From positions 1-64,000 of the forward strand of contig VXQZ01000002.1 of the NCBI GenBank assembly GCA_009838735.1: a DNA stretch of 64,000 nt, written 5' to 3'. How positions within the stretch are numbered: position 1 is the first letter of the stretch; every line of letters begins with the position of its first letter. Of this stretch, positions 1-64,000 are shown in pieces. The notes under the pieces were generated by a model. That model was not told the DNA's origin. It made no database searches and saw only the letters and a list, made by a program, of their open reading frames with translations. Both the position numbers and the translations under genes were made by a program. Source of the stretch: Chloroflexota bacterium (GTDB taxonomy: Bacteria; Chloroflexota; Dehalococcoidia; Bin125).

Positions 1-48
1 GGGGTGTAGGCGGCAACTGGGGGCGTAGCGGTCGCCAGGCAAGGCGAG

Positions 49-71
49 ATTCCCGCGGCAAGCGCGGGAAT
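49..71. repeat. Short palindromic repeat, copy 1
   Basis: A 9-bp perfect inverted repeat (ATTCCCGCG / CGCGGGAAT) with a 5-nt loop. The same element recurs at 7210-7232 and, with paired changes, at 7327-7349, with similar flanks (GGCGAG on one side, GACG on the other). It lies in non-coding sequence downstream of the MFS gene, where it could act as a transcript end or stabiliser. It looks REP-like. Bases 1-142 hold no gene that I can support. Confidence 0.75.
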
Positions 72-142
72 GACGGAGTTGGGGTGCGGGTATGCGGGAA
101 CTGGAAGGCGGGAGTGACTGAGATGGGAGGTGGGATCGGGAG

Positions 143-1528
143 TCAGGTGCGGGCTTTGTTTGGGGCGGGTCGGAGGATGAAGGAGGCGGCGCCATTGAGG
201 GCGGCTCGGCCGGCGCGAACGGTCTGGGCGAGCGGTTCGATGGGATGCTGGGGTACTCGGGCCTGAATGATGACCGGTCGGACGAAGATGATTGCGGCCA
301 GGATGGCGAGGACGGCGTAGGACATCGGCGGGAAGAGCGTCTCCATGCTGAGGGTTTGGGCGACGGCTCCCAGGGGCAAACCGGCGAGCTGGGCGATGCC
401 CATGCCGAGGAAGATCAGGCCCATGATCCGGCCCCGCATCTCGTTGGGCGTCTCGTGCGCGAGCGTGGCGTTGGCTGAGACCATGGCGACCGACATGCCG
501 ACGCCCAGCAGCAGATTGCCCATCATGGCGTTGATGACGGTCGGCGGATTGGTAAAGACGACGAATCCCAGGGCCATGATGATCACGCCGATTCCGGTGA
601 GCAGACCCTTGCGCTCGATCCAGGAGAAGCGGACGAGGAACAGGGAGGCGATCATCGCGCCGCCGCCCCAGAAGACGGCGATGTAGCTGAACTCGGACCA
701 GGTGGCGCCGACGACGGTGGTCACCCACTGCGGGCCAAGCGTTCCGGTCGGGGGCATTATCAGGGACATCATCAGGACGACGATCAGCACGGTCCAAAGG
801 ATGACTGACTTCGAGCGGGCGTATCTGAATCCTGCTCCGATGTCGCGGATCGCCTGTCCCGGTCCCTGGCCGCGTGCTGCAGCCAGATGAGCGGCAGAGA
901 AGACGGTCCGGTAGGACATCATCGCGAGGATGACGACTTCGCCGAGATGGCCGAACGAGGAGATGGCGAAGACCGCGCCATGGCCGAGATGATCGATCAT
1001 CAGTCCGGAGGCGAAGATCGCGACCGGCATGGCGAACTGCATGGCGGCCGAGTTGAGGGCGATGCCGGAGGGGGTGAGTCGCGGTCCCAAGATTTCGGGG
1101 GTGATCGCGTTTCTGGTGGGCCCGTCGATGGCGAGGGCGGCCGACGCGACGATTGTCAGGGCGAAGAAGATGATGATGTCGGTTGTGCCGCCGTCGCCGG
1201 TCCAGATCATGACGGCGATCAGCATGTTGCTGACAAAGGCAATGGCCTGCGTGACCATGAGCAGGCGGCGGCGGTCGAAGCGATCGGCGAGCGCGCCGCC
1301 GAACAGTCCGAAGCCGATCATGCCGATACCGCGGATCGTGCCGATCGCGCCGACCATGAGGATCTCGATGTGGTCGGGAGCGACGAGTTGGATCCAGGCG
1401 ATTGAGGCGACGAACTGGAGCGGCATCATCGACTGTCCGACGATGAAGCCGGCAAGCAGCAGGCGGAACTCGCGCAGACGCAGCGGCTCCGTCATGCCGG
1501 GACGTGTGGCGGATGGGCTGGCGCTCAT
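143..1528 (-). CDS. MFS transporter (MFS_3-like exporter family)
   Basis: A 461-aa integral membrane protein with about 12 hydrophobic segments. The motif GGALADRFDRRR at residues 77-88 is the loop 2-3 signature of the major facilitator superfamily. The pattern of an N-terminal REFRLLLAG segment followed by QSMM resembles MFS_3 and multidrug-efflux-like members; no substrate can be read from the sequence. The start codon overlaps the stop of the upstream methyltransferase gene (ATGA at 1525-1528), so the two are probably translationally coupled. A second ATG 11 codons in, at MTEPLRL, is an alternative start. It is the last gene of the operon that begins at 6760, so it might export something handled by the selenoprotein module, but that is only inference. 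Confidence 0.85.
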   Translation of the reverse strand: MSASPSATRPGMTEPLRLREFRLLLAGFIVGQSMMPLQFVASIAWIQLVAPDHIEILMVGAIGTIRGIGMIGFGLFGGALADRFDRRRLLMVTQAIAFVSNMLIAVMIWTGDGGTTDIIIFFALTIVASAALAIDGPTRNAITPEILGPRLTPSGIALNSAAMQFAMPVAIFASGLMIDHLGHGAVFAISSFGHLGEVVILAMMSYRTVFSAAHLAAARGQGPGQAIRDIGAGFRYARSKSVILWTVLIVVLMMSLIMPPTGTLGPQWVTTVVGATWSEFSYIAVFWGGGAMIASLFLVRFSWIERKGLLTGIGVIIMALGFVVFTNPPTVINAMMGNLLLGVGMSVAMVSANATLAHETPNEMRGRIMGLIFLGMGIAQLAGLPLGAVAQTLSMETLFPPMSYAVLAILAAIIFVRPVIIQARVPQHPIEPLAQTVRAGRAALNGAASFILRPAPNKART

Positions 1529-2157
1529 GTCCGTAGTTTCGCTGCTTCGAGCACGGTGTGTCGCAGTCCTTGATGCACTTTACGGACGTGCTGGTTACCG
1601 AAGATGTCGGCCAGGCGGCGTTGCAGGTAGCGGCGGAGTCCGTTGACGGCCACCACGGCCAGCGAGCCTCCGCCGTTCAGGGCGTCGTGGGCGTCGAGCA
1701 GCAACTGATCAATGGCGTCGTTGCCGGCCTGAGCGGGAAGATTCGAGACGACGAGATCATGGTTGGCGATGGCGTTCGGCAGTTCTCGAATCCCGTCGCT
1801 GAGGTTCACCGTCGCGTTGTCCAGCCGGTTCCGGGTGATGTTCTCTCGTGCGGCCTCGATGGCACGAATGTCGCTATCCACCAGATTGACGCGAGCATCG
1901 GGCCATCGAGCGGCGAGGGTGAGGCCGATTGCTCCGTAGCCGCAGCCGAGATCGAGGACGCGCGGCGGCGAACGGAGGGCCTCCAGTTCGCGCAGCAGGA
2001 GCTCGGTGCCTTCGTCGATCGAACGGGCAGAGAACAGACCGTGTCGCGAGCGCAGCACCAATTGCCGGCCTCCAACATCAACGGCGATTTCCGGATGTAT
2101 CGCCAATCGCTCGCGCAGCTCCTTCAGGTGGTCTCGCTCTTCGGACGACTGGTTCAC
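1525..2157 (-). CDS. Class I SAM-dependent methyltransferase, RsmC-like
   Basis: A 210-aa protein with a Rossmann methyltransferase fold. Motif I is VLDLGCGYGAIGL at residues 67-79 and an acidic residue ends strand beta 2 (NLVDSD). The expected NPPF-type motif IV, which marks N-methylation of bases in this MTS family, reads NLPA at 139-142, so the target cannot be assigned firmly to guanine or adenine. RsmC-type rRNA guanine-N2 methyltransferases are the closest pattern, although this is a single-domain version. It starts with GTG and overlaps both neighbours by 4 nt (GTGA at 2154-2157; ATGA at 1525-1528), which places it firmly inside the operon. Confidence 0.75.
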   Translation of the reverse strand: MNQSSEERDHLKELRERLAIHPEIAVDVGGRQLVLRSRHGLFSARSIDEGTELLLRELEALRSPPRVLDLGCGYGAIGLTLAARWPDARVNLVDSDIRAIEAARENITRNRLDNATVNLSDGIRELPNAIANHDLVVSNLPAQAGNDAIDQLLLDAHDALNGGGSLAVVAVNGLRRYLQRRLADIFGNQHVRKVHQGLRHTVLEAAKLRT

Positions 2158-3245
2158 GGGGCGTCGATTCGTGCCGAGACCGGCCTGAATGTCTCCATGT
2201 GTTCAGGGTCCATGCGCCGGACGATGCCGGGGTAGATGCCGGTGCGTTTGCCGGCGGTCGCTCCGGCGACCGCGATCAGGATGTGGGACAGGTGGGAAAC
2301 CTTGGACATCGGGCGATCAAGATCCTGTGGGCCGATGCCATCGCGTCGCAGGGTTGGCTCGGAGATGCCGCCGCCGACTCGGTCGGTCGCGAGGCGATCA
2401 CGGATCGGAATGGCTGTGAGTTCCATGAGGGCATCGCGGATGTCGTCCTTTGACCAGCCGTCGCGACGGAAGACATCGGCGTGTTCCGGGCTGACGACCA
2501 GCATTGAGGGTCCGATCTGGCCGTTGGGGCTGAAGATGCGCTGAAATCCCATCGCGAGCGAGCCGACGAGCGCTCGGGCCGTGCGGCTGTACTCGTCGAT
2601 GCTGAGTCTTGGGCCTCCGATGACCGGCAACAGGGTGACGACGCTGTCGCTCCGGTCGTAACCGTGTTCCACATGCAGCGGCGGCCAGGGCGAGGCGTCT
2701 TCGTGCTCGGCGAAGGTGAGGGTGAACTTGTGCGCGCCGCCCTGGACGGTTTGATCGATTTCACCCTCTCTGGCTCCGCCGACGTTGCGCAGCACCAGGC
2801 GGAGGGCGCGGCCGATGGTCATGTTGGCCCGGTTGCCTTGCCCGAGGGCGTTGAGTCCCCAGTTCATGCCGATCTGTTCGCGGATCGGTCCATTGACGAT
2901 GATCATCGGCGAGATGCCGTCGGTGCTGGCGATGGTGCCGTGCAAGGGGAAGCGTCCGCCCGCGGCGGCCTCGACGGCGGCGATGACGACCGGGAGATAG
3001 TCGGGCCGGGTTCCGGCTGCGACGGCGTTGATGGCGATCTTCTCGACGGTCGCCGGGGCGTAGTTTGGTGGGATCTTGCCGATTACCTCCGATGGCGAGC
3101 GGCGGGTTCCGGCCAACATTCGCTCGACGCGCCTGCGCGTCGGTGGGACGAGCGGGAGGCCGTCGGTGATTCCCTGGTCGAACATGAACTCGTAGACATC
3201 GTCGTGTTGGGCGACGTCGATGGTTCTTGAGAGCAGCTGGCTCAT
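2154..3245 (-). CDS. UGSC-selenoprotein-associated protein, paralog 1
   Basis: A 363-aa soluble protein of an uncharacterised family, with two relatives in the same operon (3252-4361 and the C-terminal part of 5081-6760). Shared blocks are DDVYEFMFDQGITDG near the N-terminus, LPLVPPTRRRVERML, IGMNWGLNALGQGNRAN in the middle, SPEHADVFRRDGWSKDD, and a hydrophobic ILIAVAGATAGK block near the end. It has no cysteine at all, so any redox chemistry must be supplied by a partner. It starts 6 nt after the stop of the upstream paralog and ends in a GTGA overlap with the methyltransferase gene. The function is unknown. The link to the UGSC selenoprotein is by operon membership and by the thioredoxin fusion of a paralog. 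Confidence 0.85.
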   Translation of the reverse strand: MSQLLSRTIDVAQHDDVYEFMFDQGITDGLPLVPPTRRRVERMLAGTRRSPSEVIGKIPPNYAPATVEKIAINAVAAGTRPDYLPVVIAAVEAAAGGRFPLHGTIASTDGISPMIIVNGPIREQIGMNWGLNALGQGNRANMTIGRALRLVLRNVGGAREGEIDQTVQGGAHKFTLTFAEHEDASPWPPLHVEHGYDRSDSVVTLLPVIGGPRLSIDEYSRTARALVGSLAMGFQRIFSPNGQIGPSMLVVSPEHADVFRRDGWSKDDIRDALMELTAIPIRDRLATDRVGGGISEPTLRRDGIGPQDLDRPMSKVSHLSHILIAVAGATAGKRTGIYPGIVRRMDPEHMETFRPVSARIDAP

Positions 3246-3251
3246 GAAGGA

Positions 3252-4361
3252 TCAGGAGCGGATGCGCGCCGAAGGGGGCACGAAGGTTGGCGGCGGCGCA
3301 GCGGGGTTGCCGTCGCCGAAGATGCCCTGGTAGATGCTGGTCCACTTGCCGGCGTGGCTGCCGGCGACGGTAATCGCGATGAAGGATGGATCGGCGACCT
3401 TGGAGAGCGGCATGTCGAGGTCTTCTTCGGTCAGTCCGTGCTTCTCGGGCAGGTACTCGTTGATGCCGCCGCCCATCTCTGGCGTGGCCAGGCGATCGCG
3501 CAGCGGCAGGGATGTGAATTCCATGATCGCTTCGCGGAAGTTGTCTTTGGTCCAGCCGCTGGCGCGGTAGACATCGGCGTGTTCGGGGCTGACTACGAAC
3601 ATGGACGGTGTGACCTGGCCTCGGGGCTTGAGCACCTGCTGGAAGGCCATGGCGATCGAGCCGGTCAGTGAGCGCGCATTGCGGCTGTACTGATCGATGC
3701 AGACTCGGGGGCCGCCGGTGATTGGAATGAGCGAGACGACGCTGTCGTCGGGGTCGTAGCCGTGCTCGACGTGGTACGGCTCCCAGGGGGAGTAGTCCTC
3801 GTCCTCGGCGTAACTCAAGGTCCACTTGTGTCCGCCGCCCTGGATGGCCTGCTCGATCTCTCCGGGCACGGCGCCGCCAATGTTGCGCAGCATCAGGCGC
3901 AAGGCTCGGCCTAGGGTGGAGTTGGCTCGGTTGCCCTGTCCGAGGGCGTTGAGGCCCCAGTTCATGCCGATGTCCTTGCGCACCGGTCCGTTGACGAGCA
4001 TCATCGGCGCGAGTCCGGCCGTGGTTGCTATGGAGCCGTGAAGCGGGAATCGCCCGCCGGCCGCGGCCTCTACAGAAGCGAGCACGGTGGGGAAGTAGTC
4101 CGGCTTGCAGCCGGCCATGACGGCGTTGATGGCGGCCTTTTCGACCGTCATCGGGGCCATGTTCGGGGGGAGTGTTGCGACGATCTTCTGTGGATCGCTC
4201 CAATGCTCCGGCGAGCGGGCGAGCATCCGGTCGACTCGCTCACGCGTGGGAGGGATGACCGGGAGGCCGTCGGTGATGCCCTGCGAGAACATGAACTCGT
4301 AGACATCGTCGTGGTCGGCGATTTCGATGATTCTTGAGTAGAAGTCGGAGTCGCCGGACAC
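3252..4361 (-). CDS. UGSC-selenoprotein-associated protein, paralog 2
   Basis: A 369-aa protein closely related to the gene just downstream (2154-3245), sharing the DDVYEFMFSQGITDG, LPVIPPTRERVDRML, IGMNWGLNALGQGNRAN and SPEHADVYRASGWTKD blocks. It carries two cysteines (in MAGCKPDYFP and GPRVCIDQYS) that paralog 1 lacks. The start is GTG with an AAGG about 10 nt upstream. A 128-nt gap holding two strong hairpins separates it from the selenoprotein gene; it is otherwise in line with the operon. No enzymatic motif is recognised. The GRALRLMLRNIGG-type conserved segments suggest an enzyme rather than a structural protein, but this is a guess. Confidence 0.85.
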   Translation of the reverse strand: MSGDSDFYSRIIEIADHDDVYEFMFSQGITDGLPVIPPTRERVDRMLARSPEHWSDPQKIVATLPPNMAPMTVEKAAINAVMAGCKPDYFPTVLASVEAAAGGRFPLHGSIATTAGLAPMMLVNGPVRKDIGMNWGLNALGQGNRANSTLGRALRLMLRNIGGAVPGEIEQAIQGGGHKWTLSYAEDEDYSPWEPYHVEHGYDPDDSVVSLIPITGGPRVCIDQYSRNARSLTGSIAMAFQQVLKPRGQVTPSMFVVSPEHADVYRASGWTKDNFREAIMEFTSLPLRDRLATPEMGGGINEYLPEKHGLTEEDLDMPLSKVADPSFIAITVAGSHAGKWTSIYQGIFGDGNPAAPPPTFVPPSARIRS

Positions 4362-4400
4362 TGAGATGCCTTATCGGATGGGGGAGGGCCCTCACCCTAG

Positions 4401-4466
4401 CCCTCTCCCACAGGGAGAGGGGATTGGTAAGGCCACCCTCGGCCCCCTCTCCCAGAGGGAGAGGGG
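4401..4466. repeat. Two CCCTCTCCC/GGGAGAGGG hairpin repeats
   Basis: Two perfect inverted repeats lie in direct tandem: a 9-bp stem at 4401-4421 (loop ACA) and a 10-bp stem at 4444-4466 (loop AGA). Repeats of this CCCTCTCCC type are widespread in bacterial intergenic regions. They sit between the selenoprotein stop and the next gene of the same operon, where they could lower downstream transcript levels or protect the 3' end of the upstream message. Confidence 0.75.
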
Positions 4467-4489
4467 ATCAGAACGGGAATGTCGAGGGA

Positions 4490-5020
4490 CTAATCGACCG
4501 GCGCCATGAGGGTGTCGAGGATTTCGTCGACGAAGCGCTCGGCGTGTTCGTGCATCTCGGCGTCCGTGCGGTCCTGCATCGGATGCGGGATGAAGACGCG
4601 GCGGACCTCTTCGAGTCCGAGGCGTTCGGCCTGGTGGCTGGCGGCCTTGATGAACTCAGAGGTGGCGACGAAGACGCTGGGCTTGCCCTGCAGTTCGAAG
4701 AAGACGGTGTCGTGCACACTGCACGTCGTGCAGGATCCTCAATCAGCGAGCGCTTCGATGACGAAGTCGCACTCCTCCAGGATCGCATCTTTGATCGGTT
4801 GCGGGGCCGGCTTGGCGACGGTCGGCTTCATGAAGCGCTTGGTCTCGATGCCGGGCGCGCGCTCGTGTAGGAGCTGCTCGAGCCGGTCGAGGAAGACGTC
4901 GCCGCGGGGCTTGGAGATGTCGAGCAGGGCGATGGTCCCATGCAGCGCCTCGGGGCGCGGCGTGAGCTGCCGCTTGATCGGTACTCGTTCGTCGGTGGGG
5001 TCAAGGATCTGGGTAACCAT
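4490..5020 (-). CDS. UGSC family selenoprotein (in-frame TGA read as Sec)
   Basis: Read with one in-frame TGA as selenocysteine, this is a 176-aa protein. The first 93 residues end in EALAD; the TGA (4739-4741) supplies residue 94; the frame then continues GSCTTCSVHDTVFFE to a TAG stop at 4490. This reproduces the diagnostic U-G-S-C motif of the UGSC (seleno)protein family, with C97 and C100 as further redox candidates (U94-G-S-C97-T-T-C100). Both halves match in composition and the downstream half has no convincing start or ribosome site of its own, so a pseudogene or two-gene reading is less likely. The start ATG follows a GGAGAGG ribosome site. A SECIS-like hairpin begins about 13 nt after the TGA. 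A thioredoxin-fused gene ends 60 nt upstream. The biochemical role of the family is not established; thiol/selenol redox chemistry is inferred. Machinery for Sec is not in the window. Confidence 0.87.
4711..4733 (-). promoter_or_regulatory. Candidate bacterial SECIS element after the UGA
   Basis: Two overlapping perfect 6-bp hairpins follow the TGA at 4739-4741. The one better fitting the known bacterial SECIS rules is CGTGCA-GTG-TGCACG (4711-4725): its apical loop opens with G and begins 20 nt after the TGA. The competing hairpin CTGCAC-GAC-GTGCAG (4719-4733) has its loop at nt 12 after the TGA, closer than usual. Bacterial SECIS elements bind SelB within the coding region, as here. Confidence 0.6.
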
Positions 5021-5080
5021 GGGACCTCTCCATCAACGCGCCGTCTGCAGGGTTATGGCGCGCAATGTGTGTTTCTCAGT

Positions 5081-6760
5081 CTAGCCGCGCCTGATGCGCG
5101 GTTCGAACGCACCGAGGTCTTTGCCGCCGGAGCGGCGTTTGTCCATGCCGGCGCCGCTTCTCCCGCGAATCTCGAGAGCGCCATCGGTTCCGATCCTGGC
5201 GCTGGTCGGGGTGGAGTAGACCCCGGCGGCCCAGCCGCCGAGGATGGTCGAGAACTTGGCGGCGGAGGATCCGGCGACGACGAGGATGATGTTCGACTTG
5301 TCCTGGAACTTGGGCACGGGGTAATCGAGCGCCTGCTCGCCGCCGAAGCGCTCGACGACGCTTGGGGGCAATCCGGCGCCTGCGTCATCCGAGCGAAGCC
5401 GGTGCTTCAGTGGGATCGCCGTCTCCTCCATGATGCATTCGCGCACATCGTCCTTGGACCAGCCGGACCGTCCGAAGATGCCGGCGTGGTCGGGCGAGAG
5501 GACGACCAACGTGTCGACCATCGGCGACTTCGGGTCCTGCATGCAGCTCATCGACATCGCGAGCGTGCCGGCCATGCCTCGACCGTCGCGCGAGCGTTCG
5601 TCGGCGATCGTGGCCGGTCCGCCGGACATCGCCATCAGCGTGGCGACATCGTCGGTTGGCTCGAAGCCATACTCGACTGCGAGTGAGTCCCAGGGGCTGG
5701 CGTCCTCGTTCTCGGCGAAGTTCATGGTGAGCCTGTGGGGACCGCCCTGAGTAGCACGGTCGGTGCCGCCGGGGACGCTGCCGCCGACGTTGCGGGCGCA
5801 GAGGCGCAGGGCTCGGCCGATCGCCGCGTTGGCGCGGTTGCCGGAGCCGAGCGCTCCGTGCAGGTAGTTCATGCCGATTCGGTCGCGGATCGGCCCGTTG
5901 AAGATGCCGACCGGCGTGGCGCCCATCGTCGTGGCCAGGACGCCGTGGATGTTGAAGCTTTCGGTGCAGGCGGTCTCGACCAGCGCAATAATCGCTGGCA
6001 GATACTCAGGCCTGGCTCCCGCCATGACGGCATTGATTGCGACCTTCTCGACCGTGATCGGCGCGAGGTTGGGCGGAACGATGGCCACTTCATCCTGCGG
6101 GTCGCGGGTGGTGCCCTGGAGCATCTTCCAGACGCGCTCGCGGGTCGGCGGCACGACCGGGAAGCCGTCGGTGTAGCCCTGGTCGTACATGAACTCGTGA
6201 ATGTCGTCGCTCGATGCGAGGTCAACGAGCCGCGAGAGCAGATCACCGCTCTTCAGCGCCTGCAATCGTTCGTAGACGCCTGGTTCATAGTTGCGCGCGC
6301 CGCAGCCGGGTCGCTGTTCTGGCAGCGACTCCCAATCGATCGAGGTCTCGACTCCCGGGCGGCCGGCAAGCGTCATTGACTCACTGGCGATTTCACGCCA
6401 TTCGTGCTTATCGAAGCCGAAGGTCTGCAATGTGCAGTTCTGCTCTTCGTCGTAGAGGAAAAGCGTCGGCACGGTGTCGATGTCGGTCTCGTAGGAGAGG
6501 TCGAGCGCGTCGTCGTCGAGCAGCGGCATCGTCAGATCGTGACGATCCTTGAGTACGTCTATGTCGTCGCGCTTCTGTACCGCGACCCACACATCCAGTC
6601 CCTGATCGGTGTCTCGATGAACGGCCTCGAGCAACGGCAGGGTCAGGTTGCAGGTGTCGCAGTCTTCCTTGACCAGGGCCAGCAGAACCGGCCCATCGGG
6701 GGGAAATTGCTTCTCCTGGCCTTCGGCGTCAAGCAGCGAGAATTTGGTCGGTGGGTGCAT
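5081..6760 (-). CDS. Thioredoxin-like domain fused to UGSC-associated domain
   Basis: A 559-aa, two-domain protein. Residues 1 to about 135 look like a thioredoxin fold: a redox pair C34-D-T-C37 at the start of a helix and a TVP segment at 96-98 where thioredoxins carry the cis-proline. A linker with P151-G-C-G follows. From about residue 180 it matches the two paralogs downstream (DDIHEFMYDQGYTDG, FPVVPPTRERVWKML, IGMNYLHGALGSGNRAN, SPDHAGIFGRSGWSKDD). The fusion ties this unknown family directly to disulfide or selenyl-sulfide exchange, and the very next gene encodes the UGSC selenoprotein. It is the first gene of the operon. There is no clear ribosome site; a TAGACT hexamer 6 nt before the ATG suggests a leaderless mRNA. 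Which reaction it performs is unknown. Confidence 0.87.
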   Translation of the reverse strand: MHPPTKFSLLDAEGQEKQFPPDGPVLLALVKEDCDTCNLTLPLLEAVHRDTDQGLDVWVAVQKRDDIDVLKDRHDLTMPLLDDDALDLSYETDIDTVPTLFLYDEEQNCTLQTFGFDKHEWREIASESMTLAGRPGVETSIDWESLPEQRPGCGARNYEPGVYERLQALKSGDLLSRLVDLASSDDIHEFMYDQGYTDGFPVVPPTRERVWKMLQGTTRDPQDEVAIVPPNLAPITVEKVAINAVMAGARPEYLPAIIALVETACTESFNIHGVLATTMGATPVGIFNGPIRDRIGMNYLHGALGSGNRANAAIGRALRLCARNVGGSVPGGTDRATQGGPHRLTMNFAENEDASPWDSLAVEYGFEPTDDVATLMAMSGGPATIADERSRDGRGMAGTLAMSMSCMQDPKSPMVDTLVVLSPDHAGIFGRSGWSKDDVRECIMEETAIPLKHRLRSDDAGAGLPPSVVERFGGEQALDYPVPKFQDKSNIILVVAGSSAAKFSTILGGWAAGVYSTPTSARIGTDGALEIRGRSGAGMDKRRSGGKDLGAFEPRIRRG

Positions 6761-6766
6761 GATCGT

Positions 6767-6772
6767 AGTCTA
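6767..6772 (-). promoter_or_regulatory. -10 TAGACT for selenoprotein operon, leaderless-type
   Basis: TAGACT lies 6 nt upstream of the ATG at 6760, so transcription would begin at or next to the start codon. The same arrangement occurs before seven other genes in the window. No good -35 box is seen. Confidence 0.5.
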
Positions 6773-6848
6773 ACGTTGGTCCCGCTGGATTGACCCTGCC
6801 AACGGTTGGCGCGACACTGTGCGAAGAATAGTTGAGGGGTGTGATCCA

Positions 6849-7178
6849 ATGTCTCAGCTTCGACGCATTCTGTTGGCGTTGGTTGTGGTTGCCGGGTTGA
6901 GCGCCCTGACGCTCGGGGCAGCGGCAGCGGGCGAGTACGCCATGGAAGAGCCGATTCAGATCGCCGAGGCGGGCGGAGACGAAGAAGATTCGATTCACGT
7001 TTCGGATGAAACGCTGGCGACCTCGCTGTTCATTCCCTTCTGCTTTGTCGGCGCGACGGTGTTGATCTTCATCTGGGCGATTCGCAACCGTGCCCGGCCA
7101 ATCGACGACGAGACCCCGATGCCCTGGTGGCGCACACGCCAGTGGTACACGCGCGGAAGCGATGAGGAAGAGGCGTAG
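6849..7178 (+). CDS. Small membrane protein of unknown function
   Basis: A 109-aa protein with an N-terminal signal-like hydrophobic stretch (LLALVVVAGLSALTLGAAAA, about residues 8-27), an acidic outer segment (EEPIQIAEAGGDEEDS) and a transmembrane helix around LFIPFCFVGATVLIFIWAI. A short cytoplasmic tail rich in charged residues ends EEEA. I chose the ATG at 6849; a GAGGGG lies 12 nt upstream, and the frame is open further upstream to 6819. The gene is divergent from the selenoprotein operon and shares its 88-nt upstream gap. I do not recognise the family. Confidence 0.65.
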   Translation: MSQLRRILLALVVVAGLSALTLGAAAAGEYAMEEPIQIAEAGGDEEDSIHVSDETLATSLFIPFCFVGATVLIFIWAIRNRARPIDDETPMPWWRTRQWYTRGSDEEEA

Positions 7179-7209
7179 GGACTTCTTCCTGTGCCACAAC
7201 TCGTTCGTC

Positions 7210-7232
7210 ATTCCCGCGCTGAGCGCGGGAAT
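7210..7232. repeat. Short palindromic repeat, copy 2
   Basis: ATTCCCGCG-CTGAG-CGCGGGAAT, the reverse-orientation counterpart of the element at 49-71, including the GTC/CTCGCCTG flanks. It sits 32 nt after the stop of the small membrane protein gene and may end or stabilise that transcript. Confidence 0.75.
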
Positions 7233-7326
7233 CTCGCCTGACACAGGATTTCCGAAGAGCCCAGAGCGACCGCTAGAGTTCCAGGGTTGCGTCGCTGGTT
7301 GTCCAGGCCGTGAGGACCAGATCGAG

Positions 7327-7349
7327 ATACCCGCGGCAAGCGCGGGTAT
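7327..7349. repeat. Short palindromic repeat, copy 3 (covarying)
   Basis: ATACCCGCG-GCAAG-CGCGGGTAT. Compared with the other copies, T:A at the third pair is replaced by A:T on both arms, so pairing is kept. It lies downstream of the thioredoxin-TPR gene (stop at 7364), in reverse orientation to copy 2 about 95 nt away. The stretch between copies 2 and 3 holds no gene. Confidence 0.7.
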
Positions 7350-7363
7350 GACGGGCAAGTGGT

Positions 7364-8467
7364 TCAGAACAGCAACCGACCCAGTCTCTTGCGGTACTCG
7401 ATGACCAGCGGTTGATCGTCCCCCAGGATTGAGAAGATGCCGAGCAGCGTTTTCCTGGCGGCTTCGTCCCCAGCGGACTTGTCGAGCTTGACCGACTCGA
7501 GCAGTTCGTCGAGTGCCTGCATCCACTGATTCTCGACGGCCAGCAGGCACCCGTGGCGGTAGCGAACCAGGGCATCTTCGGGATGCTGATCGACGGCGCG
7601 GCGAATCTCGTCGGCCTCGAACCCGTTGAGCGCCGCGTTGAGTTCCATCGAGGTGAACACGCTCTTGCTCATCGGGTGGTTGGGCCAGCGCCGCGCCAGC
7701 TCGGCTGCCCGATCCGTCTCACCCATTCGCAGCAGGATCGCAGCGAGCCCAACGCCTGCGGGCTCGTGGTTGGGGTCCTCTTCCAATGCCGACTCGAAGT
7801 GCAAGCGGGCGATCGGAATCTGGTTCTCCTGCATCATTCTGTAGCCCTCGGCAGCCTTGATGTCGGCCTCGGAGGGAATCAGCGAGTCATAGAACGCCCG
7901 GACCTGCTCTTCAGGAATCGCGCCGACGAACTTGTTGACCAGTTGACCGCCGACAAAAGCGAAGACGGCCGGGATGCCTTCGACCTGCAGCGCCTGGGCG
8001 ACCTGCGGATTTTCGTCGGTGTTGACCTTGACGAGTTGGATCTGACCATCTCGCTCGTACGCGAGCTTCTCCAGGATCGGTCCCAGGACGCGGCAGGGGC
8101 CGCACCAGGGCGCCCAACAATCGACCACGACAGGAATCTCGTGCGAACCCTGGATTACGTCCTCGGCGAAGGAGGCGTCACTGGCGTCGATGACCGCGGC
8201 CACATGCCCATCCAGGCCTGGCGGCTCGTCGGAAGCGATTGAATCGTCACGTTGGCTGGGTGGCGGGATTTCCCGAATCGGTATCGGCGCCGGAGGCGGC
8301 TCGGCCGGCGCCGGTTGCACGCGACGCATCGGTTGTCCGGAAGCCGAATAGATCACCGGCCCCGACGGCTGCTGCTGTTGCGGGGGAGGCGGAGGTCCGC
8401 CGCCAGGATTCCTGGGTTGCATGCGGTCGCGAGGGAACGGAATCGGATCGGGCGGACGCTGAGACAT
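7364..8467 (-). CDS. Thioredoxin-TPR protein, YbbN/CnoX-like
   Basis: A 367-aa protein in three parts: a proline- and glutamine-rich, probably disordered N-terminus (residues 1 to about 85), a thioredoxin domain with the classic WCGPC at 121-125 and a VEGIPAVFAF cis-proline segment, and a C-terminal helical repeat region typical of YbbN/CnoX co-chaperones. In that family the thioredoxin domain protects clients under oxidative stress and the TPR region passes them to chaperones. Most relatives have a degenerate active site, but here both cysteines are present, so reductase activity is possible. The long proline-rich extension is unusual for the family. Confidence 0.85.
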   Translation of the reverse strand: MSQRPPDPIPFPRDRMQPRNPGGGPPPPPQQQQPSGPVIYSASGQPMRRVQPAPAEPPPAPIPIREIPPPSQRDDSIASDEPPGLDGHVAAVIDASDASFAEDVIQGSHEIPVVVDCWAPWCGPCRVLGPILEKLAYERDGQIQLVKVNTDENPQVAQALQVEGIPAVFAFVGGQLVNKFVGAIPEEQVRAFYDSLIPSEADIKAAEGYRMMQENQIPIARLHFESALEEDPNHEPAGVGLAAILLRMGETDRAAELARRWPNHPMSKSVFTSMELNAALNGFEADEIRRAVDQHPEDALVRYRHGCLLAVENQWMQALDELLESVKLDKSAGDEAARKTLLGIFSILGDDQPLVIEYRKRLGRLLF

Positions 8468-8491
8468 GCGGCTCTCCGGAGGTTGGTCGGG

Positions 8492-8692
8492 CTACCAGTT
8501 GGTGTAGCGCTTGCGCTTGGGGAAGTTGGCAGAGCGGTTCTTGGTCGAGTTGTTCTCGACAATCGCAGAAACCACACGTTCCGCTTCCGCCTCGCACGCG
8601 GGACACGGATACGGCTCCGATGCGCGCGTCATCGGGCGGATCTTTTCGAAGCTTTCGCTGCACGTTTCGCAGCGGTAGGTGTAGACGGGCAT
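8492..8692 (-). CDS. FmdB-family zinc ribbon protein
   Basis: A 66-aa protein starting MPVYTYRCETC, with two knuckles (YRCETC and CPACEAE) that would bind one zinc, and a basic C-terminal tail (NFPKRKRYTNW). This is the usual form of FmdB/CxxC_CXXC_SSSS regulatory zinc ribbons; the actual role is generally unknown. The ATG at 8692 follows an AGGAGG ribosome site at good spacing, so I prefer it over an in-frame start 6 codons upstream. It lies 24 nt before the thioredoxin-TPR gene and may be co-transcribed with it. Confidence 0.85.
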   Translation of the reverse strand: MPVYTYRCETCSESFEKIRPMTRASEPYPCPACEAEAERVVSAIVENNSTKNRSANFPKRKRYTNW

Positions 8693-8732
8693 GTCTTCGG
8701 CCTCCTGCAACCGTTCGGCTATTGGAGCGAGT

Positions 8733-9608
8733 TTATCGCGCTCTCTCGCTGCGGTCGCGGCGCTGCAACGCGCGAGCCGCCGTGGAGACGTTCAGAGCCC
8801 GGGCGACCCCCTCAACGTCGTGCACGCGGACCACATGGGCGCCCATCCATGCGGCGAGGACGTTGAACGCAATGGTGGCTTCAATCATGCCTGGCCGGCC
8901 CTGTGCGTCGTGCGAGCGCAATGCGCCGTGGCCCAGCATCTCCGCCAGGAACCCCTTGCGAGAAGCGGAGATCAGCACGGGATGGCCCAGCGTGGCCAGA
9001 TTGGGGAGGTCAAGGAGCAATCTGAGATTGTCGTCGAGTCCTCGACCAAACTGAAATCCGGGATCGATCCAGACAGCGGGGGCGCCGGCAGCCTCGATTT
9101 CGGATGCGCGGCCACCGAGGTACTCGCGCACCTCAGTCGCGACGTCCTCGTACTGGTGAGCCACCTCGCGGTGGCGCTGCGGTCGGCCGCGCATGTGCAT
9201 CACAGCAATCGGCGTTTTCGTCTCGACCGCCACCTCGACGGTCTCGGGGTCGGCTCCGGTGATGTCGTTGATCAGGTGCGCGCCGGCCGCGACGGCCGCG
9301 CGTGCCACAGCGGCGGTCCAGGTATCGACCGAGACAAGATGTCCCTCGGCGACCAACGACTCAATGACGGGCACGACTCGGGCGATCTCCTGATCGGCCG
9401 AGACCTGCGCCGCGCCGGTGCGGGTCGACTGGGCGCCGACGTCGATCATCGCAGCGCCTGCTTCTCTCAGCGCGGCGGCCCGACGCGGGGCGTCGCCGAC
9501 ATCGACGACGGAATCCGATACTGGCGAGTCGGTGGCGACGTTGAGAATGCCCATCACCAGGCACTGATCGGTCGCATCGAGGGTCTGGCCGCCCAATTCG
9601 ATCAGCAC
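8733..9608 (-). CDS. folP: Dihydropteroate synthase, divergent
   Basis: A 291-aa TIM-barrel protein of the pterin-binding family. Dihydropteroate synthase joins p-aminobenzoate to a pterin pyrophosphate in folate synthesis. Recognisable signatures are GILNVATDS near residue 23, IDVGAQSTRTGA, IDPGFQFGRGLDDN, SASRKGFL and RVHDV. Several positions normally invariant are changed: NVTPDSFSDGG reads NVATDSPVSDSV, STRPG reads STRTG, and FGK reads FGR. These segments form the pterin and sulfonamide pockets, so substrate or drug response may differ, or the protein may be a DHPS-like paralog. The GTG start lies 24 nt after the lpdA stop. Family call is firm, exact reaction less so. Confidence 0.75.
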   Translation of the reverse strand: MLIELGGQTLDATDQCLVMGILNVATDSPVSDSVVDVGDAPRRAAALREAGAAMIDVGAQSTRTGAAQVSADQEIARVVPVIESLVAEGHLVSVDTWTAAVARAAVAAGAHLINDITGADPETVEVAVETKTPIAVMHMRGRPQRHREVAHQYEDVATEVREYLGGRASEIEAAGAPAVWIDPGFQFGRGLDDNLRLLLDLPNLATLGHPVLISASRKGFLAEMLGHGALRSHDAQGRPGMIEATIAFNVLAAWMGAHVVRVHDVEGVARALNVSTAARALQRRDRSERAR

Positions 9609-9632
9609 GGGTCGGTCAACATGAGCGATGCC

Positions 9633-11066
9633 TCAACGCTTGCGGCTGAGATAGTGCGGGCTGCGTCCGAAGAAGACCTGGGCGGCCTCCATGATTGACT
9701 CATTGAGCGTCGGATGCGCGTGAATCGATTCTGCCAGGTCGGCAACTCGTGCGCCCAGTTCGACGGCCAACACACCTTCGCCGATCAGCTCGCCGGCGCC
9801 GGGACCGACGACTTGCATACCCAGGACACGCTCGGAACCGTTCTCTACGACGAGACGGGTGAGACCGTCGTTTCTTCCGGAGGCAGTTGCGCGTCCAAGC
9901 GCGGCCCAGGGGAAACTGACGGTGGCGGCGTCGATATCGAGCGATGTTGCGTCGGCCTGGGTGAGTCCGCACCAGGCGATCTCAGGATCGGTGAATATGA
10001 CGGCCGGCACGGCCAGCGGCCTGAACGCCGACGGTTCGCCGAGGATTGCTTCCACCGCTACCGACGCCTCAGCCGTTGCCTTGTGGGCCAACATCGGCTC
10101 GCCCGCGACATCGCCGATCGCGAAGATCGATGGTTCGGCAGTGCGTCGTTGGACGTCGGTGACGATGAATCCGTTGGCGTCGACGTGAGCCTGGGTCCGG
10201 TGCAATCCCAGTCCAGCGCTGTTCGGGCGGCGGCCGGTTGCGACCAGTACGCGATCGAAGCGCTCGCTGGTTTCGACGCCGTCCTGATCGGCGATCACGG
10301 CTTCAATGCCGCCTTCGACTTCGGACAGTGACACGACCGAAGTGTTCACGCGGATTGATTGGAAGCGAGAACGCAGGCTGCGTTCGAGGACTCGAACCAG
10401 CTCGCGTTCGACTCCCGTGAGGATCTGGGGCAGCGCCTCGACAACGGTGACTTCGGTGCCAAGTTCCGCATACACGGTTCCGAGTTCGAGACCGATGTAT
10501 CCGCCGCCGATCACCAAGAGGGAATCGGGAACATCGACCAGGGACAGCGCGTCGGTCGAGTCCATGACACGATCGGACTCAATCTGCAGCGCCCTCGGCA
10601 CAGCGGGGCTCGAGCCGGTTGCGACGATCAGTGCGTCGAAGTCCACGGGCAAGACCTCGCCGTTGGACTCGACATTGAGTTGGTTGGCGTCGCGGATACG
10701 TCCGTAACCCTGCTGGTACTGCACGTTGTGCTGGCGTCGCAGGAGCCCGAGGCCGTTGGTCATCTTGCGAACGACCCCGTCCTTCCAGTCCCGCAGCAGG
10801 TCGACGTCAATGGACGGTTCGCCGAAGTCGATGCCCCAATCCGCAGCGTGCCGCGTTTCGCGAATCAGTTTGGCGACGTGCAGGAGCGCCTTGGACGGAA
10901 TGCATCCTTCATACAGGCAGATGCCGCCCGGTTGCGGCCTGGTATCGACGAGGGTGACGTCGAGGCCTCGCTCGGCTGCGTGAAAGGCGGCCGGATAGCC
11001 GCCTGGACCGGCGCCGAGGACGACGAGGCGCATGCCGTCGTTCGCCGTTGAGGTTCCGTTGACCAT
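9633..11066 (-). CDS. lpdA: Dihydrolipoamide dehydrogenase (E3)
   Basis: A 477-aa flavoprotein that reoxidises dihydrolipoamide with NAD+ in the pyruvate dehydrogenase complex. FAD-binding GAGPGGY is at 18-24; the redox disulfide C50-LYEG-C55 lies in GGICLYEGCIPSK; a second GGGYIGLELG nucleotide motif is in the middle; and the catalytic His-Glu region HAHPTLNESIMEAA is near the C-terminus. Length is normal for the family. It is third in the order aceE-aceF-lpdA, with only 3 nt between the aceF stop and its ATG, so co-translation is likely. Confidence 0.95.
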   Translation of the reverse strand: MVNGTSTANDGMRLVVLGAGPGGYPAAFHAAERGLDVTLVDTRPQPGGICLYEGCIPSKALLHVAKLIRETRHAADWGIDFGEPSIDVDLLRDWKDGVVRKMTNGLGLLRRQHNVQYQQGYGRIRDANQLNVESNGEVLPVDFDALIVATGSSPAVPRALQIESDRVMDSTDALSLVDVPDSLLVIGGGYIGLELGTVYAELGTEVTVVEALPQILTGVERELVRVLERSLRSRFQSIRVNTSVVSLSEVEGGIEAVIADQDGVETSERFDRVLVATGRRPNSAGLGLHRTQAHVDANGFIVTDVQRRTAEPSIFAIGDVAGEPMLAHKATAEASVAVEAILGEPSAFRPLAVPAVIFTDPEIAWCGLTQADATSLDIDAATVSFPWAALGRATASGRNDGLTRLVVENGSERVLGMQVVGPGAGELIGEGVLAVELGARVADLAESIHAHPTLNESIMEAAQVFFGRSPHYLSRKR

Positions 11067-11069
11067 GCC

Positions 11070-12473
11070 CTAGCTCCCGAGCGCGAGCACGAGCGGCTGG
11101 CGAATGACGTCGGCGATCCAGGTCATGAAGCGGGCTCCGTCGGCGCCGTCCATCGCGCGATGGTCGAAGGTGAACGAGAGCGGCAGAATGCTGCGCGGCT
11201 CCCAGTCGTCCAACGGTTCCGACCAGACAGGACGGCGCTCGGCGCGTCCGATGCCGAGGATCGCGGTGTTGGGATGATGAATCACCGGGGTGAAGTGGCC
11301 GGTGCCCATGCCGCCCAGATTGGTCACGGTGAAACTGCTGCCGCGGAAGTCCTGCAACCCAAGGTCGCCTGACCGGGCGCGCTCGGAGATATCCGTCAAC
11401 TCGACCGAGATCTCGATGATGTTCTTCTCGTCCACATCGCGAATCACCGGCACGACCAGTCCTCGCGGCGTATCGACGGCGACGCCGAGGTGGACATAAT
11501 GCTTGAGGACCATTTCATCCGCTTCGGCGTCGATGGAGCTGTTCACCTGCGGGTGCGCCTTCAGCGCAGCCGCTGTGATCTTGAGCAGGATCGCGGTGAT
11601 GGTCAGGCGTCCGCCGGCTTCTTCGGCGCGCTCCCGGTAGTCGCTGCGCACCTGTTCCAGTTCGGTCACGTCGGCGGTGTGGAAGAGCGTGACATGGGGG
11701 ATCTCGTGCCACGACGCCGCCATGTTGCGCTTGATCGTGCGCCGCAGACGCGACATTGGCACACGTTCGACCGAGCCGAACTCGGAGAAGTCCGGTAGCG
11801 GTCCGGGTGACCGAGCGGAATGAACAGGGTCGGGCGCTTGCGCCGGAGTCTCGCGCGAGTGACGCTTAACGTCGGCCAGATCGATCCGTCCCCCGGGGCC
11901 GCTGCCCGGGACCGTGCGAATGTCGACGCCGATCTCGCGGGCAAATCGCCTGACCGAGGGCGAAGCGAAGACGGGGCGGGATTCCAGATCGCCCTCGACC
12001 AACGGAGGCCGAGCGGCCGGCGGGACGCGCAGGATGGGCGCTGGATGATCGCGGGTGTCCTGCAGCGGTTGTGGTTCAGGCTCCCGAGGCGGAGGCGATT
12101 CGGTGGCGGCCGCAGACGAGGCCGGCGGTTCATCGGGATCGGGCAAATCGGCTGCGTCGGGAATGACGATTGGCTCAGCGGGCTCGGAAACGGGCGGTGT
12201 TGCCGGCGCTGCGTCCTCCGTAGACGTGACACTGATCACGGGATCGCCCGGGCGAATGGTGTCTCCGGGGCGAACGTGAATCTCGGTCACGGTACCCGCG
12301 ACCGGCGAGGGGAGATCGAGTGTTGCTTTCTCCGTCTCGATCTCAACGATCGGCTGTTCAATGGCAATCAGGTCGCCGACGCTGACGTAGATCTGGAGCA
12401 CATCCGCCTCTTCGATGTCCTCGCCCAGATCGGGCAAGAGCACGGCGCCGGCGTCGGATGCGGTCGTCGTCAT
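11070..12473 (-). CDS. aceF: Pyruvate dehydrogenase E2, dihydrolipoamide acetyltransferase
   Basis: A 467-aa E2 core protein. It has one lipoyl domain (residues 10-80) with the lipoylated lysine K49 in IETEKATLDLP, then a flexible Pro/Ala/Glu-rich linker (about 85-165), a peripheral-subunit-binding domain (169-205) with GSGPGGRI, and the acyltransferase domain from about 230. The active-site motif HRAMDGADG is close to the C-terminus (H438). It transfers acetyl from lipoyl to CoA. Having one lipoyl domain differs from the three of E. coli AceF. It lies between aceE (9-nt gap) and lpdA. The lipoyl group must be attached by the LipB/LipA pair encoded divergently. Confidence 0.95.
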   Translation of the reverse strand: MTTTASDAGAVLLPDLGEDIEEADVLQIYVSVGDLIAIEQPIVEIETEKATLDLPSPVAGTVTEIHVRPGDTIRPGDPVISVTSTEDAAPATPPVSEPAEPIVIPDAADLPDPDEPPASSAAATESPPPREPEPQPLQDTRDHPAPILRVPPAARPPLVEGDLESRPVFASPSVRRFAREIGVDIRTVPGSGPGGRIDLADVKRHSRETPAQAPDPVHSARSPGPLPDFSEFGSVERVPMSRLRRTIKRNMAASWHEIPHVTLFHTADVTELEQVRSDYRERAEEAGGRLTITAILLKITAAALKAHPQVNSSIDAEADEMVLKHYVHLGVAVDTPRGLVVPVIRDVDEKNIIEISVELTDISERARSGDLGLQDFRGSSFTVTNLGGMGTGHFTPVIHHPNTAILGIGRAERRPVWSEPLDDWEPRSILPLSFTFDHRAMDGADGARFMTWIADVIRQPLVLALGS

Positions 12474-12482
12474 TGAGATGTC

Positions 12483-15179
12483 CTAACGCAGCGTCGGATC
12501 CGGCCGAGACGTGTCGATGCCGAGGCTGTCGCGCGCCTTGACGAGCAGGTCGCCGTCGACCTCGTCGCGTCGGTTGAGGGCGCTCAACGCGGACCAGGCC
12601 ACGTGGTTGGCGTCGACTTCGAAGAAGTCGCGCAACGCCTCCCGAGTATCCGAGCGGCCGAAACCGTCGGTGCCGAGCGCGGTCAATGGTCCGGGCAACC
12701 AGCGGGCGACCAGGTCGGGCAGCGACGACGTGTAGTCAGTGGCCGCAACGATCGGAGCGTCGCATCCGTTGAGCGAAGTTTCCAACCAGGACTCACGCCC
12801 CTGTTCAAAGGGATGCAGTCGATTCCAGCGATCCGTCTGCAACGCCTCCCGCCGGAGCTCGGTATAGGACGTGACGGACCAGACGTCGGCGCGAACGCCG
12901 AAGTCGTCTCGCAAGATGCGCTGCGCACGCCTGACTTCGTTGAGAATCGGCCCGCTGCCGAACAGGCGAACCTGTGGCGATTCAACGGGCGAGAGCGGAT
13001 AGATGCCTCGCAGAATCCCCTCCCGCACAATCTCCGACTCCGGCATCGGCGGTTGAACATAGGATTCGTTCTCGACCGTGACGTAGTAGTAGATGCTCTC
13101 ATCCTCATCGTGCATGCGGCGGATGCCTTCCTGCACGATGACCGCCAGCTCGTAGGCATACGCCGGGTCATAGGCGACAAGATTGGGGATCACCGACGCC
13201 AGCATGTGGCTGTGACCGTCCTGATGTTGCAGACCCTCGCCGTTCAGAGTTGTCCGTCCAGCGGTGGCGCCGATCAGGAAGCCGCGCGCGCGGGAATCCC
13301 CGGCGGCGAATGCGAGATCGCCGAAGCGTTGCAGGCCGAACATCGAGTAGAAGATGAAAAACGGGATCATCGGCACTTTGAGGGACGAGTAGGCCATCCC
13401 TCCGGCGATGAACGACGACATGGCGCCGGCCTCGGTGATTCCTTCTTCCAGAATCTGGCCGTCCCGCGATTCCTTGTAGTAGAGCAACCGATCCGAGTCG
13501 ACTGGCTCGTACAGCTGACCGGTCGAGGCATAGATGCCAAACTCCCGGAACATGCCTTCCATACCAAACGTGCGCGACTCGTCCGGCACAATCGGGACGA
13601 TGTGTTCGCCGAGGTCGCGGTCACGCATCAGGCGACTGAGCATCCGGACGAAGCCCATGGTGGTCGACGCCTCGCGTTCGCCCGTTCCCTCGTGGAACTC
13701 GGAAAACGTCTCGTCGGGCGGAGATGTCAGGTGCGACTTGGGCGAGCGCCGCTCCGGCACGTGCCCGCCGAGCGCTTCGTTGCGAGCGGCGACGTAGGTT
13801 GCCTCGCGACTGTCCTTCGACGGACGGTAGAGCGGAGCTCCGACGACTTCGGCGTCGGAGAGCGGAATCGCGAACCGGTCGCGGAACTGCATCAACTCGC
13901 GTTCATTGAGTTCCTTCTGTTGATGGGTGATGTTGCGGCCTTCGCCGGCTTCGCCCAGGCCGTAGCCCTTGATCGTGCGGGCCAGGATGACCGTGGGCGC
14001 GCCGCGATGGTTGCTCGCCGCGTGGTAGGCGGCGTGGACCTTGAGCGGATCGTGACCCCCGAGCCGCATCCGCCAGAGCTCGTCGTCGGAGATGTTGTCG
14101 ACCATCCGCAGCAGTCTCGGGTCGACGCCCCAGAAATGCTTACGGATGTAACTGCCGCCGGCGACGGTGTACTTCTGGTACTCCCCGTCCACGACCTCGC
14201 CCATGCGCTGGACCAGCAAGCCGTGCTCGTCACGAGCAAGCAGCTGGTCCCACTCCGAACCCCAGATCACTTTGATTACGTTCCAGCCCACCCCGCGGAA
14301 GACGGCTTCCAGTTCCTGGATGATCTGACCATTGCCGCGCACCGGACCGTCGAGGCGCTGGAGATTGCAGTTGACGACAAAGATCAGGTTGTCCAACTCT
14401 TCGCGAGAGGCGAGCGCGATCGATCCCAGCGTTTCGGGCTCGTCGGTCTCACCGTCGCCGAGGAAACACCAGACCTTCCGATCGGTCGGCTCCAGAAGGT
14501 CGCGGTTTTCGAGGTACCGAATGAACCGCGCCTGATAGATCGCCTGGATCGGTCCGAGCCCCATCGAGACGGTGGCGAACTGCCAGTAATCATCCATCAG
14601 CCAGGGATGCGGATACGACGGTAAGCCCCCAGACAGTTCACGGCGGAACTTGTGCAACTGATCGGGCGACAGCCGCCCCTCAACGTAGCTGCGGGCATAG
14701 ATTCCGGGCGCCGAATGGCCCTGGAAGTAGATCATGTCGCCGCCGCTGGCGTGATCCTGACCGCGGAAGAAGTGATTGAAGCCGACTTCGTACAACGTCG
14801 CCGCCGACGCGTAGGTCGAAATGTGCCCGCCGATGCCGTGATTGTTCTGGTTCGCTTCGACAACCATCGCCATCGCGTTCCAGCGAATGATCGATTTGAT
14901 TCGCCGTTCGATATCAAGATCGCCGGGATACGGCGGCTGCTTCTCAATCGGAATGGTGTTCACATAGGGCGTCTGAGACGTCACCGGCAGGCGGATGCCG
15001 GATCGCTGAGCCTCGATCTGCAGCGTCTGAAGCAAGCGTGACACACGCTCTGGCCCGCGTCGCCGGGCGACGTCCCTGAGCGAGTCAATCCAGTCGTTCG
15101 TCTCCAGCCAATCGTCGGCTCCGGCCGCCTCGGTCGCGCGAGCAAGCGCCGTATGCCACGGAGATTCGGAGATGGTCAT
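12483..15179 (-). CDS. aceE: Pyruvate dehydrogenase E1, homodimeric type
   Basis: An 898-aa single-chain E1 that decarboxylates pyruvate with thiamine diphosphate and reductively acetylates the E2 lipoyl arm. The AceE pattern is clear: [20 protein letters not shown] near residue 120, the ThDP/Mg segment [14 protein letters not shown] in the first half, and a transketolase-like second half with [10 protein letters not shown] and [17 protein letters not shown]. The size matches the homodimeric family (about 890 aa), unlike the alpha2beta2 E1 found in many Gram-positive bacteria. It heads the operon aceE-aceF-lpdA and is divergent from lipB with a 94-nt promoter region. A TAGACT hexamer 9 nt before the ATG suggests little or no leader. 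Confidence 0.96.
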
Positions 15180-15188
15180 CGTAATCTC

Positions 15189-15194
15189 AGTCTA
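15189..15194 (-). promoter_or_regulatory. -10 TAGACT for aceE operon
   Basis: TAGACT lies 9 nt upstream of the aceE ATG, the same hexamer as before the selenoprotein operon and rnc. It predicts a very short or absent 5' leader. Confidence 0.45.
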
Positions 15195-15273
15195 CCCATC
15201 CTGACGGGCGCCTCCCGCCGGGCAATCGACCGATAGATAGACTTAAACAAACGAAAACGAGTCTGGAACTGAT

Positions 15274-15984
15274 ATGTCAGCACTCGCGAACCGGGCCACT
15301 CTGGAACGCGAACAGCGAGGCATCGAGCGTTCCCAAATCGTTCAGCGCGCTCGTCTCGGGCTCGTCCCATACCTGACCGCTGATGCCTGGCAGCGCGTGC
15401 GCGCCCAACAGATCGCCAAGGGCGAGCGTCCGGAAATCGTCGTGCTCATGCAACACCAGGCCGTATACACACAGGGCCGACGGGGCGGTCGCGAGCACGT
15501 CCTGCATGCCCTGAATGCGCCGATTGTCGACACCGATCGTGGCGGCGATCTGACCTTTCACGGCCCTGGACAACTCGTGCTCTGGCCGCTGCTCAGGCTG
15601 CGCGAGCGCGGCATCGGGATTGCCAGGTACATACGAGGACTGGAAGAAATCGCCATCAGGACCGCGAGCGTATTCGGTGTCGATGCCGATCGAGTCTCAG
15701 GCCGTCCGGGAGCCTGGATCGCCAACCGGAAGCTGGCCAGCGTCGGCGTCCGCATCCAATCGGGAGTCAGCCGGCATGGCATGGCCTTCAACTGCAATGT
15801 CGACCTCTCCTGGTTCGATTCGATCCGCGCCTGCGGCATCGCCGACAGCACGGCGACATCATTGTCAGCAGAGTTGAAAACCCAGGTCACCGTCGCCGAG
15901 TGCGCCGCCGTGCTGGAACAATGCGTCGCCGAGGTGTTCGACCTGAAGCTGTCTCCGGTCAGCGGGTTGAGGATCGCCGAATGA
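15274..15984 (+). CDS. lipB: Octanoyl-ACP:protein octanoyltransferase
   Basis: A 236-aa LipB that moves octanoate from acyl carrier protein to the lipoyl domains of E2-type proteins, the first step of de novo lipoylation. Signatures are RGGDLTFHGPGQ at 89-100, GRPGAWI, the catalytic lysine in RKLASVGVRI, GMAFNCNVDL, and the acyl-thioester cysteine in IRACGI. The gene is divergent from aceE and its stop overlaps the lipA start (ATGA at 15981-15984). Confidence 0.95.
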   Translation: MSALANRATLEREQRGIERSQIVQRARLGLVPYLTADAWQRVRAQQIAKGERPEIVVLMQHQAVYTQGRRGGREHVLHALNAPIVDTDRGGDLTFHGPGQLVLWPLLRLRERGIGIARYIRGLEEIAIRTASVFGVDADRVSGRPGAWIANRKLASVGVRIQSGVSRHGMAFNCNVDLSWFDSIRACGIADSTATSLSAELKTQVTVAECAAVLEQCVAEVFDLKLSPVSGLRIAE

Positions 15985-16871
15985 CGAACCTGCGAGAGCG
16001 CAAGCCTCACTGGATCCGGGCCCAGTTCCCCGGCGGTGAGCGTTACGGCGAGATCGTTCAGCTGCTGCGTGACGAGACGCTCAACACCGTCTGCCAGGAG
16101 GCGCATTGCCCCAACATTGGTGAGTGTTTCAATCGCGGCACCGCGACGTTCATGATCCTCGGCGACACCTGCACCCGCGCCTGCGGATTCTGCGCCGTCA
16201 CCTCCGGCCGACCGGCGCCGATCGACTGGATGGAACCCAGCCGCCTGGCTGCGGCCGTCGAACGGCTGGGGCTCGCATATGTCGTCATCACCTCCGTCAA
16301 CCGCGACGATGTCGCCGACGGCGGCGCTCAGATCTTCGCCTCCTGCATTGAGCTGATCCGGCGTCGAAGCCCCGAGACTGCGGTCGAGGTCCTGATTCCC
16401 GATTTCGTCGGCAATTGGGACGCGCTGGCCACGGTCCTGGGGGCGGCGCCGACCGTTCTCAATCACAACGTTGAAACTGTTCGCCGGTTGTATCCGCGCG
16501 TTCGTTTCCAGGCGCGTTACGAGCGTTCGCTCGAGTTGTTGCAACGGGCATCCGCGTGGCAGCCGCACATACCGACGAAGACCGGATTCATGCTGGGACT
16601 CGGAGAGGAACGCAATGAAGTCTCCGAATTGCTGCGAGACCTTCGCAATGTCAATGTCGAACTGTTGACCGTCGGACAGTACCTGCGTCCCTCGGCCAAG
16701 CATTTGCCCGTCGCTCGCTACGCGCCTCCCGAGGAGTTCGAATCAATCCGCCAGGAAGCGCTCTCGCTCGGTTTCCGCCACGTCGAGTCCGGGCCAATGG
16801 TCCGCAGTTCGTATCACGCCGACGAACAGGCGCGCGCCGCTCAGCTCGTCGACGTCGAGCTGCATCGCTAG
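15981..16871 (+). CDS. lipA: Lipoyl synthase (radical SAM)
   Basis: A 296-aa enzyme that inserts two sulfurs into protein-bound octanoyl groups. Both iron-sulfur sites are visible: the auxiliary cluster C38-x4-C43-x5-C49 (CQEAHCPNIGEC) and the radical SAM cluster C64-x3-C68-x2-C71 (CTRACGFC). The C-terminal RSSYHA serine motif that binds the auxiliary cluster is intact. I chose the ATG at 15981 because it overlaps the lipB stop and gives the canonical N-terminus TNLRERKPHWIR; the open frame upstream has no family similarity. It works directly after LipB on AceF. Confidence 0.97.
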   Translation: MTNLRERKPHWIRAQFPGGERYGEIVQLLRDETLNTVCQEAHCPNIGECFNRGTATFMILGDTCTRACGFCAVTSGRPAPIDWMEPSRLAAAVERLGLAYVVITSVNRDDVADGGAQIFASCIELIRRRSPETAVEVLIPDFVGNWDALATVLGAAPTVLNHNVETVRRLYPRVRFQARYERSLELLQRASAWQPHIPTKTGFMLGLGEERNEVSELLRDLRNVNVELLTVGQYLRPSAKHLPVARYAPPEEFESIRQEALSLGFRHVESGPMVRSSYHADEQARAAQLVDVELHR

Positions 16872-16887
16872 ACCCCGATTTGGCCGA

Positions 16888-17760
16888 TCAGGACTCCTCG
16901 CCCTCGGCATCTCCGCTGTCCATTGGGATCAGCAGTACGTCGCCCGGGTGAATGAAGCTGTAGGCGTCGAGCTTGTTGAGGTTCATGATCGCATCGACCG
17001 TCGAGTTGTAGCGCACGGCGATGTCGTAGAGCGTGTCGCCCTCCTCCACCGTGTACTCGAAGGTGTTGGCGGACTCCGGAACCAGGTCCTCTGCTGCCTC
17101 GTCTGCAGCCGGGGACGCCGCCTTGGGCGCGGCGACGACGATCGGCTTGACCGGCGCCGCTGCCTGTTGGGATTGCGTCACTGATTCGTCATCGGCGGCG
17201 GCAGTTGAGGTCTGGTGCGGTGACGACGTTGATGACGCGGAGGATGTCTGAGAGAGCTGAACCTCCCGGCTGGAGACAGGGGCAGCCTGCGGGGCAGCCA
17301 GTTCACTGTCCCCACTGCGGTCTATCGCCGAAACATCCTCTTCGAGAACCGTCAGTGGTTCCTCCCCGGTTGCATCGGCTGAACCGATCGCACCGCCGAC
17401 AAAGAGCAAAACGGCGAGCGCGGAGATTGGCGCCAGCAATCCGTAGAGCGGGACTCCGGAACTCCCCTGCCCGGACGAACGCCCAGACGAGCTACCAGAA
17501 GAACTCCCAGAAGAGCTCCATGCCGCTCCACTGAGCCCGTAGGCCCCCACGTCTGCAAACGGACGTGAACCACCGGCCTGCCGCCTGTCCTGGTCGGACA
17601 GGTATCGATTCCGCCACCAGACATAAGCGGCAGCCAGCCCGATCAGAATGCCGACGATTAGCAACCAGATCCCCGGACCAGGCCAGGTCAGATGGAAGAG
17701 CAGGAGTAGGAGAAACGCGGCAGCGGCTGTGGCTGCGCCCGGCTTGAGGGGAATGCGCAT
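16888..17760 (-). CDS. Membrane-anchored LysM domain protein
   Basis: A 290-aa protein with two hydrophobic segments near the N-terminus (about residues 10-50), a Ser/Gly-rich stretch (GSSSGSSSGRSSGQGSS), a third transmembrane helix (LYGLLAPISALAVLLFVGGA), a long Ser/Ala/Gln linker and a C-terminal LysM domain (YTVEEGDTLYDIAVRYNS through HPGDVLLIP). LysM domains bind N-acetylglucosamine polymers such as peptidoglycan, so it probably links the membrane to the wall or to exopolysaccharide. It is convergent with lipA (16-nt gap). No enzymatic domain is seen. Confidence 0.85.
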   Translation of the reverse strand: MRIPLKPGAATAAAAFLLLLLFHLTWPGPGIWLLIVGILIGLAAAYVWWRNRYLSDQDRRQAGGSRPFADVGAYGLSGAAWSSSGSSSGSSSGRSSGQGSSGVPLYGLLAPISALAVLLFVGGAIGSADATGEEPLTVLEEDVSAIDRSGDSELAAPQAAPVSSREVQLSQTSSASSTSSPHQTSTAAADDESVTQSQQAAAPVKPIVVAAPKAASPAADEAAEDLVPESANTFEYTVEEGDTLYDIAVRYNSTVDAIMNLNKLDAYSFIHPGDVLLIPMDSGDAEGEES

Positions 17761-17851
17761 GAATGTCGTGGACCCAGCCGCCGAATCACCGACGGAGTCA
17801 CTCTAGCCCAGAACTTCGCGGACTGGCATGAGCATGGCGCGTCAGGTCGCG

Positions 17852-17857
17852 TACACT
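17852..17857 (+). promoter_or_regulatory. -10 TACACT upstream of oxoamine synthase
   Basis: TACACT lies 67 nt before the ATG at 17925, in the 164-nt gap between divergent genes. It is the best -10 candidate for the synthase-reductase pair; no strong -35 is seen. Confidence 0.35.
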
Positions 17858-17924
17858 CGCGGAAACAATCAGGTCGACGCGCTTTGCGGCGAGCGCCGCC
17901 GCTGCCAGAGGGAAATCCATCGCG

Positions 17925-19211
17925 ATGACGCAGACGCAGTCGGGTACCCCGTCGCTGACCGAGTTGGCCCAGGCTGCCGGCCTGCGCATGGAGGAAATGG
18001 ACGGTCACCAACGCGAGGTCGGCTCGCCCGACCTGTTTGAGCGAATCTCCCACTTCCAGCTGGCCGACCAGGCCCGCGCCGCCGGACTGTATCCCTTCTT
18101 CCAGCCGATCGAGGTCAACGACGGTCCCGAGGCAATCGTTGACGGCAAACGCGTGATCATGCTCGGATCCAACAACTATCTAGGTTTGACCCGGCACCCT
18201 GATGTTCTGAAGGCCGCGCACGATGCGCTCGACCGCTTCGGTCCCTCCATGACCGGATCGAGATTGCTCAACGGCACTAGCCCGGTGCATCTCGAACTGG
18301 AAGAGGCCCTGGCCGACTTCCTGGGCGCAGAAACCGCGATCGTGTTTTCGACCGGTTATCTGGCCAACCTGGGTGCAGTGTCCGCATTGATTGACCGGCA
18401 TGGCATCTCCGTACTCGACCGGGATGTTCATGCCTCGATCTACGACGCCGCCGGACTCGCTCTGGGCAAGTACACCAGATTTCAACACAACGACCCGGCG
18501 CACCTCGACCGCGTGCTCTCGAATCTCAACCCGGATCAGGCGCGGCTGGTTCTGATCGACGGCGCCTATTCGATGGGTGGCGATCTGGCGCCGCTGCCGG
18601 AGTTGCGTGAGGTTTGCCGCAAGCACCGGACACGAATGCTGGTCGATGATGCTCACGCGATCGGCACCGTCGGACCGAAGGGTCGCGGCACGCGCACACA
18701 CTTCGGGCTAGAGGAACCTGATGACCTGACGATTGGCACGTTCAGCAAGACGCTCGCCTCGGTCGGCGGATTCTGCGCCGGGCCGCACGCCGTGATCGAG
18801 TACGTTCGACACTTCTCGCGGCCGATGCTGTTCACGGCAGCGCTGCCGCCGGCCTCGGCCGCCGCCGCGCTCGCCGCCTTGCGCGTGATCGACGACGAAC
18901 TCTGGCGAGTCAAGCGCGTGCAGGAACTCGGCGAGCGAATGCGGCTTGGTCTGTCCGATCTGGGCTTCGATGTCGCCAACTCGGCAACGCCGATTATCCC
19001 GATCCGTGTGGGTGACGAGGTGCGCACTGCCGCATTCTGGAGAGACCTGTTGACCAACGGCGTCTACACCAACGCCGTCATCGCGCCGGCGGTCCCCCGA
19101 GGCCAGGCGATCCTCCGCACTTCCTACATCGCCACCCACACCGACGAGCAGCTTGAGCGCGCTCTGCAGATCTTTGGCGAAGCGGGTCGCCGCAATGGCG
19201 TCATTGACTAG
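17925..19211 (+). CDS. Alpha-oxoamine synthase, serine palmitoyltransferase-like
   Basis: A 428-aa PLP enzyme that condenses an amino acid with an acyl-CoA. The PLP lysine is K275 in TIGTFSKTLASVGG; the cofactor aspartate and histidine are in DDAHAIGTVG (241-250) and H169 stacks on PLP. LGSNNYLGLTRHP and TGSRLLNGTSPVHLELE are family blocks. Members include BioF, Kbl and serine palmitoyltransferase. The N-terminal extension of about 60 residues and the next gene, an epimerase-type reductase 6 nt away, favour a sphingolipid-type SPT over biotin synthesis, because no bio gene is nearby. This subfamily choice is inference. Confidence 0.85.
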   Translation: MTQTQSGTPSLTELAQAAGLRMEEMDGHQREVGSPDLFERISHFQLADQARAAGLYPFFQPIEVNDGPEAIVDGKRVIMLGSNNYLGLTRHPDVLKAAHDALDRFGPSMTGSRLLNGTSPVHLELEEALADFLGAETAIVFSTGYLANLGAVSALIDRHGISVLDRDVHASIYDAAGLALGKYTRFQHNDPAHLDRVLSNLNPDQARLVLIDGAYSMGGDLAPLPELREVCRKHRTRMLVDDAHAIGTVGPKGRGTRTHFGLEEPDDLTIGTFSKTLASVGGFCAGPHAVIEYVRHFSRPMLFTAALPPASAAAALAALRVIDDELWRVKRVQELGERMRLGLSDLGFDVANSATPIIPIRVGDEVRTAAFWRDLLTNGVYTNAVIAPAVPRGQAILRTSYIATHTDEQLERALQIFGEAGRRNGVID

Positions 19212-19217
19212 TCGGCC

Positions 19218-20195
19218 GTGCGCGTCCTCCTGACCGGTGGAAGCGGGTTTATCGGCGGTCACATTGCCCGCCATCTCGCCGCTGAAGGACATGAGTTGCG
19301 GCTGCTGGTTCGGCCAACCAGCGACACGGCATTCATCGACGATCTCTCCTTCGAGCGGGCGCTCGGCGACCTGAGACGACCCGATTCGCTGGCCGCCGCC
19401 TGCGCCGGTATGGACGCCGTCGTGCATTGCGCCGCAGTGCTGCGGGCCGTCCGGCAAGAGGACTTCATGCAGGCGAACCGCGCCGGCACCGGCGGCCTGG
19501 CCAAGTCGGCCGCCGAGGCTGGAGTCCAGCAATTCGTCTACATCTCCTCGATCGCCGCGCAGGGACCGTCGCGAAGTCTGACGCCTGAGCCGCCTGACAC
19601 TCCTCTGCACCCGGTGTCGGCCTACGGCCGTTCGAAGGCGGCCGGAGAAGTCGAGATACTCAAGCAGAGCGGACGGATGCAGATCACGATGCTGCGCCCT
19701 CCCCTGGTCTACGGGCCCGCCGACGCTGGACTCCTGGCGTTCTTCTGGATGGCTCGCCGGGGCTTCGCCGTGCGGCTGGGAGACGGCACCAACCTGGTCG
19801 ATGCGGTCTATGGGCCGGATCTCGCCGGCGCGGTTTCGGCGGTCCTCAGGGCCGACATTCCCCAGGTGGCGAAATATCACGTAGCGAACGAGTCGGGTCC
19901 GTATAGCTGGAATCAGTTGCTCGCCGCCCTGGGAACTGCAGCAGGCAGGCGACTGTGGATTCCCTCAGTACCGCCTGCCTGCTTCCAGGGTCTGGCGCGC
20001 TGTTCGGAATGGTGGTCTCGGCTGACCAACAATGAACCGATGCTTGACCGCGCGCGTGTCCTTGAGATGCGCCAACCGGCCTGGCTCTGCGATCCGTCTT
20101 CACTGACGCAGGAGACCGGATGGCAAGCCAACACGGCGCTCGCCGATGGCATGCAGGACACCTTCAACTGGTACCGGGAGCAGGGCTGGATCTAG
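19218..20195 (+). CDS. NAD-dependent epimerase/reductase, CerR-like
   Basis: A 325-aa extended short-chain dehydrogenase. It starts with GTG. The NAD(P) motif GGSGFIGGH is at residues 7-15, the catalytic Tyr-Lys pair is in SAYGRSKAAGE, and RPPLVYGPADAGLL follows. The latter YGP-D-GLL segment and the coupling to an SPT-like gene resemble bacterial ceramide-reductase (CerR) type proteins of the epimerase family. If so, it would reduce the 3-keto group of a sphingoid product. A sugar epimerase or a general beta-hydroxy dehydrogenase remains possible. Confidence 0.8.
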   Translation: MRVLLTGGSGFIGGHIARHLAAEGHELRLLVRPTSDTAFIDDLSFERALGDLRRPDSLAAACAGMDAVVHCAAVLRAVRQEDFMQANRAGTGGLAKSAAEAGVQQFVYISSIAAQGPSRSLTPEPPDTPLHPVSAYGRSKAAGEVEILKQSGRMQITMLRPPLVYGPADAGLLAFFWMARRGFAVRLGDGTNLVDAVYGPDLAGAVSAVLRADIPQVAKYHVANESGPYSWNQLLAALGTAAGRRLWIPSVPPACFQGLARCSEWWSRLTNNEPMLDRARVLEMRQPAWLCDPSSLTQETGWQANTALADGMQDTFNWYREQGWI

Positions 20196-20558
20196 CCGAG
20201 GCTCACCCGCCTCCTGCCTGTGGTTGCTGGCTCAACATCTGGGAAACCGGTTACGATCAGAACATAAGCGCTCACGCAACTCCGACGAACAGACGCGCTC
20301 GCTCACACCCTCCCGGAGTCCGGACAATCCTGGAACCAAATGGAATGACGAGGACGAAATCTGACAGAACTGAGCCAGATCTGGACTGATCCGGACAAAT
20401 CTGGACAAATCTGGACAAATCTGAACACCGAAACGCACGATCCACAGCCCTGGACAGGAGATCCCGCCATTGCCCCCGAAAATTACCGCCAAACCACTCC
20501 GCCCAGCCCGGTCGTTGATTGATCGCGGCTGTGTACGGGCTCAGACGCTGAGGAATCG
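20196..20558. other. Intergenic region with a phased repeat array
   Basis: A 363-nt stretch without a credible gene. It contains the 10-bp-phased array described separately. The rest is unremarkable except for a TACGAT hexamer near 20251. Short frames here have no coding character. Confidence 0.6.
20321..20430. repeat. Array of 10-bp phased degenerate repeats
   Basis: Eleven consecutive units of exactly 10 bp. The core is three exact copies of CTGGACAAAT or its shift GGACAAATCT (20393-20422). Flanking units keep GGA or TGA at nearly the same phase (CGGACAATCC, TGGAACCAAA, TGGAATGACG, AGGACGAAAT, CTGACAGAAC, CTGGACTGAT, CTGAACACCG). A 10-bp period places each unit on the same DNA face. A related pattern occurs at 46.2-46.45 kb. 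Confidence 0.75.
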
Positions 20559-21137
20559 ATGACGAGGTTGTGGTCCTTCGATCTCGATGGCGTGTTGGCC
20601 GAGCCGCCGTTCGGTTGGAATCCAGCCATCAACCGCGACGTCGGCCTGCTGCCGGATCCCGACGCCGACCTGCCCATCGTCGACGCCGGACAGCCCTCCG
20701 ATCGTCTACTCGCCGCCACCTGGTACCGATTTCGGTACGTGTTGCGCCCGCCGCGACCAGGAGCGTTACAGGCCGTCAAACTGGCTTCAGCTCATGGCCG
20801 GGTGATCATCCTGACCGGTCGACATGAACGTGGGAGGCGCCCGACCGAGGCCTGGTTGGCCGATCACGGGTTCGCAGCGTACGTTGACGAACTGGTCATG
20901 AACGCGACGCCGCTCAAGTCTGCCCGGTACAAGGAGGCGTATCTACATGGTCGGGAGGCCACACTCCACATAGACGATGACGCCGCAACCGTGGCATTGC
21001 TGGCCCGTTGTGGAATCCCTGCGGCATTGGTCGCCTGGCCACGCAACAGGAATCTTGAGTATCCGCTCGGCGTGACGTTTTGCGAGGATATGTCAGACGT
21101 CTATTCGTTGATCGAACGGATCGCGCTCGATGATTGA
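20559..21137 (+). CDS. HAD-superfamily hydrolase-like protein
   Basis: A 192-aa protein with all four HAD motifs: FDLDGVLAEPP (motif I, nucleophile D8), ILTGR (motif II), a lysine in PLKSARYKEA (motif III) and HIDDDAATV (motif IV). Phosphatase activity is likely, substrate unknown. The Ser/Pro-rich middle and the IDDD motif resemble nucleotidase-like or polynucleotide-phosphatase-like HADs. An ATG follows GAGGAATCG. It overlaps the next gene by 8 nt, so the two are probably co-translated. Confidence 0.8.
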   Translation: MTRLWSFDLDGVLAEPPFGWNPAINRDVGLLPDPDADLPIVDAGQPSDRLLAATWYRFRYVLRPPRPGALQAVKLASAHGRVIILTGRHERGRRPTEAWLADHGFAAYVDELVMNATPLKSARYKEAYLHGREATLHIDDDAATVALLARCGIPAALVAWPRNRNLEYPLGVTFCEDMSDVYSLIERIALDD

Positions 21138-21486
21138 ACCCGTGGAGATCAATGCCAGCGCGCAGGAGGTATGGAACCTACTGAGAGAGGAAGCGCAATC
21201 CGGCGTCGATTCTGGCCATGCCGTCGTGCTCGGGGAAGTGAGAACGCGGGAGCTGTTGCTCGAGATTCAGATGGGGGTTGGCTTCCGGGTGCAGCACGCC
21301 TATCGTCTCGAACGTCTCGGCGAGCGCTGCCAAGTTTCCGACCAGGTGCGGCCGATGGGCTGGCGATGGCGTCTGAGCAATCTGTTTCTGTTCGGTCGCG
21401 GCATCCGCGCCATTGAAGCTGCTTCAGTACAGGGTTTGCGAAATCTGAAGGCCGCCGCGGAGTCGCACGAGAGCGAGTCGCCGTAA
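21130..21486 (+). CDS. SRPBCC-like small protein
   Basis: A 118-aa protein opening MIEPVEINASAQEVWNLL, the typical first strand and helix of SRPBCC/START-like ligand-binding folds, with a beta-rich middle and a C-terminal helix that ends in a charged tail. It is shorter than the usual 140-150 residues. It overlaps the HAD gene by 8 nt. The ligand is unknown. Confidence 0.65.
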   Translation: MIEPVEINASAQEVWNLLREEAQSGVDSGHAVVLGEVRTRELLLEIQMGVGFRVQHAYRLERLGERCQVSDQVRPMGWRWRLSNLFLFGRGIRAIEAASVQGLRNLKAAAESHESESP

Positions 21487-21535
21487 CGCGGCAGCGTTAA
21501 ACATCCACCCGGCGTTCAGCCAGTTGGACCGCCTG

Positions 21536-21588
21536 TGTGGACAATGTGGATAACAAACGGGAAGCGCTTATGTGTACAATGTTGATAG
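21536..21588 (-). promoter_or_regulatory. Paired DnaA-box-like 9-mers
   Basis: Read on the minus strand, 21545-21553 is TTATCCACA and 21536-21544, directly abutting it, is TTGTCCACA. After 17 nt a second abutting pair follows: TTGTACACA (21571-21579) and the weaker CTATCAACA (21580-21588). Three of four match TTRTNCACA and all share one orientation. The site is in the 140-nt gap before the DUF4015-type gene. No dnaA, dnaN or other origin marker is nearby, so a DnaA-responsive or titration site is more likely than oriC. Confidence 0.5.
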
Positions 21589-21626
21589 CGGTAGGGGTGG
21601 TCTTTGGTTGAAGTAGGGCACAACGC

Positions 21627-23033
21627 GTGTTTTCTCATGATGGATGGCCAACCGCCGCAATCTTCAGACTCCTAACACTCATTTCCATCGTAATTCTGGC
21701 GTTTATCGCGGGCGCTTCGCTCCGAGTCGTCGGCGCGGAAGATCCCGGCGTCTCGGAGTCGCAAATCGGAGCAGCGTCGGGCAGTGAGTCCACGGCCCTC
21801 ACATCAGCGGCAGCGTTCAGCCGCAACCTGACCGGTCGCGTCTACGTCTGGGATCAGGGCCGGTTGCGCCCGGCCGCCCAGGCGCGCGTTTCAACCGGCA
21901 GCGCGCTCGTCAGAACCGACAGCAGCGGCCGCTTCGAGTTCGCGCCAGAGCAACGCACCGGCAACCTGTCGATCGTCCAGCCCGGCTACGACGTCGTGCG
22001 GCGACCGATCTACTACGACCAGTCAGTTGTGGTCTTGCGCAACCTGGTCGTGCGAGCGATCTACATTCCATTCGGACTCGTGACCGAGCCTGCGGTGCAG
22101 GCATGGGCGCACGATCTGGTTGACCGCAATCTCATCAACGCCGTGGTCGTCGATATCAAAGACGAAGCGGGCCAGGTCTTCTCCATCGCTGCAACTTCGA
22201 CGGTCGAGCAGATCGGCGCCTCCCGTGAGGGAAGCTCGGTCGCCGCGTTCCTGGACGAACTGCAAGCGAAGGGTGTCTATCGAATCGGGCGGGTCGTGAC
22301 CTTCCTCGATGGCACCTATCCCAGATGGTTTACCGACAATGCCCTGCACAATTTCGCCGGCGGCCTGTTCATCGACAGCATGGGTAGTACCTGGTCATCG
22401 GCCTACAAGTTGGAAGCGCGCACGTACAACATCGAGATAGGCGTCGCGGCTGCCGACTACGTCGAAGAGATTCAGTACGACTACGTCCGCTTGCCGTACG
22501 AGAACGGCCTCCGTGAACGGTTGGACAGAACAGAAGCGGACCGGGTTGCGGCGATCACACAGTTCGCGCAGGAAGCGAGCGAGGCATTGCACCTCGCCGG
22601 CGTGGCCGTTTCATTCGACACCTTCGGAGTCGTCTCAACCGCCGGAAACGATCAGGGCATCGGTCAGTCGGTTGAAGGCTTGGCGCAGCATCTCGACTAC
22701 ATATCGCCGATGGTCTACCCGAGCGGCTGGCATGCCGGCTCCCTGGGCTTTGCTTATCCGCCCGCGCATCCCGGTCCGGTCGTGAAGATCAACGTGGAGG
22801 CGACTGTCGACCTGGCGCGACCGCACGGCACTGCCCTGGTCCGACCGTGGTTGCAGGACTTCCACGATTACCAGGCTCGAGGGCTCCGATATCACTCAGA
22901 GCAAGTGCACGCGCAGATCGCGGCCACCGCGGAGGCTGGCGGGATAGGGTTCATGCTCTGGGACCCGTCCCTGAAATACGAGGAGCTGGCGCTCGAGCAG
23001 GCTCTGACACTGACCTGGTCGCCCTTCAGTTAG
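21627..23033 (+). CDS. Secreted putative glycoside hydrolase (DUF4015-type)
   Basis: A 468-aa exported protein. A signal-anchor segment (about residues 14-32) is followed by a carboxypeptidase-regulatory-like beta domain (LTGRVYVWDQGRL through SIVQPGYDVVRR), then a TIM-barrel region matching the DUF4015 putative glycosidase family: INAVVVDIKDEAGQV, VVTFLDGTYPRWF, IQYDYVRLPYENG, HLDYISPMVYPSGW and GFMLWDPSLKYE. Acidic residues in VDIKDE and QYDYVR are candidate catalytic groups. It starts with GTG. It probably acts on a cell-surface or environmental polysaccharide. Its stop overlaps that of the convergent hydrolase gene by 4 nt. Confidence 0.85.
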   Translation: MFSHDGWPTAAIFRLLTLISIVILAFIAGASLRVVGAEDPGVSESQIGAASGSESTALTSAAAFSRNLTGRVYVWDQGRLRPAAQARVSTGSALVRTDSSGRFEFAPEQRTGNLSIVQPGYDVVRRPIYYDQSVVVLRNLVVRAIYIPFGLVTEPAVQAWAHDLVDRNLINAVVVDIKDEAGQVFSIAATSTVEQIGASREGSSVAAFLDELQAKGVYRIGRVVTFLDGTYPRWFTDNALHNFAGGLFIDSMGSTWSSAYKLEARTYNIEIGVAAADYVEEIQYDYVRLPYENGLRERLDRTEADRVAAITQFAQEASEALHLAGVAVSFDTFGVVSTAGNDQGIGQSVEGLAQHLDYISPMVYPSGWHAGSLGFAYPPAHPGPVVKINVEATVDLARPHGTALVRPWLQDFHDYQARGLRYHSEQVHAQIAATAEAGGIGFMLWDPSLKYEELALEQALTLTWSPFS

Positions 23034-23830
23034 TCCCGTGCGCCCGCTGAGATCCCGTTGCCCCAGCCGGCGTCCACGAGGAACCGGCTGAGTTGACCGT
23101 TGAACTCGGCGGCCCGCTCGAAGTACACGCTGTGTCCGGTGGCCGGCACCTCAAAGTACTGCGAGCCGGGGACGTGGTCGTGGGCGGCCCTCATGACCAG
23201 CGGAGGAATCAGCGGGTCATTGCCGCCGACGACCCAGAGGACGGGCATCGGTAGATTCGCCACGGCGTCGGGGTCCGGACCGAGCTCACCAAGCAAGCCC
23301 CGCAACGCCGGATCGCGCGGAGGGTTCATGGCCATGATCTCGTCATAGAGGAAGGCGAGCGCTGGGTCGCGCTGACGCAGCGACTGATCGTAGGCAAGCA
23401 CGTCCAGACCTTGTCCTTCAGTTCGCTTGCGAGCTTCCTCCCACGGCCCTCTGATTGCGTCCGTGATCAGGCCGCCGGCGGTATCGGCCATGACCAGTGC
23501 AGCGACTCGCTCGGGAGCCTGCAGCGCGGCGCCGAGACAGGTCCAACCACCCATCGATTGCGCAACGAGCGCTGCCCGCTCAATGCGCAGCTCGTCCAGG
23601 AGTGCGATCAGGTCGTCAACGAATGCTGCCGGGCCAGGTCCTCCGGTGGGGATACTGCGACCCCATCCGCGATGATCGAACGCGACGCAGCGATACGAAT
23701 CGGCGAACACCGGCACCTGTTGCCACCAGGAGAGGTGATTTCCTCCGGCACCATGGGCGAAGATGATCGCCGGTCCGCTACCGGTCTCCTCGAAGAAGAT
23801 CTCGCAATTCGGTCGTTCCAGAAACGGCAT
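23030..23830 (-). CDS. Alpha/beta-fold hydrolase
   Basis: A 266-aa single-domain alpha/beta hydrolase. The oxyanion-loop region HGAGGNHLSW, the nucleophile elbow AQSMGGW, the acid in VVGGNDPLIP and the histidine in ATGHSVYFE are all in order. The pattern is typical of esterases, haloperoxidase-like and C-C hydrolases; the substrate cannot be told. I chose the ATG at 23830 (MPFLERPN) since the further open frame has no family similarity and would overlap the divergent gene at 23910. Confidence 0.85.
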   Translation of the reverse strand: MPFLERPNCEIFFEETGSGPAIIFAHGAGGNHLSWWQQVPVFADSYRCVAFDHRGWGRSIPTGGPGPAAFVDDLIALLDELRIERAALVAQSMGGWTCLGAALQAPERVAALVMADTAGGLITDAIRGPWEEARKRTEGQGLDVLAYDQSLRQRDPALAFLYDEIMAMNPPRDPALRGLLGELGPDPDAVANLPMPVLWVVGGNDPLIPPLVMRAAHDHVPGSQYFEVPATGHSVYFERAAEFNGQLSRFLVDAGWGNGISAGARD

Positions 23831-23909
23831 GACAAGCCCCGGTTCACCAACGCGTACGCTTCCTGATGCAACGCCGAGGCTATCAGCGCGTCTGAGTGGG
23901 GAGTGACGC

Positions 23910-24854
23910 ATGGCGACGATGCGAATCGCCCTGACCGGCGCTGCGCAGCCCGACGGCTCCGCGATTGCACGTGAACTGGATCGCCACGATGTTGAAGTCG
24001 TGCCGCTCGATGTTGGCGATTCTGCGCAACTGGCAGGAACGCTCAGCACTGTCACTCATGTCGTTCACGCTCGCTCGTTGAACGAACCGGGATTGGCCCC
24101 CGCTGCGTATGCCGAGGTCAACGTGCATTCGACGACGACACTGCTTGATGCTTGCAGGCAGGCAGAACTCCAGCAGGTCGTGTTCCTTTCGACCACTGAG
24201 ACATATGGCAGACGGCTCCCTCCCTGGCCGGTGACCGAGAGCTGGGTTCCGCGACCGGTCGGTCCGGCGCTGCAGAGCCGGGTGGCGGCGGAGCGGGTCG
24301 CGCGCACATACCGGCGACGCGTGCCGCTGTCGATTCTGCGCCCGGCCCCGGTGATCGTCAACGGAGAGGGATCGCTGATGCGGGTGATCCGGCACTTCAT
24401 CTCCCGGCCGAGAGCCGCGCTCGTTGGGGGTGGACAGGCGCCCGTCTCCGTTCTGGCCGCGGCCGACCTCGGCCGCGCCGTGTGGGCAATGATCAGCCAG
24501 CCCGAAGAAGCCGTCGACCAGGTCTTTCATGCCGCCTCGGCGCATACGACCTGGCGAGATCTCGCCGTTGAGGCCTGTCAACTGCGAGGGATCGAAGAGC
24601 GATTCTGGAACGCGCCCTACGGATTGGCGCGCGGTCTCGACGCTTGTCGCCTGGCCGGGTGGGTGTTGCCGGAGCCCGAAGGCGTGGACGCCTACGTCAC
24701 AACGACCGGCAGTCCGCACCTGATCGATGATTCACGGGCTCGAGTAACGCTCGGTTACGCTCCCGTGCTCGGCGTCAGAGCGGCGCTGGCTCAGGCGCTC
24801 GACGTCTACCGGCCGAGTCCGAATGAGGAGGCCGGAGTTGAGGCCCCGGATTAG
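23910..24854 (+). CDS. NAD(P)-binding epimerase-like protein, catalytic pair lost
   Basis: A 314-aa member of the extended SDR fold. The N-terminal glycine motif is degenerate (TGAAQPDGSA) and the segment that normally holds Tyr-x3-Lys reads VGPALQSRVAAERV, lacking both residues. STTETYG, LRPAPVIVNG and a C-terminal substrate-domain remnant keep the fold recognisable. It may bind nucleotide without oxidoreductase chemistry or act on another substrate. It is convergent with the malic enzyme gene (4-nt overlap). Confidence 0.7.
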   Translation: MATMRIALTGAAQPDGSAIARELDRHDVEVVPLDVGDSAQLAGTLSTVTHVVHARSLNEPGLAPAAYAEVNVHSTTTLLDACRQAELQQVVFLSTTETYGRRLPPWPVTESWVPRPVGPALQSRVAAERVARTYRRRVPLSILRPAPVIVNGEGSLMRVIRHFISRPRAALVGGGQAPVSVLAAADLGRAVWAMISQPEEAVDQVFHAASAHTTWRDLAVEACQLRGIEERFWNAPYGLARGLDACRLAGWVLPEPEGVDAYVTTTGSPHLIDDSRARVTLGYAPVLGVRAALAQALDVYRPSPNEEAGVEAPD

Positions 24855-26008
24855 CCAGTCGCCTTGACGGCATCGGCGACCTTGTAAGCCAGGCCATCCT
24901 CAAAAATGCTGGGAACGATTCGGTCCGGTGTCGGGTCGCTCACGAAGTCTGCGATCGCCTGGGCGGCAGCGATTTTGTGCTCGTCCTCGATCTTGGGGAT
25001 GCCGCCGTCGAGCAGGCCGCGGAACATGCCGGGGAAGCCGAGCGCATTGTTGATTTGATTGGCGAAATCGGACCGCCCGGTGGCGATGATCGCGGCGCCG
25101 GCTTCGGCGGCTTCATCGGGCATGATTTCGGGCGTCGGATTGGCCATGGCGAAGACCATCGAGTTGTCGTTCATCGAAGCGACATCGGAGACGGTGACGA
25201 GTCCCGGGCCGGCTAGGCCGAGGAACAGGTCGGTACCGGCCATGACCTGTGAGGTCTGAGGAATGCTGCCATCCGGGTTGTTTCGGAAGTCGCACCACTC
25301 AGCAGCGACGCGCTTCCAGGGATTAAGGTCTTCCCGATCGGTCGTGAGCAGGCCCTTTGAGTCGATCAGCGCAACGTCTTCACAGCCCATCTCGCGCAGG
25401 ATCGCGCCACAGGCAATGCCGCTGGCGCCGGCGCCAAGGATCACCGTGCGAATGTCCTTGAAGTCGCGATTGGTCAGACGCAGTGCATTGATCACGCCGG
25501 CGAGCGCCACCACGGCTGTGCCGTGCTGGTCGTCATGCATGACGGGGATGTCGAGTGAGTCGTGCAGACGTTGTTCAATCTCAAAACAACGCGGCGCCGA
25601 GATGTCCTCGAGGTTGATACCGCCCAGTGACGGGGCGATCGCCTCGATTGCGGCAACGATGTCGTCGACCTCGCGGACCGAGAGCGCGATCGGAATCGCA
25701 TCGACGCCGGCGAAGTTGCGGAACAGGACGCACTTGCCTTCCATCACCGGCAACGCGGCCTGAGGGCCGATATCGCCGAGACCGAGAACCGCAGAGCCGT
25801 CGGTGATCACGGCGACGAGATTGCCGACGCCGGTCATCACGCGCGCGAGGGATGGATCGCGAGCAATTTCGAGACAGGGCGCAGCCACTCCGGGCGTGTA
25901 TACGACCGACAGGTCGTCGTGGTTCTCCACGGTGACCTTGGAGGCGTAGTCGACCTTGCCGCCCCATTCGCGATGCATCTCAATGGCGCGCTGGTCGTAG
26001 TCGCTCAT
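24851..26008 (-). CDS. NAD(P)-dependent malic enzyme
   Basis: A 385-aa short-type malic enzyme that oxidatively decarboxylates malate to pyruvate. VVYTPGVAAPC is at the N-terminus, VITDGSAVLGLGDIGP and MEGKCVLFRNFAGVDAIPI form the substrate and metal site, and MHDDQHGTAVV and the Rossmann GAGASGIACG follow; RSDFANQINNALGFPGMFRG is near the end. It lacks the phosphotransacetylase-like domain of the long bacterial type. I chose the ATG at 26008 (MSDYDQRAIE) over one 13 codons upstream. The product feeds the pyruvate dehydrogenase encoded earlier. Confidence 0.93.
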   Translation of the reverse strand: MSDYDQRAIEMHREWGGKVDYASKVTVENHDDLSVVYTPGVAAPCLEIARDPSLARVMTGVGNLVAVITDGSAVLGLGDIGPQAALPVMEGKCVLFRNFAGVDAIPIALSVREVDDIVAAIEAIAPSLGGINLEDISAPRCFEIEQRLHDSLDIPVMHDDQHGTAVVALAGVINALRLTNRDFKDIRTVILGAGASGIACGAILREMGCEDVALIDSKGLLTTDREDLNPWKRVAAEWCDFRNNPDGSIPQTSQVMAGTDLFLGLAGPGLVTVSDVASMNDNSMVFAMANPTPEIMPDEAAEAGAAIIATGRSDFANQINNALGFPGMFRGLLDGGIPKIEDEHKIAAAQAIADFVSDPTPDRIVPSIFEDGLAYKVADAVKATG

Positions 26009-26191
26009 GTTCCCGCTCTTTCTGAGGCCCGGAGCATGCACTGGCATGCACTGGGGGCCGGGAATTGGTATTCATGCACTCTAGTCGTGAAAGTGAAATC
26101 GGTCACTAGCATCAAGCGCCACCCAACAATCAACTGCGTCTTTCGTAGCAGTGATTACATCCACAGTTGTGCTTGCTGTTCAGAAGACGAG

Positions 26192-26566
26192 CTAGAGCAC
26201 GGTTCCTTCGAGAATCCCGCGATGCGCGCGCAGGACCAACTGCCCCTCTTCGCGCCGTTCCACGATCAGCGGTTTGCGACAGTGCTTGCAGGGTGATGTC
26301 TCTTTCCGCCTCAACAGCCCCTTGGGCGGAACGCGGGCAACGGTCGGCTGCTGGCAATAGGGACAGGTGACGTCCCATCTCATGCAGGCCCTGATTCGCA
26401 ACGGCTCATCATCCTTCTGGCCTCTGGAGACGACGAGATCGTAGTTGCACTTGGCGCATCGTGTGACGACGCGTCGAGTCCGGCCGGTTTCGGGCGGCAC
26501 GCCGACATCGAGCGTCACCGAACAATTCGGGCAGCGAATGTGCCTGGTCTCCAGATCGATTGCCAT
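26192..26566 (-). CDS. Double zinc-ribbon protein of unknown function
   Basis: A 124-aa protein with four CxxC knuckles: C12/C15, C37/C40, C68/C71 and C93/C96. They pair as two zinc ribbons, each about 30 residues, joined by a basic linker. No enzymatic domain is present. Such proteins often bind nucleic acid or act as adaptors. TACCAT 6 nt before the ATG suggests a leaderless message. The 183-nt gap to the malic enzyme start holds no other gene. Confidence 0.75.
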   Translation of the reverse strand: MAIDLETRHIRCPNCSVTLDVGVPPETGRTRRVVTRCAKCNYDLVVSRGQKDDEPLRIRACMRWDVTCPYCQQPTVARVPPKGLLRRKETSPCKHCRKPLIVERREEGQLVLRAHRGILEGTVL

Positions 26567-26572
26567 AGGCCC

Positions 26573-26578
26573 ATGGTA
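26573..26578 (-). promoter_or_regulatory. -10 TACCAT, leaderless-type
   Basis: TACCAT is separated from the ATG at 26566 by 6 nt, matching the arrangement seen for other apparent leaderless genes here. Confidence 0.4.
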
Positions 26579-26633
26579 CCGAGGCGGACGTCAGTGCCCA
26601 TTCGGTTTGGCTGCGCGATACCTGCCGTGAAGG

Positions 26634-27545
26634 GTGATGACATACCCTGCATTCATGAGCCACCACTTTCGCGAGCCTCGGGGAGCCCAGGACTTCTCCA
26701 GCCCCCAGGTCCGGGTGAGAGGTGCGAATGACTTCCGACAGTATTCAAATCAACGATTGCGCCTGCCCAATGAGCGCCCGCCGCTGGGTCCGCGAGTCAA
26801 GCAGTTAATCGGTGCGATTCTGACCCTAGCGCTGCTCGCCGGGATCGGCGTTGGCGTCTACTTCGGAGTCACGCTGTTACTCGAGGAGGATGAGCCGGCC
26901 ACGTCCGAGGTCCGCCAGGACACGGTGCCGGCTCAAGACGGAGAGACGACAGCAACCGCAGACGCACAGGACTCCCAGGCTTCGGACCCAGCTTCCGCGA
27001 CGGCGACCGACTCTCCGAGTCCCCAGGCTGCAACAGATGCCGAAGAGACCCAGGATGCGGCGGACGCGGAGGAGCAATCGGAGTCTTCTCAATCTGCTCA
27101 GGAAGCTCAGCAGGCTTCACAGGCGCAAGCGATCACTTCGGTCTCACTCATTGAACCTCAGGTCGCAGACGAACAGGTCACCCCTGCCCAGATTGGCGGG
27201 GCGGAGATTGTCGCGCAACGCCTGACCGCAGAGCCGGTACCATCCGGAATCCCGAGAACGCTCGCAGATGGAGCGGCGTACGACCCGTCCGAGCCCGCGA
27301 CCGTCTTCACTTCGCGTTGGCCGGTGGGCACGACCCTACGTCTGACTCGTCTCCCTGGCGCGACCCTGTTGACCGACGAGGAGCAAGCTGAAGTGGTAGG
27401 CGCCGAGATGCTGGTGGTGGTCAGGGGGACTGAGTCCTCGAACACCGACCTGCAGCTGAGTCCAGCCGCGTTCGAGCAGATCGCGTTCTATGGGACGGAA
27501 CGGATCATCGCGGTGCGAGCCGAAGTTACGGCTGCGCCGCCGTAG
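26634..27545 (+). CDS. Single-pass membrane protein with acidic linker
   Basis: A 303-aa protein: a basic cytoplasmic N-terminus of about 60 residues, one transmembrane helix (LIGAILTLALLAGIGVGVYF), a long low-complexity Glu/Gln/Ala/Ser linker (about residues 85-170) and a C-terminal domain of about 120 residues without a recognised family. The start may be GTG at 26634, ATG at 26637 or ATG at 26655; none has an ideal ribosome site. The build (anchor, disordered acidic linker, outer domain) resembles the YceI gene at 33584-34666, and suggests an outward-facing domain held away from the membrane. Confidence 0.7.
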   Translation: MMTYPAFMSHHFREPRGAQDFSSPQVRVRGANDFRQYSNQRLRLPNERPPLGPRVKQLIGAILTLALLAGIGVGVYFGVTLLLEEDEPATSEVRQDTVPAQDGETTATADAQDSQASDPASATATDSPSPQAATDAEETQDAADAEEQSESSQSAQEAQQASQAQAITSVSLIEPQVADEQVTPAQIGGAEIVAQRLTAEPVPSGIPRTLADGAAYDPSEPATVFTSRWPVGTTLRLTRLPGATLLTDEEQAEVVGAEMLVVVRGTESSNTDLQLSPAAFEQIAFYGTERIIAVRAEVTAAPP

Positions 27546-27563
27546 CCAGGATGACTCGCGAGA

Positions 27564-27785
27564 TCAGGAACGGCGCCGGCGACCGAAGGGCATCCGCAAC
27601 TCTTCGCCGTAGTTGAGAAAGTCCTTCTCGGCCCCGCACTTCGAGCATCGCCCATGTGACACCTGTTGATTGGGGCGATCAATCTCCCACGAATGCGAGC
27701 ACTCGTCCGCTTCAACAGTCGCGCCAACAGACTGCGAGTCAGCCGTTTCGGCGCGACCGCGAGGCTTGATTGTTCGCTCGGCCAC
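27564..27785 (-). CDS. Small zinc-binding protein
   Basis: A 73-aa protein with the pattern C29-x-H31 and C47-x2-C50 (CSHSWEI and GRCSKCGAEKDFLN), enough for one zinc site, and a basic C-terminus (FGRRRRS). Similar short proteins with a C-H ... C-KCG-E-DF-N pattern are found in Gram-positive-type genomes without assigned role. GTG start with GGAG 4 nt upstream. Convergent with the membrane protein gene. Confidence 0.6.
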   Translation of the reverse strand: MAERTIKPRGRAETADSQSVGATVEADECSHSWEIDRPNQQVSHGRCSKCGAEKDFLNYGEELRMPFGRRRRS

Positions 27786-27933
27786 AGGCTCCGCCTTGTC
27801 ATCAGATGCAGATAAGCACGCCTAGCCTATGACATGACAACCAGCTAACAGTCCGCGATTGTGGACATAATCGCTTCGGCGTCGGCCTCAGCGCTCGCTA
27901 CTAGACGTAACGGGGAATCGGCGCACTGAAGAG

Positions 27934-28365
27934 TCAGGATGTCCGCTCGTAGAGCGTGTGGTACTTGTCTCCGCCCGCGATCGCCTGACGAATGTCCTCG
28001 CGATCAAGCTCATACAGCTTGCCGAGCGCCGCTCGGGCGTCGTCCTCGGCGTTCGGATCTCCGGCGCAGCGCTCCAGGATCCGCTCGAACAACTCAGCTT
28101 CGACGAAGGAATCAACTCGGCCCGCCCAGGGGAAAAAAACGAAGGATTCCGGGTCGTCAAAACTGGGACGCAGTCGCCTGAGTTCGCGGATCCGATCCTG
28201 CGGCGAGCGGACCGGCTCGACCACTCGAATGTAGGGACCGTCGGTATCGTTGCGACGTCCGTCGATCAACAAACGTTCCTGGAGCCAACCGAATCCGATG
28301 ACGACGACATCCGCCTCGCGCAAGGCGCGCAGCGTTTCTTCCAGATCGAATCCCTCGTCAGCCAT
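27934..28365 (-). CDS. Conserved-looking hypothetical protein
   Basis: A 143-aa acidic, soluble protein starting MADEGFDLEETLRALREAD. Alternating strand (VVVIGFGWLQERLLIDG) and helix segments suggest an alpha/beta fold, with an Arg/Asp-rich middle. No motif is recognised. I chose the ATG at 28365 because TATACT lies 6 nt upstream and an earlier start would run through that promoter. Divergent from the diiron protein gene at 28453. Confidence 0.6.
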   Translation of the reverse strand: MADEGFDLEETLRALREADVVVIGFGWLQERLLIDGRRNDTDGPYIRVVEPVRSPQDRIRELRRLRPSFDDPESFVFFPWAGRVDSFVEAELFERILERCAGDPNAEDDARAALGKLYELDREDIRQAIAGGDKYHTLYERTS

Positions 28366-28371
28366 GTCGCC

Positions 28372-28377
28372 AGTATA
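28372..28377 (-). promoter_or_regulatory. -10 TATACT, leaderless-type
   Basis: TATACT is 6 nt before the ATG at 28365, the closest to a consensus -10 of the set of short-spaced hexamers in this window. Confidence 0.5.
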
Positions 28378-28452
28378 CGATCCGCCTGTGGTCGCCTGGC
28401 TGGAGCGTTGAGCAGTTCCGGTGAGTATGATCGTCACAGGACCTTCCAATCG

Positions 28453-29280
28453 ATGAAACGCTCTCCCAGCGCCGTCCGACCACATCGCTCCGCTGAGCAA
28501 GCCGACGCGTTTCGCACCCTGTTCCGGCAGCAAGGCGACCGGCTTTGGAACGCCGATCGCGACGTCGACTGGGAGGCAGGCTCAACAATTCCCGAGTCGC
28601 GCCGGGCCGCCTGGTTGCGGATGATGAACGTGTTCCTGGGCCTGGAGGTCATGGGGCTGGACACGATCCAGGTCATGATGAGCCAGGCGACCCACCAGGT
28701 GCGCGACCCGGCCCTGAATCTCTATCTGGCGGCGCAATGTCAGGACGAGGCTCGCCACGTGTATGTGCTCGACCGCTACCTCACGGAGGTCAACGGCCAC
28801 GGCTACATCTCGAAACCCGAAGCGTTCTTGATCGAGCGGTTCGGCGGGATGGCCTCGTGGGGCTTCTACAGCGTCGAAAACTGGCTCACCTCAACCCTGT
28901 TCAGCGAGAACTTCGCGGCATTGTTTCTGCAGCAGGCGCTGGAGTTGGACGATGTCGACCCGTTGGCCAAGCAGATTTTCCGTCTCATTTTGAGGGACGA
29001 GGTCAGGCACGTGAACTTCCTGCACACGATTTTGCCGCGTCTGATCGACCGCCTGCCGACCGCGGGCCGGGTGTACGTCTGGCAAAGCCAGATTCTCCTG
29101 GCCGGCGCGGTCGCATTGGGATTGCGTCGGATCAAGGCCGACGTTGCCGCTCTCGGCATCGACGTTGACGGCTACAAGACCACGCTGATAGAGAACCTGG
29201 GCACACAGTTCGAGGACGCCGGGCTGGACTCATTCCTCAAGATTGAGACCTACGCCCGAGTGATCAACGCCGCCACATGA
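28453..29280 (+). CDS. Ferritin-like diiron protein (R2-like)
   Basis: A 275-aa all-helical protein with the paired carboxylate-bridged diiron pattern: Glu in FLGLEVMG on one helix, E-A-R-H in QCQDEARHV, Glu in LFSENFAALF, and E-V-R-H in LRDEVRHVNFLH. Two ExxH helices separated by about 100 residues define the R2/BMM/ferritin-like group. Possible roles are a ribonucleotide-reductase-R2-like oxidase or another O2-activating diiron enzyme; no R1 gene is near. TATGAT at 28426 could be its -10. The stop overlaps the Nudix start (ATGA). Confidence 0.8.
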   Translation: MKRSPSAVRPHRSAEQADAFRTLFRQQGDRLWNADRDVDWEAGSTIPESRRAAWLRMMNVFLGLEVMGLDTIQVMMSQATHQVRDPALNLYLAAQCQDEARHVYVLDRYLTEVNGHGYISKPEAFLIERFGGMASWGFYSVENWLTSTLFSENFAALFLQQALELDDVDPLAKQIFRLILRDEVRHVNFLHTILPRLIDRLPTAGRVYVWQSQILLAGAVALGLRRIKADVAALGIDVDGYKTTLIENLGTQFEDAGLDSFLKIETYARVINAAT

Positions 29281-29855
29281 GTCGCATCGATGATTGGCGA
29301 AGACTGAGTTCGGAGATCATCGAAGATTTCAGGTTTTTCAGGCTGCGCAAGGACGTCTCCCGTCACCCGACCTCAGGCCGCGACCACCGTTTCTTCATCT
29401 TCGAGTTTCCCGACTGGGTCAACATCATGCCGATCACGCCCCAGGGAGAGGTCGTCTTCGTTAACCAGTTCCGCCACGGCGCTAGAGAGCTGACGCTCGA
29501 GATTCCCGGAGGCATCGTCGATCCCGGCGAGTCGGCGAAGGAAGCGGGCCTCAGGGAGATGTTCGAGGAGTCCGGCTATCACGCTCCCGACGCGATCGAG
29601 TTGGGCTGGGTCCACCCCAATCCGGCCTTGCAGGAGAATCGCTGCTGGTCCTACCTGGCCCAGGATGTGTCGAGGGTCGTCGACGAGGACCATGTCGTGG
29701 GGACTTCGAGCGAAGCGATCGAGGTGACGACCGTTCCGCTCGACGAGATCCCTGGACTGGTCAACGACCGCCTGATCACGCACGCGCTGACCATTGCCGC
29801 ATTCGATCACTACTGGCGCTGGAGCGGCCAGGTCGCCGACCCTCGTCGCCGTTAG
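29277..29855 (+). CDS. Nudix hydrolase, ADP-ribose-pyrophosphatase-like
   Basis: A 192-aa Nudix protein. The Nudix box GGIVDPGESAKEAGLREMFEESG fits Gx5Ex7REUxEExGU in full. The N-terminus (RKDVSRHPTSGRDHRFFIFEFPDWVN) and the box context resemble ADP-sugar pyrophosphatases, which clear ADP-ribose or NADH-type compounds. It is translationally coupled to the diiron protein by an ATGA overlap and convergent with the first cupin gene. Confidence 0.88.
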   Translation: MSRIDDWRRLSSEIIEDFRFFRLRKDVSRHPTSGRDHRFFIFEFPDWVNIMPITPQGEVVFVNQFRHGARELTLEIPGGIVDPGESAKEAGLREMFEESGYHAPDAIELGWVHPNPALQENRCWSYLAQDVSRVVDEDHVVGTSSEAIEVTTVPLDEIPGLVNDRLITHALTIAAFDHYWRWSGQVADPRRR

Positions 29856-30226
29856 GCCCGCAGCGAATCGACGTCGAAGTCCTCGGGCAACGGGATGAAG
29901 AGGCTCCGGCGCGGTCCCTCGAGGTCCCTGGTGATATGGCCGCGCCCGCTCACATCATCGGCCAACAGGATGTCGCCGCCGTGCAACTGCAGTCTGGTGC
30001 CGTCGCCGACTTCGATCTCTACGGTGCCGCTGAGCGTGACGACGAACTGTCGTCGCGGAGCGTTGTGGAAGTCGAGTTCACCGCCAACAGGCGTCGTGCG
30101 AAAGACGATACCTTCCGCGTCGAACATGTCGGATAACTCGCCATAGCGGCTCTCGGTTAGGGCGATGTCGATGGTCTCGAAGTGGGATTCACCATCGTCG
30201 CCGGTGTAGACACGAGTGATTTGCAT
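29852..30226 (-). CDS. Cupin-domain protein A
   Basis: A 124-aa protein beginning MQITRVYTGDDGE. The small cupin barrel is visible in FHNAPRRQFVVTLSGTVEIEVGDG and the second motif GGDILLADDVSGRGHITRD, where His residues could bind metal. A GGAG site precedes the ATG at 30226. It is paralogous to the next gene upstream (30249-30635), with matching block order. The ligand is unknown. Confidence 0.8.
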   Translation of the reverse strand: MQITRVYTGDDGESHFETIDIALTESRYGELSDMFDAEGIVFRTTPVGGELDFHNAPRRQFVVTLSGTVEIEVGDGTRLQLHGGDILLADDVSGRGHITRDLEGPRRSLFIPLPEDFDVDSLRA

Positions 30227-30248
30227 GGAAGCAACTCCAATAGAACTG

Positions 30249-30635
30249 TCAGGCGTCGAACGAACGAGCCCAATGGTGAACATCAAAATCATCCGGCAAG
30301 AAGACCATCAGACTCAATCTTGGGCCTTCGATGTCGGTCGTCAGGTGGCCTGGGCCCTCCACGTCCTCGGCGTAGCAGATCTCGCCAGGGCCGAAGCGGC
30401 GGACCTCACCGTTGGACACCTGGGTCTGCACGGCGCCCTGGATGACGACGATCATGGTCTTCTGCGTTGCGTTGTGCCAGTCGTAGACGAGATCGGGGGG
30501 TGAGATTCTGAACGACATGTGCTCAGGACGGAGATTGCGGGAGAATGCGCCGATGTCGAGCTCATGCAGATTGATCTCAATGTCTTCGAACTGCGATGTC
30601 CCGTCTTCGCCCTGGTACATCCGGGTGAGCTTCAT
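30249..30635 (-). CDS. Cupin-domain protein B
   Basis: A 128-aa cupin starting MKLTRMYQGEDGTSQFEDIEI. The barrel signature WHNATQKTMIVVIQGAVQTQV and the PGEICYAEDVEGPGHLTTD block align with protein A; both end in a hydrophobic strand and a PxDFD motif. The two genes lie 22 nt apart and look like a tandem duplication. Both may act on small hydrophilic compounds, but no substrate can be inferred. Confidence 0.8.
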   Translation of the reverse strand: MKLTRMYQGEDGTSQFEDIEINLHELDIGAFSRNLRPEHMSFRISPPDLVYDWHNATQKTMIVVIQGAVQTQVSNGEVRRFGPGEICYAEDVEGPGHLTTDIEGPRLSLMVFLPDDFDVHHWARSFDA

Positions 30636-30656
30636 CTCGCACCTCCTGCGCCGATC

Positions 30657-31343
30657 CTATCGGGAATAGTGCAGCCGCCAGTAGTCGCCCAGTTCCGCCA
30701 GCGATTGCACGATCAGGTCCGGCTGAACATCCGACGGGATTGGTTCATGATCACGCCGTACCCAGACGGTGGCCGCTCCGAGTTCCGCGGCCGGACGAAT
30801 GTCGTGTGTGATCGATCCGGCGATGTGGAGTTGCTGTGCTGGCTTGATCTGGCGCGACCGATAGAGCTCTCGCCAGTGGGAGTGGTCCGGCTTGTAGCTG
30901 CGTACGTCCTCCGCAGTGATCAGCTGATCGAAGGATGCTCCCAGCTTGCGTACGCTCACCGCCAGGCTGGCCCTGGTGACATTCGAGAGAATCGCCGTTG
31001 GAGTTCCCACCGTTGCCAGCCGCTTGAGGAATCCGCCAGCGTCCTGAAACGGCGGCCAGCCGGCGATTGAATCGGCAAAGTAGTCTGCTGTCTCCTGACT
31101 CAACTCGACGCCGAACTCCTTCGCAGTTCTGAGAATTGACAGGGCGAGCACCTCGTCATAGGGCCGATAGCGCTCGTGCTCAACGTCCAACTCGACTTCC
31201 AGCCGCCGAGCGATCAAGGCCTGCTTGTCGACCGCGCCGAGCTCGGGAATGTCGTCGATTGCTGCTCGCGCTCCGGATTGCCAATCGATCAAGGTGCCAT
31301 AGCAGTCGAAGGTAATCACGGCCGCGTCGCGTGGATGGATCAT
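30657..31343 (-). CDS. HAD hydrolase, haloacid dehalogenase type II-like
   Basis: A 228-aa HAD protein. Motif I FDCYGTLIDW (nucleophile D14) has the Cys-Tyr-Gly-Thr variant typical of type II L-2-haloacid dehalogenases, motif II is ILSNVTRA, motif III is the lysine in SYKPDHSHW, and motif IV is GSITHDIRPAAELG. In this family the Asp attacks a C-halogen or C-O centre, so haloacid dehalogenase or phosphatase are both possible. It overlaps dinB by 4 nt (ATGA). Confidence 0.83.
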   Translation of the reverse strand: MIHPRDAAVITFDCYGTLIDWQSGARAAIDDIPELGAVDKQALIARRLEVELDVEHERYRPYDEVLALSILRTAKEFGVELSQETADYFADSIAGWPPFQDAGGFLKRLATVGTPTAILSNVTRASLAVSVRKLGASFDQLITAEDVRSYKPDHSHWRELYRSRQIKPAQQLHIAGSITHDIRPAAELGAATVWVRRDHEPIPSDVQPDLIVQSLAELGDYWRLHYSR

Positions 31344-32572
31344 CGAGACTCCTCGGCGCTCCTTGATTCTGCGCCAAAGTGGACGATATCGCCGCCGTAC
31401 CTCTCATTCAGCTCTCTCACTGCCTCATCGACGACGCGCTGACGCTCCCGTCGAGCGGATGACTCCGGCGGCTCAACATTGGGCTCGCCAGACTGATCGA
31501 ACATCGACAGCTGAGCTTCCAGCCCTCGCTGCTCCAGGCCCGAGACTCCGACGCCAACGAGGCGAAACTTGCGGACTGGCGAGAGTTGTTGTCTCAGCAG
31601 TTCGAGCGCGGTCCGTTCGATGAGCGCGGAGTCGTTGGTCGGGCTGGACAGCGTGCGCTGCCGAGTGAAGGTCGTGAAGTCGGAGAGGCGCATTTTGATC
31701 TGCACCGTCCGGGCTCGCATGCCATGTTCCGTCAGGCGGTTGGCCACACTGTTGGCTTGTTCGCTCACGATGGTCGACAGTTTCCCTTCGCCGCCCACGT
31801 CTTCTGCGAACGTTGTCTCCGATGAGATTGACTTCGTTTCCCGCTCCACGGACACGCCACGATCATCTTCACCGCGAGCCAGTTGCCAGAACCACTCACC
31901 GCGACTGCCGAATCTGTCGACGAGCCAGGGCAACGGCCGCTCGGCCAGGTCGCCAATCGTTTCGAGTCCCGCTCCGCGCAGCCGTTCAGCGGTCTTCGGA
32001 CCGACACCCCAGAGATCGGATATTGAAAGCGGGGCGAGAAACGCGGCTTCACGGCCGGGCGGAACGACAGTCAGGCCGTCCGGCTTGTCCTGGTCGGATG
32101 CGATCTTGGCCACCGACTTGCTGGTCGCGACACCGCAAGAGACGGTCAGCTGGGTCTCACGGTGGACTCGATCTCGGATCCACTGGCCCAGCTCCGCCGG
32201 AGTGGCGCCTTCGTCAACCCGGTGGGTCACATCGATGAACGCTTCATCCAGAGACAGCGGCTCAACCAGAGGTGAGACGTCGCGGAAAATCGACATAATC
32301 TGAGATGACACGTCCCGATATCGCGAGAACCGTGGCCTGACGATTTCGGCATGCGGACACAGGCGGACGGCGGTGCGCATCGGCATGGCCGAACGACAAC
32401 CAAACACCCTTGCCTCGTAGGACGCCGCCGCGACGACGCCACGGCTGCGAGGCGAACCCCCCACGAGTACCGGCTTGCCTCGCAATTCCGGTTGATCGCG
32501 TTGCTCGACCGATGCGTAGAACGCGTCCATGTCGGCATGAATGATGTGCCGCTGGGCACTCTGAGTCGTCAC
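31340..32572 (-). CDS. dinB: DNA polymerase IV
   Basis: A 410-aa Y-family polymerase for translesion synthesis. The palm metal ligands are D14 in HADMDAFYASVE and D109-E110 in SLDEAF; the steric-gate region YASVE is intact. The helix-hairpin-helix segment (SDLWGVGPKTAERL) and little-finger domain follow, and the C-terminal QLSMFD is a good beta-clamp binding motif. The GTG start is preceded by TAGCGT 6 nt upstream, suggesting a leaderless mRNA. No LexA box is obvious upstream. Overlaps the HAD gene by ATGA. Confidence 0.95.
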   Translation of the reverse strand: MTTQSAQRHIIHADMDAFYASVEQRDQPELRGKPVLVGGSPRSRGVVAAASYEARVFGCRSAMPMRTAVRLCPHAEIVRPRFSRYRDVSSQIMSIFRDVSPLVEPLSLDEAFIDVTHRVDEGATPAELGQWIRDRVHRETQLTVSCGVATSKSVAKIASDQDKPDGLTVVPPGREAAFLAPLSISDLWGVGPKTAERLRGAGLETIGDLAERPLPWLVDRFGSRGEWFWQLARGEDDRGVSVERETKSISSETTFAEDVGGEGKLSTIVSEQANSVANRLTEHGMRARTVQIKMRLSDFTTFTRQRTLSSPTNDSALIERTALELLRQQLSPVRKFRLVGVGVSGLEQRGLEAQLSMFDQSGEPNVEPPESSARRERQRVVDEAVRELNERYGGDIVHFGAESRSAEESR

Positions 32573-32578
32573 ACCTCT

Positions 32579-32584
32579 ACGCTA
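32579..32584 (-). promoter_or_regulatory. -10 TAGCGT for dinB, leaderless-type
   Basis: TAGCGT lies 6 nt before the dinB GTG. The opposite strand of the same few bases holds TACGCT (32577-32582), a possible -10 for the divergent gene at 32607. Confidence 0.4.
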
Positions 32585-32606
32585 TCAATTCGTTGGAGAA
32601 TGACCG

Positions 32607-33206
32607 ATGGGCCTGTTTGATCGTCTCCGTTCCCAGGTGAGTGTTCGCACTCGCGCGGAGTCGCCAGCCATCGAGATCGAGAAGGCCGAACGGCTACTGC
32701 GTGCTGGGGCGTCGGTTGCCGAGATCAGACGCGAGGCCAAAGCGATCACATCCGACGACAACGTCAGCCGTGCCTGGAGATCGCTGTTGCTCGGCGATCT
32801 CGACATGGGGCTCGAGGCCTCATACGCAGCGGCCGACGAGCGGCCATACGACGTTGACTCGCGCATCGTCCACGGTACGGTGCGTCTGGCCCGCCAGGAG
32901 CTCGATCATTCCGAGCACGAGTTCGAAGCGGTAATCGAAGAGTTCGGCGCCGATTCGGATGCGGTGGATGGACGACGGGCCACTATCCTGGCGCGCGGCC
33001 ACGCACCGTTGGACGAACTGCCTGCCTCGACGGAGGAGTGGGAGTCGGCTGCCATCCTGTTGACGACACTGTGGCGAGTTGGATGCGTCGTTGAAGAGAG
33101 AATGGCGACAATTGAAACGGGCCACCCGGACGGCCAATCAGTCGTCAAGCAAGCGCTGGCCAAAGGAAGAGTCGCTGACCTGGAGGCCGAAGATGGGACT
33201 GTTTGA
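32607..33206 (+). CDS. MGLFD-type helical repeat protein, unknown
   Basis: A 199-aa protein starting MGLFDRLRSQ. After the short amphipathic start come TPR-like helical segments (EKAERLLRAGASVAEIRREA, YDVDSRIVHGTVRLARQELD and others), so it probably binds another protein. GGAGAATGACC precedes the ATG. It is head to head with dinB and overlaps the next gene, which also begins MGLFD, by 14 nt. Function is unknown. Confidence 0.7.
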   Translation: MGLFDRLRSQVSVRTRAESPAIEIEKAERLLRAGASVAEIRREAKAITSDDNVSRAWRSLLLGDLDMGLEASYAAADERPYDVDSRIVHGTVRLARQELDHSEHEFEAVIEEFGADSDAVDGRRATILARGHAPLDELPASTEEWESAAILLTTLWRVGCVVEERMATIETGHPDGQSVVKQALAKGRVADLEAEDGTV

Positions 33207-33519
33207 CGGACTACGTCGCAGGTTGTCAGCGCTCAATGACGTACGAGAGGCGTCCCGGGCCGAGGCCGCCACGCTGGCAGATGTCGAGACCGTCAGACGC
33301 GCTCTGCTCGCAGAGTCGCACCGTCTGGGACGGCGAGAGCGAATCTCGGTCACGATGTTGATGGAGCACTCTGGCGAAGACCTGCGGACGGTGGATCTCT
33401 TTCAGATCATCGGCCACTTGGACGCCGAGGGTGAGATTAGGAATGTCGAGCAGGATTCCTTCGGCAACCTGAAGTTCGATCTCGGGACTCTGGGGAATCG
33501 CCCGAATTTCGATTCATGA
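33193..33519 (+). CDS. MGLFD-type small protein with winged-helix-like part
   Basis: A 108-aa protein beginning MGLFDGLRRRLSALND. The middle (RISVTMLMEHSGEDLRTVDLFQIIGHLDAEGEI) reads like a helix-turn-helix or winged helix. The start is set by GGAGG at good spacing within the end of the preceding gene. The identical opening MGLFD-LR in two adjacent genes hints at a common membrane or partner contact. Confidence 0.65.
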   Translation: MGLFDGLRRRLSALNDVREASRAEAATLADVETVRRALLAESHRLGRRERISVTMLMEHSGEDLRTVDLFQIIGHLDAEGEIRNVEQDSFGNLKFDLGTLGNRPNFDS

Positions 33520-33583
33520 TCGCACTATGCAGGTTATGTTGGCGCGTCACCAGGTTCGGCGACATAACCGGCCGATTTGAGGC

Positions 33584-34666
33584 TCAGGGGGCGCGCTCCA
33601 ACACGAGCTGGAACTCCATGATCCCGACATCATCGATCGATAGTACGCGGAACCCGGTCGGCGGTTCGATGTCATAGTCGGCGAGCGCGATTTCGGTCGA
33701 TCCAACGACCACGACCAATCCATCCACGTACTGCCCCTCCAGCGCGATGCTGACCGGGTTGGTGACGCCGTGGAGATCGAGCGTGCCTTGTACGGTCCGG
33801 CTCAAGGCTTCCTCGCCCGTCGGCAAGGCGTCGATCGAGATTGGCTCCGTCAGGACGAACGTTGCGAAGGGGTAGGTGTCTGTCTCGATCCCGCGGGTGC
33901 GCAACGCGCCATCGCGGAACGATTGATCACTCTTCAACGTTCGCAGATCCGCTTCAATGACTACCGATGTGATGACTGCACCGTCGAACTCGAGTGAGAC
34001 GACGACGTCGCCGGTTCGTCCCACCGCCGTTGCCGTACCGATGTTGGCCAACTCCTCGCCAATTCGGTATCCGACAAACGACGTCCCCTGCGCGGAGAGC
34101 ACCCAGGTCCCGGAGAGATCGGCCAGACTCGGCGTCTCGGGAGTCATCGTTTCCTGCTCGGCTTGCTGCTCAGTTTGTTGTGCCTGCTGGACCTGCTGCT
34201 GTGTCTGTTCCTGCTCAGACATCTGTCCAGTCTGCTGATCATCGCCCTGCTGTTCCTGTTCCTGTTCCTGTTCCTGGCCGTAGTCGTATGAGCTGGCCGG
34301 CTCCTGCTCTTCGTCCTGCTCCTGATCCTGAGACTGCTGCTCCTGCGGCTCGGCCGAATACGCTGCCGAATCCTGTTGATCCTGATCGTCGGTGGCCGAC
34401 TGAGTTGGCTCGTCTGATGCTTGCTCTTGAGCTTGCGCTTCCTGGGATTGCACCTGCTCTGCGGCGTCGTGCTCTTGCGCCTGCTGTTGCGCCTGGTCCT
34501 GTCTCACCGATTCCACCGCAGATTCAAGAGTCGCCGGCGGCGGCGCGCTGTCGAACAGGCCGACTTGCCAGAGGATGATCAGCAGAATCGCAACGAGCAC
34601 GCCAGCGAGGATCAACCCGGTAGCGACAAGCCGCCGGGGACTGAGACTTCTGATGTGGCTGAGCAC
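33584..34666 (-). CDS. Membrane-anchored YceI-domain protein with Glu/Gln linker
   Basis: A 360-aa protein. A transmembrane helix (LVATGLILAGVLVAILLIIL, about residues 14-33) is followed by a very long Gln/Glu/Asp/Ser linker (about 50-180) and a C-terminal YceI-like lipocalin barrel (WVLSAQGTSFVGYRIGEELA, VVIEADLRTLKSDQSFRDGA, PFATFVLTEP, GTLDLHGVTNPVSIALEG). YceI proteins bind polyisoprenoids or similar amphiphiles. A TGTTCC hexamer repeated four times at 34251-34274 encodes part of the linker and may vary in length. The GTG start has GGAGAGG upstream. It lies just downstream of ftsY, with 26 nt between them. Confidence 0.85.
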   Translation of the reverse strand: MLSHIRSLSPRRLVATGLILAGVLVAILLIILWQVGLFDSAPPPATLESAVESVRQDQAQQQAQEHDAAEQVQSQEAQAQEQASDEPTQSATDDQDQQDSAAYSAEPQEQQSQDQEQDEEQEPASSYDYGQEQEQEQEQQGDDQQTGQMSEQEQTQQQVQQAQQTEQQAEQETMTPETPSLADLSGTWVLSAQGTSFVGYRIGEELANIGTATAVGRTGDVVVSLEFDGAVITSVVIEADLRTLKSDQSFRDGALRTRGIETDTYPFATFVLTEPISIDALPTGEEALSRTVQGTLDLHGVTNPVSIALEGQYVDGLVVVVGSTEIALADYDIEPPTGFRVLSIDDVGIMEFQLVLERAP

Positions 34667-34692
34667 GGTGACCTCTCCGTCTTTTGAATCGA

Positions 34693-35673
34693 TCAGTCTT
34701 CCGAGAGCAACGCCTCGACGAATGCTTCCGGGTCGAACGGGGCGATATCACCCAGCCGCTCGCCGGTGCCGGCGAAGCGGACCGGGATGCCGAGCTCCTC
34801 GGCGATCGCGAACACGATGCCGCCCTTGCTAGTGCCATCAAGCTTGGCCAGGCAGACGGCCGTGACGCCCGTCGCCTGGGAAAATTGTCGAGCCTGACTG
34901 AGCGCGTTCTGGCCACTGGTGGCGTCGATCACCAGCAGCACCTCGTGTGGAGCGCCGGGGTGTTTTGACTCGACCACGCGCCGCACTTTGCCTAGCTCTG
35001 CCATCAGGTTCTTCTGCGTCTGCAGACGGCCAGCGGTGTCAATCAACACCACGTCGGTCTGGCGGGAAATGGCGGCTTCGACCGCGTCATAGGCGACAGC
35101 GCCCGGGTCGGAGCCAGGCTGATGGGCGATCACTGGCGCATCGATGCGCTCGCCCCAGGTCTGAAGCTGTTCGATCGCTGCGGCTCGGAAGGTATCTCCG
35201 GCGGCGAGGATGACTGACTTGCCTTCGTCCTGGTACGCCCGAGCGAGCTTGGCGATCGACGTGGTCTTGCCGGCGCCGTTGACGCCAACTACGAGAACGA
35301 CGTGCGGGATTGGCTGGGTCGAGTCTCCGTTATGTCCACTCCAAAGCGAGCCGTTCGCTCGCGGCCGTTCCAGCCCGGCCACCATGCGTTGACGGAGCAG
35401 GTCGCGGATCACGGTGGCGTCCAGCCCACCAGATGCCTCGCGCAAGTCCTCGACCCAGCGCGCCGAGGTGGCGCCGCCCACGTCGCCCAGAATCAGTGTT
35501 TCCTCAAGCTCTTCCCAGAAATCCTCGTCGATTTGCGAACGTCTGAAGATGCGCCTGAGCCCCCCCAGCTGTCCTCGCCTGGTGTTGGCGACACTCCGTT
35601 GGTACTGCTCTCGCACTTCGGCGTCGGACGTTTCGTCTCCACCGTTGCGAAAGCGGCGAAACAGATTGGCCAT
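34693..35673 (-). CDS. ftsY: Signal recognition particle receptor
   Basis: A 326-aa SRP GTPase that docks SRP-ribosome complexes at the membrane. G1 is GVNGAGKTT (130-138), followed by DTFRAAA, the [13 protein letters not shown] segment, [10 protein letters not shown] (G4 region) and a GTGER closing motif. The A domain is short, with a basic N-terminus ([12 protein letters not shown]) that could bind lipid. Its ATG overlaps the stop of the esterase gene (TGATG). SRP RNA is encoded at 49.7 kb. Confidence 0.96.
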
Positions 35674-36338
35674 CAGTCGGTCGACCGTTCACTCAACAAT
35701 CGATCGGTCAACCAGACAGACAGATCGTGCATGCTCTGGCGCCCGATCTCGTGTTGCATGGGGTATTCGCGATAGTCGAGATTCATTCGCATCGCTTGGA
35801 GTTGATCTCGAGAATTCCTGCCGCGGTCAACGCCGACCAGGGGATCGTTGGTGCCGTGCTGGACTAACAGCGGGAGGTCGGCTGCGTCGGGATGGACATC
35901 GTCGGCAGCTTCGTCGGAGAGCCAGGTGGAGAGCATGGCTGCACCTTGCCAGCGGTGCGGCTGACTCAGTGCGAGGCGGTAGGCCAGGAATCCGCCCTGC
36001 GAGAAACCCATCAGCGCCAGTCGCTCGCCGTCGACGTTGTAGCGCTCGCAAGCGTTGTCTATGAAGGTTGCCAACGCCTCGGCAACGCGTTCCGTCTCGC
36101 CGTCCAGGGGACGATCGTTTGCGCCTCGCTTCATCCAGGTGAACCTTGGAGCATAAGAGTAGGGAGCGCCCTCAAGTGGGAATTCTGCCTGAGGACAGAT
36201 CACCTGCAGACGTCCGCCAGCCAGCATTGGCGCGAGCGGCGCCAGATCCTGGCAATGCGCGCCGTGCCCGTGCAAGGCGATCAGGGTTGGGTGCGGCCCG
36301 TCCCCGGCAGGAGTCCAAACGGCGTGAACGAAATCCAT
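35673..36338 (-). CDS. Phospholipase/carboxylesterase-family hydrolase
   Basis: A 221-aa alpha/beta hydrolase of the carboxylesterase type. IALHGHGAHCQDL is the oxyanion region, MGFSQGGFLAYRLAL the nucleophile elbow (GFSQGG), and LLVQHGTNDPLVG the acid loop; the histidine is near the end (QHEIGRQSM). An upstream TTG at 36386 is open in frame, but ATG at 36338 gives the usual family start. It lies between smc and ftsY in a row of same-strand genes. Confidence 0.8.
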   Translation of the reverse strand: MDFVHAVWTPAGDGPHPTLIALHGHGAHCQDLAPLAPMLAGGRLQVICPQAEFPLEGAPYSYAPRFTWMKRGANDRPLDGETERVAEALATFIDNACERYNVDGERLALMGFSQGGFLAYRLALSQPHRWQGAAMLSTWLSDEAADDVHPDAADLPLLVQHGTNDPLVGVDRGRNSRDQLQAMRMNLDYREYPMQHEIGRQSMHDLSVWLTDRLLSERSTD

Positions 36339-36404
36339 CGCGATCAGGTTAGGGCAGGTTAGGGCAGGCCGGCGATCGAACGTCAATGGCGCATCAGCAG
36401 CCAG

Positions 36405-39400
36405 TTACGAGACCGTTTGAGGAATCTGATCGAGGCGGACCGAGAGAAGTCGACTGACCCCCGCAGCGCCCATGGTGACGCCAAAGATGCTGTCGGCCTG
36501 TTCGATGGTGCGCCGATTGTGCGTGATGATCACGAACTGCGTCTGCTGCGCCCGCTCTTTGAGAGCGGCGACGAACCGCTCGACGTTCGCCTCATCCAGC
36601 GCCGCATCGACTTCGTCAAGGACGCAGAAGGGCGCCGGACGCACTTCCAGCAATGCAAAGAGCAGGGCAATCGCGGTCAATGCGCGTTCGCCGCCGGAGA
36701 GCAGGCCAAGCGTCGAGACCCGCTTGCCAGGTGGTTGGGCGCGGATATCGACACCGGTTGTTCGCCGCGTTCCCTCCGCTCCCCGTTCCTCGTCGTCGTT
36801 GGGAGCGTCTTCAGTGAGTAGCAGTTCCGCCTGTCCGCCGCGGAACATGAGCTGGAAGTAGTGCCGAAACGCCGCATCGACCTGCTCGCAGGTCTGGCGG
36901 AATTTGCGATCAATCAAGGTCTCTAGCTCGCGTTCGGCCTGGAGCAACGCTGATTCAGTTGCTTCAAGGTCGGTGATCTGAGTTTCCATCTGCTGCCATC
37001 GCTCTTGCTCGATCGCATGTTCCTTCGCCGCGCCTGGGTCGACCGGACCGAGCCGCTGCAGCTTTCCCCTGATCGCGTCGACCGACTGCTTGAGTTCGGC
37101 AGCAGTCGGTTCCGCAAGCGCCACCGCGGTCACGCTGCCATGTCGTGATCTGGGTTCGGACCCATTGCGCGCATGCGCGCTGACGCCGTTGCTCCCGTTG
37201 AACTCCATGCCTGGCTGAGCAGACATGGAAGTCTCGTGTAGTGAGATTCCTTCGGCAGCTGCCTCTGCGGAGAGCCGGGCACGGGTCGATTCGGACTCGC
37301 GAAGCGCGGCGGAGGCTTCTACGTCGCGCCGCTCGGCCACCAACCTCGCCTGTTGAGCCTGTTCCAACCGCTTGGCCGCCTGCGCCCGGCGTTCCTCCAC
37401 GATGTCCAGGTGTTCCCTGGCTGCCTGATGGGATTCGGTATCGGAAGCGGTCACCTGAGCCACATCAAGCAGGGGTTCACGCTCGCGAATGGTTGCTTCC
37501 ACCGTTTCGAGTTCGCGCGTCAGCGAGTACAGCCGCGCTCGATCGGCCCGAGCGCGTTCTCGAGCATGGGACTGGGCGCGCGCTTCGGCCAGTTCGGCCG
37601 CGCATTGGTCTCGTTCCTGTTCCAGTTCAGCGAAATCGACTGGAGCCGCCACCTCGGATTCATTCAGCAACCGCGCCGATGCTTCCCTGTCGCATCTTGC
37701 CTGGTGCAATCTTCGGCGCAGGGTCGCAATTTCCCCTTCGTCCGCTCGCCGCTGTGCAGCCGCCGCAGCACAGCGAAGGCGAATCACCTCGCGCGCACCT
37801 CGGCACTCATCGAACACGATGCGTTCGTGCTCGACCTGCGACTGCGCAAGTGATCGTGCTGCCTCGAGTGCATCGAGCGACCGATGGTTGTCGGTGGCCT
37901 GACTCAGTGCCTGCAGGAGCGCCACTTGCTCAGCCTGCTCCGTCTCGAGCTGCGCTCGGCGCTCACGCAATCTCGCCGCACCCGGCCGCGTACTCCCCGC
38001 TTGCACGAGGCCGTTCGGACGAACAACGACTCCCGAGCGGGTCACTGCCGTGCGTCCATCTTCAGCGGCGCGCCTGGCGGAGCCAATGTCCTCAACGAAC
38101 TCGACGTTCTTGAGCACCGCTTCAACCAGCTCGTCCGCTCGCGAGTTGAGCAGTGCGTTCCCTCGACCGGCATCGGCCTCAATGACCCGTTCCACACGAG
38201 CAATAGCGAGGTCAATTTCCTCATACAACTCAGCATCCAACAACTCGCCAAAGAGCGCCTCTGCTCTGACCGTGTCCTTCATCCTGGCAAGGACCTGTGC
38301 CCGCAGCGTGTCGCCACGCAGCTCGTTCTCTGTTGTCGCGACGATCTGTCGTTCAATGTCGGCGAGGCGTCGTTCGATCTGCTGCCGCTGCTCCGACAGA
38401 TTGACGGCTTCTTCGCGAGCTTCAGCCAGCTGGCATTCAGTATTCCGCAGATAAGCTTCGGAGCGATGGAGTTCTGTTTCAGCCTGCCCCACCGCCTCGA
38501 CGGCCCTTCGCTCTTCTGAAGTCGAACCAGAGACTTGAGCAGCATTCGCACGCCATCGACGAGTCAACGCCGCAGCTCGGGACCTGACGGCGTCGATTTC
38601 CGCGATCGCGCGCTCATGTTGCGCAACGGCTTGAGTGCGATGTTGTTCCGCCGCCATGCGCTCTTGTCGGCCAGCATCAAGTCGGCGATTGGCGTCGGCC
38701 AGCGCCTCCTGGGCGGCATTGAGGTCGACGATCGGCTGCCGATCGTGGCTGCTGGGCAACTGCGCCTTCAGCGCCGCTACTTCGCGTCCCAGCCAGGATC
38801 GCTGTTGCTGATCGAGTTCCTGCTGATGTTCGAGGCCTCGCAGTTCCGCTCTGGCATCCCTGATTTTCTCTGCCGCCGATTCGACTGTCCGGCGTGCCAT
38901 CGCCGTCTCGCGTTCGACTGCAGCCAAGGCGTCCGTTGCCGCCTCCCGGCTCTGTTCGGCGTCTGCGCGAGCATCCGCCGCAGAGGCCGCGATTTCGTGG
39001 CGGCGCAGCAACTGCATTTCGATGTCCGCTGAGGCTGTGCGGAAGTACGCGCGTTGCGCATCGTCAAGTTGGCTCTGCAAGTCGATCAGACGACGGGCTC
39101 GACGAGCGGAACGTTCCAGGGTCTTGAGCCGCGGCGTTAGCTCGTCCCTCAGCAGCCGGGCCCGGGCGAGGTGTTCCTGGGCACGCTGGCGTCTCCGGCG
39201 CGATTCGTCCATCTGGTATCGATGCTGCCGTACACCGCCAACTTCTTCGATTGCCTGTCGACGCTCTTGTGGGCGCAGTCGCAGCATCTCGTCAACCAGG
39301 CCCTGGCTCATCAGCGCAAAGCCGCCCGCGCCCAGTCCGCTGCTGCGGAACAGATCCTGGACGTCACGCAACAGCGCCAGTCTGCCGTTGACCCGTACTT

Positions 39401-39731
39401 CTGACTGTCCGTCGCGGTGCACCCTGCGGACGATTTCCACTTCAGCGGCATCCAGCGACAACCATTGGTCCGAGTTGTCGAACTGGACTCGAACTTCGGC
39501 GAATCCACTTGCGGCGCGATCACGGCCTCCGCTAAAGACGACATCCTCGGCCCGACGAGTGCGGAGACTGCGGCCCGATCCTGCGCCAATCGCCCAGCGC
39601 AGGGCGTCCATGACGTTCGACTTCCCCGAACCGTTCGGGCCGACGATTGCCGTCACAGGAGCGTCGAACTGCAACGCCGTACGCGCCGCGAACGACTTGT
39701 ATCCGTGCAAATCGACCCCCTGAAGGCGCAT
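36405..39731 (-). CDS. smc: Chromosome segregation protein SMC
   Basis: An 1108-aa SMC ATPase that organises the chromosome with ScpA/B. Walker A is GPNGSGKSN (31-39), the signature is LGLLSGGERALTAI and Walker B is FCVLDEVDAALDEAN near the C-terminus. Long coiled coils flank a hinge (about residues 480-590, with GSARRAAEDGRTAVTRSGVVVR). It is slightly shorter than the usual 1180 residues, in the coiled coils. The ATG overlaps the rnc stop by one base (TGATG), and the order rnc-smc-(esterase)-ftsY is a classic arrangement. Confidence 0.97.
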   Translation of the reverse strand: MRLQGVDLHGYKSFAARTALQFDAPVTAIVGPNGSGKSNVMDALRWAIGAGSGRSLRTRRAEDVVFSGGRDRAASGFAEVRVQFDNSDQWLSLDAAEVEIVRRVHRDGQSEVRVNGRLALLRDVQDLFRSSGLGAGGFALMSQGLVDEMLRLRPQERRQAIEEVGGVRQHRYQMDESRRRRQRAQEHLARARLLRDELTPRLKTLERSARRARRLIDLQSQLDDAQRAYFRTASADIEMQLLRRHEIAASAADARADAEQSREAATDALAAVERETAMARRTVESAAEKIRDARAELRGLEHQQELDQQQRSWLGREVAALKAQLPSSHDRQPIVDLNAAQEALADANRRLDAGRQERMAAEQHRTQAVAQHERAIAEIDAVRSRAAALTRRWRANAAQVSGSTSEERRAVEAVGQAETELHRSEAYLRNTECQLAEAREEAVNLSEQRQQIERRLADIERQIVATTENELRGDTLRAQVLARMKDTVRAEALFGELLDAELYEEIDLAIARVERVIEADAGRGNALLNSRADELVEAVLKNVEFVEDIGSARRAAEDGRTAVTRSGVVVRPNGLVQAGSTRPGAARLRERRAQLETEQAEQVALLQALSQATDNHRSLDALEAARSLAQSQVEHERIVFDECRGAREVIRLRCAAAAAQRRADEGEIATLRRRLHQARCDREASARLLNESEVAAPVDFAELEQERDQCAAELAEARAQSHARERARADRARLYSLTRELETVEATIREREPLLDVAQVTASDTESHQAAREHLDIVEERRAQAAKRLEQAQQARLVAERRDVEASAALRESESTRARLSAEAAAEGISLHETSMSAQPGMEFNGSNGVSAHARNGSEPRSRHGSVTAVALAEPTAAELKQSVDAIRGKLQRLGPVDPGAAKEHAIEQERWQQMETQITDLEATESALLQAERELETLIDRKFRQTCEQVDAAFRHYFQLMFRGGQAELLLTEDAPNDDEERGAEGTRRTTGVDIRAQPPGKRVSTLGLLSGGERALTAIALLFALLEVRPAPFCVLDEVDAALDEANVERFVAALKERAQQTQFVIITHNRRTIEQADSIFGVTMGAAGVSRLLSVRLDQIPQTVS

Positions 39732-40444
39732 CAGGCTGACTCCTTCATCATCAGGTCCAACGCAATGCGAGCAGCCTCCATCTCGGCCGCTCTCTTGCTG
39801 CGGCCCTCGCCCTCTGCGAGATTGGCGCCTTCGACTTCGACAACGGCTCGGAAGGATCGGTCATGCGGAGGACCGGACTCATGTGTGATGACGTATCGAG
39901 GCTCTGTGCCGCGCTGAGCCTGGATGACATGCTGCAACCTGGACTTGGGGTCGATGGGCACTTCACCAGGTTCCAACGACTTGAAGTGCTCGTCGAGGAG
40001 GTTCAGAATCGCGCGGCGCGCCTCCTCCTCGCCGCCGTCCAGCCAGATGGCGCCGATGGTCGCCTCGACGACGCGGCCGAGCACGCTGAATCGTTCTCGA
40101 CCGCCCTCGTTGGCAACGCCGGCACCCATTAGCAGACATTCGCTCAAACCAAGCTGCTGGCCAATCTGTCCGAGCGTGCTGTTGCGTACGAGCCGAGACC
40201 GCACCACCGTCAACCAACCCTCGCCCACGCCGGGAAAGTCGGCATAGAGCTGTTGCGCGACGACAGCGCCCAGTACGGCATCACCAAGAAACTCCAGACG
40301 CTCATTCGACTCCAAGCCTGGCTCGGTCGACTCATTGAGGTAAGAGCGATGGATCATTGCCTGACGTAGCAAAGCAGGGTCCGAGAATCGGTATCCAAGT
40401 CGATCCTGCAGCCGTTCAAGTTGCTGATCGCTAGATGCGCACAT
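39731..40444 (-). CDS. rnc: Ribonuclease III
   Basis: A 237-aa double-strand-specific RNase acting in rRNA maturation and mRNA decay. The signature NERLEFLGDAVL is at 47-58 with the metal ligands, followed by the second metal region (GRVVEATIGAIWLDGG) and a C-terminal dsRNA-binding domain (PKSRLQHVIQAQRGTEPRYV). TAGACT lies 9 nt upstream of the ATG. It is the first gene of the rnc-smc-ftsY series. Confidence 0.96.
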   Translation of the reverse strand: MCASSDQQLERLQDRLGYRFSDPALLRQAMIHRSYLNESTEPGLESNERLEFLGDAVLGAVVAQQLYADFPGVGEGWLTVVRSRLVRNSTLGQIGQQLGLSECLLMGAGVANEGGRERFSVLGRVVEATIGAIWLDGGEEEARRAILNLLDEHFKSLEPGEVPIDPKSRLQHVIQAQRGTEPRYVITHESGPPHDRSFRAVVEVEGANLAEGEGRSKRAAEMEAARIALDLMMKESA

Positions 40445-40453
40445 AGCCTCTTC

Positions 40454-40459
40454 AGTCTA
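40454..40459 (-). promoter_or_regulatory. -10 TAGACT for rnc operon
   Basis: TAGACT ends 9 nt before the rnc ATG. The identical hexamer serves aceE and the selenoprotein operon. Confidence 0.45.
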
Positions 40460-40510
40460 CTCAGCTAATCAATTCAGACGAGCAGGCAGCTCTGGATTTC
40501 GCCCAACGCC

Positions 40511-40516
40511 TACGGT
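40511..40516 (+). promoter_or_regulatory. -10 TACGGT, leaderless-type, for CCA-transferase
   Basis: TACGGT lies 7 nt before the ATG at 40524. This also argues for that ATG over the GTG at 40515, which would overlap the hexamer. Confidence 0.4.
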
Positions 40517-40523
40517 GGAGGGC

Positions 40524-41813
40524 ATGGCTGAGATCACGGACGAAACGGGCGTCACACATTCCATCGCCGGTGGGAATCTCCTTGACCGGTTGTTTCAGAC
40601 GCTCCATCGTCACTCCGAACTTGCGGAGTCACTGCTTCATACGTTATGTCATTTCGGGGATGCTCAGGAAGTCCAGGTGTTTGTCGTCGGCGGATTGGTC
40701 CGAGACATGATGCTGGCCGAGCCCTCGAACTTCACAACGCCGCTTGACATCGACCTCGCCGTTGACGGCGATCTGACGCAAGTTCACACCGAATTGGCCG
40801 CGGCTGCGGACGCGCGTCCCACGTTTCACGACCGTTTTGGCACCGCCAGCGTGTCGCTCTTCGATGGCACACGCATCGACGTGGCGCGCACCAGGAGTGA
40901 GCGCTACCCCTCGCCCGGCGCTCTACCCGTTGTTTCGCCCGCGACCATCGAGGTTGATCTCGCGCGGCGCGACTTCACGGTCAATGCGATCGCATTGCCG
41001 CTCACCGGAGACCGCCGCGGGGAGCTCCTCGATCCGCACCAGGGACTGAAGGATTTGCGACGTCGGCAGATTCGGACGTTGCACGAGGCGTCGTTTCGAG
41101 ACGACTCGACACGTCTGGTGAGAGCGGCCCGCTACGCCGCGCGCATTGGCGGCGCCATCGAGCGACGAACGCTCGCCGATGCCCGGCGCGATCGCCACTA
41201 CCTCGGCGCATTGAGTCCACAGAGATTCGGAGATGCGTGGAGGTTGTTACTCACTGAGCAACTTCCGTGCCCAGCGCTGGAGATTGCCAGGCGTCTGAAG
41301 ATTCCTCAGTCGCGGGACGCTCGGTGGACCGTGGCGAGGTCCACGCTGGCGGCAGCCGACGGACCTCAGCAGTTCTGGGCCTCGGTCGGCCTGCTCAGCC
41401 GCGACCGGGACATTGTCGATTGGCTGCCGAGATCCGCCGGGATGCATCGGCGCGAACGGCTTGCGCTCCAGGCGGGAACGGAACTGCGACAGGAGCGACG
41501 ACGGATCGCAGGGATGCGGCGTGCTTCCCGGGTGGCTGAGTTGCTGGGTCGGTTTCCCGAAGCTGCGTTGTTCGCAGCAGAGCGCCTGTGGTCAGGGGCG
41601 TCGGGAACGGCGGTTGCTCACTATCTCGAACGTCGAGCCAACCTTCGGTCCCCAATCTCGGCCGAGCGGCTCATGGAGCTTGGCGTCGGTCAGGGTCCGG
41701 CCATTGGCGATTGGCTCAGACGGGTCGATGCGGCGATCTGGGACGGTGAACTCGATCCCGCCGACCCGGAGTCTGTTGCGCGGATGGAACAGCGGATACG
41801 CTGGTCGCGATGA
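40524..41813 (+). CDS. tRNA nucleotidyltransferase/poly(A) polymerase family
   Basis: A 429-aa class II nucleotidyltransferase. The signature is VFVVGGLVRDMML with the catalytic DIDLAV acid pair, then FGTASVSLFDGTRIDVARTR, DLARRDFTVNAIAL and the RFRDDSTRLVRAARYAAR-type region. It could add CCA to tRNA, its A-part or poly(A). All three tRNAs here already encode CCA, so repair would be its main CCA role. The C-terminal half is helical. ATGA overlap with the next gene. Confidence 0.88.
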   Translation: MAEITDETGVTHSIAGGNLLDRLFQTLHRHSELAESLLHTLCHFGDAQEVQVFVVGGLVRDMMLAEPSNFTTPLDIDLAVDGDLTQVHTELAAAADARPTFHDRFGTASVSLFDGTRIDVARTRSERYPSPGALPVVSPATIEVDLARRDFTVNAIALPLTGDRRGELLDPHQGLKDLRRRQIRTLHEASFRDDSTRLVRAARYAARIGGAIERRTLADARRDRHYLGALSPQRFGDAWRLLLTEQLPCPALEIARRLKIPQSRDARWTVARSTLAAADGPQQFWASVGLLSRDRDIVDWLPRSAGMHRRERLALQAGTELRQERRRIAGMRRASRVAELLGRFPEAALFAAERLWSGASGTAVAHYLERRANLRSPISAERLMELGVGQGPAIGDWLRRVDAAIWDGELDPADPESVARMEQRIRWSR

Positions 41814-42124
41814 CTACGGACGCCTCGGTCGCGGAAGACACCTGGCCGTGCTCGGTGTGCGGGGAACCGGCTGGCCCCGATGCTCGTTCCGACTGTTACC
41901 GCTGCGGTGAGTACTTCCACCTGCGGCTGACGACGACATCAAGCGGACCAGACTGCGGCGACGTGTGGATCGATGACGAAGTCATGGCTCTTCAGTTCGC
42001 CTGCCGCAACTGCCTGAATCAGCAAATGGGTGAACCGGCGCCAGAGGAACCCCCAAAGCGGCCCAGGGCTCGCAAGGCGTCGAGTGGAGCAAGCGCTCGC
42101 GACCTGGCGCGGCGAAGGCGCTGA
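41810..42124 (+). CDS. PHD/RING-like zinc-finger protein
   Basis: A 104-aa protein with eight potential zinc ligands in C4HC3 order: C14-x2-C17-x11-C29-x2-C32-x4-H37-x11-C49-x15-C65-x2-C68. The FHL after the fourth cysteine is reminiscent of PHD fingers, where H-x2-C would be expected; here the spacing is longer. The tail is basic (KRPRARKASS, DLARRRR) and may bind nucleic acid. Coupled to the CCA-transferase gene by ATGA. Its role is unknown. Confidence 0.65.
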   Translation: MTTDASVAEDTWPCSVCGEPAGPDARSDCYRCGEYFHLRLTTTSSGPDCGDVWIDDEVMALQFACRNCLNQQMGEPAPEEPPKRPRARKASSGASARDLARRRR

Positions 42125-42125
42125 C

Positions 42126-42422
42126 GTGCCTCGTCAGCGACCGCGCAGGCGCCGGAGGAGAGCTTCGTCTCCCGAATCCTCGGCATCAGCCGCACTTGAC
42201 GAGATGCAGATCGAACGTGTGGAACAGTCGCGCAGACGATGGCTGCCGACCGCGGGCATGGTCGCCTCGCTCGGGCTGGGGATCTGGGTGGGTTGGACGT
42301 TTGCCAACGTTGGCGGCTTCGTTGAGCAGATTGCGCTGTGGGTCGGCGTGCTGATGGCCGGGTTCGGGGGCGGTCGATTGTTTCGGCGCTCGCTGCAGTC
42401 CCGCCGCAATCGACAGCGCTAG
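42126..42422 (+). CDS. Small two-helix membrane protein
   Basis: A 98-aa protein, GTG start at 42126 one base after the previous stop. A very basic N-terminus (RQRPRRRRRRAS) is followed by two hydrophobic helices (TAGMVASLGLGIWVGWTFA and QIALWVGVLMAGFGGGRLF) and a basic tail (RRSLQSRRNRQR). It probably inserts as a hairpin with both ends inside. Unknown role. Confidence 0.6.
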   Translation: MPRQRPRRRRRRASSPESSASAALDEMQIERVEQSRRRWLPTAGMVASLGLGIWVGWTFANVGGFVEQIALWVGVLMAGFGGGRLFRRSLQSRRNRQR

Positions 42423-42838
42423 TCGCGCGTCAGGTTGACGCCGCTGCCCTGCACCGAATCCAGACGAATCACTACCGCAGTGCCGGTGCGCTCCATGTCG
42501 CGACCCTTCTCGAGGTCGTGTTGTCCCTCCCAGATCCGGTCGCGCTCTGTTTGATTGCTTGTTACGACGGCCTGACCTCGGAAGATGAAGAACTTCCGCG
42601 AGGGCATGTTCGTGTACATCAGAGCGACCGAGGGGTTGTCGGCGATGGCGTTCAACGTGGATGACTGTTCTCCGCGGACCCAGATCGCGAGCGCGTCGTC
42701 GCCAAATGTCTGGGTGCTACCGCGAAAACTGACCACCGGTTGCGAGTCGCTGCTGACCGCGACCATGCACATGGGGAAGCCCTCGTCGAGGGCGCCGTTG
42801 ACGCGGTCGTGAATCTCATCGGGTAAGACCAGGGACAT
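42419..42838 (-). CDS. Pyridoxamine 5'-phosphate oxidase-like FMN protein
   Basis: A 139-aa protein with the split-barrel flavin fold: PMCMVAVSSDSQPVVSFRGS, the strand DALAIWVRG, ADNPSVALMYTNMPSRKFFIFRGQAVV. FMN or F420 binding is typical of this family and many members are stress or detoxification reductases. It begins 3 nt after the GNAT stop. Confidence 0.83.
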   Translation of the reverse strand: MSLVLPDEIHDRVNGALDEGFPMCMVAVSSDSQPVVSFRGSTQTFGDDALAIWVRGEQSSTLNAIADNPSVALMYTNMPSRKFFIFRGQAVVTSNQTERDRIWEGQHDLEKGRDMERTGTAVVIRLDSVQGSGVNLTRD

Positions 42839-42841
42839 GAA

Positions 42842-43393
42842 CTACTCCTCGGCGTGACACGGATCGGGTGATCGAAGTGGGTCGAGCGGACGCTGCATCC
42901 AGAGGGCGTCCGGCGCCACACCCTTCGGTCGGTCGTCAGGGTCGACTGCCACCGAGCGAAGCGGCGTGTAGCCCAAGCGTAGCCAGAAGTAGAGCGCGAC
43001 TCCATTGTCGGGCGGCAACGGAGCCAGAGCGAGTTCCGCGCCCGCCTGATGCGCAGCCTGTTCAAGGAGCGGCACTGCCGCCCCGCCGTAGCCGAACGCG
43101 CGCCAGCGGGCATCAATCGCCAGCCAGGTCCAGATCAGCGCTTGCGAACCGGCATCGGAGGGCACATGGACAAGTCTGCCGCACAGCGCACCGACGACTT
43201 CGCCATCGCCGATGATCCACCATCCCTGATCGCCGTCGTCGAGTCGATCCTGCAGCCGGCAAGGCGCGGCGCGACCAGCGATGGCCTGGGCGGCCTCTTC
43301 CATCCATTCGGCCGACACAATCGGCTCATCGAACGCGACGATGGCCGCTCGCTCACCTGTGACGCTCGATGCCTGCGCTATGGGCGAACTCAC
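42842..43393 (-). CDS. GNAT-family acetyltransferase
   Basis: A 183-aa N-acetyltransferase. The strand and beta-bulge IDARWRAFGYGGAAVPLLEQAAHQ holds the acetyl-CoA binding R-x2-G-x-G/A pattern in slightly changed form, and LYFWLRLGYTPLRS is the C-terminal family motif. Substrate unknown. The GTG start overlaps the dinG stop (GTGA). Confidence 0.8.
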   Translation of the reverse strand: MSSPIAQASSVTGERAAIVAFDEPIVSAEWMEEAAQAIAGRAAPCRLQDRLDDGDQGWWIIGDGEVVGALCGRLVHVPSDAGSQALIWTWLAIDARWRAFGYGGAAVPLLEQAAHQAGAELALAPLPPDNGVALYFWLRLGYTPLRSVAVDPDDRPKGVAPDALWMQRPLDPLRSPDPCHAEE

Positions 43394-46143
43394 GTCGTCG
43401 TCTCTCGCAGTGGCAGGAATTTCTTGACCTCGGCCGCCACTTGAGTCAGGGGTAGCTCATGGACGGGCGCCGGCGGCAACGCGCGCCGGAAGGTGGCGCC
43501 GTAGTCGCGGTGCAGCATGCGTCCGTCCAGAATCACGATCGCGCCTCGGTCGTTCCCGGCTCGGATCAGTCGGCCCACTCCCTGGCGGAACTGGATCACG
43601 GCGTTGGGCAGCGCAAAGTCGAGGAACGGGTTGTCGTACTGGTCGGCTCGCGCCTTCAGGACCGGGTCGGTCGGCGGGTCAAACGGGAGCCGAGCGATGA
43701 TCAGCTGAGACAGTGCCGGGCCCGGGATGTCGACACCGGTCCACAGCGCCTGGACGCCAAAGACGACAGTGCGCGGGTCGGACCGCAGCGCCTCGACCAT
43801 CCGCGCCGCTGAGCCGTCCCGCCCCTGACGTACCAATGACAACCCAGCCAGCTCAAGGTCGCCCGCCACCTGCCTGGTCACAGCGTTCAGCGCTCGATAC
43901 GAGCGAAAGAGCACCATCGTCTGGCCTCCGGCCGCCACCGCCAATTGTTTGACGGCCATCGCGACGAAGTCGTCGTAGTGGAGGTCATTTGGCTCGGGCG
44001 CCTCGATTGGGAGGAACACTCTGGCGTGTTGTTCGTAGTCGAATGGAGAACCGTAGACTCGCTCGTCGGCGTCTTCGTCGACGCCGAGGCGTTCGCGGAG
44101 GAATCTGAACTCAGCTCCAGGTTCATCGCTGCTGCCTAACGTGGCGCCGGTCAGGATCGTCGAGTGTTTCTGAGTCCAGAGCGGCTGCAGCGCTTCAGCA
44201 ACGCTCAGCGGTGCGGAGTGCAGGGCGGTCTGCTCGGCCCGCCTCGTCTGCCTCTTCACCCAGGCAACGGTGGTCTCGGAGTGTCTGGAGACGACGCTAT
44301 CCACCTCTGTGAGCCGCTCGCGCAGCTGCTCAATGGCGTCGATGACGTCGAAACGGGGCTGTTCGGCGTCTGGCTCAGCGGATGAGACCGCCTGGTCGAT
44401 CTCCGAGATCAGCTGCTTGAGCATCTCATAGGTCGCTGCCCAGCGCTCTTCCAGTTCCGACCACTCTCGCGAGTTGCGGACGCCTGAGGTGACTCTCATC
44501 GTGTCTGATTGCTGGTCTCGCTCGTCGCGGTACAACGAGACCAGTTCTGCAATGCGCTCGAATACCTCGGCGAGCGCGAGCTCCGCGGCTTCGACAGCCT
44601 GTTCCATCGTCGACGCGCGAAACGAGAGCCCGGCTGAGTTGGCCGCCGCGACGATCTCGTCCGTGTGATCCGCCAGTTCCACGATCGTTTCCATCAACCG
44701 CGACTCAGTTATCTCGACCGACAGCTGATCAGTCACGGCGTCTTCAAGCAGGTGCGCCTCGTCCACGATCACGACGGCGGCATCGGGCACTAACGCCGCG
44801 TTGTGGAGGAGGTCGACAGCCAGCAGGGAGTGATTGACGATCACGATGTGGGAGCGCTGCGCGAGACGCTGGACCTGTTGGACGAAGCATGATCCTGCCT
44901 TGCCGCCGTGGGTGTACTCGCACGTGCGATCGGAGAGGCATCGCATTCGCTCTGCGTTGAACTCCGGCCAGTGCTTCCCATGTTCAGGCGGCAGGCGCAT
45001 TTCCGCTCTGTCGCCGTGGACACTCAAATGCCGCCAGGTGGCCACCCTCGCGAGGACGGCGGGCTCTTCCCAGCGGCCGGCGCGCTGGATCTCGGTGTCC
45101 AGTCGCTCCTGGCAGAGATAGTTTCCGCGACCTTTGACAACGGCGGCCTCGAGCGCGTCGGCGGCCTCGGGCGAGATGCCACGAATCAGCCGACGGGCGA
45201 GCTCCACGTCATTGCCCACGAGTTGCTGTTGCAGGTTGATCGTGTTTGTAGCGATCATCACCGTACGTCCCAGCTTGAGCGCCCACAGGGCAGCCGGAAC
45301 CAGATAGGCCAGCGACTTGCCCGTGCCCGTGCCTGCCTCGACGACCAGCGACCCACCGTATTGCAGCGCATTGGCCACGTCACGAGCCATGGCGAGCTGC
45401 TCCTCGCGGCGCTCAAAGCCCTGGTCTTCCACCGACGCAAACGCACGCTCTGTCAGCTGCAACAGGGTTCCGGTGGGCAAGGAGACATCGGCCGGCCGGC
45501 CGGCCGCTTCCACGGGCCTCCGGGCTGTTTCGGTCTCGCCCAATCGCGGTGTCTGCGTCTCCCACTCGCGCAAGATTTGTCCGCTGGACCAGAAGAAGTC
45601 AGCGCCTGCGACGATCTCCGCCAGCTCGGAGCGGGCCTCGGATGGCAGGTTCGCGTAGCGTTCGCGCTGCTTGAGGAACACCTGGCGCGCGGCTTCGGCA
45701 TCATCGAGCGCTCGATGGGCGTTGGGAATGATCACTCCGTATCGTCGACAGAGTTCGCCCAATCGGTGCGACGGCGATACGGGGTCAACGATCCGCGACA
45801 ACTCCAGCGTGTCCACCTGCCGTCCCAACTCGATACCGGCTGCCTGCAGAAACCTGGCGTCAAACTCGACGTTGTGCCCGACCAGCACTGCGCTGTTGAG
45901 CATGTCCTCGACCTGCTCGGCAACATCGTCCCATGTCGGCGCATTGCGTAAGTCGTCAGGCGTGATGCCGGTCAGACGCTGGATGCGGAGCGGCGGCATC
46001 TCCATTGGTCGCACCAGCGTGCTGTACGTGTCCAACACACGATCGGGTGTGCAACGGACAATGCCGACCTCGATAATCTCGTCAAGGCCCGCCTTGAGGC
46101 CGGTCGTTTCCAGATCGATCGCTGCGTAGATTAACTCAGTCAC
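43390..46143 (-). CDS. DinG-family helicase fused to a DnaQ-like exonuclease
   Basis: A 917-aa fusion. Residues 1 to about 165 are a DEDDh 3'-5' exonuclease: D10 and E12 in AIDLETTG, D95 in NVEFDARFL, and H143/D147 in NAHRALDDAE. The rest is a DinG/XPD-type superfamily 2 helicase: Walker A EAGTGTGKSLAY (270-277), a DEAH box (VDEAHLLEDAV) and cysteines in NYLCQERLD, RCLSDRTC and SCFVQQ that suit a 4Fe-4S cluster. This matches the bifunctional helicase-epsilon type. Presumed role is DNA repair or unwinding of R-loops and forks. The GTG start follows GGGATGAGG. Confidence 0.92.
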   Translation of the reverse strand: MTELIYAAIDLETTGLKAGLDEIIEVGIVRCTPDRVLDTYSTLVRPMEMPPLRIQRLTGITPDDLRNAPTWDDVAEQVEDMLNSAVLVGHNVEFDARFLQAAGIELGRQVDTLELSRIVDPVSPSHRLGELCRRYGVIIPNAHRALDDAEAARQVFLKQRERYANLPSEARSELAEIVAGADFFWSSGQILREWETQTPRLGETETARRPVEAAGRPADVSLPTGTLLQLTERAFASVEDQGFERREEQLAMARDVANALQYGGSLVVEAGTGTGKSLAYLVPAALWALKLGRTVMIATNTINLQQQLVGNDVELARRLIRGISPEAADALEAAVVKGRGNYLCQERLDTEIQRAGRWEEPAVLARVATWRHLSVHGDRAEMRLPPEHGKHWPEFNAERMRCLSDRTCEYTHGGKAGSCFVQQVQRLAQRSHIVIVNHSLLAVDLLHNAALVPDAAVVIVDEAHLLEDAVTDQLSVEITESRLMETIVELADHTDEIVAAANSAGLSFRASTMEQAVEAAELALAEVFERIAELVSLYRDERDQQSDTMRVTSGVRNSREWSELEERWAATYEMLKQLISEIDQAVSSAEPDAEQPRFDVIDAIEQLRERLTEVDSVVSRHSETTVAWVKRQTRRAEQTALHSAPLSVAEALQPLWTQKHSTILTGATLGSSDEPGAEFRFLRERLGVDEDADERVYGSPFDYEQHARVFLPIEAPEPNDLHYDDFVAMAVKQLAVAAGGQTMVLFRSYRALNAVTRQVAGDLELAGLSLVRQGRDGSAARMVEALRSDPRTVVFGVQALWTGVDIPGPALSQLIIARLPFDPPTDPVLKARADQYDNPFLDFALPNAVIQFRQGVGRLIRAGNDRGAIVILDGRMLHRDYGATFRRALPPAPVHELPLTQVAAEVKKFLPLRETTT

Positions 46144-46591
46144 GCCTCATCCCAGGATTCTGCGAGGGTGAACCAATGCTGCTGTTTGGCTCACCGCGTC
46201 CGCCTTTCAGGTTTCAGCGCAACTTTTTTTCGGCGACCGACCAGATCGTTGATCTTCAGTGTTTTGCAGGGGATCGCGGCGACGGACTTTCAGGTTTTTT
46301 CAGGAATCTTCAGCCGACCTCGGCCCACGTCGCGACTGGAGGCGTACGTCCTTGTTCGATTTTGTTCGATTCTGTGCGGTTCCTGTAGGCCTTCGGACGG
46401 TTCTGAGCGGCGGTGTTCGGTGGTTGTTCGGCGGTTGTTCGGCGATTGGGCGCCTGCGTTGAATGTGGCATGAGACGCGCTTTCGAGCTGGATGAGGTCG
46501 CTGCGGTCATCCTACAAGAACATTGGTTCGACGGGATCGTCTCGATCGTGGTCGGCGTTACTCAAGCCGGGGAGGTGGCGAGCGAACCTCC
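46144..46591. other. Intergenic region, 448 nt, repeat-rich
   Basis: No credible gene. It separates the dinG start from the PHP-gene stop, and contains several helically spaced short repeats, described separately. 46460-46590 shows no structure I could identify. Confidence 0.6.
46278..46447. repeat. Helically phased short repeat array
   Basis: On the plus strand TTCAGG/TTCAGC recur with a 10-bp period (TTCAGGTTTT TTCAGGAATC TTCAGCCG, from 46289); further on, TTGTTCGATT occurs twice at 10 bp (46352-46371) and then GTTCGG units at about 11 bp (46414-46442). On the minus strand these read CTGAA, CGAACAA and CGAACA, resembling the CTGGACAAAT array at 20.3 kb. Units are degenerate; there are no spacers, unlike CRISPR. 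Confidence 0.65.
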
Positions 46592-47308
46592 CTACGACAC
46601 GTCCTCGCCTTCGCATGGCCCGAAGGGCTGGAACTCGCCGATGTTGAGACCCTCGTAGCAAACCGTTGCGCCATCGTGCAGGAGCTGGACCACCTGCTCA
46701 CTGCAGGTCAACGGCTCTGGGAAGACCGTTGCGTAGCTACCGATTCCCGATGTTGAGTGTGCGTCGGAACCGCCGGTGACCGGTTTGCCCATGATCCGGG
46801 CGACTTCGAGGGCGAACAGGTTCTCGCGCCGTGTGTTGCCCCCGTTGCCGACCTCGATGCCATGCACCACCTGGAACACGTGCATGCGCTCGGCCGCCTC
46901 CTCCGGCGTCATGGAGAACGGCTCTTCGCCCCTGCGGCGAAAGGTAACCGGATCGAAGAAGTGGCGGAACGGGTGGGCGACCGACATGAATGCGCCGATC
47001 TCGTCGCACACCTCGCGCAACCGCTCGGCGGAGCGAATGCCCGGGTAGTACTGGTCGATCCCGAAGACCACGATGTGTCCCAGATCGGTCGAGACTTCCA
47101 TGCCCGGGTTGAGATAGATCCCGGCTTCGGTCATGGCCTCGCTGTACTGGTTCCAGTCGTAGCGTTCCCAGACGCGGTCGTGCTCGGTCAGATTGACTCC
47201 TGTGAGGCCAATTCGGTTGGCCTCTTCCAGAAGTTCATCAGGTTGCAGCGCGGAATCGGCGGCGCCGCGAACGGTGTGAATGTGTGCGTCCAGAATCGTG
47301 CCGGGCAT
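46592..47308 (-). CDS. PHP-domain metal-dependent phosphoesterase
   Basis: A 238-aa PHP protein. The metal-binding histidine and acidic residues follow the family order: DAHIHT, LTEHD, PGMEVST, SVAHPFRHF and GGSDAHST. PHP domains hydrolyse phosphoesters with a trinuclear metal site. No polymerase is attached, so it is a standalone enzyme. I prefer the ATG at 47308; a TTG at 47359 is open in frame, but a TATACT -10 at 47363-47368 would start transcription too close to it. Confidence 0.85.
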   Translation of the reverse strand: MPGTILDAHIHTVRGAADSALQPDELLEEANRIGLTGVNLTEHDRVWERYDWNQYSEAMTEAGIYLNPGMEVSTDLGHIVVFGIDQYYPGIRSAERLREVCDEIGAFMSVAHPFRHFFDPVTFRRRGEEPFSMTPEEAAERMHVFQVVHGIEVGNGGNTRRENLFALEVARIMGKPVTGGSDAHSTSGIGSYATVFPEPLTCSEQVVQLLHDGATVCYEGLNIGEFQPFGPCEGEDVS

Positions 47309-47406
47309 CGACTGAGGATCCACAGGGTCTCCAGCTCCAGGGGCGAAGGGATTGCTCAACTGAGTATACGCACCGGTCTGGCGAACTCCGTGTCATCGAG
47401 TTTCGA

Positions 47407-47832
47407 TCAGGCGGCGGCCAGGTGGGGCAGCATCCATCCGTAGCAGCCTGCGGCGATCAGGGCGACCAGGACAATCCTGCGCCAGAGCCACGCTTGCCAG
47501 GCGACGGCGCCCGCGGCCAGCACTGCCAGCGCCAGGATGATGCCGAGTGTGAACTGCCAGGAGGGACTGCCGAGGCCTGGCGAACCGCCATCCGCGACAT
47601 TGAGCAAGACGACGCCTAGCAACAGGCCGAGCAGCGCGCAGCCGGCTTGCGCAACCAGCGCGGCGCCCAGACTGACCATGACCCAGTTGGACGGGTCGGG
47701 AAACTGACGACGCAGCCAGTTCGTGGTTGGTACCGCAACCAGCAGTGGTCCGAAGATGCCCAGTCCAAAGACGCCGACCGCGGCACCCGCAACGAAGCCC
47801 GAGAACAGGGCAGCGACCGCTTCCACGTTCAC
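47407..47832 (-). CDS. Hypothetical membrane protein with about four helices
   Basis: A 141-aa, very hydrophobic protein with four probable transmembrane segments (residues about 5-30, 48-78, 93-112 and 118-138) and a tryptophan-rich last third. No family is recognised. Its start overlaps the ispE stop (ATGA at 47829-47832). Confidence 0.65.
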   Translation of the reverse strand: MNVEAVAALFSGFVAGAAVGVFGLGIFGPLLVAVPTTNWLRRQFPDPSNWVMVSLGAALVAQAGCALLGLLLGVVLLNVADGGSPGLGSPSWQFTLGIILALAVLAAGAVAWQAWLWRRIVLVALIAAGCYGWMLPHLAAA

Positions 47833-48761
47833 TCCCTCTGGATCGCCGTGGCTGATGCCATGTCGAGTGGTCGGGCAACGCAGGTGAATCCCGCGGACAC
47901 GCCGAGTTGACGTGATGCGCGCTCGGCGACGTCCGGATCGAGAACGGCAAACATCGACGGTCCGGCGCCGGCAAGCAGTGGAGTGACCGGCTCAGCGCCA
48001 ACCTCCAGCGAGGCTCGGGCGATGGCTGTGCCCATCGCTCGCCAGGCTGGAGTGAGCCCTTGCATGACCTCGCGTGCCGTCCGATCGAACGAGTTGACGC
48101 AGTCTTCCTGTGTTGGCGACATTCCGTCGCTCAGGCGAGTAGACAAGGCGACTGTTGCGTCTCCGCTGCGAAAGTCGGTGGAGCGCAGGGAGCGATACAT
48201 CGTGGCCGTCTTTGCGGCGGGAACCGGAATCTCCGGGCGGTGGAGCAGCACGGCCCAATCGCTTGAAACGCTCTCCAGCGGGGTCACGAGGTCTCCGCGT
48301 CCGGCCATTCGCACGGGGCCTCCGAGCAGACAGGCCGGTACGTCGGAGCCGACTTCAGCGCCGATCACCATCAACTCCTCGTCGGTCAGATCGAGACTCC
48401 ATGCCGCTCGGACCAGGCGCAGGAATGCGGCAGCGTCGGTCGACCCTCCGCCCAATCCGGCGGCGAGCGGAATGCGTTTGACGACCTCGATCTCCGCCCC
48501 GCCGGGCAGCGGGCAACGCCGTTCCAACGCGGTCCAGGCGCGAACGATGATGTCGTCGGACGTCTCTATGGACATCCGGTGTCCCTTGTCATCGTGGTAG
48601 CTAATCAGCCGATCGTTCGTGGTCCTGGTCATCCGAACGTCATCGACCAGATCCAGCGACACAGCAACCGATGCGAGGTCGTGGTATCCATCCTCGCGCC
48701 GACCCAGCACTTCAAGTGTGAGGTTCAGCTTGGCGGCGGCAGATGACTTCCAGGTCGTCAT
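47829..48761 (-). CDS. ispE: 4-diphosphocytidyl-2-C-methyl-D-erythritol kinase
   Basis: A 310-aa GHMP kinase of the MEP isoprenoid pathway, phosphorylating CDP-ME. KLNLTLEVLGRREDGYHDL is the canonical N-terminus, IPLAAGLGGGSTDAAAFL the ATP-binding glycine loop, and AGAGPSMFAV the third motif. The ATG at 48761 overlaps the rsmA stop (ATGA), and rsmA-ispE is a common neighbourhood. Confidence 0.95.
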   Translation of the reverse strand: MTTWKSSAAAKLNLTLEVLGRREDGYHDLASVAVSLDLVDDVRMTRTTNDRLISYHDDKGHRMSIETSDDIIVRAWTALERRCPLPGGAEIEVVKRIPLAAGLGGGSTDAAAFLRLVRAAWSLDLTDEELMVIGAEVGSDVPACLLGGPVRMAGRGDLVTPLESVSSDWAVLLHRPEIPVPAAKTATMYRSLRSTDFRSGDATVALSTRLSDGMSPTQEDCVNSFDRTAREVMQGLTPAWRAMGTAIARASLEVGAEPVTPLLAGAGPSMFAVLDPDVAERASRQLGVSAGFTCVARPLDMASATAIQRE

Positions 48762-49600
48762 TGGGACCGCTCTGAGCGACCGGCCATCTGCTCTTCGCGC
48801 CACCAGGCGAGGCGCGCCCACTCTTCAAGCGTCAGGGTCCCAGGGCGCCGTGAAGGATCGATCTCGCATGCTTCAAGCCACTCGATTGCGCCGTTCGGCG
48901 GCAGCCAGACTCCTTGCGCCAATGCGTTATGTAACTGCTTGCGCGGACTGCGGAAACCGCCGCGGACGACTTCAAAGAAGCGCTCGATGCTGGGAACGTC
49001 AACCGCCGGGCGGTCTCGGACTCGCAGCATGACCACAGCCGATCGGACCTGCGGCGGGGGATTGAAGGCTTCGCGCTCCACGCTGAAGAGCATTTCCGCG
49101 TCGGCGTAGAACTGGACCGAGACGGCCATCAGTGACAGTTTGCCGGGGTTGGCGGTGATCCGCTGGGCAACCTCGTGCTGGATCATTGCGAGCATCCAGG
49201 CTGGTTGCTCATCTTCTTCTTCGAGGAACTTGCGAAAGATCGGAGCGGTGATCGCGTAAGGCAGGTTGCCGACGAGTCCGTAGGGTGGCTGCGCGGCGAC
49301 CAGAGCGAGGGCCTCACCAGGATCGGTTTCGAGGACATCCTGTTCAACCACTACGACAGAGCGGTCAATCCCCTGGGAGGCCAGACGGCGCCGTGCGCGG
49401 AAGGCCATCGCCTCGTCAAGCTCTATCGAGACCAGGGGCCGACTGAGCTCGGCCAAACGAGATGTCAACGCGCCGTCGCCGGCGCCGACCTCAAGTATTG
49501 GAGCGGGTTCTGAAGGAACTGCTTCGACGATTCGTTCGAGGACTCGTTCGTCGCGTAACAGGTGCTGGCCGAGGCGCGCTCGACGCCGTCGCGCGCTCAT
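48758..49600 (-). CDS. rsmA: 16S rRNA adenine dimethyltransferase
   Basis: A 280-aa KsgA/RsmA enzyme that dimethylates two adjacent adenines in the 16S 3' hairpin. ILEVGAGDGALTSRL is motif I and GNLPYAITAPIFRKF has the NLPY motif IV. The RLGQHLLRDERVLERI N-terminus matches the family, so I place the start at ATG 49600 rather than at an upstream in-frame codon. Overlaps ispE. Confidence 0.95.
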   Translation of the reverse strand: MSARRRRARLGQHLLRDERVLERIVEAVPSEPAPILEVGAGDGALTSRLAELSRPLVSIELDEAMAFRARRRLASQGIDRSVVVVEQDVLETDPGEALALVAAQPPYGLVGNLPYAITAPIFRKFLEEEDEQPAWMLAMIQHEVAQRITANPGKLSLMAVSVQFYADAEMLFSVEREAFNPPPQVRSAVVMLRVRDRPAVDVPSIERFFEVVRGGFRSPRKQLHNALAQGVWLPPNGAIEWLEACEIDPSRRPGTLTLEEWARLAWWREEQMAGRSERSQ

Positions 49601-49691
49601 GCGGTCAACCGGAAGTCGGGAACCATAGCAAGGTGGTGAAGAGTGGTCGTGCACCTGAGGTCGAACGCCGCCATGAGCTTGCCTTCGCTAG

Positions 49692-49805
49692 CCGGCTCTG
49701 CCCAGGCACTCCCGCGTCACCCGACCGAACAACCGCTTACCGCTGCTTCCTCTCGGACCTGACGGGGTTCACGGCGGGCCGCCGCGCGGGACCCAAGCTT
49801 CATCA
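49692..49805 (-). ncRNA. ffs: Signal recognition particle RNA (4.5S-type)
   Basis: The minus strand carries the SRP S-domain: GAACCCCGTCAGGTCCGAG, then AGGAAGCAGCGGTAAGCGG, the conserved helix-8 core with GUCAGG and GGAAGCAGC. CCCGCG (about 49784-49789) pairs with CGCGGG (about 49711-49716), and GCTTGGGT pairs with GCCTGGGC to close helix 5. Ends are estimated to a few bases; size is close to 100 nt. With Ffh (not in the window) it forms SRP, which docks on FtsY encoded at 34.7 kb. The SRP tetraloop region reads GAGAG instead of GGAAG. Confidence 0.88.
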
Positions 49806-50009
49806 CTGCTTGGCGTCGGTAGTTCTCATGTCGCCGCCCTCAACTCAGGAGTTCAACCCCGCTACAGCGGATTGCGGGTACAAGGCACCGCTAGCTCCCC
49901 GTCTAGCACGACCGTCCATAACTCTACCACCAGCCAGATCGAGCAGGCGTCGGAGTAAACTCATTGCATTGGTCCGCTGTGCGACGGCGAGAACGAACAG
50001 GAGCAGCCA

Positions 50010-51413
50010 GTGCGAATCGTCTCGATCGGCTGCCCCGTGCCAAGTCCCAACGTCGACAATCACTCGATTGCCAACGCGCCGTCGATCTTCGACTACGACG
50101 CCTGCATCATTGACCCGCAGTCGGTCTCCGAGCAGATCGAGGGGATCGCCGCGACAACCCTCGATGTGAAGGCGCATGACGGACGAGCGATCAGTCTTGG
50201 CGAGTCCGGGGCGTTTCAGTTCGGATTAGCGGAGCTGTTACAGCAGCGGCAGATGGAGCTTCGCTTGCTGCTGGAACGCGGCGGCGTACTGGTCGTGTTC
50301 GTCTATCCGAATGTCCGGCACCCTGGCGTCGCAGCGTTTCCGGGTCTTGATCGGTACTCGCTGATCCCGGGGCCGGAAAGCGATCCGTTCCGCTGGCCCA
50401 ATCTTCGTCCGGGTGAAGGCAAGGATGTTCAATCCACGAACGCGCAACACGCGGCAAGCAGTTACTTCGAAGAACTGGGCGGCCGTCTGCGCTACCGGGC
50501 GGTGTTGGACTTCAAGGTTACGGCGCATGACACGGTGATTGGCCGGTCGGTCGGCGGCGCGGCCGTTGCGGCCGAGTTTCGGATCGGACCCGGGCGGATC
50601 ATTGCGCTGCCACCGCCCGACAACCTGTCGGCGACGCAACGCAAGAGTTTCAGCGCGGTTCTGCTCGAGTTGATCGAGCGCAGCGTGCAGGATCCCACGC
50701 AGCAGGATCCGCCAGTCTGGGCTCGACGCTACGACACGCCCGAGGCTTCTGCGGCACGCGACGAGCTGACCGCGGCTGCGGAGGAACTCAAACAGGTACA
50801 GCGTCGTGTGACCGAGGCCGAGTCACTGGTCGCCGATGCCACGCGCTTCGAGCAGATGCTCTGGCAGAGCCAGAACCTGGCATTCAGAGACGTGATTGAG
50901 GACTCGTTCCGGATCTTGGGCTATGCCGCGTCAATGACGGCCGACGGGATGGAGCTCCGTGATGGCTCCGAGGTATCAATCGTCGAGACCGCTTCGGCCA
51001 ACAGCGCCGTCAGCCACCGGATCTACCTGACGCTGCAGAACCGGATCGAAGAGCATTACCTGCGTCGCCGAAGTCGGCCGAAGGGGATCATCGTCGCCAA
51101 CGGCTTCCGCGAGACGGATCCGCGCATCCGCCGCGAGCCATTCCCGAAGACCCTGGTCGATGCCTGTGAGACGTTCGGCTTCGCACTGATCCCGGTTGAA
51201 GCGCTGTATGAGCTCGTCACGTTTGCGAGCGAAGCATCTGACGAACCTGAGGTGCTTGAGGAAGTCCGCCGCTCGATCGCGGAGGCCTCGGGCGTCCTGG
51301 AGATCGCTCTGGAAGAAGAGGGCGACGACGAAGATGTAGAGGACGGGGAAGTCGAACCGGCCGTGGCGTCGGCCGACAATGGGGCGGTGGCGGCGCCGGC
51401 CGAGGCCGGTTGA
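50010..51413 (+). CDS. Unknown protein with a restriction-endonuclease-like C-terminal part
   Basis: A 467-aa protein. The first half is an alpha/beta region with a clear LLLERGGVLVVFVYPN strand and GRIIALPPP segment. A coiled coil (about residues 250-290, ARDELTAAAEELKQVQRR) leads to a C-terminal domain with ILGYAASMTADGMEL, EVSIVETAS and KGIIVANGFRETDPRIRREPF then FALIPVEALYELVT, a pattern that resembles PD-(D/E)XK nuclease-like folds whose lysine is not evident. The tail is very acidic. A ribosome site AGGAG precedes the GTG. No family can be named with confidence. Confidence 0.75.
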   Translation: MRIVSIGCPVPSPNVDNHSIANAPSIFDYDACIIDPQSVSEQIEGIAATTLDVKAHDGRAISLGESGAFQFGLAELLQQRQMELRLLLERGGVLVVFVYPNVRHPGVAAFPGLDRYSLIPGPESDPFRWPNLRPGEGKDVQSTNAQHAASSYFEELGGRLRYRAVLDFKVTAHDTVIGRSVGGAAVAAEFRIGPGRIIALPPPDNLSATQRKSFSAVLLELIERSVQDPTQQDPPVWARRYDTPEASAARDELTAAAEELKQVQRRVTEAESLVADATRFEQMLWQSQNLAFRDVIEDSFRILGYAASMTADGMELRDGSEVSIVETASANSAVSHRIYLTLQNRIEEHYLRRRSRPKGIIVANGFRETDPRIRREPFPKTLVDACETFGFALIPVEALYELVTFASEASDEPEVLEEVRRSIAEASGVLEIALEEEGDDEDVEDGEVEPAVASADNGAVAAPAEAG

Positions 51414-51419
51414 GGTCTG

Positions 51420-53279
51420 CTAGTCCTTGCCCAGTTGCAGGACGGCCAGAAACGCTTCCTGAGGGATTTCGACGTTGCCGACCCGCTTGAGTCGCCTCTT
51501 GCCTTCAGCCTGACGAGCGAGAAGTTTGCGCTTTCTCGTGATGTCGCCGCCGTAGCACTTGGCGGTCACGTTCTTGCGCATCGCGCGGACCGTTTCCCTG
51601 GCAATGATCCGACCGCCAACCGCCGCCTGAATCGGCACATCGAAGAGCTGGCGAGGAATCAAGCGGCGCAATCGGTCGGCCAGCTCGCGACCCTGGACCG
51701 CTGCGGCGTCGGAATGGACGATCGCCGACAGTGCGTCGACCGGTTCGCCGTTGATCAACAGATCGAGCTTGACCAGCTTGGCCGGTCGGTAGCCGATCAA
51801 CGAGTAGTCGAGGCTGGCGTAACCGCGAGTTCGCGACTTCAGTTCGTCATAGAAGTCGGTCAGGATTTCGGAGAGCGGTAGCTCGTACTCCAACAGGACT
51901 CGAATCTCGCTCGTCGTCTGGACCGAACCGTTGGCTTCGCCTGCGCCATTGCCCGCGCTGCTGCGCTGTAGGTATTCCATGTGATCGAAGACGCCGCGCC
52001 GACTGGTCACGGTTTCCATCACCGGGCCGACATATTCGTGCGGCGCGATGACCGAGATTCGCACCCACGGTTCGCGGATCTCAGAGACGTGGTTGGGCGC
52101 GGGTAGTTCGGACGGGTTCTCGATCAGGCGGACCTGCCCGTCGACCCCCTCGACTTCGTACTCAACCGACGGTGCGGTGAAGACCAGTTCCAATCCGTAC
52201 TCACGCTCGAGCCGTTCCTGCACGATCTCCATGTGCAGCAGCCCCAGGAACCCCATTCGGTAGCCGAATCCAAGCGCTGCCGACGATTCCGGCTGATACT
52301 GGATTGCGCTGTCGGACAGTCGCAGTTTGTCCAGTGCGTCGGTGAGTTCCTGATAGTCGGCGGAGTTGGCCGGATAGAGGCCGGCGAAGACCATGGCCTT
52401 CGGTTCGCGATAGCCGGGCAGAGCCTCGGGTTGATGACGGCCACCGATTGTCATGGTGTCGCCGACGCGAACGTCTGCGACATCCTTGAGGCCAGTGGCG
52501 ACATAGCCGACGTCGCCTGCCGATAGCGATTCCAGGCGCCGCAGTTCAGGCGAGAAGCTCCCGACCTCCATGGCCTCGAATCGCCGGTTGGTCGCGGCCA
52601 GCCTGAGCGGCGTCTGCCCCTTGACATCGCCGTCAACCACGCGAACGTGGGCAATCACGCCCTTGTAGGAGTCGTACTCGGAGTCGAAGATCAGCGCCCG
52701 CAGAGGATCGAGAGGAGCGCCCTCCGGCGGCGGGATGCGATCGACGATCGCGTCGAGGAGCGTCTCGATGCCCTGGCCTGTCTTGGCCGAGACGTAGAGG
52801 ATCTCGTCCTTCGAGAAGCCGATCACGTCAACCAGCTCGGCGCCGATCGCCTCGGGTTGCGCAACGTCCAGGTCGATCTTGTTGACCACGGGAATCAGCG
52901 TCAGATCCTGCTCCATTGCCAGGTAGACGTTGGCGAGGGTCTGGGCCTGAATGCCCTCGACCGCGTCAACGACCAGCAGCGCGCCCTCGGCTGCTGCGAG
53001 GCTTCGGGATACCTCATAGGAGAAGTCGACATGGCCGGGAGTGTCGATCAGATGGAGGCGATACTCCCCGCCGGATTGCGGGTGATAATCCATCCGCACG
53101 GCGCGCGCCTTGATCGTGATGCCCTTCTCGCGCTCGAGATCCATGGAATCGAGCAGCTGATCGGACATGTCGCGTCTGTCGACCGTGGCGGTCGCCTCGA
53201 TCAGGCGATCGGACAGCGTCGATTTGCCGTGGTCGATATGGGCGACGATGCAGAAGTTGCGAATGCGCGAAGCGTCCAT
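51420..53279 (-). CDS. lepA: Elongation factor 4, back-translocation GTPase
   Basis: A 619-aa translational GTPase. G1 is [10 protein letters not shown], then [11 protein letters not shown] (G2), DTPGHVDF (G3), VVNKIDL (G4); the C-terminal region contains [22 protein letters not shown] and the LepA-specific CTD ending [22 protein letters not shown] chose ATG 53279 (MDASRIRNF). TACGAT lies 8 nt upstream, so the mRNA may be leaderless. It is convergent with the unknown protein gene. Confidence 0.96.
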
Positions 53280-53287
53280 GTGGGCTG

Positions 53288-53293
53288 ATCGTA
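53288..53293 (-). promoter_or_regulatory. -10 TACGAT for lepA, leaderless-type
   Basis: TACGAT is 8 nt upstream of the lepA ATG. No ribosome site is seen between it and the ATG. Confidence 0.4.
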
Positions 53294-53327
53294 ACAGTCG
53301 AGCGGAAGCACTCCGGACTCCGGAAAT

Positions 53328-53357
53328 GCAGAACGGGGCCAAATGGCCCCGTTCTGC
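53328..53357. terminator. Strong 13-bp hairpin between ABC gene and lepA
   Basis: A perfect 13-bp stem (GCAGAACGGGGCC / GGCCCCGTTCTGC) with loop AAAT, 21 nt after the stop of the oligopeptide ABC gene. It would end the minus-strand ABC transcript before lepA. The U-tract is short (TTT), so it may work with Rho or as a 3' stabiliser. Confidence 0.7.
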
Positions 53358-53378
53358 GTGGCTCTCTGATGAGCGTGA

Positions 53379-54585
53379 TTAGACGCGGTGGCAGCGCACG
53401 AAGTGGTCTTCCACGATTTCACGCCACTCCGGGTCTTCCTCGCGGCAGATGTCGATCGCGATGGGACAACGCGTGTGGAAGTTGCAGCCCGGCGGCGGCG
53501 CGATCGGGTTGGGCACGTCACCGGTCAGGATCAACCGTTCACGTCGCCGCTCCAGCGCCGGGTCAGGAATCGGCACAGCGGAGATCAACGCCTGCGTATA
53601 GGGGTGCAAGGGGTTCTCGTAGAGGCGGTCAGATTGGGCCAGCTCCACGATCTTGCCCAGGTACATCACCGCGATGCGGTGCGAGATGTGCCGCACCACC
53701 GAGAGGTCGTGGGCGATGAACAGGTAGGTCAGACCGAAGTCCGCCTGCAAGTCCTCGAGCAGGTTGATGATCTGCGCCTGAATCGACACGTCCAGGGCCG
53801 AGACCGGCTCATCGCAGACGATGAACGCCGGCTCGACCGCGAGCGCTCGGGCGATGCCGATGCGCTGACGCTGGCCACCGGAGAACTCGTGCGGGTAGCG
53901 GCTGGCGAAGTACGGGTTCAAACCGACCGTTTCGAGCAACTCTCGCACGCGCTCCTTGCGGCGGCCCCGCTGCAGACCGTGAATCACCATGGGCTCGGAG
54001 ACGATGCTGCCAACGCTCATGCGCGGGTTCAGCGACGCATAGGGGTCCTGGAAAATCATCTGCATCTGGCGCCGGTAGGCGCGCAGGTTACGGCCGGCGA
54101 GCGTCGTCAGATCAACCGGGCCACCGTCACCAAGCGCGGGCGCGGCCTCTTCGACGCCGTTCTCGTCCGCCCCAATGTGCGAGGTGTACTGCGGCTCCGA
54201 CATGAAGACCTGACCGGCGGTCGGGCGATACAACTGAAGGATCGCGCGACCGGTGGTGGACTTGCCACAACCGGACTCACCCACCAGACCCAGGGTCTCG
54301 CCTTCGCGAACGGCGAAGGAGATGCCGTCCACGGCCTTGATGTCGGCCACCTTGCGCTTGAGCAGGAGACCGGCCGTGACCGGGAAGTACATCTTGAGGT
54401 CTGTCACCTCGAGCAGCGTGTTGTCGTGCGGTTCTGTGCGCCCGCCACCGGCAAACTCTGCGACGGCGGCGGCGGCCTGGCCGACCGATGCGGCCGCGGC
54501 GGCGCGCATCTGCTCGGGCGTCATCGTCCCGGCGGCAGCCTCGTCGGTTGACTGCGTTTCCTCGACGACTTCTGGTTGTTCGTTC

Positions 54586-54593
<8 letters not shown>
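53379..54593 (-). CDS. Oligopeptide/dipeptide ABC transporter ATPase, OppF/DppF type
   Basis: A 404-aa ABC ATPase. Walker [12 protein letters not shown], signature [15 protein letters not shown], Walker [13 protein letters not shown] and the C-terminal oligo_HPY region with [10 protein letters not shown], which may hold an iron-sulfur site. It has a Q/A/E-rich N-terminal extension of about 55 residues. It overlaps the upstream partner by 8 nt. No permease or binding-protein gene is in the window. Confidence 0.92.
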
Positions 54594-55632
<1,039 letters not shown>

Positions 55633-55707
55633 AAGAACACTCCTTCAGCGACGCCTGTGGTTCCAATGTTCGCAACACGACCGACCGGTATGCGGTCGGG
55701 CGAGCGT

Positions 55708-55792
55708 TGGTGGGGAAGAGGAGACTCGAACTCCTACGCCTTGCGGCACATGATCCTAAATCATGCTCGTCTGCCAATTCCGACACTTCCCC
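55708..55792 (-). tRNA. tRNA-Leu (TAG)
   Basis: The acceptor GGGGAAG pairs with CTTCCCC, discriminator A, CCA encoded (55708-55710). Anticodon loop TTTAGGA gives anticodon TAG. The extra arm is long, as in class II leucine tRNAs, and a TTCGAGT T-loop is present. 85 nt. Confidence 0.95.
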
Positions 55793-55878
55793 CGATGCGA
55801 ACGAAGGAGACGGTGAACCGTCATCCTCGAACGAACGGCGCAGAAGCGTGGGCAGACCGCCCATGCTGCTGAAGTGGT

Positions 55879-55954
<76 letters not shown>

Positions 55955-56296
55955 CCGCTCGTGAACGGCTCCCGAGGCCGATGGCTTCGGGACGTCACAC
56001 AATCTTACACCGCCCCCACGACTTCCGCCCTGGACGCTACTGCTGCTCATCGGCTGTTCGCCAGAGAGAACGCTATTCAGTTGTTCCACTACAGCTCCGG
56101 TCGGGTTTGGCCTGCAAGCTAGCCAACAGGACGCAGAACGTCAACGAGTTGACACGATTGTAGATGCAAGAGCGAGTCATTTCAGGGCGCTCGTCAGCGG
56201 CCGGCTTCGTTGACCAAGCTCAACCGCGAGGAATACGATGAATCGACAACTGATTGGTTGCGGGCCTGGTCCCGTAGCTGGCCAGGAAGCTGGCGG
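55955..56296. other. Gap between divergent tRNA genes
   Basis: 342 nt without a gene I can support. A TAAGAT (minus strand, around 56004) lies upstream of tRNA-Lys and could be its -10. A TTGACA (56149-56154) has no partner -10 at suitable spacing on the plus strand. Confidence 0.5.
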
Positions 56297-56373
56297 GGGC
56301 GGTTAGCTCAGTTGGCTAGAGCGCTGCGTTGACATCGCAGAGGTCACTGGTTCAAGTCCAGTATCGCCCACCA
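56297..56373 (+). tRNA. tRNA-Val (GAC)
   Basis: Acceptor GGGCGGT pairs with ATCGCCC (one G-U), discriminator A, encoded CCA (56371-56373). Anticodon loop TTGACAT gives GAC. T-loop TTCAAGT. 77 nt; thrS follows 70 nt downstream. Confidence 0.95.
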
Positions 56374-56443
56374 CCTACACGATTCGGTCAGCCCGGCATG
56401 ATCCGCCAGTGATCGCTGCGGGCCGAGCCCAGATGGCAGGCGG

Positions 56444-58282
56444 ATGGCTGAAGACGAGTTCGATGCCGGGGTCGCGCTTGATGACGGCGAACCCAGCGGC
56501 ATTGCATCCCCGAACGAGGTTGACGAGGCGGAATGGCTGCACCGAATGCGGCATTCGGCCGCGCACGTTCTCGCTCAGGTCGTCCTGCAAATGTTCCCCG
56601 AGGGTAAGATCGGCATCGGACCGCCGATCGACTCTGGCTTCTACTACGACTTCGATCTGCCGCGGCCGCTGACTCCTGAAGATTTGTCTGAGATTCAGAA
56701 GCGGATGCGCAAGGAGATGCGCCGCAATCACCGCTTCATCTGGGAAGAGATTTCGGTTGATGAAGCGCGCGAGCGATTTCACGACCAACCATTCAAGCAG
56801 GAGTTGATTGACCAGTTTTCGGACGACTCGGCTGAGTTGGGCATTTGCACTCATGCCGAGTTCACCGACCTGTGCCGCGGCGGACACGTCGAATCGACCA
56901 GACAGATTGGCCCGTTCCGGTTGACCAACGTGGCCGGCGCATACTGGCGCGGCGACGAGAAACGGCCCCAGCTGCAGCGGGTCTACGGCGCACTGTTCGC
57001 CACTCGTGAAGAGCTGGATGCCCATTTCGCCCGGATCGAGGAGGCGCAGCGCCGCGATCATCGCCGCCTGGGCCGCGACCTCGAGCTGTTCGCGTTCTCG
57101 GAGCTGGTCGGCGCGGGCGTTCCCTTGCTGCTGCCGGACGGGGCGATCGTCAGGCAGGAGATGGAGCGGCTGATTCGCGAACTCCAGGAGGCGCGCGGAT
57201 ATCAGGAGGTCTGGACGGGACACGTTGCTCGGGGAGAGCTGTTCCGGCGATCGGGCCACCTGGAGAACTACTCCGACGTCATGTATCCGGCCATGCACGA
57301 GCACAATGAAGACGGCGGCGATGGGGACGCGTATTTCCTCAAACCCATGAACTGTCCCGTCCACATGACGCTCTACAACAACACGCTGCACTCCTATCGC
57401 GAGTTGCCCCTGCGATACGCCGAGTACACCACGCTGTACCGATTCGAGAAGTCCGGGCAGCTATCTGGGCTGACCAGAGTCAGGTCACTGACGCAGGACG
57501 ACTGCCACATTTTCATCACGCCGGAGCAGATCTCGGAAGAAGTCTCGAGGGTGCTGGAACTGGTCCAGACATTGTTTGAGACCTACGGCATGCCCAACTT
57601 CCGCTACGAGCTTTCGCTACCCGGCGAGGGCGGCAAATTCGTTGACGATCCGGACGCCTGGTCCTTCGCCGTTCGCGCCTTGCGTGACGCCCTGGACCGG
57701 GCCGGCATCGACTACGTGGAGCAGGAAGGCGAGGCCGCCTTCTATGGACCCAAGGCTGACCTGTTCGTCTCCGATGTCATGGGACGCGAATGGCAGCTCT
57801 CAACCATCCAGCTCGATCTGATTCAGCCGGCCCGGCTGGGCTGTGTTTATGTCGCCGACGATGGAGAACGACGGACTCCCGTCGTGATTCATCGCGCGAT
57901 CCATGGGTCGTTCGAGCGCTTTCTCGGCATCCTGATTGAGCACTACGCAGGCGCGTTTCCGCTCTGGCTGGCCCCGATCCAGGCGCGCTGCATTCCGATA
58001 GCCGATCGACATCTGGACTGGGCGCACGAAGTAGCCGCCGACATGCGTACGGCCGGATTACGGGTCGACGTGGACGACGGTAACGAGCGGATGCAGGCCA
58101 AAATTCGCAACGGCCAGCGGCGCAAGATTCCCTATCTGTTGGTCATCGGCGATCGTGAAGTGGAGGCGCGCTCAGCCGCGGTGCGGGTCCGCGGCGGCGA
58201 CGATCTGGGCGCGATGCAGGTGGACGAGATTCGGCAGATGTTGACTGAACTCAAGGACTCACGCGCGATCAAGCCGGCCTGA
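56444..58282 (+). CDS. thrS: Threonyl-tRNA synthetase, TGS domain absent
   Basis: A 612-aa class II synthetase. The editing domain starts at HSAAHVLAQ (near residue 32) with the second half CRGGHVESTRQI; the catalytic domain has MNCPVHMTLY (zinc-binding cysteine), RYAEYTTLYRFEKSGQLSGL and, in motif 3, HRAIHGSFERF; the anticodon-binding domain ends it. The N-terminal TGS domain of about 60 residues is missing, replaced by about 30 unrelated acidic residues. No T-box is recognised upstream. The window also contains pheT, another synthetase gene. Confidence 0.95.
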   Translation: MAEDEFDAGVALDDGEPSGIASPNEVDEAEWLHRMRHSAAHVLAQVVLQMFPEGKIGIGPPIDSGFYYDFDLPRPLTPEDLSEIQKRMRKEMRRNHRFIWEEISVDEARERFHDQPFKQELIDQFSDDSAELGICTHAEFTDLCRGGHVESTRQIGPFRLTNVAGAYWRGDEKRPQLQRVYGALFATREELDAHFARIEEAQRRDHRRLGRDLELFAFSELVGAGVPLLLPDGAIVRQEMERLIRELQEARGYQEVWTGHVARGELFRRSGHLENYSDVMYPAMHEHNEDGGDGDAYFLKPMNCPVHMTLYNNTLHSYRELPLRYAEYTTLYRFEKSGQLSGLTRVRSLTQDDCHIFITPEQISEEVSRVLELVQTLFETYGMPNFRYELSLPGEGGKFVDDPDAWSFAVRALRDALDRAGIDYVEQEGEAAFYGPKADLFVSDVMGREWQLSTIQLDLIQPARLGCVYVADDGERRTPVVIHRAIHGSFERFLGILIEHYAGAFPLWLAPIQARCIPIADRHLDWAHEVAADMRTAGLRVDVDDGNERMQAKIRNGQRRKIPYLLVIGDREVEARSAAVRVRGGDDLGAMQVDEIRQMLTELKDSRAIKPA

Positions 58283-58389
58283 ACAGCGTCGATGTTCCGA
58301 TACTCTCCAACGTTGTCGACGGCTATGATTCTTACGGCCGGCAACTGCACGGACAGTCCCCTCGCCGAGTCAGTTCCAGGAAGTCGTGG

Positions 58390-59952
58390 ATGACCGATTC
58401 TGAACGGCCATTTGACAAGCTTCTCATCGCCAATCGCGGTGAAATCGCCGTTCGCGTCATTCGCGGCGCTCGCGACCTGGGCATCAGCACCGTTGCCGTC
58501 TTCTCCGATGCGGACCGGACCTCGCGGCATGTCCGCATGGCCGACGAGGCCGTGCGGATCGGCGGTTCGGCGCCGGCGGAGAGCTATCTGTCGATTGACG
58601 CGGTGCTCTCGGCCGCGCGGGAGACCGGAGCCGACGCCGTCCACCCCGGCTACGGATTCCTGTCCGAGAACGCGAACTTTGCCCGCGCTTGCAGAGAGAA
58701 CGGGATCATCTTCGTGGGCCCGTCGCCTGAAGCGATCGAGCTGATGGGCGACAAGATCGAATCGCGCCGGACGATGAAGCAGGCAGGTGTGCCAATCATC
58801 CCCGGAGCCATCGATCCGTTGCTCGACCCAGACGAGGCGAAGCGCACGGCGGACGAGATCGGCTACCCGGTGGTGATCAAGGCGGCCGCCGGAGGCGGCG
58901 GACGAGGCATTCGCATTGTCGAATCCGCCGACGATCTGGAGCGCGCTGTTCAGCAGGCGCAGGAAGAAGCGATCACTGCATTCGGCGACGGCGCCGTGTT
59001 CGTTGAAAAGCTGCTCCGTCCGGCGCGCCACATTGAGATCCAGGTCGTCGCCGACACGAGGGGCAACATCGTCTGCCTCGGCGAGCGTGACTGTTCGGCC
59101 CAGCGTCGCCGGCAGAAGTTGGTCGAAGAATCACCGGCGCCGGGCATGTCGCCCCAGCTCAGAGCTCGGATGGAAGAAGCCGCGACCAACGCAGCTCGGG
59201 CCTGCAACTACACCTCAACCGGTACGGTCGAGTTCCTGGTCTGGAATGATCCCGGCGCGCCCGATGGCCAGAACTTCGCCTTCCTCGAAATGAATACGCG
59301 CCTGCAGGTCGAGCATCCCGTCACCGAACTGGTCCGCGGCGTTGATTTGGTCCAGGACCAGCTCCGCATCGCCGGTGGCCTGCCGCTGGGGTACACGGCG
59401 GCCGAGCGTCCAATCCGCGGCTGGGCGATGGAATGCCGGATCACGGCAGAGGATCCATACCTAGATTTCGCCCCCTCGGTCGGGCCAATCGCCTGGTACC
59501 GCGAGGCAGACGGTCCCGGCGTGCGGCTCGACTCAATGCTCGCTCGCGGCGTCGGGATCAGCCCCTTTTATGACTCGTTGATCAGCAAGCTGATCACCTG
59601 GGGAGAGACCAGGGAGCAGTGCATCCGCCGAATGAAGCGGGCCCTTGGCGAGTATCTGGTGATCGGCGTCAGCACGTCGATCCCATTCCACCAGGCTCTG
59701 ATGGACGATGAACGCTTCCGAGATGGCGACATTCATACGCTGTATGTCGAGGAAAATGAGATTCTCGATTCAACAGACCGACCGGCGAGCGGCGCCGAAG
59801 CCGCTCTGGCGGCGGCGCTGTTCTTCCATACCCAGGGCGAGCGGGCGGAATCCGACCGTGGCGGCACGCAACCCCGCGGGCGTGCATGGGCCCAGTCCGC
59901 GCGCGGACGACGATTTCCTGTGGAGCAGGGATGGCGAAGAACTACCGGCTAA
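58390..59952 (+). CDS. accC: Biotin carboxylase (acyl-CoA carboxylase subunit)
   Basis: A 520-aa ATP-grasp enzyme that carboxylates biotin. LLIANRGEIAVRVIR opens the first domain, KAAAGGGGRGIRIV is the ATP-grasp glycine loop, FLEMNTRLQVEHPVTELV carries catalytic residues, and the C-terminal domain follows. It is longer than the usual 450 by a C-terminal tail (about residues 450-520, Arg/Ala/Glu-rich). The tail overlaps the BCCP gene by 22 nt, indicating co-translation. TATGAT at 58324 may be the -10. No carboxyltransferase gene is present here. Confidence 0.94.
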   Translation: MTDSERPFDKLLIANRGEIAVRVIRGARDLGISTVAVFSDADRTSRHVRMADEAVRIGGSAPAESYLSIDAVLSAARETGADAVHPGYGFLSENANFARACRENGIIFVGPSPEAIELMGDKIESRRTMKQAGVPIIPGAIDPLLDPDEAKRTADEIGYPVVIKAAAGGGGRGIRIVESADDLERAVQQAQEEAITAFGDGAVFVEKLLRPARHIEIQVVADTRGNIVCLGERDCSAQRRRQKLVEESPAPGMSPQLRARMEEAATNAARACNYTSTGTVEFLVWNDPGAPDGQNFAFLEMNTRLQVEHPVTELVRGVDLVQDQLRIAGGLPLGYTAAERPIRGWAMECRITAEDPYLDFAPSVGPIAWYREADGPGVRLDSMLARGVGISPFYDSLISKLITWGETREQCIRRMKRALGEYLVIGVSTSIPFHQALMDDERFRDGDIHTLYVEENEILDSTDRPASGAEAALAAALFFHTQGERAESDRGGTQPRGRAWAQSARGRRFPVEQGWRRTTG

Positions 59953-60446
59953 TCGTCCAGGGTGGACTCCAGGAAGTCTCCATCGACGAGAACGGCGATG
60001 GACAGTATCGCGCCGAGTTCGACGGTAAGAGTTATGGCGTCGAGTTGGAATCGGTCGACGACAGCACGCTGTTTCGGCTCTGGGTTGACGGCGAACGCAT
60101 TCCTATTGCCATTCGCCGCGAGGGAATGTCGCTCGACGTGTTTATCGGTCCGGACCGGTACTCGGCGGAGATCGAGCGCAGCGCCGGCGCGCTGACTCAG
60201 ACCGGACCGGCGATTGAGGGCGAAGTCCGACTCACCGCTCCAATGACCGGACAGGTGACCGAGGTGCTTGTCGCCGATGGCGATCAGGTCCAGGAGGGCG
60301 ATCCGTTGCTCGTCATGGTCGCGATGAAGATGAACAACGAGATTCGCTCACCGGCTGATGGCCGGATCGTCGACGTGTCCGTCAATGCCGGAGACGCAGT
60401 CGACCAGGGCGACTTGATGCTGACAATCGACACGGAAAGCGAATAG
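59931..60446 (+). CDS. accB: Biotin carboxyl carrier protein
   Basis: A 171-aa carrier. The C-terminal biotinyl domain (about residues 98-170) has VMVAMKMNNEIRSP with the biotinylated K133. The N-terminal 95 residues form a second beta-rich domain. The ATG follows GGAGCAGGG, 22 nt within the accC end. The pairing implies an acetyl- or propionyl-CoA carboxylase whose transferase subunit is encoded elsewhere. Confidence 0.92.
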   Translation: MAKNYRLIVQGGLQEVSIDENGDGQYRAEFDGKSYGVELESVDDSTLFRLWVDGERIPIAIRREGMSLDVFIGPDRYSAEIERSAGALTQTGPAIEGEVRLTAPMTGQVTEVLVADGDQVQEGDPLLVMVAMKMNNEIRSPADGRIVDVSVNAGDAVDQGDLMLTIDTESE

Positions 60447-60554
60447 CGGGTTCCACGATTGCGGCGCTAGAGTTTGAAACCGCGCGTCGGCGCGCCTACC
60501 ATCGGCGCTAACGGATCAGCAGCACTGCTGTCAGCACAACGAAGGAGCGTTCCT

Positions 60555-61160
60555 CTGGCCGTCAAGGATCAACGAGAACAACGAGAACAACGCGTCAACG
60601 AAGCGATTCGCATTCGCGAAGTCCGCGTGATTGGCGCCGAAGGCGAACAGCTCGGCATTATGCCGACATTCCAGGCGCTCGACCTGGCGCGGGCCCAGGG
60701 TCTGGATCTGGTTGAGGTCGCGCCCAATGCTCGGCCGCCAGTGGCGAAGATGCTCGACTACGGGCGCTTCAAGTACGAGCAGTCCAAGCGGGAGCGCGAA
60801 GGAAGGCGCCGGCAAAAGGGCGCATCCCTGCACCAGGTCAAGATGCGGCCGAACATTGGCAAACACGACATGGAGGCCAAGGCCCGAACCGCAGCGCGCC
60901 TGCTGCGCAATGGCGACAAGGTCAAAATCTCAATCATGTTCCGCGGTCGTGAAATCACGCACCGAGACATTGGCCAGGAACGGATCTACGAGATGCTCGA
61001 GACGCTCGAGCAGAACGAGGTTCCGACCGTGATCGAGAAGCCGATTTCTACCGAGGGCCGCTTCATGTCGGTCATCGTGGCCGAGGACAAGCCCAAGGCG
61101 AAGGCCATGGCCGATGCCAAGGCTGCCGCGGCGGCGGAAGCGAGCGAAGCCGCGGGTTAA
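60555..61160 (+). CDS. infC: Translation initiation factor IF-3 (probable CTG start)
   Basis: A 201-aa IF-3, which blocks subunit joining and checks the start codon. RVNEAIRIREVRVIGAEGEQLG is the N-domain signature, then KMLDYGRFKYEQSKR, KMRPNIGKHDMEAK and VKISIMFRGREITHRDIG. No ATG, GTG or TTG with a ribosome site lies at the N-terminus; CTG at 60555 follows GAAGGAG by 7 nt, and gives LAVKDQREQREQR, a normal IF-3 start. Rare start codons in infC are known to allow self-regulation. The tail is Ala/Lys-rich. It heads the infC-rpmI-rplT group. Confidence 0.93.
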   Translation: MAVKDQREQREQRVNEAIRIREVRVIGAEGEQLGIMPTFQALDLARAQGLDLVEVAPNARPPVAKMLDYGRFKYEQSKREREGRRRQKGASLHQVKMRPNIGKHDMEAKARTAARLLRNGDKVKISIMFRGREITHRDIGQERIYEMLETLEQNEVPTVIEKPISTEGRFMSVIVAEDKPKAKAMADAKAAAAAEASEAAG

Positions 61161-61291
61161 CGCTGCCTCATCCGTCACGGCCTGGCTCCGAATCTGTGTC
61201 GGGGCCAACTGGACACTCCGTGGTTAGCTCCTAAGCTGGAGAGACGCGTCAGTGTCTCGTCGCTGCGCGGTTGTCTTGGAGACGCTCAGCG

Positions 61292-61498
61292 ATGCCGAAG
61301 ATGAAGACCCATAAGGGCGCGGCCAAGCGATTCCGCATCACCAGAACAGGCAAGGTCCTGCGGATGAAGGGCTATCGCGGCCACAACAAACAGAAGAAGA
61401 ACAAGCGCACGCTGCGAGCTCAGGGCCGAATGCATGAGGTCAAGAACGTCGGCAACCAGAAGCGCGTCAAGAAACTGCTGCCGTACGGCTCCCCCTAA
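61292..61498 (+). CDS. rpmI: 50S ribosomal protein L35
   Basis: A 68-aa very basic protein beginning MPKMKTHKGAAKRFRITR, the L35 signature, with a long Lys/Arg-rich middle. GGAG lies about 10 nt before the ATG at 61292. It follows infC by 131 nt and precedes rplT by 26 nt, as in most bacteria. Confidence 0.97.
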   Translation: MPKMKTHKGAAKRFRITRTGKVLRMKGYRGHNKQKKNKRTLRAQGRMHEVKNVGNQKRVKKLLPYGSP

Positions 61499-61524
61499 CC
61501 GGGACCAGAACAGGAACCTGAACC

Positions 61525-61881
61525 ATGCCACGAGTCAAGGGCGGCCCGCGCGAACGGCGCCGGCACAAGAAAGTCCTCAAGCAGACCAAGGGGCATCACG
61601 GCGTACGCAATCGCTTGTACCGCCGCGCCTCTGAATCGCGTCTGCACGCCTTGTCGTACGCCTACGCCCACCGTCGCGAGCGTAAGGGTGACATGCGGCG
61701 ACTCTGGATCCAGCGGATCAATGCAGCGGCACGATTGAACGGCACAACGTATAGCCGGCTGATTCACGACCTCAAGCAGGCCGGGATCGAGATTGACCGC
61801 AAGGTCCTGGCCGAGATGGCCCTGCACGACCCGGCCGGGTTCAGCTCGGTCGTTGACCAAGCCCAGGCAAAAGCCGCCTGA
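61525..61881 (+). CDS. rplT: 50S ribosomal protein L20
   Basis: A 118-aa basic protein starting MPRVKGGPRERRRHKK, with GHHGVRNRLYRRASES, YAHRRERKGDMRRLWIQRINAAAR and the C-terminal AGIEIDRKVLAEMAL block. It binds 23S rRNA early in large-subunit assembly and in other bacteria represses its own operon. Ribosome site AGGAA upstream. Confidence 0.97.
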   Translation: MPRVKGGPRERRRHKKVLKQTKGHHGVRNRLYRRASESRLHALSYAYAHRRERKGDMRRLWIQRINAAARLNGTTYSRLIHDLKQAGIEIDRKVLAEMALHDPAGFSSVVDQAQAKAA

Positions 61882-61906
61882 CCAGACCCTGGTTCACCAG
61901 ACACAA

Positions 61907-61947
61907 CAACGCCCGGCTTCGCTCGTTGTCGAGCATGCCGGGCGTTG
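61907..61947. terminator. Bidirectional terminator after rplT
   Basis: CAACGCCCGGC (61907-61917) pairs perfectly with GCCGGGCGTTG (61937-61947); the 19-nt loop has its own small hairpin (GCTCG/CGAGC). It lies between convergent rplT and the hypothetical gene. The trailing T run is short. Confidence 0.75.
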
Positions 61948-61971
61948 CACTTTGCGAAAACGGTTCGACGT

Positions 61972-62487
61972 TCAGGCCTCGGAAGCCAGGGCGGGAGCGC
62001 CGCTGGCGTCGGCGATGATCTCCGAGTCGTCACCTTCGGGCACGTGTTGAAGCAACCAGTCTGCGGCGTCGCGGTCGCGAAGCCAGGGCAGAATCTCGGT
62101 CAGCGCCGAGAACTCACGCAGATGCAGCGCGTTCTTGATCACGTCGAACTCAATCTCGCGATTGCGCTCGGCCCAGCCGGCCGGCAAATCGATATGCGCG
62201 TCGACAAATGCGCGCGCGGCGATCCGGGCTTCCTCAACATCGAGCCGCAAGTAGGCGCGAAGTCGTCGAGCGATGAGTTCATGGGCTCGATCTACTGACG
62301 CTGCCCCTTCGCGACGAGCCAGCGCGCGCAGCACGCGGCGCAGCTCGATCGGAGGCAGCGCGGTAGCGTCGTACAGCGCTGCGCCGAGCTCCACATGGTC
62401 GCCGGCATCATTCAGCCGGTGAGTCAGATCTCCCAGATCGAAGGCGCTCCCGTAGTGCTCGGACAGGTTCGGATGCACGTAGGTCAT
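61972..62487 (-). CDS. Hypothetical helical protein under CIRCE-like control
   Basis: A 171-aa acidic, mainly helical protein starting MTYVHPNLSEHYGSAFDL. No conserved motif is recognised; RRVLRALARREGAASVDRAH and RRLRAYLRLDVEEARIAAR are amphipathic helices and the tail is acidic and Ala-rich. An AAGGA ribosome site fixes the ATG at 62487. A CIRCE-like inverted repeat (62526-62552) starts 39 nt upstream, so heat-shock repression by an HrcA-like regulator is likely. This makes a protein-quality-control role plausible. Confidence 0.7.
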   Translation of the reverse strand: MTYVHPNLSEHYGSAFDLGDLTHRLNDAGDHVELGAALYDATALPPIELRRVLRALARREGAASVDRAHELIARRLRAYLRLDVEEARIAARAFVDAHIDLPAGWAERNREIEFDVIKNALHLREFSALTEILPWLRDRDAADWLLQHVPEGDDSEIIADASGAPALASEA

Positions 62488-62525
62488 GTTCGGTCCTTCC
62501 GTGACATTCTTCCTTGCACCCAATT

Positions 62526-62552
62526 CTGGCACTCTCATGTAAAGAGTGCCAA
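62526..62552 (-). promoter_or_regulatory. CIRCE-like operator (HrcA site)
   Basis: Minus strand: TTGGCACTC-N9-GAGTGCCAG, against the CIRCE consensus TTAGCACTC-N9-GAGTGCTAA. The 9-nt spacer and both GCACTC/GAGTGC arms are exact, and the change at the third base is matched on the other arm. It lies 39 nt upstream of a start codon, the usual CIRCE place. HrcA itself is not encoded in the window. Confidence 0.8.
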
Positions 62553-62613
62553 CTCATTGGATCGACGTAAGCGCCGAAATCAGACAACCAGTCAACACTG
62601 TCGATATCTGGAA

Positions 62614-64000
62614 CTAGGAGTCGCGAAGGACGGCGCTGAACTGGGACTCCACCCGGCGCACAATCCCCCGCCGCGCCTTCTCGACATCGCGGTCGGTCAG
62701 CGTCCGATCCGGAGAGCGGTAGTACACCCGAAAGGCGAGAGATTTCGACCCGTCAGGAATCTGATCACCGCTGTAAATGTCAAACAGCTCCACCGCTTCC
62801 ACAAGCCCATTGCCTGCGATTGCGGAGGCAAGATCGCCTGCAGGAGTCGACGAGTCGACGATCAACGCCAAATCCTCAACTGCAGCGGGATAAACCGAGG
62901 GCGACGACACCGTCACCTCTTCGCGCATCAGCGCCGCCAGATCTCCTATCGACAGTTCCAAGGCAAAGATGTCTCCCTCGACATCGAATCGTGCGGCGAC
63001 GTTTGGGCTAACCATGCCCAGCACCCCCACCTGCTTACCGCGGACATTGACGGTCGCCGACTGGCCGGTGACCAGCGCGGCGTCCTGCGCATCGGCGCTC
63101 AACTGGAATTCCACTCCGAGTCCGGCGCCAAGTTGCTCGAGGATGCCCTTGGCGTCGAAGAAATCCAGTTCGCGTTCCGTCCCGCCATGCACTGTGCTGG
63201 CTGTCTCGCCGCCAAGCAGAGCAAGCGCTACACGTTCTTCGAGCGGCAGTCGTCCTGACCTGGGGCTGAATGTCTTGCCGACTTCATAGAGACCCAGACC
63301 GCCCCGCGCCTCACGCTGGTTCAGTGCGAATGTCCGCAGTCCCCACGGTCTCAGACTGCTGCGCATCCGTTCGCGGGCCGCGTTCATCGGGTTTTGCAGT
63401 CGTATCGACGCGGGCGCGCTACCGGATTCCGCCGCTGTAGCAATGATCTCGTCCTCGCCCACCGTGACGTAGGTGATGATTTCGCGCAGCCCCAGGCTGG
63501 TCAGGACGTCGCGGATACGTTCTCCAAGCACCCGTTCGGGATCGATGTCCGGATCCGGCACGGCGCCGGCAAGCGGGTCCGACGGGAGATTGTCATAGCC
63601 GATGATCCGTCCGATCTCCTCAACCACGTCATCAGCCACAGCGATGTCGGAGCGCCAGGGGGGACAACTCACTGCGTAGCGGTCCGGCGGCAGCCAACGA
63701 TTGGAGATCCCCAACGCTGACAGCAAACCGCGAACTGTTTCAACGCTGGGTTGAATCCCAAGAATCTGTTCGATCCGGCGTTGCGTCACGACCACTTGCG
63801 GCTGGTGCGTCCTGCCTGGATACGTATCGACGATCCCGCGGCAAGCGCTCCCGCCGGCAGTTTCAACGATGAGAGCCGCCGCGCGTCGAGCGGCCAGTTC
63901 CGCGAGCTCGGGATTCAGTGACTTCTCGAACCGCCGGCTCGCCTCGGTACCGCTCTCGGTGTGTCGGGCGCTGCTGCGGCGGATCGAGGCCTCCTGGAAA
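62614..64000 (-). CDS. pheT: Phenylalanyl-tRNA synthetase beta subunit, 5' end outside window
   Basis: The C-terminal 462 codons or so of PheT; the frame is open to the window edge. The first visible part (ARHTESGTEASRRFEKSL) belongs to the B3/B4 editing region; then B5 (RRIEQILGI, DIAVADDVVEEIGRIIGYDNLP), the catalytic-like core (REIITYVTV, MRSSLRPWGLRTFALNQREA), and the C-terminal ferredoxin-like anticodon-binding fold (VYPAAVEDLALIV, FRVYYRSPDRTLTDRDVE). A separate pheS should lie upstream outside the window. Confidence 0.95.
   Translation of the reverse strand, partial: FQEASIRRSSARHTESGTEASRRFEKSLNPELAELAARRAAALIVETAGGSACRGIVDTYPGRTHQPQVVVTQRRIEQILGIQPSVETVRGLLSALGISNRWLPPDRYAVSCPPWRSDIAVADDVVEEIGRIIGYDNLPSDPLAGAVPDPDIDPERVLGERIRDVLTSLGLREIITYVTVGEDEIIATAAESGSAPASIRLQNPMNAARERMRSSLRPWGLRTFALNQREARGGLGLYEVGKTFSPRSGRLPLEERVALALLGGETASTVHGGTERELDFFDAKGILEQLGAGLGVEFQLSADAQDAALVTGQSATVNVRGKQVGVLGMVSPNVAARFDVEGDIFALELSIGDLAALMREEVTVSSPSVYPAAVEDLALIVDSSTPAGDLASAIAGNGLVEAVELFDIYSGDQIPDGSKSLAFRVYYRSPDRTLTDRDVEKARRGIVRRVESQFSAVLRDS

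What the first reader, a model, noticed from the sequence alone, without database searches (positions are those of the whole stretch)
4490..5020. UGSC-type selenoprotein encoded through an in-frame TGA
A single frame on the minus strand is broken only by TGA at 4739-4741, exactly at the first position of the U-G-S-C motif of a known but functionally obscure selenoprotein family. Standard gene callers would report two fragments (93 aa and about 75 aa) or a pseudogene. The downstream half has no good start of its own, while coding character continues across the TGA. C97 and C100 nearby suggest a selenyl-sulfide relay.
Basis: partly seen in the sequence, partly recalled or inferred. Interest (0 to 1): 0.9.

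Follow-up and report, generated by a model that had tools for sequence, protein, structure and literature searches.

The report
UGSC selenoprotein with thioredoxin-linked partner genes
The gene reads a 'stop' codon as the rare amino acid selenocysteine; it belongs to a known but functionally unexplained family, and its relatives and constant neighbour genes suggest that it is half of a thioredoxin-fed enzyme that cuts small molecules open with selenium.

Summary
Window 4490-5020 (-) is one 176-residue gene of the known UGSC family (PF24696 E 4e-44; NF041046 E 3e-45). The TGA at 4739-4741 is the Sec codon. The genome has tRNA-Sec, selA, selB and a selD. All 14 same-genus orthologues and 45 of 46 UGSC domains in the first set of loci keep this TGA; 16 loci elsewhere carry Cys there. 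A bSECIS-type hairpin lies 18 nt downstream in a block with no synonymous change across the genus.

New here is a functional lead. The fold is predicted doubly wound and flavodoxin-like, not the published 'Trx-like'. Profile comparison links it to the C-terminal Sec domain of glycine-reductase selenoprotein B (96%, reversed control 0.7%). A ~320-residue partner without Pfam or NCBIfam entry is adjacent or fused in 45 of 46 cases and co-occurs with UGSC in 31 of 33 genomes that have either. Thioredoxin reductase, thioredoxin, or a thioredoxin-like domain fused to the partner (as here) recurs beside it. I propose a Trx-fed, Sec-dependent two-subunit reductase working like glycine/D-proline reductase; substrate unknown. 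C97 is conserved (36/37), C100 is not (10/37).

The parts
4490..5020 (-). UGSC family selenoprotein gene, 176 aa, Sec94-G-S-C97
4739..4741 (-). Sec codon (TGA)
   Evidence: TGA kept in 14/14 same-genus orthologues; Cys codon in 16 other loci
4709..4732 (-). block of eight codons (97-104) with no synonymous change in 14 genus orthologues: recoding signal region
   Evidence: synonymous diversity 0.0 against 0.22 for the gene
4711..4725 (-). candidate bSECIS hairpin CGUGC-AGUGU-GCACG; loop starts 18 nt after the UGA, loop G23-U24 closed by A22-U26
   Evidence: consensus model in PMC13188914. A mutually exclusive hairpin at 4719-4733 has similar energy
5025..5031 (-). ribosome-binding-site-like GGAGAGG before the ATG
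   Evidence: sequence
5081..6760 (-). partner protein with an N-terminal thioredoxin-like domain, 559 aa
   Evidence: partner domain E 1e-124
6311..6760 (-). thioredoxin-like part of that protein, with C34-D-T-C37 (nt 6650-6661) and a TVPT cis-Pro-type motif
   Evidence: weak AhpC-TSA match E 0.0018, below the cut-off; CxxC also in L056, L075, L076, L090
3252..4361 (-). partner family protein, 369 aa, no Pfam or NCBIfam match
2154..3245 (-). second downstream partner paralogue, 363 aa, 63% identical to the first

Best explanation
Shown: the gene is a UGSC family selenoprotein whose UGA is, on all genomic evidence, decoded as Sec. Inferred: it is the small catalytic, selenol-bearing subunit of a two-subunit reductase. 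The neighbouring ~320-residue partner family binds and activates an organic substrate. Sec94, at the N-terminal end of a helix after the third strand of a flavodoxin-like domain, attacks the substrate and cleaves a carbon-heteroatom bond (or reduces the substrate). C97 then releases the product by forming a selenenyl-sulfide. That bond is reduced by a thioredoxin fed by NADPH through thioredoxin reductase; in this window the thioredoxin is probably the N-terminal domain of the 5081-6760 protein. This works like glycine reductase protein B and the D-proline reductase pair PrdA/PrdB, with an unrelated partner subunit. The substrate is unknown; it is probably a catabolic intermediate, with paralogues specialised for different compounds.
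For: Sec. Relation to selenoprotein B: hhalign of 37 UGSC against 17 GRDB C-terminal domains gives 96.2%, E 2e-9, aligning UGSC to U/C-x-x-C, the E-x-x-G-I-P stretch and the PHP motif. The same test with the UGSC alignment reversed gives 0.7%, and with the partner alignment 0.2%. A UGSC profile built without GRDB sequences finds full-length GrdB (L092) at E 7e-6. Fold: pLDDT 95.3, order b-a-b-a-b-a-b-a-b-a; PDB neighbours include FMN reductases, flavodiiron proteins and flavodoxin (best E ~1e-4, TM about 0.45-0.5). Partner: within about 0.75 kb on the same strand in 45 of 46 UGSC domains, fused in at least 9 proteins, and co-occurring in 31 of the 33 genomes with either, among 301 (Fisher p 6e-40). 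Reductant: thioredoxin reductases with a CxxCD motif in 6 loci (L068, L077, L080, L124, L125, L126), thioredoxin in L125 and L127, with L125 ordered TrxR-Trx-partner-UGSC; a CxxC Trx-like domain is fused to the partner in the window and L056, L075, L076, L090. The route NADPH, TrxR, Trx, GrdA/GrdB, and the attack of PrdB Sec on a substrate held by PrdA, are described in PMC3091704. Other neighbours are catabolic: acyl-CoA dehydrogenase, CoA-transferase III, amidohydrolase, enolase superfamily, IclR.
Against: No substrate, product or activity is known. The homology to GRDB covers only about 71 columns around the active site and rests on profiles; single UGSC sequences do not hit GRDB in Pfam even at E 1. 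The partner shows no relation to GrdE/PrdA (hhalign 0.1%; Pfam scan), has no invariant Cys or obvious pyruvoyl site, and matches no PDB fold at E <= 0.001. TrxR or Trx genes lie nearby in only a minority of loci. The Trx-like match in the window is below Pfam's cut-off.
Confidence: 0.58

Rival explanations
1. A general thiol or peroxide reductase (thioredoxin-fold-like antioxidant selenoprotein), as the literature implies by listing UGSC among Trx-like fold proteins.
For: PMC2398784 calls it likely Trx-like and PMC13188914 lists it among such proteins. Trx/TrxR neighbours fit a Trx-reduced peroxidase too. A paper title in the reference list of PMC3091704 reports peroxidase activity of GrdB.
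Against: The predicted fold is not a thioredoxin fold: five-strand doubly wound with flavodoxin-like neighbours. A near-obligate large partner and catabolic, multi-paralogue contexts are unusual for an antioxidant.
Confidence: 0.2
2. UGSC and partner handle something other than an organic substrate, for example a metal, metalloid or sulfur species, or modify another protein.
For: The partner has no assignable fold or chemistry. A small CxxC NifU-like protein sits near UGSC in 8 loci.
Against: Neighbour genes are mostly CoA, dehydrogenase, hydrolase and IclR genes.
Confidence: 0.17
3. Broken gene, or UGA as a true stop giving two short proteins.
For: Standard ORF calling gives 93 and 75 aa. The folding energy of the downstream stretch of the window alone is not unusual (z 0.27, z 0.07).
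Against: TGA kept in every orthologue, Cys elsewhere, purifying selection after it, Sec machinery present, synonymous block conserved.
Confidence: 0.02

Closest known systems
UGSC family (seleno)protein, PF24696 / NF041046
   Same: Full-length match above both cut-offs, U-G-S-C motif, Sec at U, PHP motif
   Different: Nothing in the gene itself. The window version belongs to a subfamily with a Trx-like domain fused to the partner and with a second Cys at U+6
Glycine/sarcosine/betaine reductase selenoprotein B (GrdB, PF07355)
   Same: UxxC after a D-x-V-I/L-type strand in the C-terminal half, followed by E-x-x-G-I-P and PHP; Trx/TrxR link; larger partner subunit; substrate-specific paralogues
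   Different: UGSC lacks the N-terminal half of GrdB. The own genome has no GrdE-type subunit (0 hits to PF09338). The partner is unrelated in sequence
D-proline reductase PrdA/PrdB
   Same: Small UxxC selenoprotein plus a larger substrate-binding subunit, selenide-sulfide regeneration (PMC3091704)
   Different: The partner shows no detectable similarity to the Gly_reductase profile or to GrdE-type sequences; no PrdC-type protein was seen among the neighbours scanned
UGSC/Unknown_1 fusion of the GOS study (PMC2398784)
   Same: UGSC fused to an uncharacterised domain

Membership tests
UGSC family (PF24696, NF041046) | Profile match over the whole domain above the curated cut-off | tested here: met
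   151.1 bits (cut-off 25) and 153.8 bits (cut-off 125)
UGSC family (PF24696, NF041046) | U/C-G-S-C motif | tested here: met
   Sec94-G95-S96-C97
Bacterial selenoprotein | selA, selB, selC, selD in the genome | tested here: met
Bacterial selenoprotein | bSECIS: 4-16 bp stem, 3-9 nt loop, G in first two loop positions, 16-37 nt from UGA, energy <= -7.5 kcal/mol (model in PMC13188914) | tested here: inconclusive
   Geometry is met: 5 bp stem, 5 nt loop AGUGU, 18 nt spacing, all pairs kept in 20 of 20 orthologues, inside a block without synonymous change. The energy is borderline (-7.0 for the hairpin alone), the pairs never vary so there is no covariation, and a competing hairpin exists
Bacterial selenoprotein | Cys homologues at the Sec position | tested here: met
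Bacterial selenoprotein | Selenium in the protein | not testable with these tools
   needs 75Se labelling or mass spectrometry
Thioredoxin-fold protein | Thioredoxin fold | tested here: not met
   Predicted b-a-b-a-b-a-b-a-b-a with flavodoxin-like neighbours; prediction only
Glycine/proline reductase selenoprotein B (PF07355) | Pfam match to GRDB | tested here: not met
   No member of 37 matches PF07355 at E <= 1
Glycine/proline reductase selenoprotein B (PF07355) | Distant homology of the Sec domain | tested here: met
   hhalign 96%, reversed control 0.7%
Glycine/proline reductase complex | GrdE/PrdA-type partner subunit (PF09338) | tested here: not met
   No PF09338 in the own genome; partner against GrdE-type 0.1%
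Glycine/proline reductase complex | Reductive cleavage of a C-N or C-X bond with Trx-derived electrons | not testable with these tools
   inferred only from context

The most novel reading that the evidence does not exclude
UGSC plus its unannotated partner family is an undescribed class of selenium-dependent reductase, spread through this phylum and through Actinomycetota, Binatia, Myxococcales and Alphaproteobacteria. It is related to glycine-reductase selenoprotein B only in its Sec domain, uses a new substrate-binding subunit, and is fed by thioredoxin. It would serve catabolism outside amino-acid fermentation.
Probability: 0.5. Interest if true: 0.75.

Novelty: new member of a known kind. 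Interest (0 to 1): 0.55.

Why it matters
UGSC is one of the most abundant selenoprotein families in aquatic metagenomes (255 sequences in the GOS study, PMC2398784) and has had no assigned function. The link to selenoprotein B, the near-obligate partner and the thioredoxin genes turn it into a testable enzyme hypothesis. They also argue against the 'Trx-like fold' label it carries in reviews. The partner family, which has no Pfam or NCBIfam model, gains a probable role. The gene itself is an ordinary member of a known family.

Tried and rejected
Folding the downstream RNA of the window alone: not significant (z 0.27, z 0.07), so SECIS support rests on the set comparison and synonymous conservation. 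A loose bSECIS-like hairpin count does not separate Sec loci from Cys loci and was not used. A first iterative profile merging UGSC and GRDB, and a first 'pure' GRDB set that by my error contained the window sequence, were set aside; one search repeats the test cleanly. Partner as a GrdE/PrdA relative: rejected. Partner fold: only weak, low-TM hits to cyclic amide hydrolases and class I fumarases, not used. A first gene call by length picked antisense ORFs in these GC-rich loci and was replaced.

Full report
Observation. The minus-strand frame from ATG 5020 to TAG 4490 is interrupted only by TGA at 4741-4739. Read through, the 176-residue protein matches PF24696 (E 4.4e-44, residues 4-172) and NF041046 (E 3e-45), both across the TGA and above the curated cut-offs.

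Is the TGA selenocysteine? The same assembly (96.6% complete) has tRNA-Sec (68.2 bits, over the gathering score; ARAGORN agrees), selB, selA and selD, itself with an in-frame TGA. Four UGSC genes in this genome all carry one TGA. In 301 genomes of the phylum, nearly every UGSC match contains exactly one TGA. In the loci examined closely 45 of 46 domains have it; the exception, L066:10048-10563, has Thr there and has also lost C97. All 14 same-genus orthologues and six from farther relatives have TGA at codon 94. A scan for Cys forms found 16 loci in other lineages, including Embleya, Streptomyces, Yinghuangia, Conexibacter, Nonomuraea, Chelatococcus, a Myxococcales and a Binatia bacterium. Sec/Cys pairs at one position are standard evidence for Sec (general knowledge). 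dN/dS against L056 is about 0.17 after the TGA.

Recoding signal. Codons 97-104 show no synonymous change in 14 genus orthologues (gene mean 0.22; permutation p 0.0006) and almost none in 20 sequences down to about 56% protein identity. It is the lowest window of the gene in the wider set and ties with overlapping windows for the lowest in the genus set. The block holds CGUGC-AGUGU-GCACG, whose loop begins 18 nt after the UGA with A-G-U-G-U, fitting the geometry of the consensus bSECIS (PMC13188914). The stem pairs never vary, so covariation cannot be claimed, and a competing hairpin of similar energy exists. As a set, 46 Sec loci fold more stably after the TGA than synonymous re-samplings (mean z -0.70), 17 Cys loci do not (+0.22), Mann-Whitney p 0.0013; sequences are related, so this p is optimistic.

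What the protein is. AlphaFold2 gives pLDDT 95.3 and the order b-a-b-a-b-a-b-a-b-a; Sec94 (modelled as Cys) sits between strand 86-92 and helix 95-110. Foldseek lists FMN reductases, flavodiiron proteins and flavodoxins among the best PDB matches (best E 8e-5, TM about 0.45-0.5). This is not the thioredoxin fold suggested in PMC2398784 and PMC13188914. Profile-profile comparison links UGSC with the C-terminal Sec domain of glycine-reductase selenoprotein B (96%, E 2e-9; reversed control 0.7%). A UGSC-only profile reaches full-length GrdB at E 7e-6. GrdB itself has no relative in the PDB copy by sequence. The invariant or near-invariant residues include U94, G95, C97, E109, G112, P114, F123, G135 and P147. 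C100 is C in 10 and W in 13 of 37.

Its partner. The genes at 5081-6760, 3252-4361 and 2154-3245 belong to one family of about 320 residues with no significant Pfam or NCBIfam match in 38 members. It lies within about 0.75 kb of 45 of 46 UGSC domains on the same strand, in either order, is fused to UGSC in at least nine proteins, and is beside the UGSC domain in the 16 Cys loci as well. Among 301 genomes UGSC occurs in 32 and the partner in 32, with 31 shared (Fisher p 6e-40; phylogeny not corrected). The partner model (pLDDT 88.8) has no confident PDB relative. It is not detectably related to GrdE/PrdA.

Reductant. Thioredoxin reductase genes (CxxCD) are next to or a few genes from UGSC in six loci, thioredoxin in two, and L125 reads TrxR-Trx-partner-UGSC. 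In the window's own subfamily a thioredoxin-like domain with CxxC (here C34-D-T-C37) is fused to the partner; L085 has CPTS instead. Other recurrent neighbours are catabolic enzymes and IclR regulators.

Mechanism. In glycine reduction electrons go NADPH, thioredoxin reductase, thioredoxin, GrdA/GrdB; in D-proline reductase the Sec of PrdB attacks a substrate held on PrdA and a Cys of PrdB resolves the selenoether to a selenide-sulfide (PMC3091704). A GrdB/GrdE-like pair is proposed to cleave the C-F bond of fluoroacetate (PMC10838667). UGSC shares the Sec domain, a larger partner and the thioredoxin link. Shown: Sec gene (genomic evidence), partner association, thioredoxin association. Inferred: complex formation, selenenyl-sulfide with C97, carbon-heteroatom cleavage. 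Unknown: substrate.

Verdict. As a gene it is a new member of a known family. The value lies in the functional hypothesis, which I hold at about 0.5-0.6.

Noticed in passing
G000:C46:120633-121574 (L019): selD of this genome has an in-frame TGA, so selenophosphate synthetase is probably itself a selenoprotein here.
   Followed up: no
L096 (G000:C19:120867-121256) and G000 C10, C17, C23: Five short proteins matching only the C-terminal half of GRDB; the one read (L096) has a TGA at a U-P-F-C motif, so the genome probably holds further stand-alone selenoprotein-B-like proteins but no GrdE.
   Followed up: partly
L067:5735-5989, L086:6522-6770, L115:9784-10092, L117:3219-3500, L119:6555-6836, L122:6561-6827, L123:5870-6133, L126:7465-7752: A small 82-102 aa protein with a conserved A-C-x-x-C-L-V-P motif, one member weakly NifU-like (E 4.7e-4, below cut-off), recurs near UGSC in eight loci.
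   Followed up: partly
window 4380-4470: Between the UGSC gene and the next partner gene lie two copies of an inverted-repeat-like CCCTCTCCCTNTGGGAGAGGG unit, like a dispersed intergenic repeat.
   Followed up: no
window 2154-4361: Two partner paralogues in tandem (63% identical), whereas the same-genus locus L056 has one downstream copy: recent duplication or loss.
   Followed up: partly
L066:10048-10563: A UGSC domain fused to the partner that has lost both Sec/Cys (Thr) and C97 (Gly), next to a second copy that keeps Sec: possibly a non-catalytic paralogue.
   Followed up: no
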